Shown here: positions 1-64,000 of the stretch, piece by piece
How the letters are laid out: the number at the start of each line of letters is the position of its first letter
Numbering within the stretch: the first letter of the stretch is position 1
Assembly (NCBI GenBank): GCA_023159155.1
Contig: JAJNNX010000050.1
Coordinates: forward strand, 371,223 to 435,222
Length of the DNA stretch: 64,000 nucleotides
Source: Ustulina deusta
Taxonomy: Eukaryota; Ascomycota; Sordariomycetes; Xylariales; Xylariaceae
Direction: 5' to 3'
The notes under the pieces: model-generated
Seen by the model: only the letters and a program-made list of their open reading frames with translations
Told to the model about the DNA's origin: nothing
Databases searched by the model: none
Translations under genes and position numbers: made by a program

Positions 1-3000
1 TCTCATTCAGGCAACGTGGTAGCCGGGTTCGGACTCCTCTACGCCATAATCAAGTACCCTATCCAATGAATCATCCTCGGTATTCGATGCTCATAAAGTC
101 CTACATGTGTGATTTACGCTAGTAGCAAACTCGCTCCAGCAGTCTGGAAACCCCGGGGAGCTGTGAGCACTGCTGACAGATGCCCAGACCATTCCAGTTA
201 CACGGGTAAGGCGGTTCATCAAAGACGCTGGAGACCCGAAGCCCGTGATCTCCCGTTACGAAAACCATGCCGACCAGACCAGGCGAGAGTCAGGAGTCAG
301 GAATGACATGTCTCTGTCTAAAATGACTGGAGCCCGTCGGCCACGTTTGGTCGATCTCCGCAAGAGACACATGTCTTTCGTCGATACGCAACACAGTATT
401 TCAGGGTCCAAGCGGGAAGAGAGGAGCGTTGTCAAACCGTGATTTCGAACAGAGGCCGCGTCGCTTGCCTAGCTACTGTAGTACACTATAATAGCGTAGG
501 GTTGCGCGAGATTGGTTGCTAGGGACATTCAAGACGGGTCAAAAGTCCGTTCCCGACAGGGCTGAGAACACGAAAAAAGTCCTGCAGATACCGAATAAAA
601 ACACATGCTCCAGGGTAAGGAACCCACTTCAAGTCCTCCCCCCAGACCGATCCCCCATAATATTTCTCCCTAGTATGCGTAGACGATGTTTGAAACGATG
701 GGCTTTATGCAATGTGACAGCAAGCAGTAAGTGTCTGGGTAACTTGAGGCTCACGAGACAGCTCCCGTGCTCCCGTGCTTGCGCTGTGCGCCGTGACGGC
801 ATTGAGCTGTTTGCCTTTCTACCTCACCCGCTCCTGGGTAGCTTACAGTGGTAACATGATACCGACAAAAATATTCAACGCCCCAGCGGGTATAGCAACA
901 GGGTTACCTGGTGTATTGACCTTCTCAGGGAGGTTTGTCGACCAGGAGATCCGCGGCGTTCACGGCCTCTTGTGGTAATACCTACTCTTCATCCGTAAGC
1001 TACCGGTCCGCCCCGAGCACTGGAGTGCTCGTTTAGTGCGTGGTCCTATGGTGTTGCGGACTGTTACGTACAGTACAGCACCGGTCTCTGAGCCGGGACG
1101 AGCGCGATACCTCCTTCGGCCTTCATTAATTGCGTTACCTAGGCAATGCTATATATTTGGGATGAGTCCTGTGCAGACCTTGTAGTGGGTGGGATAAGCC
1201 ACAGATTTGTGTCCAGCGATGATTGGAGTTCGCGGGTGTCAGCCCCATCGCCCAATTTCCACGAGGAGCTGTCGACGTAGCGAGAGCGAGCAAACCCCAG
1301 GCTATTCTTATCATGGCCAAGCGGTCGGCACCCACAAGGGATGAGGGAGAGGAGAAAGGAAATTGAAGCTTCTATTTATTGTGAGCACATGGCGGAAAGG
1401 GATAGCTAGGTAAGTAGCTAGGTAGGTTAGGTAGCCTCGGTGTTAGCTACTATTATTGGGGCCGATAAGGAGCAATACAGTAGAGAAAAAAAATTCATTT
1501 TTTTAGTAGTGTACTACGGTAGGTACCTACTACTACTAGGTAGTAAGACCTATACGTCCTTACATATAGATACATAAGCAGGTACCTTGCTATAGGTCCC
1601 ATAGTAATCCAATAAATCCACGTACGACAGCAGATAGAATCAAAGATCTACCGCGTAAAATAGGGAAGCCAATTGAATATTGTAAGATCTTGATGCGAAC
1701 CGTCTCGATTTCACTGAAAAGTCCCGATCTAGCGGTTCAGGGTAGATGTCATTCGTCTCACGCGACAGTTAGTGTGCATCGTCAATCCTACATACTTACC
1801 TACATCTAGTAAACCTCCCTTTCGAAGATGTCGATCACACGGTTGCGACAACGGCTGCAACGGAATACTGTCGTCATACCCAGACACCTAGCTTACAGAC
1901 TACCGCAGGTAGTGTCAAAGAGTCAGGAAATCAACCCTCCGCGACCCTCTGTGGCCATTCGGCTCGTTGCATATGCAAGCAATTGCTGTGAGACGGGAAG
2001 CATGCTGCACAGCGATGGAGATCGGGTTTTGCCTTGTTCTGCCTTGTTGACTGTTTACCTATGCTCTTCATGGTATCGCAGCCATCTTCTGCTGCAGTAG
2101 TACGATCCTGCTTCACGATCGTCTTGCTGACCGCTTGGGCGTGCATAAGTCACCTGCACGAAAGAGACATAGCCACTGTTAAAGGATTCGAGCCACGATC
2201 CAATGAGAGGGCGGAACCGACCACCGAAGCCACTGTTGGCTCTCCCTCCAACCTACACTACACTAGTGTATCAGCTCCTCTTCAGTACGGACGGGCCGAG
2301 CGAAACCTTGGTTCTGCCCTGGCTTCGTCTAGACTCTTGGTTGATTCGCCGTGTCATCGGCGCCAACAGTTCCCATCTGATAGTCTTTACTGGTAGACTA
2401 TCCGGTTGTGTATAATTAGTGTAGGAATACTGCCGAATTGGGGACACTAGAACTGGTTCTACGTGTGTGCGGCACCACCATCTGCTCGCCCAGAGTACGT
2501 ACAAGTACGTATCATGGCATCATGGGGATGGATGTGTAAGGCTTACGGAGTACCGCTCGCCGGCTATCACAAAATTAGTGCGGCTAAATCGCCGTTCTAA
2601 AGCTTGGCGCGTAATTGATCCGCGCCGATATGGTAAGGAAAAGGACAGCATCAGCACATGTGGTGAACTAAAGCATCAATCACACTTTTCCAACTCGGAT
2701 GAAACACGGACGTTCAATGCGACTCCGAGTTAGACATTGTCTTCGCCCTGTCCAATACGGACACTAATGTGATGATAATGCGAAAGCCTCCTCCGGCCGG
2801 GCTGGCTTACTTGTCTTGTCTTGGGGCCGAGGGCCGATGTGCGGAGTTGAGGGGTTATCGTGCAGCCCAAAACGGAAATAAGTAAACAATGGCCAGAAGC
2901 GCAAAAGTGCGCGTCTCGTCAGAGTAAACATGACCGAGAAGCTGAAAAAGGCTGCAGCTAAGAGGCTAATACCCCTCGGAGAGCTTACAAGAACCCCTGC

Positions 3001-6000
3001 TCCTGTCGCGATGTCACGGGGTCTGATCACCTCAACTGGCCAATCGTCGCTTGTCGATGGGACGAACATGCACCATGATAGGCTGGCTGATATGAGGAAC
3101 ATGGGAGCACTGGGAGCTTGGGCCTTTGAACCCCGCCAAGGTTGCAATTTCTAGCATTGCTCTGGTGATTCGTGGATCCTTCGCTGGGGCATCACTCGGC
3201 CTCCCCCACCTTGCCCACCTTTTCAGCTGTCTCATCACCAACGAAGAAAACTACTAGTACCTAACCCGCAATCCTGCATGATGAACGATGGAAAGCTCCC
3301 AGCAGATCACAGGTCATCGCGTCACAGACATGCTAAGGAACACAGCCTAGTCCCACCTAGCGGGTAACAAGCCTGCTTCATATATGTCATGGGCATTCAC
3401 TTCAACCAGCGTCGCTATTTGAGATATCTCAGAAGTGTAGAGATGGGTGGACTGTTCAAGGAGATGGATTCAGACTTCCAATTCGGCCCTCTGTTCACTA
3501 GTATAACGAAGGCACTATCCAAATCGAGCTCTAGACCACGTTCACTAACACAATCTTCTCGCTAACCACGACTTATCTAGTGATCCTTCTGAAGCAACCT
3601 TATCGCATCAGTCACCAACACCATGCTCGCTACCAAATACCTCGGGCAGCTGGTGAAACAGGACCCTTGCTGCCGGGAGATGTTCCTTCATAGTATGCTG
3701 AGAACGTACCAATTGAATCTGCATCTCCATAGGTACCGGGACCGAGACGTGCGTAATGCCGCAATCAGGCTCACAGGATTACTGGGTACATTAGGTAGGT
3801 ATATTCCTCGTACATATACAAGCGTCGGTCGAGCCCTACGCCTGTCCGTCGAGACTCTGAGGGAGAGAAGGCAGCTAAAAATTAACGAGAAATCAAGTAA
3901 GAGAGAGCAGTTTGCTCGCTTACAAGTTTCTTTTTGTCGTTCGGTATTGACCCACACAACATCGGAGATTTCTCAATTAAACCCCCATCCATCACCTTAG
4001 TATACCGAGATTAAGCTATCACTGCCGGGAGTGCCCCGGGAACAGGACAAAGTTTGCGAGTCTCGTAAGCTCTCATAGCTACTGTAGTGTACTGTAGACC
4101 AAGCAATTACCGAGTCAAGACAGCACACAGGCCATTTGGTAATCGGTAGGGTACGTATTTATACCAGCGATCCCAAGTCGTTCGTTAACGGCACTTCTGA
4201 AACCTCGGGTTTGGTCCGGGTAATGCTGAGCTCTGCTCTGGCTAAAAAAACATCTGATCGCCAAACCAAATTGCCGATGTCCACACGCAACTCATCCATG
4301 CAACATAGCGCACATATTATAGGCAGCATCGTCAGAACTGGGAAAATACGGTGAGAACCTCGTCCCATTCTTCCTACGTATCCATATGAGTAGTCTCCCT
4401 GCCCATGTATCATGTTTCGTAAATCCTCTTTTTTTTTGTTTTGCCATCGCTGAACTGCCGTGTTTTAAAGTTTTGTTTATGTTCAGATCCTCGAGGGTTG
4501 AGTTCATCAAGGTGTTCTGAGAATGAACACAACGCCAAACAAGACTACGTATTCAAGTGAATTAAATAGTATCTTCCAGCGAGATCATTAGTGCCTTCAT
4601 GTACTCAGGATCAGAACTCGGCAATGGTTTGTGCGAAAAAAAAAAAAAAAAGAGGGTTTCGAGAGCTTGTGCGCGTACACTAAAGAACATTTAATTTGGC
4701 AAATTTTCCTCCCAATACACATTAAAAGGAGAGACACAGACGACTCGAGAATGCTCGTCTAATAGCACTCGATAGTATAGGCGATTAAATCTTAGACCTC
4801 TCAGTCTCAAAAGGGGGTCCCGAGCACTCATATATAGCCATGGTGGCTATATATCATCATCACCCACGTGGCTATTACCTAGGCAGCCGAGCACATGGGG
4901 CCTGAAGCTTTCCCTATTGTATAGAAAACCCGAGAATTCATGATAATAAGCTTCTCCACTGCCTGCTATGATATGACGGTGGTCCTACCATTATTCACAA
5001 AAGAATTCATACCAATCCGATGAAGACATATAATACGCCCTTACTATACACTCTTTTGGTAACTCTGAGCTCATTTCGTCTGCCCTGAGTCAACCGTGCT
5101 GTTGATATGGTAAGCAGTACGTAAACAAAAAGAGAAAAAAATGGTAATTATCTACAGGGGAAAACACTCCTTTGGCTCACTCAATCTGAAAAGGGGTCGG
5201 TATATAGACGGTCTCATTCCTTATGTACTGCCATATAATGCCCTCTTAAATGCTGCTTGGTACGACCTGCTGGACTCTTACTCGGCTTTGTTGCTTTGCC
5301 TCAGAAGTGGATATGATTCAAAAGGCAGTGCTCTCTTGTTAGTTGGGCGAAGAAATAATCACAGCAGGGACACCCCAGAACATCTAGGAAACCCTGATAT
5401 AGCTTGATATCGTGCTCGTTAATTTAATGGAGCTGTTATTATGATATCGATATAAAACGGCTTGACAATTATAATTGGGCCGTTAAGTCATATCATACCT
5501 GTAAGACCAGGTAATAACTTCTTCGTAATACCTATAGCCCAACGTAACAGAAAGCCCTCTAGACTATTCTAATTTTAATGTCGGATGAAGCAAGTTCTAC
5601 ATACGGAAAGTCGATACTTTTAATTTATATATTGTGTGGTCTCGGTCAGAAAACCTATGGGTATTTATCTATCCATTTGATGATCTCCCAGAGCACGCGG
5701 TATGTAGCGTATTAAGTATTCTCAAAATTTGTGTCTCTAGAATAATACGCCGATTACTCGCAAATCCAGGGTGGTTTAATATTAAGAAGCGAGGAACAAA
5801 ATAGTTAGGGGTAGAACAAGTGCTAAAATATGTCTTCGACAGAGGTTGTTATCTTGTGATGCTTGAATGAATTTCACCTAAAGCTCCTGTGTTAGGGTCT
5901 TAAAACTGAGAGCTGAGAGCTGTCTCTAAAGTTAGGTAGATACACGTTGAGCCAATCGGGGCTCCGTAGCTCACGGCGCCATATGGTTTCTTCGTGGCGC

Positions 6001-6582
6001 TGGTTTCTCCGGTGCAGTTCGTGCGCCGAACCGGGCGCCCCCGCCGAATGACCGGCTCCGTGCACTTCCGTGCACACGCCCCATCCATCTTTTTACTATA
6101 CAATTTCCTTGACTCGTTGACTGTACTGGAGGTGTCGGGCATGGCATCCACGATGGGATGCTTGCTATATTATGCTGGCTTTGATACATCGCGGATGCCG
6201 AGACTGCATAGTTTTGGTACTTTGGAACGGGACTCAGCGGGATACCTGTGCATTTACATACCGTATAGATAGAGACGGTGCATACCTATGCTACTTGGCG
6301 CGGTAAGGGGGGGGGAGGGGAAAGGAACCCAGCGTGCGAAATGCGGAACAACTTCTCTCATCAAATGAAGTCCAAGAACGTGTGCTACATACAGTATTTT
6401 GGTAGTAACGCTCAATGCTCCGCCCAAAAATCCATCCTAGTAAAGAAGCAAATCGAACCAAAGTAAAGAATCCGAATAAACGGAAAGCAGATTTCCTAAC
6501 ATACCTATCGCCGTTTTCCTCGCTGAAGCGATAGAGCGAGAGAGGGGGGAAAAAAGTGAATCATTGGAATCCACACACACGT
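1..6582. other. Gene-poor stretch, no defensible gene
   Basis: I see no coding region here with introns, domains or sustained coding character. Open frames are short, overlap on both strands and match no family I know. The stretch holds dispersed TAGGTACCTA-like motifs (for example about 1520-1550 and 3790-3805), a run of 16 A (4636-4651), a perfect hairpin (4830-4854) and AT-rich intervals (about 4540-5880). Base composition shifts along it without the near-total loss of GC seen after 55.9 kb. It may be old repeat or pseudogene debris or a large intergenic region; the sequence does not decide. Confidence 0.6.
4830..4854. repeat. Perfect 11-bp inverted repeat (hairpin)
   Basis: The arms ATATATAGCCA (4830-4840) and TGGCTATATAT (4844-4854) are exact reverse complements around the 3-base loop TGG. 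No U-tract follows and no gene is adjacent, so a terminator role is not indicated. Confidence 0.7.
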
Positions 6583-8044
6583 CTACAAACACTGCGAATA
6601 GTAGTCGTTCTGGTACTTGCACGCCGTGCCGGAAGCGCATCGCCCGCAACCACTCCAATTCTTGCCAGCGCATTGCCCATACTTCGCCGTCGTACAGGTC
6701 CCAGTGCCTGAGCCACCGCCGGGATCTGTGCCGAAAATTGCATGTCAGCCACAACGTCAAATGTATATATAGTAGCAAACCAAAGAGGAGAAATCTTTGT
6801 GAAGAGAGAGACTAATAGGATCGGGATTTTTCGTACTCTGCGGCTCCTGGACTAGGACGGGCGTGCCAGTTTTCGAGGTTTGATCAATGGAGCAGATATT
6901 GGCACACATTTGCGGCATGGGAGGAGGGGCGGGGGTACTGTCGGTGGTGTTGTAGACGAGCTCGATCCATTGGATATGCATCTCTGCCGTCGAGTTCACA
7001 GTCATGTTCCCACTCCAAGTTCCCCCGTCGCTCCACGTGTTGAATATGACCTGACTGGGATCTCTAGGTGCCTGGAACTGAATCGAGGAGACAAGTTTCC
7101 CGTCTACGAGCCAACTGGTAGAACCCGGGGTCCACTGGTTTATACGATGTCAGCATGTTATTCTTGAAGGGAATGGACAGTGTAGGAAGGCTTCAGGCAG
7201 ATGGGAAGAATTGCACGGCCGAAATCAACTTTAGGATCCACAACGAGCGCCCAGAGCTGCCAGAGAAAAGGGAGACGTCACTCACATCCATGCGATGGTA
7301 CTGCCAATCACTCCAACCGAGCTTGGTAGGTAAACTAACGTTGCGTGTGGCCTGAGGGATATTACCGTCCGCGTTCCAGCTTGGCTGATTTGTGTACTGG
7401 ATATACTGCACGGGGTCGTTTGTTCTTATCTCGAGGTCTGACTCCTGAACTTTTGCCAGCGTATCGTTGTTGCGAAAGGTGAACATGGCGGTGACCGCAC
7501 CAGGGCCTCCTCTGGTTCGAGAAAACATACGGATGGAAAGATACTGGTAGTTATAGGAGCCGGACTCGATTTCGGCGGCGGACTGAAAATCCTCGTGGCG
7601 CATGGTCCGCATGACAAGATATGTATTCGATGTTGGTTTCTCGTCGTCGTTATGTTGGATGTAGATATTATTCGGGGAGTTCACCATGAGCACTGTTGCG
7701 TCGCTCCCTGTGATGTCCGAGTCTCCACCCATCATTGCGCTGTTGTTCCAATTCTGGATTGACCAAATGTTTGTCCATTCTGGCGACTGGAAGTAAGTGC
7801 TCGTTACAGGCGCATTTGTGTTTTCCTCGGCTGTGTCTATCGGGGCGGGCACACGGGCATATTGCGACAAGGACCGAAAATCAAAGAACTTGTGGTTTCG
7901 AAAGTAGTGAGACGTCGATGTGTTTGTTCGATAGCAGTTGCATCTTGCGTCGGTGACGAGGGGATAATTCTGTGCTAGTACGGGGTGAAATGAGAGACTT
8001 ATTGCACCCAGCGCAGTCCAAAATCCATAAACGTCCAACACCAT
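6583..8044 (-). CDS. Secreted GH16-type glycoside hydrolase with C-terminal CBM1
   Basis: Three exons read on the minus strand: 7286-8044, 6837-7134 and 6583-6725 (1200 nt, 399 residues). Both introns have GT-AG borders and a CTGAC branch site. Residues 1-25 are a signal peptide ending in LAQ. The body fits the fungal GH16/concanavalin-A-like fold: E201-S-D-L-E205 matches the ExDxE catalytic motif, with E201 the expected nucleophile and E205 the acid/base. A Pro-rich linker (about 335-362) leads to a CBM1 at 366-399, with YGQC, W376, the Y394-Y395 pair and the terminal QCL. By family knowledge it should act outside the cell on beta-1,3/1,4-glucans while CBM1 holds it on cellulose or chitin. 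Exact substrate cannot be read from the sequence. The start is the first Met before the signal peptide. Confidence 0.88.
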
Positions 8045-8116
8045 CGTGACAGCATATACTTCTCGCTTTCAGCAGGTGGCCCCTCAAGATCACCGATGAG
8101 TTAGCAAGCTATTAGT

Positions 8117-8127
8117 TTTTATATATA
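8117..8127 (-). promoter_or_regulatory. TATA-like element upstream of the GH16 gene
   Basis: On the minus strand an AT-rich TATATAAA-type stretch lies about 75 nt upstream of the GH16 start codon, a plausible distance for a fungal core promoter. The call rests on sequence and position only. Confidence 0.35.
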
Positions 8128-10147
8128 AATTAACTATAGCATGATTCTTTCACCAAGTACCAAGAACCGACGAAATCTAATATCCCTCTCAATATATACT
8201 CAACCTCAAATGATCTAGGAGAACGCCTTAACCCTAATAATACAATAGAATAAGACTATCGCCTCTTCATGAGCCAAAAGGAGTTCATTTCATACCAAAA
8301 ACCTCTGTGGCCAAGCCGATCAGGAAGCTCGGAAGGCGTGAAGGCCTAAAACCGCTTGACAATCCAATATCAAGAAAGGCCGCAATAGGTTGGCTGGCGC
8401 CTCCAATATCTGTGGTTATGTCCTCACTCAATGCTAATTTTACGTAATCGAATAACATATCAATTTTTCCCTGTTATGAATGGTAGCGCGGAAAATACTG
8501 CGGGTGGATTGTCGGCAAGCGAAGGTACCGAAACGAGAAGACCGGATAAATTAGACCACTTATGCCCTCGGTGACTTTACGACATACGCCACTTGCGGAT
8601 CTTGCTGCTACTTCTGGTGATACCCCTGGCGATACCCCTGGCCTCTTAAGGCGAGATACTCAGGAACGGTTAAACCAAGACTCAACGTTGCGTCTGTCTC
8701 CGGCTTGAGCATTGGCGGATCTCGCATAGCAGTAGAGGGTGGTGTGATGGTACTGCTACGTAACGAACCAGTCACACGACAGCCGACGTTTTTCCCACTT
8801 GGAACAAGTACCGGTATACAATTTGAATGCCGTGAAGGTGGCGACGACAAGGGGGGGTTGGTTTGGGGTCTTGACGGAATCGGTTAACCATCCGGATAGG
8901 CGACAGCCCACCTGGCATCACGAGATTTCATTGGCATTGGGAGCTACACCAGAAGCTGGATCAGAAGTCGAGAGAGTAGGTATCTCGAGTAACTTTTGTG
9001 GCTGTAGACCTTGCTCGACCATATTAGCTCAGCACAAGAAATAAACCGAAGTTCTGGGCATGCCAACAACAACAATACAAAGATGGTATCAATTAACTTT
9101 GTCAATAAAGTGAATGTCGAGAACTCAATAGACGGTCACAGAAATTGCTGTTTTGTACAGCCGGTGCTTCAACTATTATCGTCAGATCTACCGTGCATGG
9201 ATGGACGCCAGCAAGATTGGCGAGACGCCACGAGGGCGCAAGTGGATGCAGCCAAGAGAACATGACCCATCCTACTAAAATGCCTAGGTACGCATATTAC
9301 GGCAAATTGGTGTTTAGTACGATGCCGAGATAGTTGGAGTTTTCAATATGCATAATCCAACGCTTCATACAAGATATGTACATGCCTACAGACTTAGAAC
9401 ACACTTACTAAACAAACAACCAAATAGAATAGAAAGACAGAAATGAAATAAAAATTACATAACTATAATATGTGAAATAAATACTAATTGTGATGATATA
9501 TATTCTCTTTTTATTTTTATTTTATGTGGTTATTTGACTCGTCTTTAAACTTGAAAACTTCAGGCCGTTTGTACCTAGTATGTTACCTAAGGTAGACTAT
9601 CTTTTGGTATCATGTTCCTTCGAACCCACGATTATGATATGTTAGCAGGATAGACTAGAAAAGTACAAGTGCGCGACTTCAAAGTGTAGAAGTCGAGGCG
9701 TTTGATGAGGTACCTAATTGGTAGGTATACACAGGTACCTACCTGCGAGTTTGAGGAAGGTACCTATTGAAAAATGTAAGGCAGGTGCAGTGTATACTAG
9801 AGCTGTTCTTGAACGCGCCTTCCAGATGGAACAATTACACGCATCTCAATAATTACTTAAGTACCTATAGGTACTTACAATCCTCAACCCACTGCATCTC
9901 TCTTTCCTAACACTCGCACTCCCGCTTATTTCGCTGTCTGCCTCCCTAAGTAAGTATTTAGGGTAAATCATATCGTGGACTGCGACGAACTCTGCCCCAA
10001 CCTCACAACAACCTGCATGTTGATCACACCCTCCCCTCATCGCAATAACCAGATTTTGTTCACAACACGGCCCCAAGCACTTCATTGCCCCTACCACTGC
10101 ACTACCCTGTTACCGAGTCCCATGTAACAAGCTGTTTACTTCCCAAC
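8128..10147. other. Intergenic region between the GH16 and GTPase genes
   Basis: This is the divergent promoter region of the two flanking genes. No gene is supported. It holds an AT-rich stretch (about 9380-9540) and a cluster of GGTACCTA-type motifs at 9585-9880, ending in the 20-bp palindrome listed separately. Pyrimidine-rich sequence follows the palindrome up to the GTPase start. Confidence 0.6.
9858..9877. repeat. 20-bp perfect palindrome
   Basis: The sequence is self-complementary around the centre CCTATAGG, with outer arms TAAGTA/TACTTA. It lies about 270 bp upstream of the GTPase start codon. It belongs to the dispersed TAGGTACCTA-like motifs of this window. It could be a binding site for a dimeric regulator, but nothing in the sequence shows that. 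Confidence 0.6.
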
Positions 10148-13100
10148 ATGGAGACTTCTGTGAATGGACGAGTGAAGCTGGAGCCTTCGACCAAGCCCGA
10201 GACTTCCAACAGGAACGGCATCGTCAAGCCGGAGCCCTCGGATGCATCATCCATCTCACACTTGCCATCTCGAGATGCTGCCGAACCTACCCTGGCGTTT
10301 CCACCAGGCTTGAGTGAGGGGCCGGGCGATGCTCAGCCCAACGAGACTGACTACTTCGAACTTTTGTGTAATAATGAGACCCCCAAAACCCTCGAGACAG
10401 CCGTCTCGGTTGCCACTGATTTCCTTGGTCAGTTGCAGGATGCCTTGGGTATTTGCACGACTCCAGAAGTCGAGCCTTGGATCCAAGCAGTCATCGGCCT
10501 GCGGGAGCGTACTGCACCAACACGTACTGTCGTTGGCGTTGTTGGCAACACCGGCGCTGGCAAGAGTTCTGTCATCAATGCTTTGCTTGACGAGGAAAGG
10601 TTCGTCATTTTGTTCTCATTGACAGCTCAGCCATGCACTCTGCAAGGTGGAATCTTTGAAACAGTCTATCCAGAATCTCCACTGTTGCGACTTCTTAGCC
10701 TAACAATGCTAATACATCCATCCTAGACTCCTGCCTACTAACTGCCTACGTGCATGCACTGCGTCTCCTGTTGAGATCTCTTTCAACTACTCGGATGACC
10801 CCAAGGAACCTTATCGATCCGAGATAGAGTTCATCTCTATCGAGGAGTGGATTTCAGAGCTCCACGTCTTGTTTGCCGATCTTTTGGACAGGAATGGCAA
10901 GATATCTCGCGAGGCCAGCAAGACTGATAGCGATGCCGGTATTGCCTACGCAAAAGTGAAGGCAGTCTACCCACACAAGACCAAGGAAATGCTTGCCCGA
11001 GCTAACTCCAAAGACCTCGCTAACTCCAAAGACCTCGCTAACGAACCGGCCGTTCATGGTATCCTTGGAATTACAAAGATACTCACGGCAGAAACGGCTG
11101 AGGAGCTCTACCAAAAAATGCAGCATTTTGTCGATAGCAAGGAGAAATCGACTGGCCCTGTCGGCAAAAAAGGAGCAGATGTCCCCATGGAGTATTGGCC
11201 GCTTATCAAGGTGGTCCGAATATTTACGAAGGCGAACGCTCTTTCTACTGGGGCTGTAGTTGTTGACCTGGTATGTTCGAGAAATATCTATTTCTGTCTT
11301 ATCCTCAGCTCGGCTCTACAAGGGATGCCCATATGTTATCAAGTTGCAATCTCGCAGCTCTTTACGTCGTGTGAACCATATGTTGTTGAGCACATATAGA
11401 GGCTGTTATCCATAGTCTGATACTGATTGATTACTACTGTTAGCCCGGCGTTCAAGATTCGAATGTGGCTCGAGCGGCTGTAGCAGTCAACTACATGAAA
11501 TCTTGCACTGGCCTCTGGATTGTGGCCCCAATCACTCGCGCGGTGGATGACAAAACGGCCAAGTCCCTACTTGGCGATTCTTTCAAGAGACAGCTTAAGT
11601 ATGATGGGACATACTCGGCTGTAAGCTTTATCTGTTCCAAGACAGATGATATCTCGATCATGGAGGCCACTCAAAATCTCGGTCTTGAAGCTAAGAACTC
11701 TGAATCTTGGATTGCTGCTGAAGAGAAGACAAAAACCGAACAATCTCTCCAGTATCAGATTTCTATCCTCAAGGAGACTAAATCAGAACTTGAGCAACAG
11801 CTTGATGAATGCGAGGCTAAGACCGATCTGTGGGAAGACCTTGAAACCCAAATATCTACTGGTAAGACTGCCTACGCACCACTCAACTCCAAGAAGCGAC
11901 ATAGAGGTGTAAGACCTCTTGCAAGCCGAAAGAGCCTCAAATCTGACGTAGATGATGATCGGTATGCTTCTGATTCCGGCTCGAGTGATAAGGAAAACTC
12001 TCAGCCAGAACAGAGCCGCAAGCCCCTCACTAAAGAAGAAATCGAGAGGCAGATATCATCCCTAAGGGAACAGCGAAAGGAGATACGAAAAGAGAGGTTC
12101 TTGCTCGATTCCCAGATCGTGAAGCTTAGCCTGGAGATCGAGAAAGCGAAGGCCGAGCGGGAGATAATCCTTGCGGATATGAAGGCCATTTGCATCCAAG
12201 GTCGTAATGATTACGCCAGAGGCGCTATCAAGCAGGACTTCGCGATGGGCATTAAAGAGTAAGCCATTCTTCCATGATTATTATCGTGAATTCGACACCA
12301 GGTCTTGTAATTCGGACTGTTGTTCATTGTTTCTTCTTCATTGCGAACCCATTCATTCCTTTCTTTGCCAAACTTTCTAGTTGCTAACGTGGCTAGACTC
12401 GACCAAGAAAATGCTGCAGAGGAAGACGATGAAATGTTTGACCCCGACCAAGACAATCGCGACTACGACGAGGTCGCCCGCAGCCTTCCCGTATTCTGCG
12501 TCAGTAGTCGTGCTTACCAGAAACTCAGTGGGAAGCTAGAAAAAGATGACTTTCAAAGCCATGGATTCCTATCTGTCGAAGATACTGAAATTCCGAAGCT
12601 GCAGGAGCATGCCAAAAAATTGACTGAAGCTCGCCGCGCGAGTTATTGCCACTATTTCCTGAATGAATTGTCTCGACTCGTTAACTCAATGAAGCTATGG
12701 TTAGCGGACGGTGATGCTATGTCGAATTTAACAGATAGTGAGAAGCGTCAGGAAGAGCAGAAACTGGAAAAACTGCTGGGCAACTTGGAAGAGGTATGTT
12801 AACCTCTCATATCGCGGTTTGATTCACGGTGATGACCGGCACATGTAGCACGATACTTGAAAAAGATGGGGCAACCGTTGGTGCACCTAGGTCGCATAAC
12901 TCAAAATCAAAAACAGTGTCCCAACCAGTTCAGATCCCTACTAGAAATGTGGTCTCCCAATTATGTTGCGATCTGCTCGAACACAATTAACTCGCGTTCT
13001 ATAGGAACTTGAATCATCACTCAAGCAATCGATAACTCTTATTCGGGCCTCTCTGCGCGAGGATATTTTCGACAATATCCACGGATCCACGCCTTTGGCA

Positions 13101-14336
13101 ATTGAAGCCGCCCCTGATACAGCTTCTTCTTGGGGTGCGCCTCGAACTGAGGGTGGCTTACTCTGGGCAACATACAGGGCGACTGTTCGTCGCCAGGGGG
13201 TTTACTCTGGTGCATCCGGGCCACGGGATTTCAACCAAGAGCTTTTCGATCCGATCTTTCGCAGCCTAGTAACTGGCTGGGAGCGAGCTTTCAAATACCG
13301 TCTTCCGTTGGTATTGAATGCCTTCGCAAAGGAAGTGGTAGTCAAGCTGAAGAACTTCCATCAGACTGCAAAAGCTGGAGCAGAGCAGCACGGTACTAAT
13401 GTTACTGGTCTAGTTACCCTGTCCAGCCAAATTCTGACGCATACCCGAACTGTGGAAGCTCTATCAAGCGCCGTACGCGAAAAAATCACGGAATTACAAC
13501 GGGATGCGAGTCGGCGATTCACCACTGCCATCTGTGATGCGATGGCCAATGCCTATACCACCTGCATTAATCAGTATGGACCAGGCTCGTATGCACGTAT
13601 GAAAGAAGCGATGACCAATCATGTCGAAACCGCTCGCCATTCTATGTTTGGTGAAGCCACCGAAGCCGTGAAAGAGGAACTTGAGGCGATGTGCCGATCC
13701 GTGATGGAGGTAAGAATTTCCTCAGCTTGGCTTCTCCGGTTTGTGTGGGGGAGAAAAAGCTACAATATACTTGGAGGGTCCGGAAATTTCTGCTCTCATT
13801 TAATCCTACATGGTTGCCTCCGAATACTGCAAATTTTTTCCGCATAAGACAGTTTCTTACACCTTACTTCTGAGTAGGATATCGGCGAATCGATTGAAGC
13901 TATGTTCAATACTATTTGTAGGGAGTACATGCGTACTTTAGGTAAGTAAATCGATCCCTTTCCACTCTCTCCCCCTTCTCCAAAATTTAGTATTAATGTA
14001 CACTCAGTGGGTAAGGGAGCGGGCCAGCCAAGAAAAATGACTCGCAAGGAACGAGACATGCGGTGCCGTGTCAATGAAATTTTGCGCTGCAGTAACAAGA
14101 TGTTCGCTCCTGTACTAGGCGAACTGGCTGATGAAGCGTCTCACGAAATGGCAACAGTTTATACGAAAGCGCCAGGCGCCAATGGTACCAAGTCAGAGGA
14201 TAATATCGATATGGATGAGCTGATGCAAATTGACATCCGAGAGCAAGACTTGGCCGGTGAGGCAGAGGACCCATTTTCATCCGACGAGGTGTTTCCAGAC
14301 GTCATGGATATAATCAAGAAGGAACGACAACCATAG
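10148..14336 (+). CDS. Large GTPase, nuclear SLIP-GC-like (dynamin-related P-loop family)
   Basis: Seven exons: 10148-10599, 10727-11270, 11444-12258, 12397-12793, 13005-13709, 13878-13941 and 14008-14336 (3306 nt, 1101 residues). All introns are GT-AG. The G1 P-loop GNTGAGKS is at 133-140, G3 DLPG at 331-334 (split between exons 2 and 3) and G4 SKTD at 397-400. Coiled-coil segments follow at about 424-470 and 529-580. The sequences after the P-loop (EERLLPTNCLRACTA) and around NYMKSCTGLWIVAPI are, from memory, typical of fungal homologues of mammalian nuclear GTPase SLIP-GC. The fungal role is unknown. Psi-K-x-E motifs stand at both ends (K10, K27, K1096). A six-residue ANSKDL unit is duplicated in exon 2. 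An in-frame upstream ATG at 10085 would add 21 residues; 10148 is chosen because the lysine/Glu-Pro-rich N-terminus starts there. Confidence 0.88.
11001..11036 (+). repeat. Exact 18-bp tandem duplication inside the GTPase
   Basis: Two identical 18-bp units (11001-11018 and 11019-11036) encode ANSKDL twice in frame, followed by a partial third unit GCTAAC. It looks like a recent slippage event between G1 and G3, in a stretch that is probably a surface loop. Confidence 0.9.
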
Positions 14337-15009
14337 AGTAAGATCCCCTTTTACGAGTATCGGATCTGTAGAGCTAGGTACGCACTCAAATTGTGGACTA
14401 GTAGTTTCATGTCACCTTGCTTAGCGTTAGGATGAGAACAATGGCTAGCTAGATCTTTCAATTTGAGCCGGCCTCAAAAGCTATGAGAGGGATTCGGTCG
14501 CAGAGGGAAATGCAAAAGATCTTGCAAGTGCAGATGGATAGGATGTGTGGAATACGAAAAGAAAGGAAGCTCGCTCGGCTTCTGCTGAACCGAATATAGT
14601 AATATCTCTGACCCGTCGAATACCCTGGCTGGAATCCTTTGATTCCTAAGGTACATGTAAAATTGGCGAAAGGCACCCTAAACACTATCCGATTGACCTC
14701 TCACCTCCCTATACACTACTTCTTTTTTCCAAGATCATGATATAAATTTAGTGAATGAGGGTTACGGCCAAAATCCAGACAGCCTTTTGCCCATTATCCC
14801 TTCGCCCAACGAACGCCTAGATCATTATTGTACCCTCACCCAGAAACATAGACGTCATGTCTAAAGGTCTCACATAAACATAGCCAACCCTCCCCCTCCC
14901 CCAAACAGTGACAATCTAGCAGAGAGTGAAGGAAATCAATCCCTCGTAACCCCCCAAAACGCCAGGTCCAAGCATCCATCTACCTACTCGAGGCCGATTA
15001 TGGGCGGGG
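14337..15009. other. Convergent 3' intergenic region
   Basis: The region lies between the GTPase stop and the b561 stop, so it should hold both 3' UTRs. No gene is supported. Confidence 0.6.
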
Positions 15010-16404
15010 TTAGACCTGTCCCCTGTTCATCTCATCCTGCGACGCCGACAGAATCGACACCGTATCAGACCTATCCATGACTTCCTTCATATTCGGCATC
15101 CCTCTCCCGGCGGGCTGATGCTGTGCGTAGGCCATATGCACCTCGTAATGCGGGCCTTCTGTATACGGCGGGCTCGGGATATCCATGGCTGCATCATGGG
15201 GAGGATGGTATTCTCGGGGGGGATCAGCCCCGTCCTCCGAAGGCGGCCGCGTGGACCCAGGGCCGCCGCCACGCACAGCTGGCATATAGCCCCTGTCTTC
15301 CTGGACGACCTTCTCGTGCCTCCTTTCCCGCCTCGGAGGCCTGGAGCGCATGTACTCGCCCCGCAAAGCAGTCAGGACCCAAATGACCCACATGATGGCC
15401 GAGATGACGGCATACGCGATGACGGGGGCGCCGGTGGTGCCGGCGAGCGCGAAGCCGAGACCCCCGTTGATGATGCCGAGGGTGATGCCGAGACGGCCGA
15501 TCCAGAGGTGGACGTGGGAGACCCAGGTGCGCCGCTTGAGCTTCTTGAACCGGCTGTGGTGCGCGAAGCCGAAGATGGGCTGGAAGAACAGCGCCACGAT
15601 GAGCACGATGCCGATGATCGGGTGCGCGTTCTTGCCCGCTATGTCCAGCAGCCCCGCGCCCGAAGTCGGGATGCGGATGACGCTCACGAGATACAGCCCC
15701 AGCCCCGCGCCGGCGATGTACGTCGCGTATGCCAACACCTGGATGATCCCGTGCGCGAACAGCGCGGTCCTGCCTCGGACGACGCGCATGACGATGGCGC
15801 CGAGGGGGAACAGGAAGCCGAAGGCGGTCGCGGCGAGGGCCCCGTGGATGACGGGGTAGGTGATGATGTCCGATATGTCGAAGTAGTTGCTGGCGAATCC
15901 TAGTCCTGGCCCGAAGCCCGGCGAGAAGCCCCCGTCACCGCCCGTGGTGCCGCTGCCGCCGCCGCCGAAGACGCCCCCGCCACTGTTGGCGCCGTTTCCA
16001 TTGCCGTTGTTGTTGCTGCTGCTGCCGCCGCCACTGCCAGTGCTAGTGCCGCCTCCGCTGCCATCTCCATTGCCGGCGTCGTTGTTGCCGCTATTTCCGC
16101 TGTCAGCGCTATTGTTACTACTGCCATTCTCGTTGCTAGTAGGATTGGGGTTGTACGGGTTATTGTTCCCATATCCACCCGGCCAGTTGTTCACGGGGAA
16201 CCCTTGAGCGTGGACGCATGTTGCTGCTAGGTAGTGGGTACCCAGAAGTCAGCCTCTTGATATTTCCATCTCCGCTCATGTGAGTGGAAGGGAAGGGAAG
16301 GGAAGGGGAGGGGGATTCAAGAGCAGTGGTCTTGGAGTCGGAATCGTACCTAAGGCGACAAGGCCAAAGAGCACCACCGTTCTTCGCATCAACGGCGTTT
16401 TCAT
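15010..16404 (-). CDS. Cytochrome b561-type membrane protein with low-complexity ectodomain
   Basis: Two exons: 16350-16404 encodes the start of the signal peptide (MKTPLMRRTVVLFGLVAL) and 15010-16226 the rest (1272 nt, 423 residues). After the signal comes a region of about 100 residues made mostly of Gly, Asn and Ser. The membrane part (about 138-305) has five or six helices and histidines at 146, 177, 220 and 256/258, in the pattern expected for bis-heme b561 ligands. A charged, Pro- and Arg-rich tail follows. By family it would pass electrons across a membrane, but the extracellular DOMON/CDH-type heme or sugar-binding domain often fused to fungal b561 proteins is absent and low-complexity sequence stands in its place. 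The acceptor reads TAGCAG, so two products differing by one Ala are possible. GC content of the coding sequence is high. Confidence 0.85.
16227..16349 (-). other. Intron 1 of the b561 gene, with tandem acceptor and CCCTT repeats
   Basis: The donor is GTACGA. The acceptor region TAGCAG offers two in-frame 3' splice sites three bases apart. On the plus strand the intron carries (GGGAA)n followed by longer G-runs at about 16288-16314, so the transcript has a C-rich tract. This tract is compatible with a G-quadruplex in the plus strand. Confidence 0.7.
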
Positions 16405-19192
16405 GATCCCACTCGACTTATATACGAGGGAACTAGAGCCGACAGCGACCCGACCTTCGATTCCGGATATATATATATGAATGACCCTTCTCGACCTGGA
16501 AAACCGCTCGGCTCTCTCTCGACGTCGCCCCTCGATCACACAAGTGTGAAGGGGTGGGATTTTGTATACGAAAAAAAAAAAAATTCTGCGGGAAGGAAAT
16601 AACAATTATGATCGTTTTTTCACACCACCCCCCTCTGAAGCTGGAATTCGTTTCAAGACAACCTCGAGATCGAAAGCCTAAGAGAAACTCTTGATAGTAC
16701 GAGACTCACTAGTTCGTTCCGAGGGAGAGGAAACGAGAAACACCTCTCCGCTTTGGCGCATCGAAACATTCGAAAGGGTATCCATCCCTCTCGATCCGAA
16801 CCCAGCGCGGCGCAGATGCGATGACGCAACCCCATTTATTCCGTCGCGCGGCGCCTTCGATGGCTTGCCCCGGACTAGCGGTTGGGGATGTTGCGTATGC
16901 TGTTTTTGGGGGGGCCGCATGTGTGGTCTCAAAGGCGCACCGCACATGCAGGAGGTACTTCTCGGGACCGAGATACGAGCGGGAAGTAAGCAGAGTGAGG
17001 GCTTTACGTCGGAATAAGACGCCGGTTTCAAAAAAAGAAAAAGCCGCATCGATTGGGGCATTTTTGTGGTTGGCAATGGCATGCATGACATCTGTTGTAA
17101 TGCTGTAGAACCTGTGGCGGCATATCAGAGTTGAGCTGATGCGGATTGGGGGGGTGCACGTCGGCACCGAAACACGACAGCGACTCCGATTCGTTCCCTG
17201 ATCACGCAGAGCGATCGTGACGACATCGGTACTTTCTTTTATTAGCCAGATTCTACAGATGCCTGCTGTTGTGAGGGCGGTGTTTTTTTTTTTCACGCCC
17301 GGAGATCATATGATTTCTATATAAGTCTGGCTCGCAGAACTCCGTTGCAATCTTACGATGGACGATGGACGGTAGAAATCCCACCAACACAGCCTGAAAC
17401 GCCCGCATCCGCTTACACGTTTATACTCGCTGACTCCCCGTTTCCCCTGCTTCTTTGTCTCCTTCGCTTCTCGGGATAAACCAGAGTATATTTTCCTAGG
17501 GCCAAGCGAACAAGGAAATCCCATCAACTCACCATCTATCTAGGCTATGCAGGCGACCCATCAACGAAACCCCGGACCTCACCTCCTTCTTCGTATTTCC
17601 TCTGACTATCTACTTTGCCAGCCAAGACCGAACCTTTACGTTGCGTCCCACGGTTCCCCGTATCCGCCATCTCAGATTCTATTTAGTAGGTTAAATAAAG
17701 TGAGTGAGTGGGTGGATGGATGACTGACTCTATGAAGACGCCCCAAGCCAGACAAAGCCGCCCCCTGCCGACGTATGCGAGGCTACTCAGTACGAAGTCT
17801 GTGCCATCTCCATCCCTGCCTCTTAGAAATGAAAAGATGATGTTTTGGTTTTCAAGTCCTATGTTTATTTCTTTACACCCAACTTCTTTCGGCCAGTGCA
17901 AGTCGGAAATATTCTTGCATCTCTTAACCTTCGATAGTCATCGACACGCAGACGCGCACACGGGCATAATTATTACACAATCAAATCACGCCTCCAATTA
18001 CTATTCCACAGAAGGCTCTGGCCTGAAATATTGACTCCCAGCAGTATGTGCGTAGGTGAATATTCCGGCCTCTAACATATCCCCCTGTTGTACACTTACT
18101 TAGCTACACAGAATTTTGTCCGTGAGCGAGTTCTTACTCTCCTTAACGCCCGTAATGCTTTCGGTTTAAAAGATAATGCTATATGAGCAACCCCATCGCA
18201 GGTAGCCATTTATTCTGCCTGCGAAGGTTTGTTAGACATGCTTAGCTGTGTGTCTCAACTCGTCGACCGCTTCGTGAATCTGCAACTTGTGTGAGTGAAT
18301 GCTGCAATCCTGTCAGATCGAATCATATCGTTTAGATGCTTTGGACTCCGACGCTAGAATTAGAAGTACCCTCAAGATGACGAGTCATTATTAAATCACG
18401 CACGCAAAAGCATTATTTATCAACGCAAGATGTATTTTAAGAAAAAATTGACTGATCGCAAGGCGCATGTGTGCAAACATAAAGTTCAACTTGTGACTCC
18501 ACTAAGGCCTGTCCGAGGATAACCATCTATTCCATGATCCATCACCTCGAAATTCGAGCTGAGCTGCACGAAAACCTCCAACCATGTACTTGAGTATGCC
18601 GAAAAGGGTATATTGCGAGGATCCACGAGCCGAGGCGAAGACAGTGAGGGAAACGGGCACGGAGCAGTAATAACACGCTATTACAAGGCCATCGCGAGGG
18701 AATTATGGCGACACCCATCGAGCTCCGTGTCACTAAAGAGAAAAATGCTGCCATATGGCCCCTAGAGAGACGAGATATCGATCAAGTCCGAGCAGGTCGA
18801 AAGAAGAAATGAAGAAATCATAATAGGAAATCGTTGGCGTCTTTAAGTGCGATTCACCATTCCACCCAGAGCGCCAACTTTTTTGGTGCAACATGACGTA
18901 TAAAGGCAACGCAACCAGATAGCACCAAGCGCCCGCAATTCAGTGCTCGACTCAGTCGCAATGTCTTGAAAGTCTCATGACCATAAGAGCAAATTCATAG
19001 ACGGCATCAAGACGTTCCATCAGACCATTCGAAAATCAATGCAGCAAAACCGGAGATATCGATGCATGGGTCAATTGACCAGGCCGTAACGCCAGAAACG
19101 CAGGACGCCGGGATGCAAAATGTGCAAAGGATGATCACTATGATAACATGGTTTAGCTCAATGCACTGAAAAGCCGTCATCGCTTGAGGAGC
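16405..19192. other. Intergenic region upstream of b561 and downstream of the RRM gene
   Basis: No gene is supported across 2.8 kb. An (AT)n TATA-like stretch at 16466-16478 lies about 65-75 nt upstream of the b561 start. A second TATATAA at 16418-16424 is probably too close to the start codon to serve it. Open frames at 16.7-17.3 kb overlap on both strands and resemble no known family. The right end should hold the 3' UTR of the RRM gene. Confidence 0.55.
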
Positions 19193-20689
19193 TCAATTTA
19201 CCTGAGGTCCAAGTCCACCAGGAGGACCCTGATGACCGCTACCACCGAAAGCAGCACCGCCAAACGAGCCAGGACCTGGAGGGCCGGAAGGGCCGGGGGG
19301 CCCAGGCGGACCCGGAGGAAAGTAGTGGGGAGGGGGAGGGGCAGGGCGGTAGGGGGTGCCGACGCCGGAGTTATTTTGCGATCGACCCCAAGATAGGCGA
19401 ACGCGCGAGTTTCCAATGGGATAGCCTTGCATTTGATTGATAGCCATCTCCGCCGCGTGCCGATGGACAAACTGGACGAACCCGCATCCCTTTCCCGGAG
19501 GAATCTTGACGTAGGTGATTTCTCCAAATCCTTGGAAGAACGAACGTAGCTCGTCCTCGGTGACGTAGCCAGATAAACCACCAACGAAGACGGTGGTGTT
19601 ATTTGGGTCAGTGAACTGGTTCATCGTCATTGGATTGAACGTTCCAGCAGGTTGGTAGCCATAGCCCTGTTGTGGCTGGGCCATCCAGGGGGCGGCACCA
19701 CCCATCGCGCCGTGATGTGGGGCCTGAGGAGGAGGCGGCATCTGTTGTTGTGTACCACTGAACTGGTTAAAGTGGTTCGCTTGGTGACCCCTAATTCCAT
19801 TGAAATCAGTCAACTAAACTTCTGAGGAGGATGGGATACACACCGATTCTTAGGGGTGGCTGGTGATACACGCATAGGTCTGTTGCCACAATAGACGCCT
19901 TGCATCTCCGATAGCGCACGCTGCTGGTCGTCTTCGTTCGAGAATCGGACAAATCCATAGCCGCGGGACTGCCCTGTTTGCTGGTCTGTCATGATCTTCG
20001 CCGACTTGCAGGATGGGAATCGGGCCTGGAAGAGGGCAACGAGAACGAATTCATTAACCTCATGTCCTAGGTCACCGACAAAAATGGAATACTCCGGGCT
20101 ACGATCATCGCGGCGATCAACCAATCCTCCACCGGAAGCCCAATTGAGGCGGAACACTCGGTCGGTATTGGGAATGGGAGTTCCATTTAGCTGGAGGGCC
20201 TTTTGAGCCCCTTCAGGAGAGGCAAACTCGACGAAGCAATAACCGGCGTTGCTGTATTTTGTTAGTATGTAAACGCCGTTTTCGAATAAAAGATAGAATG
20301 AAGAGACCGAGGCTTGAAAAGAAGATCAAATCGAGCTAGAGACGTACCCGGAATGTCGATCACGAATAATTTTGACCTGGACATTCTCATTCATAGAGGA
20401 GGAAAAAATGGTGCGGATGAAGTTTTCGTCCATCCAGCCTGAAAGTTCTCCCATCCTATGACTTGTTAGGATAATTGTCTAAGGCCGAAACGCTAAGCAC
20501 TTACCACAAAGTTTGGCGGGCTGAATCATTCTGGTACGCTGGAGCGATTTCACCACCCCCTTGTCCATTGGTGGGAGGAATAGGAAGGCCGGCAGGGTTG
20601 ACACCAGGTGCTCCTTGAGATCCAGTGTCCCCTTGAGATCCGGAACCATTCGAGGCTGGCGTGCCATTAAAAGGATGGAAGGCGTCCAT
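19193..20689 (-). CDS. csx1: Three-RRM RNA-binding protein, Csx1/Nam8/Ngr1 type
   Basis: Four exons: 20505-20689, 20348-20455, 19844-20251 and 19193-19790 (1299 nt, 432 residues); introns are GT-AG and three of the four junctions split codons cleanly. RRM1 (about 59-140) opens with TLWMGELSGWMDENFI, the hallmark of this family, and has RNP1 at 98-107. RRM2 (about 152-230) has YSIFVGDLG and SRGYGFVRF. RRM3 (about 299-372) has TVFVGGLSGYVTEDELR and KGCGFVQF. The N-terminus is Gln/Gly/Pro-rich, as is the RRM2-RRM3 linker, and the C-terminus is Pro/Gly-rich. Relatives bind AU-rich mRNAs in stress (S. pombe Csx1) or act in splicing and mRNA turnover (Nam8, Ngr1). The final CAG-GTAAAT before the stop resembles a donor, so one more 3' exon cannot be excluded. 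Confidence 0.9.
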
Positions 20690-23600
20690 AATGTCTATGT
20701 TTTCGGTTAGGGTGAAAGCACGTCAACTCTGGAGAATGTTGGGAAATAGCTAAGGTGTAGGAAGTCCAGAATAGCGCACGTCATTCTAGAAAAGCATTTG
20801 ATACGTAAAAACGAAGGGAGACATCAAGGTGTGGGTAACCTGATGGTGTGACTTGGAAGGGACGAGTCACGCTTACAAGAAATGACTGCGAAAAACGAAA
20901 ATTTCGGAGACAAAATCAAAGATATTGAAGCTGAGACTGGAAATCAGTAAAATTGCGACAGCAAAGGAAAGAGGGGCAAAGAGATAAGGGGTATAAGGCT
21001 AGGAACGTGCTGTGGACATGATGAATATAGTGAATGGTGACTTTGACGTGAGGTTTTGTGGAAAACCTGCAAGGCAGCAGGCTATCTATGCGTTTCTCGG
21101 CGCAAACCACACTCCATGGTGAGTATTGTTTAGAAAAAACATGTAGACTACTTACGTAGAAGAGGTATTTCTTATCGGGGAACGAAACGTAGAACGGATG
21201 GTCCTGCACGAGTTAGAGTGATACTCTCTGCCTTGCTAACAGAACGCGATATAGAACAATTCTGGTCAATGATGCCAAAGCATAGGTAGAAGAGAATCGA
21301 TAATGAGGTGATCAAATAGCCAAGTTGGCTGACAAATGGTCCACTAGAACGAGGGGTGGAAGGTGGTTGCCTATGGGATGGGTTGAATGATATTTGAAGA
21401 AGATGTTTGGGTGATCACCAAGTAGGTGGGATGCTAGTGATAGAGGAGATGGAACAGGAAAAAAGCTCAGTGGCGTAGGCAACTCGGATGAATTCGCGCG
21501 AGGTTGCTTGATGCTAGTATGTGCAATATCGGAATGGGAATGCTGTTTCTCCAAACTGGCCGATGTTTAACTTCTTGGGTGTATTTGATAATATCTGGAG
21601 CGAAATGGATGCCTTTGCAAAGCGAATGAGAGTGGGCATAACGTACTTAGGGTACACCTCGGGGCAAGAGAAAAAGCCTAGACGACGGAACTTCTTGGAG
21701 ATGTGTAACCTGTCGAGGTCGGGGCTAGTTGAGGATGAGCGAAGACTGAATAGCTTCCAGGGAGTGCCTGTAAGTAGTAAAACACCTTGTCAGCACAATA
21801 ACAATGAAAAGCAACAAGCAACATTTCTTTTCTGGTTGGAGCCAGATGTGGTGTATCAAAATGAGGGGTACAGGAAAGACCAGAGGCAAGGCTGCATAAT
21901 GAAGGCAAGTCAAAATCGACGACAACCGGTGCTCCAAGTTGGTAGGAAGGCTTGACTGCACACTTGAGAGAACAGTGGAGTCGGCTAAGACAGCCATGGG
22001 AGGGAGTAAGGCGTGTTGCTGCGGCATTACCACCGAACCACATAGTTGACGAGATGGAATGCTTGATTAAATGATCCAACGTCATTGTAAAATTGTACTT
22101 TCAACATGATAAATATGCGGAAGAGCACAAGATGGGAGCATATAAGAGACCTTGAAAGAAGATATTCATCTTAAAAGGTCAAGCGTTTGAACAAAGAAAC
22201 CAGCTGTAGTATTGAAAATCGACAATAAATGTCTTGGAACAGGGACAAAAATGTAAGTTGTTTTGGCATGAATATTCCATTCTCACAAGTGAGGGAAATG
22301 ATGTTTTATGATGGGGCGGTAGAAAATTTGGTTAAACTCACCTGGCAGAAACAGACCAATTGACTGATATCCAGATCTTGCAAATCAGAGAGACCAGCAA
22401 TCAACGCCGACGCCCAAAGTCCGAATGCAGAATCGAACGCAAACGATAGCAATTGGAGCCGAGTCTAAGGTCTAAGATTTTCCGTTTCGCCAACCGGACA
22501 CAAGGGGATACTTGATGAAGGAGATAAAACCGAGAGGTCAAGCCGTGACTAAATCTAAGCGTAGGTACTGAATAATGCGTAACCTAAAAAAAATTACGTG
22601 TAAGCATAGTTCTTGATGATTGAAGGCAGTGCTCGGCCGGTGTTCAAGATCCGCTGCAGTCCACCGTTATCAACGAGGCGGCTCAAAAAACCCCGATGGC
22701 CAAGGTCATCATCCGGTAGGGCCGAGGACAAGTGGAAAAAGCACCCTGTATAGCTGATGATATCGAGGGTGGGGATATGCTTGGAGTTGCAAATAACTTC
22801 GACAAGTGTTGTTGACATTCATTAGTTCGACTGGAAACTTGACAAAGCTCGCTTCGCAGATGCTATATGCAAAGTAATTGCGAGCCATGCCAGTTGTGAC
22901 AGCATATTTGAACTATAATCCCTGAGAAAGAGCACTAAGGGAGCATAAATGTTAACAACCGTTGGGTTAAATAATAATAGTAAAGAGCAACAAAAATGGG
23001 TAATTTGAGGACATGAAAGAAAATTAGATTTGGGTTACTACTCCATCTGGCAAGATGCTGATAGTGCAACTAACAGTAGCACTGCCAGACCGTAAGAGGA
23101 TCATTGCTAATTACTGGCGAGGCTAGTGGCGGAGAAGCCTTTTGGAAGAAATTAGAAGCATTCACTTACGAAAGAGTAGTGACGACGGTGTCCTTGGCTT
23201 GAACCCCAGGTCGACATTTTGATTTATCCTATGCCCTGGCCATGGGCGCGGATAGCTTATGACGTTCTTATCGGATTTTCTTGTTGTTGTGCATAACCAC
23301 TGCTGATTTTTTCACGCCCCTCACTGGTCTCGGGAGTTGGAAAGACGAGAATGTACGTGGCGGGGCGGCTAGGATGAATTTGATCAAGGGAGTGATTGAA
23401 CATTCTCTGCATCGCAGTGGGTTGTTGAGAGTTCAAAGAACAAAGGCGCCAGGTAGCTGGTCCTGTTGCCATCTGGAGATTCAGCTGTCGACATTTTTCG
23501 ATGTAACCCCAGACCAGCATTGTATTGACTACTTTTTCGGCATGGCGGGTCAGATCTCGTCTATTCAACAGCTGCTGGAATGCACACCAGAATGAATTGG

Positions 23601-24850
23601 GCTGAGACGATCCGAGAAAGACATATTTATTGCACAACAAGTCGACCTATGCTGTTAAGGAACTTGTTTTTCGAGGTATTGGACAATTGCCCAAGTTTCA
23701 TCACCTCGAGCAAGAAATCAAGCGCCGGGGTGCCAAAACTCGGCAGGTTCCCAGTTGCGATTCGAAGACAGCCCACTTCAATTGATCATCTAGTAATGCT
23801 GTTGTTTGCGCATCGAGCTTATTCAACAGGTAGTATGCCAGTTGAGAAGCCGGGCGGATGATAAATGGGTGGAATCGCGGCTAGATCGTAGGTGGGGCTG
23901 AGACGTACGGCGGGCGAGCTTTGTATACTTCGGTAGTGCGGTCGAGGTTCGCTGCGAGGTATGAAGACCTAGTGCGGGGCATCGAACAAAAGATGATGAA
24001 TCGCGGTATTCGCGCAAAGCGATGCAAGTACCGGAGTTGGCGATGCCGTGATGCGTTGTTGAGACTCTTGGGCCTCAAGAAGCCACCTTTGAACCGGGTG
24101 GCGAGTATGGAGCTAGCTTCGATGACGCAGTTTTGGGGAAACGGTCCGATGCCGATCATGCCCCCAAACGGATGCGCCATTGGACTCGCTGCCTCGACGC
24201 AAAGCTGAGTTGCTGAAATGAAGACAAGCGCAAAAGCAACATGGAGGCGGTCGCGCACAACCTCGAGGATTGCTTCGGAGCTTGAACACGGAAGAGCCTG
24301 CAGAGAAGAGGATGTGCAAGGACAAAAAAGAGGGCGACTTACTTTTGGGCACCAATCGGAACAGAGTGGAAAGCAGCAGGGACGTAGTAGTAGGGCCCGG
24401 CACAAACTCCAACGAGGATCGAGGTCACAACGCAATTGTTCTGCTGATAGAATAAAAGGACTCTCAGAGCTCGACTTGCCGGGACGATAATCTGCTAGGG
24501 ACTAGAATGTAATGACAAGAAAAGCTGGGTGGATCTTCTGCCTGGGCAATGATGCGACAATCGAAGGATGGAAAACCGAGTTGGCCGCGCACGCGCACAC
24601 AAAATACAACCAGACCTGGGTACGAAAGGGTGCTCTGGACACAGCGCGCGCAACTGACAGAACCGAGGGAAGTGGGTGGGTGGAGGGGAATGTCACTCGT
24701 GAGATGGGGCTGGAGGGACGGAGGCGAGAGGGAGAGAAGAGAAGAGAAAAAGGGACGAGGTGGGAATTGGGTTGAGTGAGTGTGTGTAAGAGGAGAATAA
24801 AACACGAGCAAGAAACGCAAAAAGCAGACGGACAACGATGGTGCTGGTTT
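20690..24850 (-). other. Long upstream region of the RRM gene with several sense-strand ORFs
   Basis: About 4 kb upstream of the RRM gene contains no recognisable gene, but on the same (minus) strand it holds open frames of 184 (23881-24435), 127 (23257-23640), 135 (21678-22085) and 74 (22594-22818) residues. The minus strand at about 24720-24760 is a CT-rich tract of the kind found just upstream of fungal transcription starts. A long 5' leader starting near 24.5-24.7 kb would explain both facts. No transcript evidence is available, so this remains an inference. Confidence 0.35.
22594..22818 (-). CDS. Possible 74-residue small protein or upstream ORF
   Basis: The frame starts at an ATG immediately preceded in frame by TAA and TGA, so the start is well defined. 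Third codon positions are markedly C/T-biased (ATC, CCC, ACC, CTC, TGC, GGC recur), as in the real genes of this window. The product has no domain I recognise. It lies about 1.9 kb upstream of the RRM gene on the same strand, so it may be an upstream ORF in a long leader or a separate small gene. Chance occurrence cannot be excluded. Confidence 0.3.
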   Translation of the reverse strand: MSTTLVEVICNSKHIPTLDIISYTGCFFHLSSALPDDDLGHRGFLSRLVDNGGLQRILNTGRALPSIIKNYAYT

Positions 24851-26305
24851 GGTTTGCGGGTTTGGGTGTGGATGTGTAAGTGGGAAAAAAAGATCGAGGG
24901 TGGACTTGGACTCTGGCCAGGTGGACTACCTAAGCTGCTAGGATAGACTAAGGCCGAACACTCTGGCGGCCGCATGCACACAGACACACAAGGACACAAG
25001 GGCACAAGGACGGACGGGTACAAGGAGTGGACAGCATGTGGAGCCGTTTTGGGGGAGCTCTAGGTGCGCTGCAGAGAAACACTAAAGGAGCTGCCAGGCG
25101 GCCGGGCTGGGTCTGCCAGGCCCTATTTCCCCATCAAACCTGCCCAACCTTGTATATTAGGTATGTCTTGCTGATAGCCCCAAAGTCTAAAAGGGCGACC
25201 GGTAGCCTGCTAGCTCGTCTAGCAGCCTGTCTAAGCCCGCCTAAGCTTGCCTAAAGAACCTTGGAACCGTGCAGGTGGGGGATTACCTACCTCCATGCGC
25301 CCAAGATCTAGCGTGGACAGTGAACTCTGACTGTACCTACCTAACCTAGGTACCTCCAAGTTAGCTGGGGATCTACCGAAAATAGGCCTACGCAGGCCGC
25401 CTTACGCGGGCTGCCTACGTGTGCCTAGTTAGGTAGGTAATTGTTAGAATTTTCAGACAGCACCTTTTTCGGAACTGCCCAGTCCTATCCAATGTTCAGA
25501 GTTCGCATTATATATACTTACTTAAGGTTGTGTATGAAGCGGCCATGAGCATTGGCCCGGACCCATTTTACTGAGAATATACCCAGCATCTGATACGACG
25601 TCCAATGAGGTACCCGGACTGGGCAGTAGGTGTATTGGCAGGCTTGCTTAGGGACTTAACTTGACGCACATGGGCTCGTAGCAGTGCGCGTATTCCATAC
25701 TTATTTATGTATGTATGATAACGAATCCCCATCTCAGAAGTGCATAGGTAGGTTGGTAGGTAGAAGGGTTGGGCGGTTGCTAGCAAACCTGGAGGTCTTT
25801 TCGGTAAAAATAAAGTAAATTGTAATTATAGGTTCCCCAAACACGAGCGTTCGGGGTTTTGCTGAGTATCATACCATGCTGTGGTCGTCATCGCTGATGC
25901 TTCTACACGAGCTAGGTATGACAATTGACCCATGCCGCACTGCATGTATACTTAGGTAAGAAGTAGGGATATACATGTATGCATCTTAGATAATTAGACT
26001 TAAAAACTATCTAAAAATCGTGATACAGCTTGTTTCAATGTTCCGTCTCGTGCTGGTCTAGTAAACAATATTGCTTGTATCTATACAAGATTGCAACTCT
26101 GATTTTTTTTGTACTGTATAGTATGTATACAGACCCGATAGGTACTCCAAATTCGACGGGAACAAATACGTACGAGCTTCCGTGCCCATGCCTTCCGTCC
26201 AACGCTTCTGTGCAACAATCTCGTTTTTTCCCATGGATCTCTGTCTCAGCTAATTATTAAAATTAAAATTAACATTAACATGAATAGTCCAACTTAGAGT
26301 GAGCG

Positions 26306-26336
<31 letters not shown>

Positions 26337-29300
26337 CCATTATTGCTTCCTATCTAGGTACAAAGTGAGAGCTTCTGATGTCTGGGTGCATGCGTTTTGG
26401 GCGGACTCCAAGACCCTGCTAGCGTCTTTCCAGAAGTCTGGCATCTTCTACCTATGACTAGGTAGGCAGACGCAGGATGGAGAAATCGGTAAAAGCTAGA
26501 CGTGCTATCTATAGCATGCTGGGTTAGTACATATATCTTAGCTTAGGTACTCCGTCTGGGTCGCCTGGGATCGACTCGCTTAAGTTTTGCTAGCCCTTCA
26601 ATGCCACAAACTCAAGGTTGTTGGTGAACAGCATGCTTCGGTAGGTCTCATTCAATCAATCAAGATAAATACAGCATACATGCAACCCTCCCCCGGAGCC
26701 GGACCCGGGCATCGTCAACCCTCAACCACACATGTGACTTGCAAACTTGGGACGACCACCCAAAATTCAATATGGGGCTCATGCCTGCCTTATGACGAGA
26801 TCGGCGGTCTTGATTGGCCCATGGATGAAGGGAATCGATCCAGCCTTTACTTGATCGCGGATAACGCATCCATATCTAAACTACAGTTATACATTCGGTG
26901 CACTGTACATGTACTTCGATTTTAGTATTTTTAGCATGTTTGTGTTTACTGTACGAGGTACACTATGTCCACTAGGGAAGCCGGAGCTGAAGAACCAACC
27001 CTCTGCGGTTTGTTTGCATACACTTGTTGTCTCTCAGTATCGAATACTATATAGGAAGCACTCTTCGAGGGTAAAAAGCTCTACTTTACCTACTGTACAG
27101 TACAAGTACGTTATATACCGTTTGCAACCTGGCTAGGCAGTGTGTCTATACCATCCTGCTTCTTCACTGGTCATCGATATGCTGCCAATTTCTCTCGTTT
27201 CTGGGATTGTATCATCTTCGGGTTTCCGCGTGTCTTCCTGTGCACCCAACCAATCTCAAGAAGGTTGTTGGCATTCGTTTCCTGCACAATGGACCTTGAC
27301 CATCATGCAGATAGTCTAGCGTTTCTGGCTTAGATAGAGCAGCACTTGAATTTAATCTAAAGTGGCTCTAGGTATACAAATATAGATCTCGCTCAAGGGA
27401 ATCTTCATAATATTATGATGTCATGCAGCTAGGTACTATGGAATTAATTATTGAGCTAGCAGGCATACATAGGTCTACAGCTTCCTCTGTACAAGGCATT
27501 CGCGACAATCGCTCTATGTAAACTTCTGCGTGAGAGGAGAAGACACTTCGAATCAGGAGTTCCGGGAAATGCGCTGATCTACATAATCCCTGTCCAGCGC
27601 CAATCTGGGTGTTTCTTCTTCGCCCGTTGGGGTTGTACGCGTAGCGCCAAATACCGAGCGGCGAGACCGTGCTTCGTGATGTCAATTTCGATCCTTTCTG
27701 GTCGGCTTGGCCACGATGAGATAGCGCACCCACCTGCCTTTCTGCCAGGTTAAATAGGTATACTACACTACATGAGAAGCTCTGGAACAGTTTTGGGGTC
27801 ACATGTGTAGGTCTGTATGTGTAGAATCAATCAGTGGTGCCATCACAGTAACAAACTGTGAGAAAGGACGGTGTACGGACATGGTACCGACGCTAAGCTT
27901 GGCAAGGAGAAAAAAAAATCCACTCCAAGCCGCCTAGGTATCTACTAGGTAGACAGTGAAAGAAAGTCTTTTTCGCTCACATGCCAATCACATTCCGATA
28001 CCTACACATACAATTTAAAAGAATGTACGGAATGTATTTCGCCATCTGAGCAGTGTCTGGTGGGTTCCAACTGATTCGTCCATGCCGAAAATCACTAGCG
28101 ACGACACCGACGCCAAACTATCATAATTTTTCAGTACAACCTTGTCGCGAGATAAGGAATGCCAGTGGGCTGGATTGACTGTAACTGACTTGTTGTCATA
28201 CCTACAGTACCTACCGAGCATTCACCATTCTCCACGTCCCCACGAGTCAAGGATGCTGTAGTGTACAACAGCTGCTAATGTAGCTCCCTGTATGTCAGAG
28301 ATGACCAGGTGAGGGAATTGTCTTGATGTGGGCGGGACGACAAATAGAGGTTAGTATCCACAGATTCGTCCAGGCACCGTGTGGCTGTGATTTGTAGGGC
28401 ACTGCACTGAGTACATTGCTGCACCACTGTTCTGATGGACGTCTTGCTGCACGAAATTCGGACCACATCGGTGGCGTCGGATGGTGTTCTTTGCCATGCT
28501 AGCCCGTCAACTGGCTTCGCAGTTCGACCGACACTTAGAATAGGTACGCACCTGGTTCATCAGTTGAGCTCTATGTTTTCGACCTGTTGGGACGCTACTA
28601 CGTAAGAGAAGGAAACAAACGCCAGCCCACAAGCACGATTATATACCACTATACGCAGAGCTCGACAATTGCCGACTAATTGCCGACAGGTACATAAGTG
28701 TCTCATAAGGGTTTGGGATTGTCGTTTAAAAGATACTGTGTCATTACTCGTATTGGATGCACTGGTTAAAGTTTGGAGGTTGCCACTAGAATTGGTTAGA
28801 CCTCGAAAAAGAGCATTCTCACGCAACATGTTTGCAATCGTGACAGAGACTGTCAGAATCGGCACTGCACAAACAAATTTCTGCCATGAGCACGTCACGT
28901 CAACCTTGCCGAGAACGACACACGTACTAGCCTTTTGCCACAACCTACAATAGTGTGGAAGGGTGCACGATCTCACGCGCACTACCTGGACAGGAAGATA
29001 ATGGTGGAATGGGCATGCCCATCATAGGTACTGAGGTTTAGACAAGTGTAGACCTCAGGCTCTTCGCGAAAGTACCTCGACCCACGGGTAAATAGAGAAT
29101 CAACTAGATTGCACGTAGGTAGTCTTATAAGACATTAAACCCACGCCTGGGCCATTGAACAGCAGAACGATTCGCCCTCGGCGGCAATAATCATTATATT
29201 ACTAACTATTTCCCTCCAACCCATGTTTATTTTAGAATCTGGTCGTAGTGGTGAGGCTTGGCTGAAGTGGAAACCAAGAGGCTTAGTTAGTTGAAAGCAC

Positions 29301-29952
29301 TGGAACACATGATCGAAACCCCTCGAGCTCTATGACAACATGCATCTTGGGCAGGGATGCCAATGTTGGAATGTCTGCTCGAAATAAAATAGGACAAATA
29401 TGGGTTCTTGAAGAGGAAGGAGAATGCCCCGAAAGGCGATCTTATGATGCTTCATCTTGAAGGGACGTGAGACGAAGGAGAAGGAACAAAGTGTACTTAG
29501 GTACTTGCCGCCAAGCTACCATGCACCGCCACGATTTACTCCTGTGGCGCTTACTGCACCGCTGTATTTCATTCCATTCACTTCCGAGGGTGACGACCGT
29601 GTTGACGTGAGCAACTTGCTGGCTAAACCAGCCCATGTGAAAAGGCTCCGCGAACCATCGAGGGCCGCTTTTCAATACAAACCCTTCAACCTTAAATCGC
29701 ACTTTTATAATGATTTAAAGGCCGATACGTAACGGACGGACTTATGTCTCTCATACCTACCTGGTACCAATCTCTCCTCAATCGTATCGGGCGTGCAAGG
29801 CGCCTTGCCTCTTCCATCGAGCCACTGTAACCGCAAGGGCTTCTGTTAATCCCGGGCGATTCGTTGCGATAAAAGAGTGGCAGGCTGTGTTCGACGGACA
29901 CAGACCAGCCAGTTTTTCTGCCCGCGCGAACCGTCTACTTCTCGGCATAACC
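24851..29952. other. Gene-poor region between the RRM leader and ECM29
   Basis: About 5.1 kb with no gene I can support. Open frames are short and match no family. It is rich in CTAGGTA/TACCTAG-type motifs (about 25335-25360, 25425-25440, 25745-25765, 27930-27955), has a 30-base A tract (26306-26335), and ends in the ECM29 promoter. Confidence 0.55.
26306..26335 (+). repeat. Run of 30 A
   Basis: Thirty consecutive A residues follow GAGCG. No coding or retroposon signature is visible directly upstream, so a processed insertion is not supported. Length may be unreliable in the assembly. Confidence 0.85.
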
Positions 29953-32900
29953 ATGGCTGCATCCAATGAGGGGGCGGAGCTTAAGCTCGTCTCGTCGATC
30001 AGATACAAATTTGCCTCTGCATCTGGCGACGAGAAAAAGCTGAGCGAGGCTCTTCAATCACAGCTTACCTCATTGCTTGAGAAGGCCGGTAGCCGGCACA
30101 AGGCGGTCCGAGAAGATGCATGTGCCAACTACCCAACTCTTCACTGGTATTAATGCTCACACATCGCGTAGACTTTCAAAGCATTCATGAGTGTCAAGAA
30201 TTTTGTTCAGCCTGTGGGGTAAGGTATGCCTGTTGATCGACATCTAGCTTAGAAAGCTAATACAAAGGATAGTGTCGTGCTACCTGTCGCTGCTCTCCTA
30301 GAACAGTATAAGCAGACAAATTCACCCATCGTAAAACAACTAGATCTTGCATTCATCAGGGAAGGAATGTCTCGTCTTGATCAGTCGAAACGCCGCGGTC
30401 TCCTTCCGGCCGTACTACGTGACATATCGAAGGAGACAAACTCAGCGAGTGCTGCTGGATTTTTCAACGTATTTCTTCGCCTGCTTCTCGAAATAAAAAT
30501 CCCTGGGAGGGGGAGCACGGAAGATCTTACACTTCGAGAATTAGTCGGCCTTGCGAATCCGTCTGATGCAAAATACGTAGCGAATTGGCTTGGGAAGCTG
30601 TTTCTACTGAGACAAGATATCGCTTTAGCAACTGAAGATGAAATTCCGGCCAAGCTAGATGCTTCGCCATCAGGACTGACGAAAGAAGATATTGCCTTTC
30701 TGCGAAATAAAGATCCAAAGTCATGGAAGCCGGATATTCCAAACAGTCTCAGTCTCCCCGAATGCAAGACGAAGGCTGTCGGCTTCCTCGCAAGCGGCGC
30801 GTTCAGCGACGACGAACGATATCTGCCTATCATATGTGCGGCAGGTTCTGCTGACTCAAGAGTCTCATCGGTAGCTGATGATGTTCTCAAGCGAGCCAGT
30901 GTTGACCTTGAAAGCGAGGACATGATACAGTCGTTATTTCTTGCGCACAGCACATTCCCAGCAGCTCACAGAATACAAATTCTCAGACTATTGTCAAGAT
31001 CCACTATCGCGTGCACTCCAAAGCAGCAAGTTGTTGACGCCGTGAAAGAGGACTTCGCTCTAACCACTGGGGAAAACCCCCCCATAGTTGGTCTAGAGGC
31101 CTTAAGACTACATAAAGCCCTACTAGGCTTCCTTTCATGGATTGCACGAAATAGCCCCGAATCCAGGGCAGTGGACACAAAAATGGGACCCGCTCTCGTG
31201 ACCATTCTCAAAGATTACATACTCGGGCAGGGCTGGCCAGCTCCTAACCCTCGAAACAACCAATCTCGATCCCAAGATGAACAACGGCTGCGTGCCAACG
31301 CTTACGAGATAATCGGCACCTTGGCGAGAGTGAGTAGCCTCGATCATAAAGCAAAAGATTCCCTGCTCAAGTGGTTATTCGACTCTTTGGTGTCTGACCC
31401 TAGCCCGGACATCGTTGTTTATATCGAGAGTGCTCTTTCCAGCGTGATGAGTCTTTTCAAGTCTACTGATAGTGCCCAACACCGAGATCTTGAAATACTC
31501 CTTTTAGAGTACATGGATTTGCCAGAGCGACAGAATATAAGGACAGCTCGTCACGTGGCTGTGCGATTTGCGAATAATTGTTTGCCATATTGTAATATCA
31601 AAGCACGCTGGATAAGCATACTAGCTCTGGCTGCCGGCTCCTCTGAGCGACGAGATGTTTTGGAGGAAGGGCAGCGAGGATTAGATCCTTGGTGGGCCAC
31701 GAAATTACGCCCAGAGGAGACCTTGCAGTTTCCTGACTGGGCAGAGCTGGTAAAATTCCTCTTCAACTCGAAAGCACGCCAGATTGAAGAGCACGAAATG
31801 GCCGTGGATCAAACCTCCAAATACGCGTTATACTCCAATAACCATCTTCAGGCTTTTCCTGTAGCTATACGCTTCGTGAAACAGATGTTCTTCCTCACCG
31901 CGCTTGCTGAGAGTAGCGTCGAGATTGACTGGGAATCGCGGCTGGACACACGAATTCACAATGATCTTGCAACCCGTCATTCTATCAGGGAATATATCAA
32001 GACGGCAGACCCGAGTTCTATTCTACTTCTCTTGAATGCAGCACTGGATGGTCTTCGGGACCATCCTGAGATAGGTGCAGAAGACTGCATGGACTGTCTA
32101 GCTGATATTTTGTCATTTGCCCCTACAGAGACTATCATCTCGACTCTTTCTAGCAGGACGCATGAGTTGCTATCCTTGTGTGGATCTAACAATCAAAGAG
32201 TTAGACAATTGGTTTCTAAAACATTCGGCATTCTCGCACCTTGGGATGATCGCATTTCTCTCCACGTTCTTCGACTACGGGAGCTCCTGTCGTCTACAGA
32301 CGAGCCGCCGGCGTCTCTGTCAGCGCAATACCAATGCTCACTCGCTTGTCTCGCTAGCTATCTCTCCAAGGCAACTTATTACGGCCGGTTAGCCTCTCCG
32401 GAGGCATCTGATCACATCGAGTTCGTCAACAGGTGCTCCCTTTCGGGTCTACTGGGAAATGACCCAGGCATTCAAAATGCTGCCCTAGACTCACTTGCCC
32501 AACTATGGAGCGCTGGTATCGGTTGGCCTTCACAAGAGGGCGATTTGAATACTATTATCGATCGCCTCACATCTCTCGCCGTTAAAGGCAATGAGAAGTC
32601 TATTTACGCGCTTGGTAGACTTGCTATTCCGAGATCAAGCGAAATGTCTCATAACGGAGAATCGCTGTCAAGGAAGGTGTTGGAGAGATTATTCAGTCTC
32701 TCGGAAATCAAGCAAACTGAAGTTCACTTTGCTATTGGAGAAGCAATCGCTGCAGCGATAGCCCGCTGGGATTCAGATTCAGTCCAGCTCAGCATTGATG
32801 TCCAACCAGCCGGACATGGCGAGGATATCATTAGAAGCCTCCGTAAGAAGCCGGAACAAGTTAGTGACACTCTTGATAAATTTGTCAACGACTGCAAACA

Positions 32901-35526
32901 AACGAAGCCATCCTTGATAAAGGCATCGGGTATATGGTTATTTTGTGTCATTCAGTATTGTTCCAGTTTGCCGGACGTCCAAGCACGACTCCGCGATTGC
33001 CAGGTAGCTTTCATGCGGCTATTAACGGCTCGTGACGAGCTTGTGCAAGAAACTGCCTCTCGCGGCCTTGCCTTGGTATACGAGAAGGGCGATAAATCAC
33101 TGAAAGGTGACCTTGTCAAGGACCTTGTTGGCAGTTTTACTGGCACGAAAACGCAGCTTAAGGTCGACGATGACACAGAGCTTTTCGATGCAGGTGCGCT
33201 ACCTACTGGCGAAGGCAAATCGATCACCTCGTACAAGGATATCATTAATTTGGCCAACGAAGTGGGAGACCAAAGCCTTATCTATAAATTCATGGCCCTC
33301 GCAACAAATGCTGCCACTTGGACCGCTCGCTCAGCATTTGGAAGGTTCGGTTTGAGTACTATTCTATCGGATGCCGAACTAGATCCTAAAATATACCCAA
33401 AACTCTATCGATATAGATTCGACCCTAATCCTAATGTGAGGAGATCCATGGAAGATATTTGGAAAGCTGTTGTCAAAGACCAGACCTTGACAATTGACCT
33501 CCATTTCGATGCCATCATGGCCGACTTACTAAAGAGTATTCTTGACGGCCGCGAGTGGCGTGTTCGAGAGGCTAGCTGTGCCGCCATTGCCGATCTTATA
33601 TACGGACAACCCTATCCCAAGTACGAGAAGTACTATACTGATATCTGGCAAGTTGCGCTGCGAGTTTTGGATGACCAGAAAGGCTCAGTAAGAGAAGCGG
33701 CGCTGAAACTTTGCATTGGTCTTTCGAAAACTCTAGTGTCGCAGTTAAAAGAAAATAACTCTTCCTCCTCGACCCAGGCGATGATTGCTCAAGTCCTGCC
33801 GTTCTTGCTATCCGACAAGGGAATTGAGAACCCCGTGAAGGAAGTTAAGTTAGTAACCATCACCACGGTATTAGACGTCGTGAAGAATGGTGGTGACACC
33901 CTGAAGCCCTTCATCCCTACCATCACTACCCATTTTCTCGGACTCCTTAGTACAATTGAGCCAGCTCAAATTAATTATTACTATCAAAGAGTCAGCGAGG
34001 AAGATCGCGAAGGACTTGACAAGTTGAGAAGTGAGGCAGCCACGCGATCCCCACTGTTCGAATGCATCGTTGATTGCCTTCGATTCACTGACGAAGCTGT
34101 CATGGCACAACTGGCTCCTCAGCTAGTAGCGACTGTCAAGTCGGCCCTCGGAATGCAGACTAAGATTGGCTGTAGTGAGGTGCTTAGCACGTTAGCTCTA
34201 CGTCATAGCATTTTTCTCAGTCCCTATAGCGCCATGTTCGTCAAAAGCCTCCAGACGCAGATCCTGGACCGCAATAATGAAGTTAGCAAAGCATATGCGA
34301 AAAGTGCGGCGTATCTACTTAGGTCTGCGTCGCCCGAAACTCGAGACCGCTACACGACCAGGCTGGTAGACTTGTATTTTGCTGCAGAGGATGAATTGCG
34401 GCGACAGAAGGTAGCAGACGCTGTCCTCGCAATTGCCAAGGTATCACCTGATGCTTTCACGGATTTGGAAACTAGACTCTTACCTCTCGCATATTTTGGC
34501 AAATTTGACACAGATGAGTATGTCTCGGAAGTCTGCGATGCGGCTTGGAATCAACATGCGGGAGGGAACCATACAGTGAAACGTTATGTCAACGAAATCT
34601 CAGGTCTCGTATCAAAAGGTCTGGAAACCTCAAAATGGGCTTTACAACACGCCGCCGCATTCACCGTTGCCTCCATGGTTACCGCTCTGAGCAATGCTGC
34701 TGGGAAAGACGGGCAGTTTAGCGAATCAATCCTTCAACAAATATGGCCAGTGCTGGATAAGGCACTCTCGCTAAAAACATTCAAAGGCAAGGAAAGACTG
34801 GTAGCTGCGTATCCCCTCTTCATTAGACACAGCAAGAAATTCTGGGAAGGCGACGTGACAATCTCGGCCCAAACTAAGAAGATTGCGATCCGCGAGGCCA
34901 GACGTAATAATGACGAGTATAGGCCTTATGCTTTCGAAGCGCTGGCCGACTATGCAGCGATACGAGAGGATGCGGACATGTATGCCGAGGTGGTAGCGCT
35001 TGTATCAGAGTATTTAACTCTGGATAGCGAAGCGCATAAACTGACGGAGTTAGAGCGAAAAGCCACCGAGGCGGCATTAAAGGCAGCCATGACAGCTTAT
35101 AACCATCCAAGAATGCGATCAGTGCCGGTCAGTGTTCTCGGCGAGATAGCTACCACAGTCGAGGGCGCAAAGCAGTCTATCTCCATCGCCAAAGATACGC
35201 TCTTTACTAACGCTCTCGACCTTCTGGGTCGGGCAGCCCAATCATTGGCTCTCACAAGCGCCGATGAAAGCCTGCTGGCAAAGAGATGGTTTGCTCTCTT
35301 ACTCCAAGATGAAGCGAGTGTTGTGTTAGAGAGCCAGAGAACGGCCAGAGCGAAGGCGCTGCTTGCCTTTGCGACGGCATGGAAGAAAGGCGTGTTTGGG
35401 GTTGCCAATGAGCAGAGCTCTTTGAACGAGGAAATGCAGCAGAAGCTGGCCGAGATGAAGACGGTGGAAAGATCGCTGGACGTACAGAGGCTCCTAGATC
35501 AGATATCGCAGAAACTCAAAGGCTGA
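29953..35526 (+). CDS. ECM29: Proteasome component Ecm29 (HEAT-repeat adaptor/scaffold)
   Basis: Three exons: 29953-30117, 30172-30218 and 30273-35526 (5466 nt, 1821 residues, near the usual length of about 1850). The N-terminal part aligns, from memory, with Ecm29: the LPVAALLEQYK segment followed by VKQLDLAFIREG matches the conserved LPVAAL..KQFK and the DL.YIQQG block. The rest is alpha-helical HEAT-type sequence throughout, including WRVREASCAAIADLI and GSVREAALKLCIGL. Ecm29 binds the 26S proteasome, steadies core-regulatory particle contacts, takes part in quality control and links proteasomes to other compartments. Intron 1 must start with GC (GCATGT) to keep the expected length between VRE and LPVAAL; no GT donor gives both frame and length. 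Intron 2 is a normal GT-AG intron. The start ATG has a good context (ACCATGGCT). Confidence 0.93.
30118..30171 (+). other. Probable GC-AG intron in ECM29
   Basis: The donor is GCATGT and the acceptor GCGTAG; the intron is 54 nt with a CTCAC branch candidate. Splicing here joins VRED to TFKAFMSVKNF and keeps the family spacing of 22 residues between the VR dipeptide and LPVAA. The GT donors nearby give a stop codon or a poorly matching, longer peptide. Confidence 0.65.
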
Positions 35527-35955
35527 TATAGAAATGGGGTACTTAATTAGCTAGACTGAATTTCATTTTCTGAATGGCCGATGAGTGAATCAAGAATTTG
35601 CTATAATGTGATTTTGGCCTTCGGTTGAGATCGACTTAGCTTAAATGTTGCAAAGCTGTTGCACTGGCATCTTAGTGAGGTCCCCTGGGACCCTGGTGTA
35701 GGTACCTAGGTACCTCGGCTATGATCGCATACACGGAATATTCTTCTATATAGATATATGCATATAACCTAGTATTTGTTGCTTGGGGTATAGATCGCGA
35801 CCCACTGCCTTTATGCGCCGGTCGGCACCTACTTCATATAAGTAGTTCTTAACAAAGACCTCGATTCATTTTATCTGAGGGGTGTGACTAACTCTGGGGT
35901 TTTAATTTCTACATCTGAAATTACAGAATGCGCTTAGAGGTGAGCTCATTGCATC
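35527..35955. other. Intergenic region with 16-bp palindrome
   Basis: The gap between ECM29 and the next gene on the same strand holds a perfect 16-bp palindrome AGGTACCTAGGTACCT at 35700-35715. No gene is seen. Confidence 0.6.
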
Positions 35956-37119
35956 ATGCCCCGTATTCTTCCTTGGAAGCGCCGTGAACGGCAAGCCTCT
36001 GAGCTTCCCAAACTAGCGCGTTCAAGCCCTGTCGCGCGAGTGAACCAGGAAGATACTGGGCGAGGTCGGGATGGAGAAGATTCGGTGTCCCCTTCGAAGG
36101 CTGGAATTGCCACCAAAAAGATTTTGAAACGACCCCGTAGGCAACGCCCATTAGCGAGACGGGCAATGCTCTGACTTGCTTGTTAGGTCGATCTACATCG
36201 ACATCTCCACCGCCGGAACCGCCGCAAGAGAAGTGCGCGCCACTGTGATGAACTGATAGGGAACTTGGACTAAATATATCACAGTTTCATGATTGAAGGT
36301 ATAGATGGAGACGATCGATATCGAATGGTCGAGGATGAGTTCTTGGCTACGGCCCAGCAGTTTACAGCTCATCTACATGCTGCGGAATACAAGCGTCTCA
36401 AGACAGCCGCCGAACTCGAGAACGCCCAGATGATCAGGAACATCTCGCGACCAGTAATCGGGCCGATGACTGACCTTGTGAAGATCAAGCGAGAAAGGAA
36501 GTTTCTTACTGAGAAACAGCGGCTTGCGACTCGGAAGCTCGGGAAAGGAGATGTTAGTGGAGATGAAAGCACAGGGACCGACGATCTCAAAGATTCATGG
36601 CAGAGGCAGTCACTTTATGGCCTAATGGAGAGCCCAGGTAAACGGGCCAAACGCTTAAACGGGCTACCATCGGCGACTTCGGTGACTCGCGCGGCGGCTG
36701 GGTTTAACAGACAGTCTGACGTCGTTTCCCCGAGCCGGCTTAAGTCGAAGCCAGGAGTGCCATCTGATACTGCTGATCGTCGTAAGGACGAAAGCGAAGA
36801 TGATCTAGAGAACCCAAACCGTTATCGTGTTACACATCGACCCCCACGACCAATACCGATGATTTCTAGAGCGGCAGCGGGGAGGACTCCAGCGGTTAGC
36901 AAGCTGCCACTTAGTAACTCTTCCAAGGCTACAGAAGCCGCACGAAGCGATCAGCCAAAAGCGGCAGAAAAGACTGTCGTGTCAGATGACGACGACATGG
37001 ATTTCATGGCTCGTCTGAAAAAGCGACAAGAGGAACGCAGACGAATCCGAGGGCAGCGAAAGTCAACGGCCAGCAGGGTTAAGTCAAATTCAGACGACTT
37101 CCTACCCGACTTTCTATGA
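35956..37119 (+). CDS. Conserved fungal protein of unknown function, 353 residues
   Basis: Three exons: 35956-36136, 36187-36232 and 36285-37119 (1062 nt). Splicing gives the continuous basic and Pro-rich stretch KRPRRSTSTSPPPEPPQENF, which joins smoothly to the best conserved part, MIEGIDGDDRYRMVEDEF and AQQFTAHLHAAEYKRLK (about 77-115). I recall this block from uncharacterised ascomycete proteins but know no function. The remainder is charged and probably disordered, with a Lys/Arg-rich helix near the C-terminus (KKRQEERRRIRGQRK) followed by an acidic-aromatic end, DDFLPDFL. A nuclear protein is plausible from the basic clusters. Its TGA stop is one base away from the stop of the opposite-strand dioxygenase gene. 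Confidence 0.8.
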
Positions 37120-37120
37120 A

Positions 37121-38403
37121 TTAATTTACATATGGAGTCTCGTACGGACGCTCGGCCTGGGGAGTGATACGCGCTAGATGCCGTCGCGCTCCGTTCTTCC
37201 AGTCCAACAATGCTGTGTGCTGAGTTACACGGTTATCCCATACGACTACAGTTCCTTCTTCCCACTTCACCCGGGCTTGGAAGTCGGCTCCTACCGCGAT
37301 GTGATTGTACAAAAACTTCAGAATAGCATCACTCTCTTCCCTCTTCAGACCAACAATGTAGCGAGTAACTGAAATAGTGAGTTAGTCCCCATCGGGTTGC
37401 ATTCTTTGAGGGTGGAGCGACTCACATTGCGGGTTTACGTATAGAGCCTTCTCTCCTGTGGCGGGGTGGGTACGAACGAGCGGGTGAACACTGGACACTG
37501 GCTCTCGCCTGTTGATACTTCCTCTGGAATGCGCCACCGCGACCTGTTCAAAGCCAGAATGGACGGCCTGCAGACCGTGCAGTCTTTCCTTGAATAGAGG
37601 GCTTAAGCGGTTGTATGCCTCTACACAATTAGAGAAGAGTGTGTCGCCGCCAGTATCTGGCGTGTCAAGGATATACAGGAAAGTCGTTCCAGGAGGCTGC
37701 TGTTCATATGATACATCGGAGTGCCATGCAACCGACGTTACGCGGTCCGCAAGGTCCGCGCCGGTGTCACCAGCAGCGCGGTGCACGAGATGAATCTCCG
37801 GGTATCCCTCGGGTGCGCCGGACTACATCGTGGATTAGTGGTCGCCATTTTTGAGTAAGTATAGGGGTCCCACGAGCGTGCGAAGCTTGTAAGGCGATTA
37901 TTCTAGGAACTACTTACCGTAGGATGGATGTGGTGGCGCCCGAAATAACTACCAAATTTCAGGGCATCGGCAATAGGGAGTTCCTTGAGGTCTTGCTTCC
38001 TAAAGGCCACGAGTTTTCTCTCGGCGACGAAGCGGGCGAGCTGATCCTTGCCAGCATCACTGAGAGAGCTCAGCTGGACGCCGTGCACTTCAGTTCCGAT
38101 GCTCGGTGTGATGTGAGTCACCTCGGCGCTGGCAGGGAGGAGCTCAGGAAACGAGGTGTCTGCGTCCTTGCCGTGTTCATAGTGCTCGAAAGGCTCTAGG
38201 GGCGGGTACTTTAGGCTCTTATCCCACGTGGGCAAATAATGAGGGTACTTCGCGGCCTCAACGCCGGCTACCTTTCCCTCTTCGGCCTCCTTCGAGAAGT
38301 GGTACGTCTGAAATTCTTTGTACTGGCTGTCAAGACGAGTATCCTTCAGCTGTTGTGGCAGACCCGCCGTCTCGGTCACCGTCGTCGTAGCAGAGGGAGC
38401 CAT
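37121..38403 (-). CDS. Fe(II)/alpha-ketoglutarate-dependent TauD-type dioxygenase
   Basis: Three exons: 37918-38403, 37426-37822 and 37121-37368 (1131 nt, 376 residues); all introns are GT-AG. The family facial triad is visible: H196 and D198 in AWHSDVSYEQQPPGTTFLY, and distal H345 in NRVTQHTALLDW, with R357 and R361 placed to bind the 2-oxoglutarate carboxylate. TauD/JLP1-type enzymes hydroxylate the carbon next to a sulfonate (or related group) and release sulfite; fungal members also serve other substrates, so taurine or sulfonate as substrate is inference. No signal peptide, so cytosolic. The gene is convergent with the unknown gene to its left, with one base between stops. A TATATAAAA element lies about 90 nt upstream. 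Confidence 0.9.
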
Positions 38404-38489
38404 GGTTGTTGAAAGATTTTATGATGTTCGCTTGATCAGAGCGTAGTTGTACAGGGGTTCGTGCCGACAATTAGAGACAAGCCGCATCG

Positions 38490-38498
38490 TTTTATATA
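38490..38498 (-). promoter_or_regulatory. TATA-like box of the TauD-type gene
   Basis: TATATAAAA on the minus strand, 87-95 nt upstream of the start codon at 38403. Position and sequence fit a fungal TATA element; no experimental support. Confidence 0.45.
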
Positions 38499-39383
38499 GG
38501 CCATTATGTAGATCTCCCGATGTCGTGGCATGTCCAGATACTGATGTGCGAACCACCTACGATGGCGCAAAATCCTCGTTATCCAATGGAATACTGCATA
38601 CCTCGCGTCCTCAAGCTTACTCCAACACCTTTTTTTTGCCTTTGTTCTCGCCTCAGAGGCGAACCTTCTAATACCCCGCGCTTGACAGAATGAGCGTTGA
38701 TGGGTTGTTAATGTTGCTAATGTGGAGTTTGATCACGCAATTCACTCTCATCCGGCTGAAACCGCATTTAGCATCGAACTCCTCCCAACAGCAGCGACGC
38801 ACTTCGGTCTCGGGTATTCAGACGAAAACCCGAAACAGTAATCGTCCATGAGACACCAGTATCGCTAGCTGTATAAGAAGAACAAAGGCCGGCGGCCTGC
38901 GTATGCTACGATGCCGAGAGAAAAGTCTCGAGCGGAAACCGAGCCCATGGCCGGTCGTTCGAGACTTTCCCCCCTCGCCGCACTATCCTCTTTAGCTGTG
39001 TCGATCAGAAAACGTCACCCGAGGTTAGTTAGGATCTCGCCTTATGAGGACATCGATCCATCGCCGTATACCGATCTGGCGCGCAGATGTGTGTGTGTTT
39101 TGCTCATACATACATACACACACACGCTCGCGGGCTAACGGAGAATGGTTACCTATCTATCGACCATCTATATCGGGACTGGCGCCGATATGTCCGCCCG
39201 TGGCGTCGGAGGGCGAAAATTTTACCGATCGTATCCGTCGTGAAGCTCGTTCTGGACAATATCATATCATGCTACCATGGCAGCTTCTGAAAGGTACGAG
39301 CGGAGCAGTCAATGTAATTTATTTATAAGCCGAGTCATCTCTACTACTAGCGTCAGAAGGGTATTTGGAACCCGGGTTGCGGC
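38499..39383. other. Region between the dioxygenase promoter and the transposon
   Basis: No gene is supported. Short overlapping frames exist on the plus strand only, around 38.9-39.3 kb, including a (CA)n-rich stretch near 39110-39125. Confidence 0.5.
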
Positions 39384-39392
39384 TTATTAAAT
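39384..39392 (+). repeat. Left target-site duplication (9 bp)
   Basis: TTATTAAAT immediately outside the left inverted repeat; the identical 9 bases lie outside the right inverted repeat at 42780-42788. Confidence 0.9.
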
Positions 39393-39457
39393 CGCCTCGG
39401 TTTTTGCGACTTGACGGATTGATATCGGGACTTGAAATTAAACCTAATTCGGTAACT
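39393..39457 (+). repeat. Left terminal inverted repeat, 65 bp
   Basis: Begins CGCCTCGGTTTTTGCGACTT and ends at GGTAACT. Pairs with the reverse complement of 42715-42779; mismatches are C/T, C/T and A/G. Confidence 0.92.
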
Positions 39458-42400
39458 ATCCCACATCTGTCTTAATACCTTAGTATTTCCTATACAAAAT
39501 AGATTAGCTTCGGACATTATATAAACATTAATAAAAACAACAGTTAGACCTATAATTAAAGACCTTGTAGTAGTTAAAGCTTTGTAATAATAGATTTTGT
39601 AGCATAATTACTACCGATGTACTATTTTTAAAAAATCGCTAAGTTAGCTAATTTAGTAAGTTCAAAAATCTTGCAGCGAATATAAAAGTAGCAAATTTAC
39701 TAGCAAATTTTTAGCAAATATATTTAAAGCAAAAAAAGCTAAAATAACACCTTTTTACATTTTCCTAAATAAATAACTTGCCTATAGATCTTAACACAAA
39801 AACACTATTTTAACTACTTAAATCACTAATTTAATAGTTGCTAATAATGCCCCCTAAGCATATATTAAATAAACCGGTATAATAGTACAAGCTACCAACT
39901 TTCTAGGCTTAGCGCTAGCTATATTAACACTTCTTACATTTTTTAGCCCTGTAAGGCTATTCCTACTACTTATAATAGGTCTAGCATTAACGCAATTAGT
40001 AGTTAACTTTATATTTTTTAAAATTATTAATACTATAGTTTAACTAATAGATTCTGCAATATTAGCAGTAGAAGTAGTGCTATAATATAGGCCTGCCTTG
40101 CAGGGTTAGCGGCGCCCTTACTTAGTGCAGTCTCCCACTAACAAAAAATATAGCTATTACTAGCAACTATTTAAAATAATAATAAAGCTCCTAGAATATA
40201 TATCTAGCGTAGCATAACACTAGCTTTTTTGTTGTAAGGCTTTCTATGCGGTTTACAAATAACTTTAATATTGCTAATTAATATAAAAAGGTTAATTTGT
40301 GTTAGATTTATCTTTAGCTACTAGTAAGTATTAAAATTGCATATATTAAGCGTTCTGTTAAGCTATATATAAATAGCAAAACTGCTATTGGCTTTTAAAA
40401 TAGCTTTTATCTACTAATAAAACATATAATAGCAAAAAATGCCCTATTAACCTATAAAACGGCCAGTATACCAAAGTAGCAACTATTATAATTAATAAGC
40501 TATAATAGCTGCTTAGTATTGTTTGTATGCTTTTTTTAACGCATACTACAATACTTTTATTTTTAGTGCTTTATTAGCAAACATATTAGCTTTTGATCTA
40601 ACAAATTGCTAACAGAACTAGTATTCTTATTATTTGTTATATCTAGCCTTTTTTATTTTTATAAGGGCTATAGTTACTTTATATAGCTAAAGACTACTAG
40701 TCTAAGCGTTACAAAAATATATTTTAAGCTTTAAATAAAAGCTTTTTATTTTTAAAGTAAACTAAATATTATAATTGTTATATTTAAATATATAGCAGTT
40801 AGCCTATTATTTATAATTTTCTTAGTATATATTGCTTAAATAGGCTAATATATATAACTAATTAAAAAATTTGCTATAAAAGTTATCCTAATAATATAAA
40901 GCTTTTATTTTGCTATTATAATAGGCCAAATAGCTTTAAAGAGTTAAAATACTGTTAATATCATAGTTAATAGCTATAAAACCTAAGTTATTATAACGCT
41001 AGTAGCGCTATTATTCTAATATAGTTTTATTAAATATTAGTAATAGTAGTAATTTTATAGCTTTAAACTTTTTGTTACTTATATAGGCTAATTTTTACTA
41101 ACGCGTTATTTTTAATAGTTAATCGATTAATAAAAACAAATAATCTTTTAGAATAGGGCTATCCTAGCGTTTTTTAACGCTAGTACACACATTAGTTATA
41201 ATATACTATATATAAAGTTATAGTTATATTTCTAGCCAGACCGCCATTACTATATTACAAGTATTTTTAGCTTTATCTATAATAATAATAAAAAGGATCC
41301 AGATATTATAAGTGCAACAAAAATTGTTAAAATATTAAAGGACCCAAATATATAAAACTTCTCTATTATTTAGCAGTATAGCAAAAGCTATATTAAAAGT
41401 AATATTAATAAAAATTAAGCTAGCAATTTTTAAAAATAGTATATTAAACATATTAATTTTAATAAAAAGTACTTATTAACCTAATATAAAACGTTTAAGT
41501 AGCTAATAAACATACTTTATATATAAAATTAAGCATAAAAACTTTAAGGTATGCTTTTTATATAAAAATATACTAATTAAGCAACCAAAAAATCTAGTAT
41601 ACGCAGCTATTGTAGTATTTGACCTTATATTATATGTTATTTTACTAAAAAACATTAATAATTGCTGCACAATCAGTATAAAAGCCTTTCTCCTTACGCT
41701 TATATTTAGTAATATAATTACTAATATCTGATTTAGTCAGTACTATATTAAAGTTTATACTTTATATTACTTTATAAATCTAATAACATAAAATCAGATT
41801 ATTAAAACTAGAAATAATAATATTTATAACTATATTAGTTATTTTTTAGTAGTAATAAGTAGGTATATTAAAGCTTGAGGTATAGCTATAATCGGTATGT
41901 TTAATAAAAAAAGACCATTGTTTAATATATTAATATAGCTTTATAATAGCCCGGAATTTGCAGTTCTAATAAGCTATTAAAGCCCGTTTTATAGTAGCTC
42001 GAAACAATCGTATAAGTAGCCTAGCAGTACAGCTAATAATATAACAAATATATTAGCTATTTTGTTTATTTTGCAAACAAACTATTTTTAAAACATAGCT
42101 ATAACTAAGTACATAAGCTTACTAAACCTCAAAGCTTTTATTAAAAGTAGTAAAGTATACGTTAATAAGTACTTTTAAAAACATTATTTAAAAATTAGCA
42201 CTTTAGTATTTTAAAACAAAAAAATAACTAATTAATAGCTTACAATCTAATAAAACTAAAAATAATAAATAATTAATAAATATAGCAATACACAATAGTA
42301 TTATTAATAATAGAAAATTAAAAATTAAAAATAATATATAATTAAAAGTAAAAATATATATAGGTTAATTAAAAAAATAAATAAAGGTAGTTAGTAGGAT

Positions 42401-42490
42401 AGTTAAAAATAGAAAGTAATTAGTAGGTTAGAAATAAAAAATAAGTTATATAATTAGACCTAGTATTTTTATTAGCTATTGCATAAAACT

Positions 42491-42564
42491 GCTATAATAT
42501 AGTAGTAAGTATGCTATAATTATAGTAGTAAGTATGCTATAATTATAGTGGCTATAGTAAGTAT
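42491..42564 (+). repeat. Tandem repeat inside the transposon, three units
   Basis: Units starting GCTATAAT and ending AGTAAGTAT occur at 42491-42512, 42513-42535 and 42536-42564 (22, 23 and 29 bp). They are subterminal to the right inverted repeat, a position where DNA transposons often carry transposase-binding repeats; that role is inference. Confidence 0.75.
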
Positions 42565-42714
42565 GGGAAAAAACATGTTTTTTTTGGGCGCTGCAGGGTG
42601 GTCCCTAGTAACTACTTTGCGGTACCTCACACACTATCTAGATTAGCGCTAGATTAGGTATAGTTTAAGTATGATTAAGATAAAGATAGAAGTACCTACT
42701 AGTAATTATAGAAC

Positions 42715-42779
42715 AGTTACCGAATTAGGTTTAACTTCAAGTCCCAATATCAATCCGTCAAGTCACAAAAACCGAGGCG
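42715..42779 (-). repeat. Right terminal inverted repeat, 65 bp
   Basis: Reverse complement of the left repeat with three transition differences; ends CCGAGGCG at 42779. Confidence 0.92.
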
Positions 42780-42788
42780 TTATTAAAT
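42780..42788 (+). repeat. Right target-site duplication (9 bp)
   Basis: TTATTAAAT, identical to 39384-39392. Confidence 0.9.
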
Positions 42789-42871
42789 AGCGTTTCGGTA
42801 GGCAGTCCTAAGAGCAACGAACTTGGCTATTAGAACGGAGTCTTCGGCCCCGGGCCTGAATGGCAATTGTA

Positions 42872-43210
42872 TTAGCCAAGTTGGCAGACGAATGGAATCC
42901 CTCGCTTAGCGTGATCCCGTTTTATAGCTTGTTTGGCGGGGACAGGACCAAGGGTGCCAAGGATGGAACCAGGCCGAATATGCACTTTGCGAATTGGTCG
43001 CCATGTCGCCGTGATTGAAGTATACATTCTGGCGCTGGCCAGATAGGTCCATATCATCAACCGCATTGTAGTTACGGGGGTTAGATGGAATCGGTACGTG
43101 GATTTGAAGAAGGTAGATAGCGCGCCTTTATGCGGTTCGGCACAGGCCCGCGAAGGTTGCTCGAATCGCTCCAAATACGGTACCCAGGATGGATATTTCC
43201 CGTCAGCCAT
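42872..43210 (-). CDS. Possible small hypothetical protein, 112 residues
   Basis: A single open frame starting MADGKYPSWVPYLERFEQ. Codon choice is reasonably like the neighbouring genes (GCC, TCC, ACC, GGC frequent), but I recognise no domain. It begins about 800 bp left of NMD3 on the opposite strand and lies directly beside the transposon. It may be a real small gene, the remnant of a larger one cut by the insertion, or chance. Confidence 0.3.
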   Translation of the reverse strand: MADGKYPSWVPYLERFEQPSRACAEPHKGALSTFFKSTYRFHLTPVTTMRLMIWTYLASARMYTSITATWRPIRKVHIRPGSILGTLGPVPAKQAIKRDHAKRGIPFVCQLG

Positions 43211-44007
43211 CTATCTCTAAATCCTCACACATCACATGGTGAGGGCTTCAACGTGCACTCGGCTTAATCCTGCGGTGTTTCCCCCCCCCCCCCCCCCCCC
43301 CAGACAGCGAGCGAGTCGGCAGCGCCTCTGGCAATATTTTCGACCATGATATTTCTTCTGCAGTTGAAAATGGCTTGATTGCTCCCGCTCAAGGGTTTCG
43401 GGCTTTTTGCTTTTCCTACCGTATTGGAGATGTAGCATTTGAGAATTGGTGTGTTGGCGTAATGACGGTGGTGGCACGAGAAATGTTCATATCACTCACT
43501 CACTCTCCACTGAAATTTGATATTACCTTTCTGCATAGGCTACGATGGTTAGTAGGGGCTCATTTAAAAGGAAACGCAGATGGCCGGCACCACTCGGAGG
43601 ACGTGAGGTTTACCTATACCGACTAGATAGTACCGCTGCTCATTGGCCTTCACTAGGTAGGTAGTAGGTAGGCACTACCTCTGTCTGCCTCCCAGAAAAA
43701 AACATCTGCATTGGAGCCTCCTCAAGTATGCAATATCGAGGTCAAGGCGCCACATCACATGCAAGTATACCGATAAGATAAATTTAACAGTGGCGGACGA
43801 CCCGTCTAGCATTTCTAGCCACTGGTAGATAAGCTTATCAATCAAAGCGAGGGGCAACATTTTTTGAAACCCCCACCACTATCGTGACGATTAGATCCTA
43901 TCGCGGTGCTTATATTATTATCACGACTTCAACTCCCTCGTCCTCGATCCTGAACCTTTGGGGGCTTTAGTTCGACATATTTTCTCTCTCTCACGAACCT
44001 GCGCACC
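43211..44007. other. Promoter region of NMD3, with a run of 21 C
   Basis: No gene is supported. The interval holds a homopolymer of 21 C (43281-43301) and a cluster of TAGGTAGG-type motifs (about 43653-43677) before the NMD3 start. Confidence 0.6.
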
Positions 44008-46445
44008 ATGTCGATGGATTTGGATACGCCGATGCCAATAGCGGCTCCGGCGCACACCCAGGGCGTCACCGCAACGTATGTCACGAATCGAATCTTCACC
44101 TACACCCACTCAGCCATATGGATCTGAGTGTGCCTGACGGCGCAGAGCTATAGCCACGCTCCCTGTCGAATAAGGCAACGGGTCTACGCAACACGTGTAC
44201 ATCATTTATGGTACAGAGAGCTAACCACCATGCCAGGATTCTCTGTGCGGATTGCGGAGCGCCCATCGATGGAATGACAGCGATCGACGCCAGGTGTTAC
44301 GACTGCTTCAAGCTCACAAAAGACATCTCTCAAGGCATCCAGAGGGAGGCGACGATACACTTCTGCAGAGACTGTGATAGATGGCTTCAACGGTACGTCC
44401 ATGCTGTTCTTGTTCCCAACTGTATCTGTCGTGTCGTGACTATTCATGCTAACCATTTCACAGTAAGTAGGCAACGACGCGATCTACGCATCGCGAATCC
44501 GCAAGCACCACTATCGATGATCCCATAATTCCGAGTTCGAAGCTGACGCGACATGTTCCAACATTGCAGCGCCTACCAGTTGGGTTACCGCCGCGCCCGA
44601 GAGCCGAGAACTCCTTGCCCTATGCCTCAAAAAACTAAGTCTCAACCGGACGAGAATAATAGACGCCTCGTTCATTTGGACTGAGCCCCACAGCCGGCGA
44701 GTAAGAGTCAAGTTAGTAGTACAGGCGGCTGTGGCAGAAGACAAGGTTATGCAGCAGGCTCTCGAAATTACATACGGTGAGTAATATCTCGTTTTCTCTC
44801 CCTATTGCGCCTGTCTTAACAAGAAAGCATACTTTCCCATCATTTAAGTATCCCAACTCTCCGCGTTTCTTTGACTTTGAGTGGAAATCTTACTCATCCG
44901 AGTTTAGTCGTTGCCCATCAACAATGTCCAGAGTGTGCCAAGTCATACACAGCAAATGTGTGGAGGGCTAGCGTACAAGTACGGCAAGTAAGTACTTTAT
45001 TCACGGTCTCTTATTTGCCGATCTTAGATTACAAAAAGCTAACTCGAGCTGCAGAAAGTTCTCCACGTAAGGAAAATCCTGGCTGCGATCCTCGGTCTAA
45101 TGCAATACATGAACTGGGTTATATCGATATTTAATTAGTACTGATGAATATGGCAGAAACGTACATTTCTGTACCTTGAACAGCTGATATTAAAACACGG
45201 AGCACACCGGGACACCATCAACATTAAAGAGGCCAAGGACGGGATTGACTTCTTCTTCGGCGCGAGGAACCAGGCGGAGAAGGTATGTTATGTTGTCACA
45301 GATCAGTTCTCCGCCGATATAACCACTAACTGGTTCCTAGTTTGTTGACTTCCTCAACTCGGTTGTGCCAGTGCGGGTCAAGAAATCGTCTGAGCTTATC
45401 TCTCAGGACAGCCACACAGCTAAAAAGAGTTTCAAATTCTCCTTTTCGGTAGAGCTAATCCCGGTATGCAAGGATGACTTGGTCGCTCTCCCGATATCGC
45501 TTGCAAAACAAGCCGGAAACATTTCTCCTCTCTCGATATGTTATAAGATTGGGACATCGGTCTACTTATTAGATACCGCTACACTCCAGACGGCAGAAAT
45601 CAGTTCCCCGGTATACTGGCGAGCTCCATTTGGAGCACTAGCAGAAGCGAAGGACTTGGTTGAGTTCATTGTCATGGATTGTGAGTTAGTTGGGTACGTA
45701 TATCTAGTCTCTTTAATTCCGAGGAATATTGGTTACACTTTGAAGAATACCCCTTTTAGTTCATTGGACATCGAATTCCATATCTATGAGTCAGGCCTTA
45801 GCCCGCCGAATGTCACACATGAAGTCTAAAATGGAACTTCATACTCTATTCCCCTGATGCTGAATCTGGAGAATGAGTACTGATGACATTTTCAGTCCCA
45901 CGAAGGGGAAATGGGTTCTAGCCGACGTGGAAGTAGCAAGAGCTACGGACCTGGGTACAAACAACAAGACGTACTGGGCACGTACGCATTTGGGTGGCCT
46001 TCTTCATGCGGGTGATTCCGTCATGGGCTATATGCTGTCGGGTACCGTTTTTAACAACCTAGAATTCGAGGCTATCGAGCAGTCTCACACATACGCCTCT
46101 AGGATACCGGATGCCGTCATCGTCAAGAAACACTACCCGAACCGTATAAGGAACAGAAAGCGGCAGTGGAAGGTCAAGCGTATGGCAAAGGATGAGGGCG
46201 AGTTGCTACCGAAGAAAGCCGACCAGGAGCGTATGGATCGTGAGTTCGAACAATTCTTACAGGACATTGAAGGCGACGAAGAGTACCGAGCTGGCGTACA
46301 GCTGTACAAACAGCCTAAAAGGAAAACTCAGCCGGATGAGATGTCGATGGCGACGACAGATGACGAGGATGATGATGGGCCGCAGGTCAATGTAGACGAA
46401 CTGCTGGATGACTTTGATGAGCTTACGATGGAAGACAACGAATAG
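44008..46445 (+). CDS. NMD3: 60S ribosomal export adaptor Nmd3
   Basis: Eight exons: 44008-44075, 44237-44391, 44570-44776, 44908-44987, 45055-45066, 45157-45282, 45341-45693 and 45896-46445 (1551 nt, 516 residues). Nmd3 binds the late pre-60S particle and, through its leucine-rich export signal and Crm1, carries it to the cytoplasm. Zinc-binding CxxC pairs stand at 26/29, 43/46, 66/69 and 150/153. Family blocks are plain: HFCRDCDRWLQPP, ESRELLALCLKKL, FIWTEPHSRR, EQLILKHGAHRDTINIKEAK and THLGGLLHAGDSVMGY. The C-terminal part has a basic stretch (NRIRNRKRQWKVKR) and an acidic leucine-containing tail (VNVDELLDDFDEL), fitting the NLS and NES. Exon 5 is only 12 nt (KVLH). The second intron is a probable stwintron, listed separately. 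Confidence 0.93.
44392..44569 (+). other. Stwintron [D1,2] in NMD3 (intron inside a split donor)
   Basis: An internal intron (44393-44463, GTACGT to CACAG, branch GCTAAC) sits between the first G (44392) and the second base (T, 44464) of an external donor. Its removal creates GTAAGT, and the external intron then runs to the CAG at 44567-44569 with branch GCTGAC. Two-step removal joins CAA-C to CG-CCT-ACC-AGT-TGG, giving LQPPTSW, the sequence expected from the Nmd3 family. A single 44393-44569 intron shifts the frame and meets a stop. A single intron to the alternative AG at 44578-44579 keeps frame but replaces PPTS with Arg. Confidence 0.8.
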
Positions 46446-46476
46446 GTTCATTGGGATTATAGCTAATCACAATAAT

Positions 46477-46903
46477 TTATCGCAACCTTATGCCCACCTC
46501 TCCCGAGATATACTTGCTGTATAGTACCAGCGCGACAAATGTATTCACAAATACAGCCGCTCTCTGTTTCAGAAGCATTGGAGTCAGCCCCAGGAATGGT
46601 GCAAACATAGCGTCGAGCTGTGTACCTAACCAAAGTAACAGCCACGGGACTTGCGTTTAGATTCCATCTCCAATCGCCTGCCTGCCAACTTGAGGGACAC
46701 CAACCTACTCATTTGTCTCAGCACGACACCCACAACTGAATCATAGTATCTAGCATAGAATCAAAGATCCCCGCATCCGGCGCCGCATACTGCATTTCGC
46801 CAGCTCCAGTCTAACCGCAATACGACCCAATAGCCATATAGACAGATACGTCCGCTTCGGCCATCTGGAAGTTCCTGTATGGGGGTGAATACGAGGCGGC
46901 CAT
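46477..46903 (-). CDS. Possible small membrane protein, three exons, 84 residues
   Basis: Tentative model: 46850-46903, 46730-46789 and 46477-46617 (255 nt). The best part is the last exon, which reads LDAMFAPFLGLTPMLLKQ and continues with a hydrophobic helix (AAVFVNTFVALVLYSKYI) and a basic end, stop TAA at 46477-46479. The first exon starts MAASYSPPYRNFQMAEAD. Intron 1 has donor GTATCT, intron 2 donor GTGTCG, both unremarkable, so the boundaries are uncertain; an alternative acceptor would lengthen exon 2 by seven residues. It fills the gap between the convergent NMD3 and ESF2 genes. I do not recognise the family. Confidence 0.28.
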
Positions 46904-47158
46904 GGTGCTCGAAGAGAATGAATGACATGGCGGAGCTGGAGAGGTGGCGATGAGGTGTTCACAAGGGCTGGACAGAATGGTAGAAATGAGGAACCGCAAA
47001 AAGAGTCGAATAGTTGTCGCGAATGACGCACTCTGAGGAATCGAAGGCTGTTCACGTTTAAATTTAAGCGGGAGGACATGGGCACGCTTCTTCCCGTTTA
47101 TTGTACTCGGGCTTTCAAGTGTCTCGAGCATGGGTATCAATCATTGCTGAAAAGTGTA

Positions 47159-48442
47159 TTAAAATAGCTGACTGAGGACTCTCTGTGCAGCCTCTGAAGT
47201 ATCTCCGGGTGCTTTCTTGCCCACGGAAGATTGTTTGAACTTGCGTGGCCTCTTCGACTCGGCTTCTGGAAGGATAGCGGCAGCCGCCTCTGTCTTTTCC
47301 GTGGCTTTGGCCTTCTTCGCTGCGGCTTTGGATTGTATGCCTTCCAGCTCCTTCCCCTTCTGGAGGTTCCGCACGAACTCCTTGTTTTCTTTGGTTGCTT
47401 TGATGATTTCGGCGTGCATTCTTGCTTGTCTCTCTGCTGTCTCTGCCGCTATCTGCTCGGTAAGATTATCTAGAGAAGGTCTCGTCAGTCTACGATTTCT
47501 TCCCACGTGTATATAATCTAGTGTTATGTTTCCATGCCACTCTAGGCAAAAGTGCCGCACAAATTGGGTAGATTAAAGAAGGGAATACGTACGCCACTTA
47601 AATCCTTTGAGGTATCGTAGACTGACATGGAGTTAGAGATTAGTAGTAACAAAACAACGGAGTGTCAGCCGTCGTACCTCCAGATATCATCACGATAATA
47701 GCTTCGCTTCTTCGCCATGCCTATTTCAGCCAGCGTTGTGCCATTGAGCAATTCAACCGCCGCTTTCGCATCGGACTTCTTCATGAACTCCAGCCAACCC
47801 TCATTGAAGTTCTTCTTCCGATTCTGGCCCTGCTGCAGTCTCCGAGCCCGGACTTGAGCGTCCTCGGGGGCTAAATATATTCTGTTGATCTTCCCAAATC
47901 GCTCGAAGATGGATCGCACTGTGCCAGGTTTCACTGCAGAAGCTCCCATTAGTGCATGATCCGGAGCCCAAGGGTCAAGGGGATCGAAGAATCTCAAGGT
48001 CCCTGGAATAAGAACGTGCGAACCACGTACTGAACGGCGGTATGCGAGAAATGTAAATGACACCACTCCTTTTCACTGCTTTTTCTGTAGCCACGAGGTT
48101 CTTTTTCGTCAACGGTCGCGGTATGTCTGGTAGCTTTGAAGAGCCCTTAGATATTGATTTGCCTTTTTCAGTCGACTTTTCACGATGGTCTGGCGTTTGC
48201 TCTGGCTTATTATCATCATCCTCATGAACACTTTCTTCTTCTACTTCTTCTTCCTCTTCTTCTTCTCCCAGGACCTCATCGGCGCTTAGGGGTTCGTCTT
48301 CGCCGGTGCCATCATCTTGATTGAGTTTGCGACGTTTGGATGTGCCCTTACGCGGCTGTTCAGCCTCCGAATCGTAGCCTTGGCTGCCGTCGTCGTCACT
48401 CTCGTCGATATCGAGGAAATGGTTTCGCTTCTCGGCTGGCAT
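47159..48442 (-). CDS. ESF2: Esf2/ABT1-type RRM protein of the SSU processome
   Basis: Four exons: 48031-48442, 47678-47933, 47593-47621 (29 nt) and 47159-47469 (1008 nt, 335 residues). The N-terminal 110 residues are highly charged with a run of acidic residues (about 60-75). The RRM starts at GVIYISRIPPFMKPGTVR (about 125-230), with the Esf2/ABT1 insertion LAPEDAQVRARRLQQGQNRK and the diagnostic RDDIWSLRYLKGFKWHNLTEQ after the RRM. The tail is Ala/Lys-rich with coiled-coil tendency. In yeast Esf2 binds Dbp8 and is needed for early 18S rRNA processing in the nucleolus. All junctions are GT-AG and codon phase is consistent. The gene is divergent from the aldehyde dehydrogenase, with 488 bp between start codons. 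Confidence 0.92.
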
Positions 48443-48930
48443 GATGACGGCGGTGGTAGATGCGGAGGGGGTTTATAGCAAATTGACAGAGCAATGAATG
48501 CTGTGCTAGAATACTAAGTTCCAAGGTTATGTCGTCGAGCCTGCAGGACCTCGAGAACAATTGCTAAAAATGGAAACTTTGATAAGCGACGATAAGCACG
48601 GAAAGTGAACATTGATTTATCGAGGCTTTTGGCGGGGTCCTGGCGGCCCCGAGGGTCGTACCCGTGGACCTTAGTGTCCACCATTTTGCCACCACGTTGC
48701 CCCTCCGTTCCAACTGATGTGGAGAGTTAAGATAGGAATGCAAGACCAATAACCAACCTTAGGTAGTAGTAATCAGTGACGTTCGCCGAAACCGCTCATA
48801 CTAGTACTTATCTAACTTATCGTTGATCAGAATAAGTATCGAATTCTCTGAGTTAGACCGAAGAAGAGAAGGGTCTGACTTGAATCATACAACGTAATTA
48901 CTCACATTTTTATCCTTTCTCCGAGCCAAC
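48443..48930. promoter_or_regulatory. Shared divergent promoter of ESF2 and the aldehyde dehydrogenase
   Basis: The 488 bp between the two start codons must hold both promoters. I see a TAGGTAGTAG motif near 48760 but no specific operator I can name. Confidence 0.5.
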
Positions 48931-50448
48931 ATGTCTGTTGAAACCATCACGACGGTTTCGCCCACAACCAACGAACCGATCCTGACGCGCAGTGGAGTGA
49001 GCGCACTAGATCTAGAAGAGATTCCCAAAATTGCCACAGAGGCTTTCAAGACATGGCGGGAAACGTCCTTGACGGATCGCACAATCATCGTCAAGAAAGC
49101 GTTGGCACTTCTAGAGAAGCAAAAGGACCAGCTGGCGGAAGAGATAACTGTGCAGATGGGACGTCCCATCGCCTATACTGGAGGTGAAAGTAAGAATGTA
49201 TCATGCCCAGCTATGATGGCCCCCTGTCTAACTAATAACCACTTAGTTACGACGGCCCTCAAACGCGCCGACTACATGATAAAGATCAGCGAGGAGACGC
49301 TGAAGGATACGGAAGGCGAAGCTGAGAAGGGATTCAAGCGTTTCATTCGCAAGGTTCCAGTAGGGCCGGTTCTAGTCATATTCGCATGGAACGTGAGATA
49401 CTTCTTATCTGGCAAGTTGCGTGCGACTATCGAGAACTGACGCCCCCAGTATCCTTATTTGATCTTGGTCAACTCGCTCATCCCGGCTCTTCTTGCCGGT
49501 AACACCGTCATCCTGAAGCCTTCCCCTCAAACACCTACAATTGCTGAGCACGTCGCCAATGCATTTAGTGAAGCCGGCTTACCGGCTGGTGTTCTACAAT
49601 ACTTCCACTGTGGCTCTCCATTGATCATGGAATCGCTGGTGCGGAATCCTAAGATCTCGTTGGTTTGCTTCACAGGTTCTGTTGCCGCCGGCTTGGCGGT
49701 CCAAAAGGCTGCTTCTGACAGGATTGTCAATGTTGGGCTGGAGCTTGGTGGCAAAGACCCAGCGTACGTGAGGGGAGACGTCGACCTCGATTGGGCGGCA
49801 GCTGAAATCGTTGATGGTTCTATCTTTAATTCTGGCCAGAGTTGCTGCGCCATAGAAAGGGTATATGTCGATGAGAAGATCTACGACCCCTTCATCGAGG
49901 CTACGCAAAAGGTCCTAAAGGGTTATAAGGTCGGCGACCCCCTGGAAAAAGAAACCCAAATCGGACCTGTCATTTCGAAGCGGTCCAAAGAGACGATAGA
50001 GGCCCATATCAAGGATGCATTAGAGAAAGGCGCCAAAGACGCAACACCCGAAAACCTGACATTTAGCAACCTCCCTGCCCGAGGGAACTTTGTCAAACCC
50101 ACCCTGCTGATCGACGTCGACCATACCATGACGGTCATGAGGGAAGAAACATTCGGGCCAGTGATTTCTTTGATGAAGGTCAATGGCGACGATGAGGCGA
50201 TTCAATTGATGAATGACAGCGAGTTTGGGTTGACTGCTAGCATCTGGACGAAAGACACGGACAGGGGTTATGATCTCGCGCAGCGAGTTGACGCGGGCAC
50301 CGTCTTTGTCAACCGAGCGGACTTCCCGAGCCCAGATCTCGCCTGGACTGGTTGGAAGAATTCAGGCAAGGGCGTCACCCTAAGCAGATACGGGTTTGAC
50401 CAGTTTGTAAAGCTTAAAAGCTTCCATTTGAAGGACTACCCCAAATAG
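48931..50448 (+). CDS. Aldehyde dehydrogenase family protein, NAD(P)-dependent
   Basis: Three exons: 48931-49189, 49247-49392 and 49450-50448 (1404 nt, 467 residues, within the normal range). Both introns are GT-AG. Landmarks of the ALDH fold: the PVGPVLVIFAWNYPY block (about 122-138), K158 in ILKPSPQTP for cofactor binding, FTGSVAAG (about 209-216), general base E233 in LELGGKDPAY, catalytic C267 in FNSGQSCCAIERV, and ETFGPVISLMKV near the end. It oxidises an aldehyde to the acid; the sequence resembles the fungal succinate-semialdehyde or general aldehyde group, and the substrate is not determined. No targeting signal is obvious. Confidence 0.9.
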
Positions 50449-50455
50449 ACGGTCA

Positions 50456-50475
50456 GCGGAGGGGGGAGGGGGGGG
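50456..50475 (+). repeat. G-rich tract just after the aldehyde dehydrogenase stop
   Basis: G-runs (including GGGGGG and a run of eight or more) lie within 30 bp of the stop codon. The tract could form a G-quadruplex in the 3' UTR. Confidence 0.6.
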
Positions 50476-52237
50476 CAATCGACGGCAGGCATCGGCTTCT
50501 AGAGAGGGTCCTGTCTAGGGTGTGGCAAGGGTACCTACAATCAAGATGGGGAATGTGGATCAACACCTTTTCCGTTGTCAGGGGAAGCCCGAGGGAATGG
50601 AACATCTAAGTATAGTGCCTTCATTCGGCATATGTTGCCGAGCCTTACGGCGATGTCTCACCAGCACCGACGTGTCAAATTTGACGTGAGCGTGGCAAGG
50701 ATAGGTAGTTAGTTGGCTTAGGGCTGGTACTTGTTGACATGTTGACACGACTCCATCTACCAATTAGCACGAGGACATCTGCTACCCGGACCACGCAACC
50801 CTTGCGTCTCACTTGTTTCTTGTTTCCTCACGATTGGCTGCATTCTGCGGCACGTCCCGTGTCCACGTTGTTGTTACCATGATGCTGCTAGTATCTATAT
50901 AGTTAGCTGCCGTTTTCATCGGCTTCTTTCTTTCAAGCCCCAGTGATGTCACAACCAAAGCTATGCTTACTGCTTCTTTGTGACACAAGTTCGCCATTCG
51001 ATAGAACTTCTGGAAGCCAAGGCTTGAGAGCTTGCTAAGACTCTATCGAAATCTCCATCCATTTCTTTCTCTCCCCTGCCACGCCAACCTACAATCACGA
51101 CCCTCCGCAGTGCCTACCTCCACTTCTTTGTACTTTCGCTTTTGTTTGCTATAGTTTGGTGATAAACCGCGAGAGCTTAGATCACTCGCCAGGCGAACAC
51201 AGCCGAATGCCAAGGGCGAGATATCACTCAACCGGCCATTTCTTTGACATCAAGTTCGCATCATAGGATTCAGTGGCTTCAGGACTCGGTACAGTATTCA
51301 ACTCTCATAGGGAGGCGGCGGGCTGATGCTGTTGTCTGTCCATTCCTCGTCCTCTGAAAAGAACTTCCAATCCTTTCATTGCCGTGAGAGTGCAGAAGGT
51401 TGATTGTTGATCAATCACGCAAAACGGCCAATCTGCCTACCTATTTATTTGGCTATATAGCTACCAACTTCCCGTTTGGAGCAGCAACCCCAAATTTGCA
51501 TTCTACACAGACCACAGACCACCGCCAGCCGAAAGACAACATACGCAGTGTTACTACTTTTACCACTTATACCACTTATACCACTTATACCACCCGTGCC
51601 ACCTGTACCACATTTTGTCGCTCTTGTATCTGCCACAGACTTGGAAGCTCGACTGCACATTGGCATAAGCACGCCAACACCAGTCGACGCGGTGGTTGCA
51701 TCCAGCTGAGGTCCAGCAAGCCCTACCAGACCCCGGTACCCACGGACACTCTCCAACCAAACTTTGTTGCCTTGATCAGCTGTTGCAGCTTTCAGCCCCA
51801 AACCATTGCGCCGAATCATGCGCATTGGTGCAAGCAACCTCTACCATACCACCTACCTCTGTCGAGACCGCTAATTGCGACCTTCTACTCTAACCCACCT
51901 ACTCCTCCGTCCCATTCCCATATACCTACCTACCTACCTATGGTATCCACCCACATTCTACCTACCTACCTCCTCTACCTCCATTCCCAACCAAACCAGC
52001 AGCAACCTTCTGCTGGCAACCTTCCACTCCGACCTCGTCAACCAAACCCGATTGACTGACTGTTCTTCTTCACCCCCAAATCTCCAATCGTATTCGCATT
52101 CAATCCTTCGGTCCCAGCCAACACTTGTTTACCGACCTATCTTTCATTGATTTTCAGTACCAGCTTTGTGCCGTACCCGGTGCAACGACCACGACCCGTC
52201 CCCGCCGCTCGGCCAATTCACCTCCCTCACCACAACA
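50476..52237. other. Intergenic region and long pyrimidine-rich leader of the 121-residue gene
   Basis: No separate gene is supported. From about 51400 on the plus strand is strongly C/T/A-rich, as in a fungal promoter and 5' leader. It carries a 9-bp tandem repeat (about 51552-51612) and (CCTA)n runs (about 51921-51972). The long plus-strand frame at 51400-52059 is best read as composition bias in this leader. Confidence 0.55.
51552..51612 (+). repeat. 9-bp tandem repeat in the leader
   Basis: Units of the type ACCACTTAT repeat about six to seven times, the last ones degenerate (ACCACCCGT, GCCACCTGT). Confidence 0.8.
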
Positions 52238-53240
52238 ATGACCTGCATGGACTTCGGCATTGTCACCACGAGACTGCAGCGTCTCGTCGGCGTGAAATCC
52301 AAAGGTGCTGCCGCCGCTGCAAACGAGAAGCGCAATTCGCCTCTGCAAATTGTAAGTTGGATGTTGCTTCCTTCCTCTTCCCGTCAATTCACCTCAGCAG
52401 ACCATTCCCCGACCTCAACCCCGCCAAGGCCATGCATGCATGCATGCAGCTCTACATTCTATATTTACCACCGACCTTCGGTTTCAAGAATCGATGCTGA
52501 CGTAACATTGTTATCTTACCTACAGTCTGCACCCTTCGACTTCAAACACGAGACCATCCGTCTTCCCGGCCTTTCCGAGGATGAGTGAGTTTCCCTCCAT
52601 CCCTCATCCTTGCTACGGACCGTCGCCAGTTCGCACGCAGCTCGACTCATTTTTCTTTTCATTTGCGCGTGCGCGCTTGTTTCTTGTGCCCTGCCCGAAC
52701 TCTCCCGCCGCGCCACCTCGACGCCGCCTGTCTCGCTTGGGTCTTTGTCATGCTCCAGCCCCATTCCCTTTCCCCCGAGTGCCCACTCATTCTCCTCATT
52801 TCGTTCTCACTCAATGGAATTGTATGTTTCAACGCGACTGACTTTCATCCTCTTCATCGCAGTCTCGCCATCCTAAAGGAGAAGGCCGCAGCTTCCCGTC
52901 TCGGTGTCGCCGGCGCCGACAAGAACGGTCCTTCCCCTTTCACTAGCCCCCGCAAGGCGCCCCGGGCTCCACCCTCACCGGCGCGAGCCGTCGCTCCCGT
53001 AGTAGTCCCTGTAAGTCTCACCCCTGCAAATGGTGACGCGGATTTGTTTTATGTCGCATTGACGTTCCTCCGCTCCCTGCTTAATCTCGTTTATCTACTC
53101 TCGTGTCACTATATCGGTCCTATGTTGTCGAACGATCAATCTTACCTCCCTACCTCTTGAAGATCTGTCATAGTCTAATCCTCCGGGTCGCACAGGTCAT
53201 CCCCGACACACGCCTGTCGGCTAAGGACAACGTCATCTAG
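52238..53240 (+). CDS. Conserved fungal small protein of unknown function, 121 residues
   Basis: Four exons: 52238-52351, 52526-52584, 52863-53010 and 53196-53240 (366 nt). All introns are GT-AG with consistent phase, and the introns (174, 278 and 185 nt) are long for this window. The conserved-looking core is SAPFDFKHETIRLPGLSEDE followed by DLAILKEKAAASRLGVAG, a short amphipathic helix. The rest is Pro/Ala-rich (PRKAPRAPPSPARAVAPVVV) and ends KDNVI. I recall similar uncharacterised ascomycete proteins and know no function. The first exon starts MTCMDFGIVTTRLQRLVG. The internal exons are better supported than the start. Confidence 0.7.
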
Positions 53241-54833
53241 GCACGCTGGCGTATGCCTTGCCACAAGAAACGCTGTCCTCGACATTGTCACAAACCTGCC
53301 GTCAACCTTTTGCATTCGCCATGTCTAGTAGCAATAGGAAGACAGATATAGTGACGGTCATTAGAACATCTTCAACATGCACGGATTCACTGATAGGGGG
53401 ATGCTAAGCCACTTCAACGACGTTTTTGCCTATGGAGTAAAAACACTCTAATGTGTACTCCGGGGTTTTTTTTTCATTCTCTGTTCTCTGTTTATTCTTT
53501 TGGCCCTTGGCTTTGGGCCCGTTTTCTCCGGCGTCGAGTTCTTCGGTATACCCCCCGGGGACGAAACCCCTTTTGGGATCCCCTTATTGCGATTCATTCG
53601 GTCGAGTCTTGCGGTTGTCTTGTCTCATTTATCATTCGCGTTCTGGACGGTTTGGCGTCTTGATACTGCGGAGTTGCAGGTCCTAGGGTAGAATGGGTAG
53701 ACCAACTATCACAAACTATGCACATCCATAGATGAACTATCGGGTTTTATCTGTGCTGTTCTTCATCAATGCGTTTGATAAAATACCCGGAACGCAAAGC
53801 TGGTTGGCTAATGTCCTCCTTGTTAAACTTTGCTAATCCGATCACTCTGCGTATGCCCATTTTATGAGGCCGTCCCTTGGGCCAGGGTTGGAGTTTGATG
53901 ATATTCACAATTTGACTCAATTCCTCATACACAATTCCAGTGCTTCTAAATATCATTATTTGCTAAATTCTCTTAAGTTTAGCCCTAGTGCATTGAGGCT
54001 TCACAATGCGTACAGCCAGGGGAGATATCGCGGAACACAACTCCCGCACTACGCCATCACACTGCTAGAAAAAATAGAACGTTGTCAAGTCAGGTACTTG
54101 GCTTATACGTGTACTTTAGTAAACGATTTCATCATCCCTTTTCCATTGTTATCGGCTGATATCCCCTCTTGAGTCTTGTCTCCTAGCCACACGGGTACCT
54201 TCAATGTACCCATCTGTTTGCTACCTCGGTAGTGGCGAAAAGAAGCCACAAGAAGAAATGAAGCAACACAGCATTCTCTGCTGAGGGAAATTTCCCCCGA
54301 GCATAGCCGAGGGTGTCCCATTGAGCGGGCGCTTTGGCCACTTCGCGTTGACGGCTGTGTTGATGGTATTCACTGCTCGACTTCACTAATGTGTTGAGTT
54401 GCTGTGGTTGTTGTAGGCAACATGGGCACCATTCACTCACTACCCGACCTCGCAATTTCTAGTGAAGTACTGAGCTGAGTGAATACACGCGAGGTCACGG
54501 GGGCAACGGTCTACAAAAAAAATTTCTCTATATCGGCGCCCTCTCTGCTGCCCGACCTTCCCGTTCTCCTTCCCTCTTCTCACTCGGGTTCTGCAGAGAC
54601 CGGCATTCCGACTCCCGCCCATCTCGTCTCTACTCCCTCCCTCACACTCACTCACTCACTCGGGCTCTGTAGAGATCATCATTCTACCTCCCGCCTATCT
54701 TGTCTCTACTCCCCTCACTCACTCGCTCCGTCCGCCACTGTTCACAGCGAGTCTACAACAGACCTCGAACAGTTTTTCACCACACACTTCAGCATACAAC
54801 AACAGACTACAAAGAGGCCGTCGCCGACCATCG
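53241..54833. other. Intergenic region and leader of the zinc-finger gene
   Basis: No gene is supported. A pyrimidine-rich stretch from about 54530 contains an imperfect 76-bp tandem duplication (54580-54720) and leads into the transcript of the zinc-finger gene. Confidence 0.55.
54580..54720 (+). repeat. Imperfect tandem duplication, period 76 bp
   Basis: Copy 1 (54580-54655) and copy 2 (54656-54720) both begin TCACTCGGG and both contain TCTGYAGAGA and YTCGTCTCTACTCC-like segments; most differences are C/T transitions. Confidence 0.75.
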
Positions 54834-54909
54834 GTAAGTGTTCATCAACTTTATTGCACGCCGGGAAACTTCGCGGGTGCTTTTTCTAACTCCTTTGATC
54901 CTTTGATAG
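54834..54909 (+). other. 5' UTR intron of the zinc-finger gene
   Basis: Donor GTAAGT, branch TCTAAC and acceptor ATAG give a 76-nt intron that ends about 50 nt upstream of the start codon. All signals match consensus. Confidence 0.7.
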
Positions 54910-54961
54910 CATAACCTAAGCCATTTTTGTGCGCGTCTTCGCCATCACGTCTCCTGCAACC

Positions 54962-55822
54962 ATGTCCATGTCTGGTGCAGACAATTCACGGGCCGCCCGG
55001 GCCGCCCGGGCTGCTGCTCGGGCTGCTCGTCGAGCTGCCGATCTCGCTTCTGCTCGGGCTGAGCGAGAGATCGCACGTGCTCTTGCTTCTGGCGACCGCG
55101 CGGGGCATCGTACCGTTGAAGCCGTCAATGCTGCCATCGCGCGCCGAAACTCCATCAGACGGGCAGTGGGTATCATGTCTGATCCCGACGACAACAAAGA
55201 CGACTCCTCCGATGACAGTAGCAGCAGCTCTGATGATGACTATGACAATCACAACCCTGGCGCCAACACTGACCCCTACCGCAACAATGCCATGGCCGCT
55301 TCGGACGACGACAACGATCGCGAGTCCGTTCCCGACTTGCACCCACCCCCGTACACCCCCACGCCTGCTGCCCCACGTGCTGCCCCACGTGCTGCCAGAC
55401 CCATCACTAGACTTGTTCTTGCACCTCCTCGCGTTGCACTTCCCGCTGCACCCGCCGCTTCACCCGCCGCCGCCGCACCCACCCCCGGACCTGCCGCCGT
55501 GTCTTCCCGCACCCCGAGCCCACTGACGCCCTTCGTCTGCCAGGACTGCGGACGCACCTACAACACGCTGGGCCCGCTCAAGCAGCACATGGACGACCGC
55601 CACTGCGGCACCCGGTGCTACTTCCCCGGCTGCACCATCACCACCCACACCGAGGAGCAGCTCCTCTTCCACTTCCGCGACCACCAGCAGGAAGGCATCG
55701 ACGACGGCATGAGCACCCTCGCCTGCCCCTGGCCCGGCTGCACCAAGTCCTTCAGCCGCACCGACACCGTCCAGCGCTGCATCAAGAAGCACAATCGCCG
55801 CGCCCATGCCGGCGAGAACTAG
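54962..55822 (+). CDS. C2H2 zinc-finger protein, intronless coding region, 286 residues
   Basis: Single exon, very GC-rich. The N-terminal 40 residues are an Ala/Arg-rich helix (RAARAARAAARAARRAADLA). An acidic Ser/Asp stretch follows (about 75-95), then a Pro/Ala-rich linker (about 128-180). Three zinc fingers end the protein: C193/C196/H209/H214; C219/C224/H237/H241 (C-x4-C-x12-H-x3-H); and C255/C260 with C273 where the first His is usual, then H277 and H282. It may be a DNA-binding regulator, but fungal proteins of this build are largely uncharacterised. The start is the Met in a good context after the 5' UTR intron; an upstream in-frame non-ATG extension is not needed. The gene sits at the border of an AT-rich, gene-free block. 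Confidence 0.82.
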   Translation: MSMSGADNSRAARAARAAARAARRAADLASARAEREIARALASGDRAGHRTVEAVNAAIARRNSIRRAVGIMSDPDDNKDDSSDDSSSSSDDDYDNHNPGANTDPYRNNAMAASDDDNDRESVPDLHPPPYTPTPAAPRAAPRAARPITRLVLAPPRVALPAAPAASPAAAAPTPGPAAVSSRTPSPLTPFVCQDCGRTYNTLGPLKQHMDDRHCGTRCYFPGCTITTHTEEQLLFHFRDHQQEGIDDGMSTLACPWPGCTKSFSRTDTVQRCIKKHNRRAHAGEN

Positions 55823-55832
55823 GGTGGAATTT

Positions 55833-55893
55833 GGGGGGACTCTTTGGGGGCGTCTTGGGGGGGTCTTTGGGCGTCTTGGGGGGCCTTGGGGGG
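55833..55893 (+). repeat. Array of six G-runs right after the zinc-finger stop
   Basis: G-runs of 6, 5, 7, 3, 6 and 6 bases are separated by short CTTT/CGTCTT-type spacers. This is a strong G-quadruplex candidate in the 3' UTR. The units are quasi-periodic, so slippage expansion is likely. Confidence 0.85.
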
Positions 55894-56207
55894 TCTTGGT
55901 ACCTAGCTTCTAATAATCAGTAGCTAATCATGCAATAAATGACTTTTGTCCACTATTCCTTGCTTATTACATTGTTTATGAGATTGTTTATTCCTAAATT
56001 TTTGCTATATAAAAAAGTAATAAATTATTAGCTAGTATAACTGATTTTTTTACTATTTTTTTATTATATATTTTTAATAATATAAAATATTTATAATAAA
56101 ATTAAAATAAAAATGCTTTATATATAACTATTTAAATCTTTAGCTAGTTTAAATAAATGCTTTATTATTAGTTTAATATATTTAGCTAGATTTTCTATAG
56201 TTTTTTA

Positions 56208-56437
56208 TTATAATAATTAATATAGTCTTAGTAAGATTTGCAAAAATTTAAGACTTATATAGCAATAAAATAAGAAATCTATATATAGATTAACCTATAA
56301 TTTTATAGCTATATATATAAAGTTTATATTTATTTATTTTATAAACTCTAACTTTTTTTTTTTTTTTTTTAGCTTAAAATTTTTATTTATAGTATTAATA
56401 AACTAACTATAAAAACTTTACTTAACTAATTATAATA
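56208..56437 (+). repeat. Repeat B, plus-orientation copy
   Basis: Reverse-complementary to about 58342-58577. Shared landmarks include ATAGCAATAAAATAAGAAAT, a TATAGCTATATATA segment, a T-tract before AGCTTAAAAT, and ATAGTATTAATAAACTA. Differences are mainly transitions and indels in the homopolymer. Confidence 0.8.
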
Positions 56438-57970
56438 TTACTTTAAGTTTATTAATTATTTATTAATAAATATTTAATAAATAAATTTATTTTATTTTAT
56501 TATAATTAATAAAATATAAATAAATTTTTTTTTTAATTATATATTTAATATAAAAAATTATATATTTTATAATATAAACTTAATTTTAATTTTTAAGTAT
56601 AGCTAACTTTTTATTATTAAATAATTTTAAAATCTTTTTTTTTATAAAAAAAAAAAAAATTAAGCATTAGACTTTTTTATAAACGTTTTAAATAAACTAA
56701 TATTTAAAAAAAATTTTGAAAAAAACAAAAAATTAAAACTTAAAAAAATAAAATTTAAACTAGAACTAAAACAATTTAAAATAAATAATATATTAAATAT
56801 TATAGCTATATAAGTTTATAATTTTATATTAGTTCTAATAAAACTTTTTTAATAAATAAAAAAAATAAAATATTAATTTTTTAATATATTTATTTTAATA
56901 TTTTTAAAAAATAACTATAATTTAATAATAAAAAATATATTTAAAAATACTAATTTTAAATTTTTTAATTTTAATATTTTATTTATTTTTTATTTTATTA
57001 GTTTATTTTTTAATATTTTAAATCTTATTTATATTAAAAAAATTAAAATATAAAAAATTAATTTTAGTAAGTTTATAAAAAATAAAGCTTTATTTAATAA
57101 TTAGGTTTATAAATTAATAAAAAAGCTAAATAAAAATATTATTATATTTTAAACTAAAAATAATTAATTTTAATATATTATAAGCTAATTAAAAAAATAT
57201 ATTAAAAAAATAATAAAAATATATTTTTATTTAATTAAAAAATTATTTAATAATATTACTAAAATAATTTAAGTTTTATTAATAGTTTATTATAATTTTA
57301 ATTAAATAATTATTATTTATAAAATATTTTAAATTTATATATATAAAACTAATAAAAATATTAATAAGTTTATTTTTATATTTAATAGTTTAGTTTAAAA
57401 ATATTAATTTATTAAGTTATAATAAAAATATAAATTATAGAACTATTTTTATATAAAGTTTTTATAAATTTAAATATTTTTTATAAATTATTTATTAATA
57501 AAATTATTAAATTAATATATAATATTAAATAAATTTATAAAAATTATTAATAAATTAAATTTATTAGTTTAATTAAATAAAAATCTAATTTAAATAACTA
57601 AACTTTTAATAAACTTATTTATTAACTTTAAGCTAATTTTAAAAGTTCTAAAATATTTATTTTAAAATAATTAAAATAAATACTAATAAAAAAAAAAAAA
57701 AACGTATTAAAATAATAAAACCTATTTTATTTATAGTAAAAATATATATATATATATTAATTAATTATTTTAATTAAAAGTTTAAAATTTTAAATATTTA
57801 ATTAGTAAAAAAAAGCTATAATAAAAATAGTTCTAATAGTTTATTTAATTTAAAAAATAAATAGAACTAATAAAAGTTTTTTTATTAGTTTTTTTATTTA
57901 TTTTAATTAAAATATATAGCTAAAACAAATTAATTATTTTTAAAATATTTATTTAATTATAAATTAATAA

Positions 57971-58341
57971 TATTAAAATAAAAACTTTAGTTTTATATAA
58001 TATTAACACTTATATTTTTTTAATAATTAGTTATAAATTTATATAATAAGTTAAGCAATAATTAAAAATAAAAATAATTTATTTAGTTAAACTTTAAAAG
58101 TTTTATAACTATTAAAATAAAATAATTAATAAAATTTATAAATATTTAATATATATTATAAAAATTAATAATTAATAATTTAAAAATTAAATATTTTAGG
58201 TTATTAATTTTAGTTATAATATTATTATTAATATTAAATAATTAATAAAAAAATTATTCTAATAAAAACCTAAAAATAATAGTTAATTTAGCTAAATAAT
58301 TTATTTTTATTAGTTTAATTTTTATGAATAATTATAATTAA
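57971..58341 (-). repeat. Repeat A, minus-orientation copy
   Basis: Reverse-complementary to 62016-62387 over about 370 bp with mostly transition differences. It abuts the minus copy of repeat B, so A and B may be one unit of about 607 bp. Confidence 0.8.
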
Positions 58342-58577
58342 TGTTATAATTAATTAAGTAAAGCTTTTATAGCTAGTTTATTAATACTATAGACAAAGAT
58401 TTTAAGCTAAAAAAAAAAAAAAAAAAAAGTTAAAGTTTACAAAATAAATAGATATAGATTCTATATATATAGCTATAGAGTTAGGTTAGTTTATATATAA
58501 ATTTCTTATTTTATTGCTATATAGGTTTAGAGTTCTTATAGGTCTTGCTAAAACTATATAGATTATACTAACTATTA
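58342..58577 (-). repeat. Repeat B, minus-orientation copy
   Basis: Partner of 56208-56437. The right-hand boundary is approximate. Confidence 0.75.
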
Positions 58578-61500
58578 TATTACTTTTTTTTAAAACTAAA
58601 AGTTTAAATATAGTTTTAACTTAAAATTATTAATAATATTAAGTTTATATAATTTTTTTATATTATATTACTTTATTATTATTTTTATAATTATTTATAA
58701 ATTTATTAATTACTATTATATATATTTATTTTTATAATTTTATAAAAAATCTAAAAACTTTTTTATAAATTTTATAAAATAAATTAAGTTTAATTAATAT
58801 ATTTTTAAAATTTTAAGCTATATATTAAATATTATTAAAATTATAATTTTTTTAAACAATTTAATATTATAATTTTTTATTTTTTTATATACTTTTAATT
58901 ATTTAATTTATTTAATTTTAAATTTTGTTTTATTATTAATATTTTTAGCTAAAAATAATAATTAGATTTATTAAAATAAAAAATTATTGTTTATTTTTTA
59001 TAATTAGTTAATATAAAACAAGTTTTTTATTTTATAAAAATTAAGCAAATTAAAAATATAGCTAAATTTTTGTTTTTTTAAAATTTTCAAAAGTCTAACT
59101 AATTAAAAATCTAATCTAGTAGTTAATACTTATATTATAAAACTTTTTTTATTTTAAAAACTTTATTTTTTATTTTAAAATTTATTAAATATTTTTTTTT
59201 ATTAGTTTATAATTTATATTATTTTTATATAAAAGTTGCTATATTATATATTATTTTTTAAACGTTTTAAATTTAATAAACTAGTTCGAGCGCTTATTAT
59301 TTAATATTAAAATTTATAATAGTTTTATTAATATTTATTATTAAAAAGTTTTATGTTTTAATTTCTATTGTTATTTTTAGTAATAATATATTAATTAATA
59401 AATATTATAAAAAATTATATATAAAGTTTAAAACAAAAAAATAAATGTTTTAATTGTTTTAGTATTTATTAATATAAAAATAAAATTATTAATCTAATTT
59501 TTAATTAGTTAATTTTATTATTTTTTAGGTTTAAAAATAATAAGTATTACTAAAATAATGCTTAATATTTATAAAACTATTAATTATTACTATAAATTTA
59601 AAAATAAATAGTTTTATATTATTTAATATTTATATATTTAGTATCCTAAAAAATCTATATAAACTTTTATAATATTATATAGTTAATAATTTTGTAGTAT
59701 TTATTTTTTTATTAAGTAAAATTATAATTAAATAGCTAAATTTATTTATAAATACTTATATATAATTATAATTTTATTAATTAAGTAATATATTTTTATT
59801 ATTTATTATTATATATTGCTATATTATAACTAATATAAATAATAAATAAAAAAAACTAAAGGTTTTATTTTATAATATTTTGTTTTTTTTATAGTTATAA
59901 TAATTATATATATATTATTTATAATTATGTTTTAAATAAAACTAATAATATTTTTGTTTTAATATTTTAATTATTTTATATTAATTTTAATATATAATAA
60001 TTAAAAATATATAAACTTTTTAAATTAAAATTATATAAAAAAAATAATCTTATTTAAAATAACTTTAAATATATATAACTTTTTGTTTTTATTTTTTATA
60101 TCTTATAATTAGTTTTTTTATTTAATTAAATTTATTAAGTTAGTTTTTTAAAAAATATTAAATAAAAAGTTTATAATTAATATAAAACTTAGTATTTTAT
60201 TAAGCAAAACTAATATTATTATTTATTTTTTAGTTTTTTTAATTTTAATTATAAAAAGCTTAGTTATTTTTTTAATAAAACATTAGTTATTATATTCTTT
60301 TATTTTAATTAATATTAAAAAATAATATTAAAGTTTAATAAAAAGTTAGCTTAATATATTTATTATATTAATAAAATCTATTTATTTAAAAAATATAATA
60401 AAACTTAATAATTAATTATTATAAAAAACTTAGTTTTAAAAAGCTCTAAGTAGTAATATTTTAAAATTTATATTATTATTAAAAATTTATAGTTTTAAAT
60501 TAAATAAGCTTGCTTAATTAGTATTATTATTTTAAAAAAATATTTTATAAGTTTTTAAGTTATATTTTTTTATTATTACTAAATAACTTTTTTTATTATA
60601 TTATATAAAATATTTATTTTTATTTATATTAATTAGCTAAGCTTAAAAAAAACTAAAACAAATATTTTATAAACTAGCAGTTTTATATATTTAAAAGCTT
60701 ATTTTTATTTTAGTTTTATTACAAATAGTTTATTTTTTTTTAATAATTAATTTAAAAAAATAGCAATTTTACTAATATAATAAATAAATATATAAATATA
60801 ATTATAAAACTTAAAAAATAATTAGATTAATTTAGTATTTTTAAAATTATTAAAATTTTAATTTAAAATTATTTAAATTTTTATAGAATTAATTTTAATT
60901 TTTATTTTAGTTTTTATAATTATTTTTAAATAATTAATAATAAATATATTAAAACAAAACTTTTTAATATTTTTTTAATATTTAGCTTAATATAAATAAT
61001 AAATTATTTTTTTATAATAAGTTTAGTGCTATTTTTTAGTTTTAAAATAAATTAAAATATTATTTATATAAATATTTATAAATTTATTTAAAAATTTTTA
61101 AATTTATATATTAATAAAAGCTTACTATTAAGCAGGTTTTATTTTTAAACTAAATAATAAAACTTTTTATTAAAATATTTTTTTATAAATTTAAAAAAAA
61201 AAAAAATAATATAATTTTATAATTAATAATAATTAATAAAAAGCTTTAATAATATTTAGTTTTATAAATTAAATAATATTATAATAATTAAATATAATAC
61301 TACTAATATTTAGAACTAATATAATTTAATTTTTTAAATATATATTTTTTTATTAATAATTAATTATAAACTTATATTTAATTAATTTAACTTTAAATAT
61401 AAATAAAATAAAAATAATATTTAAATTTATATTTTATTTAATAAAATTTATAACTAATAGTTTATTTATAAATTTTTTTTTAAATAAAATAAACTATATA

Positions 61501-62015
61501 AATATATAATATTAATAAAAACTAAAAATATATTTTTTATTATTAAGTTTTAGTACTATATTAAATTTTAGTTATAATAGTAATAAAGTTTTAAATTTTT
61601 TTTTTAAAAAGAACTTTTTTAGATATAATAGCTAAAAAAGCAAAAAGTTTTATATTAACTTTATATATTAGAAATTTTTTCCTTTTAGAAATAAAATTAG
61701 TTTATTATTAAAAATCTTTTAATTAGTTATTTTTATTTATCTTAATAGAAATAATTCTAAAAGTTTTATATAATTTTTTTAATAATAGCTTAATTTTTTT
61801 TTTTTTTAGAAATTATTATATAAACCCTTTTTATTTTAGGTTTAAAAGTTTTAAGTTTTTTTTTTGTTTTTTTAGTTTTAGTTATTTTTAAAATAATTGT
61901 TTTATTTTTAAAAAGTTATTTTAATATTTAATAATATTTTTTTAATACTTAATTATATTAATTTATATTTTTTTATATTTTTAAGTTTATATTTTATTAT
62001 TTATAACTAAAAAGT

Positions 62016-62387
62016 TTAATTATAATTATTAGCAAAAATTAAACTAATAAAAATAAATTATTTAGCTAAATTAACTATTATTTTTAAGTTTTTATTAAAA
62101 TATTTTGTTTTATTAACTATTTAATATTAATAATAATATTATAACTAAAATTAATAATTTAAAACATTTAGTTTTTAAATTATTAATTATTAATTTCTAT
62201 AATATATATTAAATATTTATAAATTTTATTAATTACTTTGTTTTAGTAGTTATAAAGTTTCTAAAGTTTAGCTAATTAAACTACTTTTATTTTTAACTAT
62301 TGCTTAACTTATTATATAAACTTATAACTAAATATTAAAAAAATATAAGCTCTAGTATCATATAAAGCTAAAGTTTCTATTCTAATA
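62016..62387 (+). repeat. Repeat A, plus-orientation copy, less mutated
   Basis: Partner of 57971-58341. Near its right end (62350-62387) it keeps G and C where the other copy has A and T, for example GCTCTAGTATC against GTGTTAATATT, so it is the better template for the ancestral sequence. Confidence 0.8.
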
Positions 62388-64000
62388 CTTGTTATACCTA
62401 GCATACTAGGACCGGTACACACATACTATATATATATACTATATCTGCACCTATTTTAATAAAAAATCTTTTTTTTATAAGTTTTAGTTTTATAAACTAA
62501 CTTTACGAAATATATAATTTATTTTTTTATATATTATATTTAACTTTATAAACTTTTTATTTATAATAATTTTAAAGCTTTTTTTAAGATTATTTATAAT
62601 ATATTTATATAATAGCTCTTAAAAAACCCGGACTATTAATTAGATTAATGCTTCCTAAAAAAAATAAATTAGCTAGAAATAACTAATAAAGCTATACTAA
62701 TTCTTTTTTAAATAAAAAATAAAAATTAAAGCTTAGTAATAGTTTAATACTTAATTATTAAAATAATAATAATATTTTATAACTTGAAAATATTAATTAA
62801 TTTTTATTATAATAAAATATTTAGCTTAAAGTAAAACTTAAAAAAATAAGTAAATAATTAAAAAAATAGAAATAACTTATTTTTAGATTAAAGGAATTTT
62901 GACCTATAAGTATATATAAATTAATATTAAAACAAAAACTTAAAAAATATAAGTATTAAAAAAAAGCTAAAAATTTAGAAAACTTTGAATTTTTTAACTT
63001 TTTAGATTTTTTTTAGATTTTTTATTTAAAATGCAGAAATTAGTACTAAAAATAATATAACTTTTTTAATTCTAGCTTATTATTTACTTTTTTATTTTTA
63101 TTATTATTATTTAATAAATTAAATTTAAATAGTTTTAATTATTAATTACTTTATTATTATAAATACTATAATAATAATAAAAAGTTAAATATTAATTTTA
63201 GTTATTTTTTAAAATTTAAATATTTTTTGTTTATTATATAGTTTATTTATAATTAATAAGTTAAATAAATTAAAAAATTAAAATTTATATTTAAAAATTT
63301 ATAAAAAAAGTTTTAATAAATTTAGATTTAAATTATTTATATAGTTAGTAAAATAAATTAGAATTATAAAAACTAATATTAAATTTTTTTTTTAAAAAAA
63401 GCGTACTAGGATTACTTTTTTATAAATCTAATTAAAAAATTTTTGCTAATTAAACTAAAACTTTAATTTACTAATTAAATTTTTTTATTATAAATATTAG
63501 CTAGTAGTTAAAAAAAGCTTAATAATAAGCTAATTAAAACTTTAAAATATTTAATTAATATTTATTTTAAATTAAAAATTAAAAAAAATAATAAAGCAAT
63601 AATAAAAAAGCTATATTATATTACTAAAAACTAATTAATTTGTTTTAATAAAAAATTATAAATTTTAATAATTTATTATTTTAAAAAAAATTAATAATAA
63701 TAAATATAGTATAATATTATTAAAAACTAATAATTTTTATTTTTAAAGCTATAAAGCTTTAATAAAAACTTTTATATTTAAATACTAACCGAACTAATAC
63801 TAATAAACCTTAGTATTAATAATAATATTAAAACCCTTTTAAGCAAAAATATTTTAATAATAAGGATTATTTTTACTAAAGCTAAAAGTACTATAATATA
63901 GTTTAGAGCTAAAATAGTTATTAGTACTATAACTAGCTAAAATAACCTTATTTAAATTAATAATTTTTTAATAATTATATATTAAAAAAATTATTATTTT

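What the first reader, a model, noticed from the sequence alone, without database searches (positions are those of the whole stretch)
44392..44569. Stwintron in NMD3: an intron splits the donor of another intron
Seen: exon 2 ends CAAC, then G, then GTACGT...CACAG, then TAAGTAGG...TTGCAG. Removing the inner intron first recreates GTAAGT, and the second step gives LQPPTSW in frame. Known: Nmd3 proteins have LQPP followed closely by W at this point. A single intron here shifts the frame; the only in-frame single-intron rival loses the PP. Stwintrons of the [D1,2] kind are described in filamentous ascomycetes but are rare.
Basis: partly seen in the sequence, partly recalled or inferred. Interest (0 to 1): 0.85.

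Follow-up and report, generated by a model that had tools for sequence, protein, structure and literature searches.

The report
Intron nested inside another intron's donor
A fungal gene for a ribosome-export protein contains two nested introns that must be cut out one after the other; the kind is already well known in this group of fungi, so this is a convincing but ordinary new example.

Summary
In a fungal NMD3 gene (44008-46445, +), a 71-nt intron (44393-44463) sits between G1 and T2 of the donor of a 107-nt intron (G44392 + 44464-44569). Two-step removal gives a full-length 516-aa NMD3 with LQPPTSW, the best-scoring of the models tried. Both introns have donor, branch point and acceptor, and the published [D1,2] stwintron formula matches exactly 44392-44569; 12 of 20,000 shuffled interiors match it. 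Independent support: the four listed database proteins named Xylaria are all abnormal at precisely this junction. One X. arbuscula protein is the frameshift expected when one intronic G is kept, consistent with the in-frame protein over 126 nt. This argues against a sequencing error and for conservation in several Xylariaceae, though their DNA was not seen. [D1,2] stwintrons are a published class, common in this order (more than 1500 in Hypoxylaceae, PMC9024468; 215 sequence-similar ones in Xylariaceae, PMC12403724), not rare. No paper held mentions both stwintrons and NMD3; supplementary tables were not read. No RNA data, so the order of splicing is inferred. New member of a known kind.

The parts
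44008..46445 (+). NMD3 (60S ribosomal export protein) gene, start to stop codon; exons 44008-44075, 44237-44391, 44570-44776, 44908-44987, 45055-45066, 45157-45282, 45341-45693, 45896-46445
   Evidence: spliced model translates to 516 aa; 92% identical to Nemania serpens NMD3; Pfam NMD3/NMD3_OB/NMD_SH3
44392..44569 (+). whole [D1,2] stwintron, 178 nt, phase 1
   Evidence: published model A formula matches exactly this span
44393..44463 (+). internal intron, 71 nt, GTACGT...CAG
   Evidence: sequence; donor, branch point, acceptor
44392..44392 (+). G1 of the split donor of the external intron
   Evidence: sequence
44464..44569 (+). rest of the external intron (with G44392: 107 nt, GTAAGT...CAG)
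   Evidence: sequence
44448..44453 (+). branch-point motif of the internal intron, GCTAAC, 7 nt from its CAG
44461..44468 (+). hybrid motif CAG|TAAGT joining internal acceptor and remainder of the external donor
44542..44547 (+). branch-point motif of the external intron, GCTGAC, 19 nt from its CAG
44570..44579 (+). first 10 nt of the next exon; a single intron ending at 44579 would remove them (LQRW rival)

Best explanation
Intron 2 of this Xylariaceae NMD3 gene is a [D1,2] spliceosomal twin intron. The U2 spliceosome first removes the internal intron 44393-44463. This joins G44392 to TAAGT and so creates the donor GTAAGT, after which the external intron (G44392 + 44464-44569) is removed, giving ...DRWLQ/PPTSWV... 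in frame. Shown by sequence: the five motifs, the frame, the protein conservation, and abnormal annotations at the same junction in three Xylaria species. Inferred: the order of the two reactions, the existence of the intermediate, and the internal acceptor in the relatives.
For: Exact anatomy. Best-scoring model against an orthologue. The published search formula fits exactly, against 12 of 20,000 shuffles. The internal branch-point-to-acceptor distance of 7 nt is the commonest published value (49 of 81 unique, 34 of 38 sister stwintrons) and the external 19 nt is the typical sister value (23 of 25 full-length; PMC9024468). 169 of 175 listed relatives have PPxxW. The 4 listed proteins named Xylaria all fail at this junction: P0002 LQRW, P0023 LQR then about 45 residues missing, P0026 LQR then a frameshift, P0003 CRD|SPSSW. 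P0026 is what the X. arbuscula exon gives with one retained G: 126 nt consistent in both frames, against a best of 19 in 2000 shuffles.
Against: No RNA reads. DNA of the Xylaria relatives was not available, so their internal acceptors and branch points are unseen. Database entries stand for clusters: P0001 (Nemania serpens, intact PPSSW) stands for 48 sequences whose names I did not see and which may include normal Xylaria proteins. Nemania serpens and Poronia punctata (P0004) are annotated with PPSSW, so the state of their intron is unknown. Published stwintrons show internal symmetry; here my whole-length score is ordinary (1138 of 2000 shuffles at least as high) and so is the pairing energy of the two ends (1383 of 2000 at least as strong). 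The whole-intron RNA fold is weak (181 of 200 shuffles fold at least as well).
Confidence: 0.94

Rival explanations
1. A single canonical intron 44393-44579 is used, giving LQRWVT, an NMD3 lacking PPTS.
For: In frame, GTACGT donor, CCAG acceptor; a database protein of Xylaria flabelliformis is annotated just so (P0002).
Against: It removes a motif that 169 of 175 listed relatives keep and that the NMD3 chains of solved structures aligned keep. It passes over the first CAG after the branch point. In X. arbuscula the exon start deduced from two proteins is CGCCGTCGAG, so the equivalent acceptor there would be GAG, which PMC9024468 calls rare in filamentous fungi. It leaves the CTAACN7CAG|TAAGT core unexplained.
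Confidence: 0.03
2. The extra G at 44392 is a sequencing or assembly error; the true gene has one ordinary 177-nt intron C|GTACGT...TTGCAG|CG in phase 1.
For: Without one G a single intron is in frame, and other introns of this gene are also long (161, 131, 202 nt).
Against: LQR occurs in three database proteins from three Xylaria species (P0002, P0023, P0026), as expected if the same G were kept; in P0023 this is ambiguous because the normal protein also has R before VKL. The X. arbuscula frameshift fits the retained G over 126 nt. The strict nested-intron motif set appears in 0 of 20,000 shuffles.
Confidence: 0.02
3. In addition to two-step splicing, the locus is alternatively spliced in a useful way: some transcripts use the distal sites 44393-44569 as one intron, keeping one G and shifting the frame, and so lower NMD3 output.
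For: Such missplicing of [D1,2] stwintrons is published as occasional or infrequent (PMC12403724, PMC9024468); the frameshifted product here stops 38 residues after LQ.
Against: No RNA here; published as infrequent; end-pairing energy ordinary. One 10-nt complementary stretch near the ends is reached by only 8 of 500 shuffles and could favour it, but is weak evidence.
Confidence: 0.15

Closest known systems
Uniquely occurring [D1,2] stwintrons of Hypoxylaceae (PMC9024468: abstract, sections 2.1, 3.3, 3.5, first part of the results, and passages seen)
   Same: Internal intron between G1 and T2 of the external donor; fits search model A exactly; phase 1; no other copy found in its own genome; probably at a position shared by related species.
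   Different: External branch-point-to-acceptor distance is 19 nt instead of the usual 6; no symmetry above chance; family most likely Xylariaceae; NMD3 not named in the main text.
Sister (propagating) [D1,2] stwintrons of Hypoxylaceae and Xylariaceae (PMC12403724: abstract, introduction, first third of the results, and passages seen)
   Same: Same type; same 7-nt and 19-nt distances as the Hypoxylon sisters of PMC9024468; similar length (178 nt against 185 nt in one published cluster); same order.
   Different: No sequence-similar copy found in the own genome; position probably not species-specific, since Xylaria annotations fail at the same site; no clear terminal inverted repeat.
[D5,6] stwintron of the reticulon-like gene of Pezizomycotina (PMC6616335: start of abstract in a listing only; details from section 2.1 of PMC9024468)
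   Same: Internal intron splits an external donor.
   Different: Splits between positions 5 and 6; other gene; [quoted passage not shown]

Membership tests
[D1,2] stwintron | Internal U2 intron lies between nt 1 and 2 of the external donor | tested here: met
   G44392 | 44393-44463 | TAAGT
[D1,2] stwintron | Both introns have canonical donor, branch point and acceptor at allowed distances (published model A) | tested here: met
   formula matches exactly 44392-44569
[D1,2] stwintron | Removal of both restores the reading frame; distal single removal leaves one G and shifts it | tested here: met
[D1,2] stwintron | Position supported by orthologues | tested here: inconclusive
   protein level only: 4 of 4 listed proteins named Xylaria abnormal at this junction, 3 with LQR (one ambiguous); one frameshift fits a retained G over 126 nt; donor side supported, internal acceptor unseen
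[D1,2] stwintron | Splicing intermediate retaining only the external intron | not testable with these tools
   needs RNA
[D1,2] stwintron | Underlying symmetry with own reverse complement (reported for all 117 in PMC9024468; not strictly defining) | tested here: inconclusive
   no excess with my simple score (1138 of 2000 shuffles at least as high); the published measure was not reproduced
Sister (propagating) stwintron | Sequence-similar copies elsewhere in the genome | tested here: not met
   only itself found at E up to 10
Overlapping [A2,3] stwintron reading | Exon after the stwintron begins with G | tested here: not met
   44570 is C

The most novel reading that the evidence does not exclude
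The NMD3 stwintron is an old, position-conserved member that still has the geometry of the propagating type (7 and 19 nt): a fossil of a past wave of stwintron propagation in the ancestor of Xylaria and its relatives. If its distal missplicing is regulated, it would also be a built-in switch that lowers output of a ribosome-export factor.
Probability: 0.12. Interest if true: 0.5.

Novelty: new member of a known kind. Interest (0 to 1): 0.3.

Why it matters
It adds a housekeeping gene with a strongly constrained protein to the hosts of stwintrons. It also shows a practical point: the four listed public NMD3 entries named Xylaria are abnormal at one spot, apparently because gene predictors cannot model nested introns (a weakness that PMC12403724 states, passage). 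Such frameshift or LQR-type scars at a conserved spot could be used to find stwintrons from protein databases alone.

Tried and rejected
Tried without gain: NMD3 scans of viral contigs (1 stretch matched, no relative) and of genome contigs (29 stretches, no relative), as expected for a fungal gene. RNA fold and symmetry scores were ordinary. One 10-nt complementary stretch (two G-U pairs) between the first and last 45 nt is reached by 8 of 500 shuffles; its length recalls the published 10-nt near-terminal repeats, but it lies 36-45 nt from the 5' end and 17-26 nt from the 3' end, overlapping the external branch point, so I do not rely on it. The pattern GGTANGTN30-59CTAAC occurs 3 times in the window against 0.73 expected, which tells little. 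The whole genome gives no file (stated). The formula's second hit at 45282 was rejected because it starts at an ordinary intron.

Rejected readings: single in-frame intron 44393-44579; one-base sequencing error; [A2,3] reading; sister copy of a propagating family. The two other relatives without PPxxW among 175 are P0157 (QPPAHY) and P0167 (QAQSTY); both keep the length of the segment, so they do not support a deletion, but they show that PP..W is not absolute. The first count used too narrow an expression (QPP only: 20 with, 95 without, 5 unmatched) and was replaced (4 of 120 without PPxxW; 6 of 175).

Full report
The gene. The window lies in a 56-Mb genome. Its NMD3 gene runs 44008-46445 on the + strand. 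With seven interruptions removed it codes for 516 aa without a stop, matches Pfam NMD3, NMD3_OB and NMD_SH3 above their cut-offs, and is 92% identical over full length to NMD3 of Nemania serpens. The next best hits are Xylaria and Poronia (120 of 3468 hits listed). The source is therefore most likely a member of the Xylariaceae; this is inference from one gene. NMD3 chains of solved structures (yeast and human, organisms recalled) align through the junction with QPP..W.

The observation. The internal intron 44393-44463 has donor GTACGT, branch point GCTAAC 7 nt before CAG, and length 71. The external intron, G44392 + 44464-44569, has donor GTAAGT once joined, branch point GCTGAC 19 nt before CAG, and length 107. 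The exon after it starts with CG, so the codon C|CG (phase 1) gives proline: LQ-P-P-T-S-W.

Single-intron readings. Removing 44393-44569 in one step shifts the frame; removing only 44393-44463 reaches a stop after two more codons; 44393-44579 keeps the frame but yields LQRW. Of 454 donor/acceptor pairs around the site, 91 single introns stayed open and in frame. Against the N. serpens protein the stwintron model scored 704, the best single intron 681 (GTGTCG donor, extra residues), LQRW 671.

Chance. The published search formula for [D1,2] stwintrons (PMC9024468, section 2.1) matches exactly 44392-44569. With both ends kept and the interior dinucleotide-shuffled, 12 of 20,000 sequences match; a stricter consensus version matches 0 of 20,000; 95 of 20,000 have an internal intron plus split donor. 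In the window the formula matches at two starts. The other, 45282, is an ordinary 58-nt NMD3 intron. The formula alone had a published success rate of just over 30% (90 of 282), so by itself it would not be enough.

Evidence from relatives. Two searches listed 175 distinct relatives (each the best 120 of a longer list; each entry may stand for a cluster). 169 have PPxxW in the first 160 residues and six do not. Four of the six are the four entries named Xylaria: X. flabelliformis P0002 (LQRWV), X. hypoxylon P0023 (LQR, then about 45 residues missing), X. arbuscula P0026 (LQR, then about 40 residues of foreign sequence) and X. arbuscula P0003 (CRD|SPSSW, as if a cryptic upstream donor had been chosen). 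The other two, P0157 and P0167, keep the segment length with different residues. DRWLQR occurs in P0002, P0023 and P0026 only. The R arises if a predictor uses a donor one base after the frame-correct position, that is, if one intronic G is kept, the mark of a [D1,2] stwintron; in P0023 it is ambiguous, since the normal protein also has R before VKL. For X. arbuscula this can be tested: one DNA sequence can encode both the in-frame protein of P0003 and, read after a retained G, the foreign stretch of P0026, over 126 nt. Other leads fail within 5 nt, and the best of 2000 shuffles reaches 19 nt. The same deduction fixes the exon start as CGCCGTCGAG, so the acceptor that would yield LQRW there is GAG. 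The shared signature makes a sequencing error in this window unlikely and suggests that the stwintron is shared by several Xylariaceae.

Limits of that evidence. I could not see the relatives' DNA (searches gave no relative), so the internal acceptor in those species is unseen. The N. serpens entry stands for 48 sequences whose names I did not see; normal Xylaria proteins may be among them. N. serpens and Poronia are annotated with an intact PPSSW and may lack the internal intron or may have been annotated from transcripts.

Place among known systems. [D1,2] stwintrons are an established class. More than 1500 are reported in Hypoxylaceae, 117 in one Hypoxylon genome, and 68 of 81 unique ones at positions shared by all or most species of that family (PMC9024468). 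PMC12403724 reports 288 sequence-similar ones in 14 Xylariales, 215 of them in Xylariaceae, including a Nemania. The NMD3 case has no second copy in its genome at E up to 10, like the unique group, yet has the 7-nt and 19-nt distances typical of the propagating sister group. It shows no whole-length symmetry or end-pairing energy above chance in my tests, apart from one 10-nt complementary stretch reached by 8 of 500 shuffles. The literature reports underlying symmetry in all 117; my score is not theirs, so this is inconclusive. No paper in the library holds both 'stwintron' and 'nmd3', and both main papers have 0 mentions of nmd3 in the main text. Supplementary tables were not read.

Same genome. 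The core CTAACN5-9YAGTAAGT occurs 30 times in the genome against 16 for the reversed pattern and 17 for a permuted one. Of the 30 loci, five have a nested-intron reading with at least 15 open codons on each side: NMD3 (L019), L005 with 243 and 470 open codons, L014, L017 (a fibrillarin match below Pfam's cut-off), and doubtfully L011 (no Pfam match). These are candidates only; frames were chosen after looking, and in-frame single introns also exist for L005, L011, L014 and L017.

Mechanism and verdict. Most likely the internal intron is removed first by intron definition, creating GTAAGT, and the external intron second. The order rests on anatomy and on published cases, not on RNA from this organism. 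Occasional direct use of the distal sites, leaving one G and a frameshift, is expected from the literature. The finding is real, well supported and ordinary for its order: a new member of a known kind.

Noticed in passing
L005 1457-1608, L014 1437-1630, L017 1444-1626 (own genome): Three further candidate [D1,2] stwintrons in the same genome read through in frame; L017 may be the fibrillarin gene (Pfam match below cut-off).
   Followed up: partly
proteins P0002, P0003, P0023, P0026: Public Xylaria NMD3 entries are abnormal at one conserved junction, apparently because of the nested intron; P0002 also seems to keep an intron further on (an extra stretch before FVDFL).
   Followed up: yes
44076-44236, 44777-44907, 45694-45895: Other NMD3 introns are also long (161, 131 and 202 nt) but are in frame as single canonical introns.
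   Followed up: partly
45282-45340: The published stwintron formula also fires at this ordinary 58-nt intron: a false positive.
   Followed up: yes
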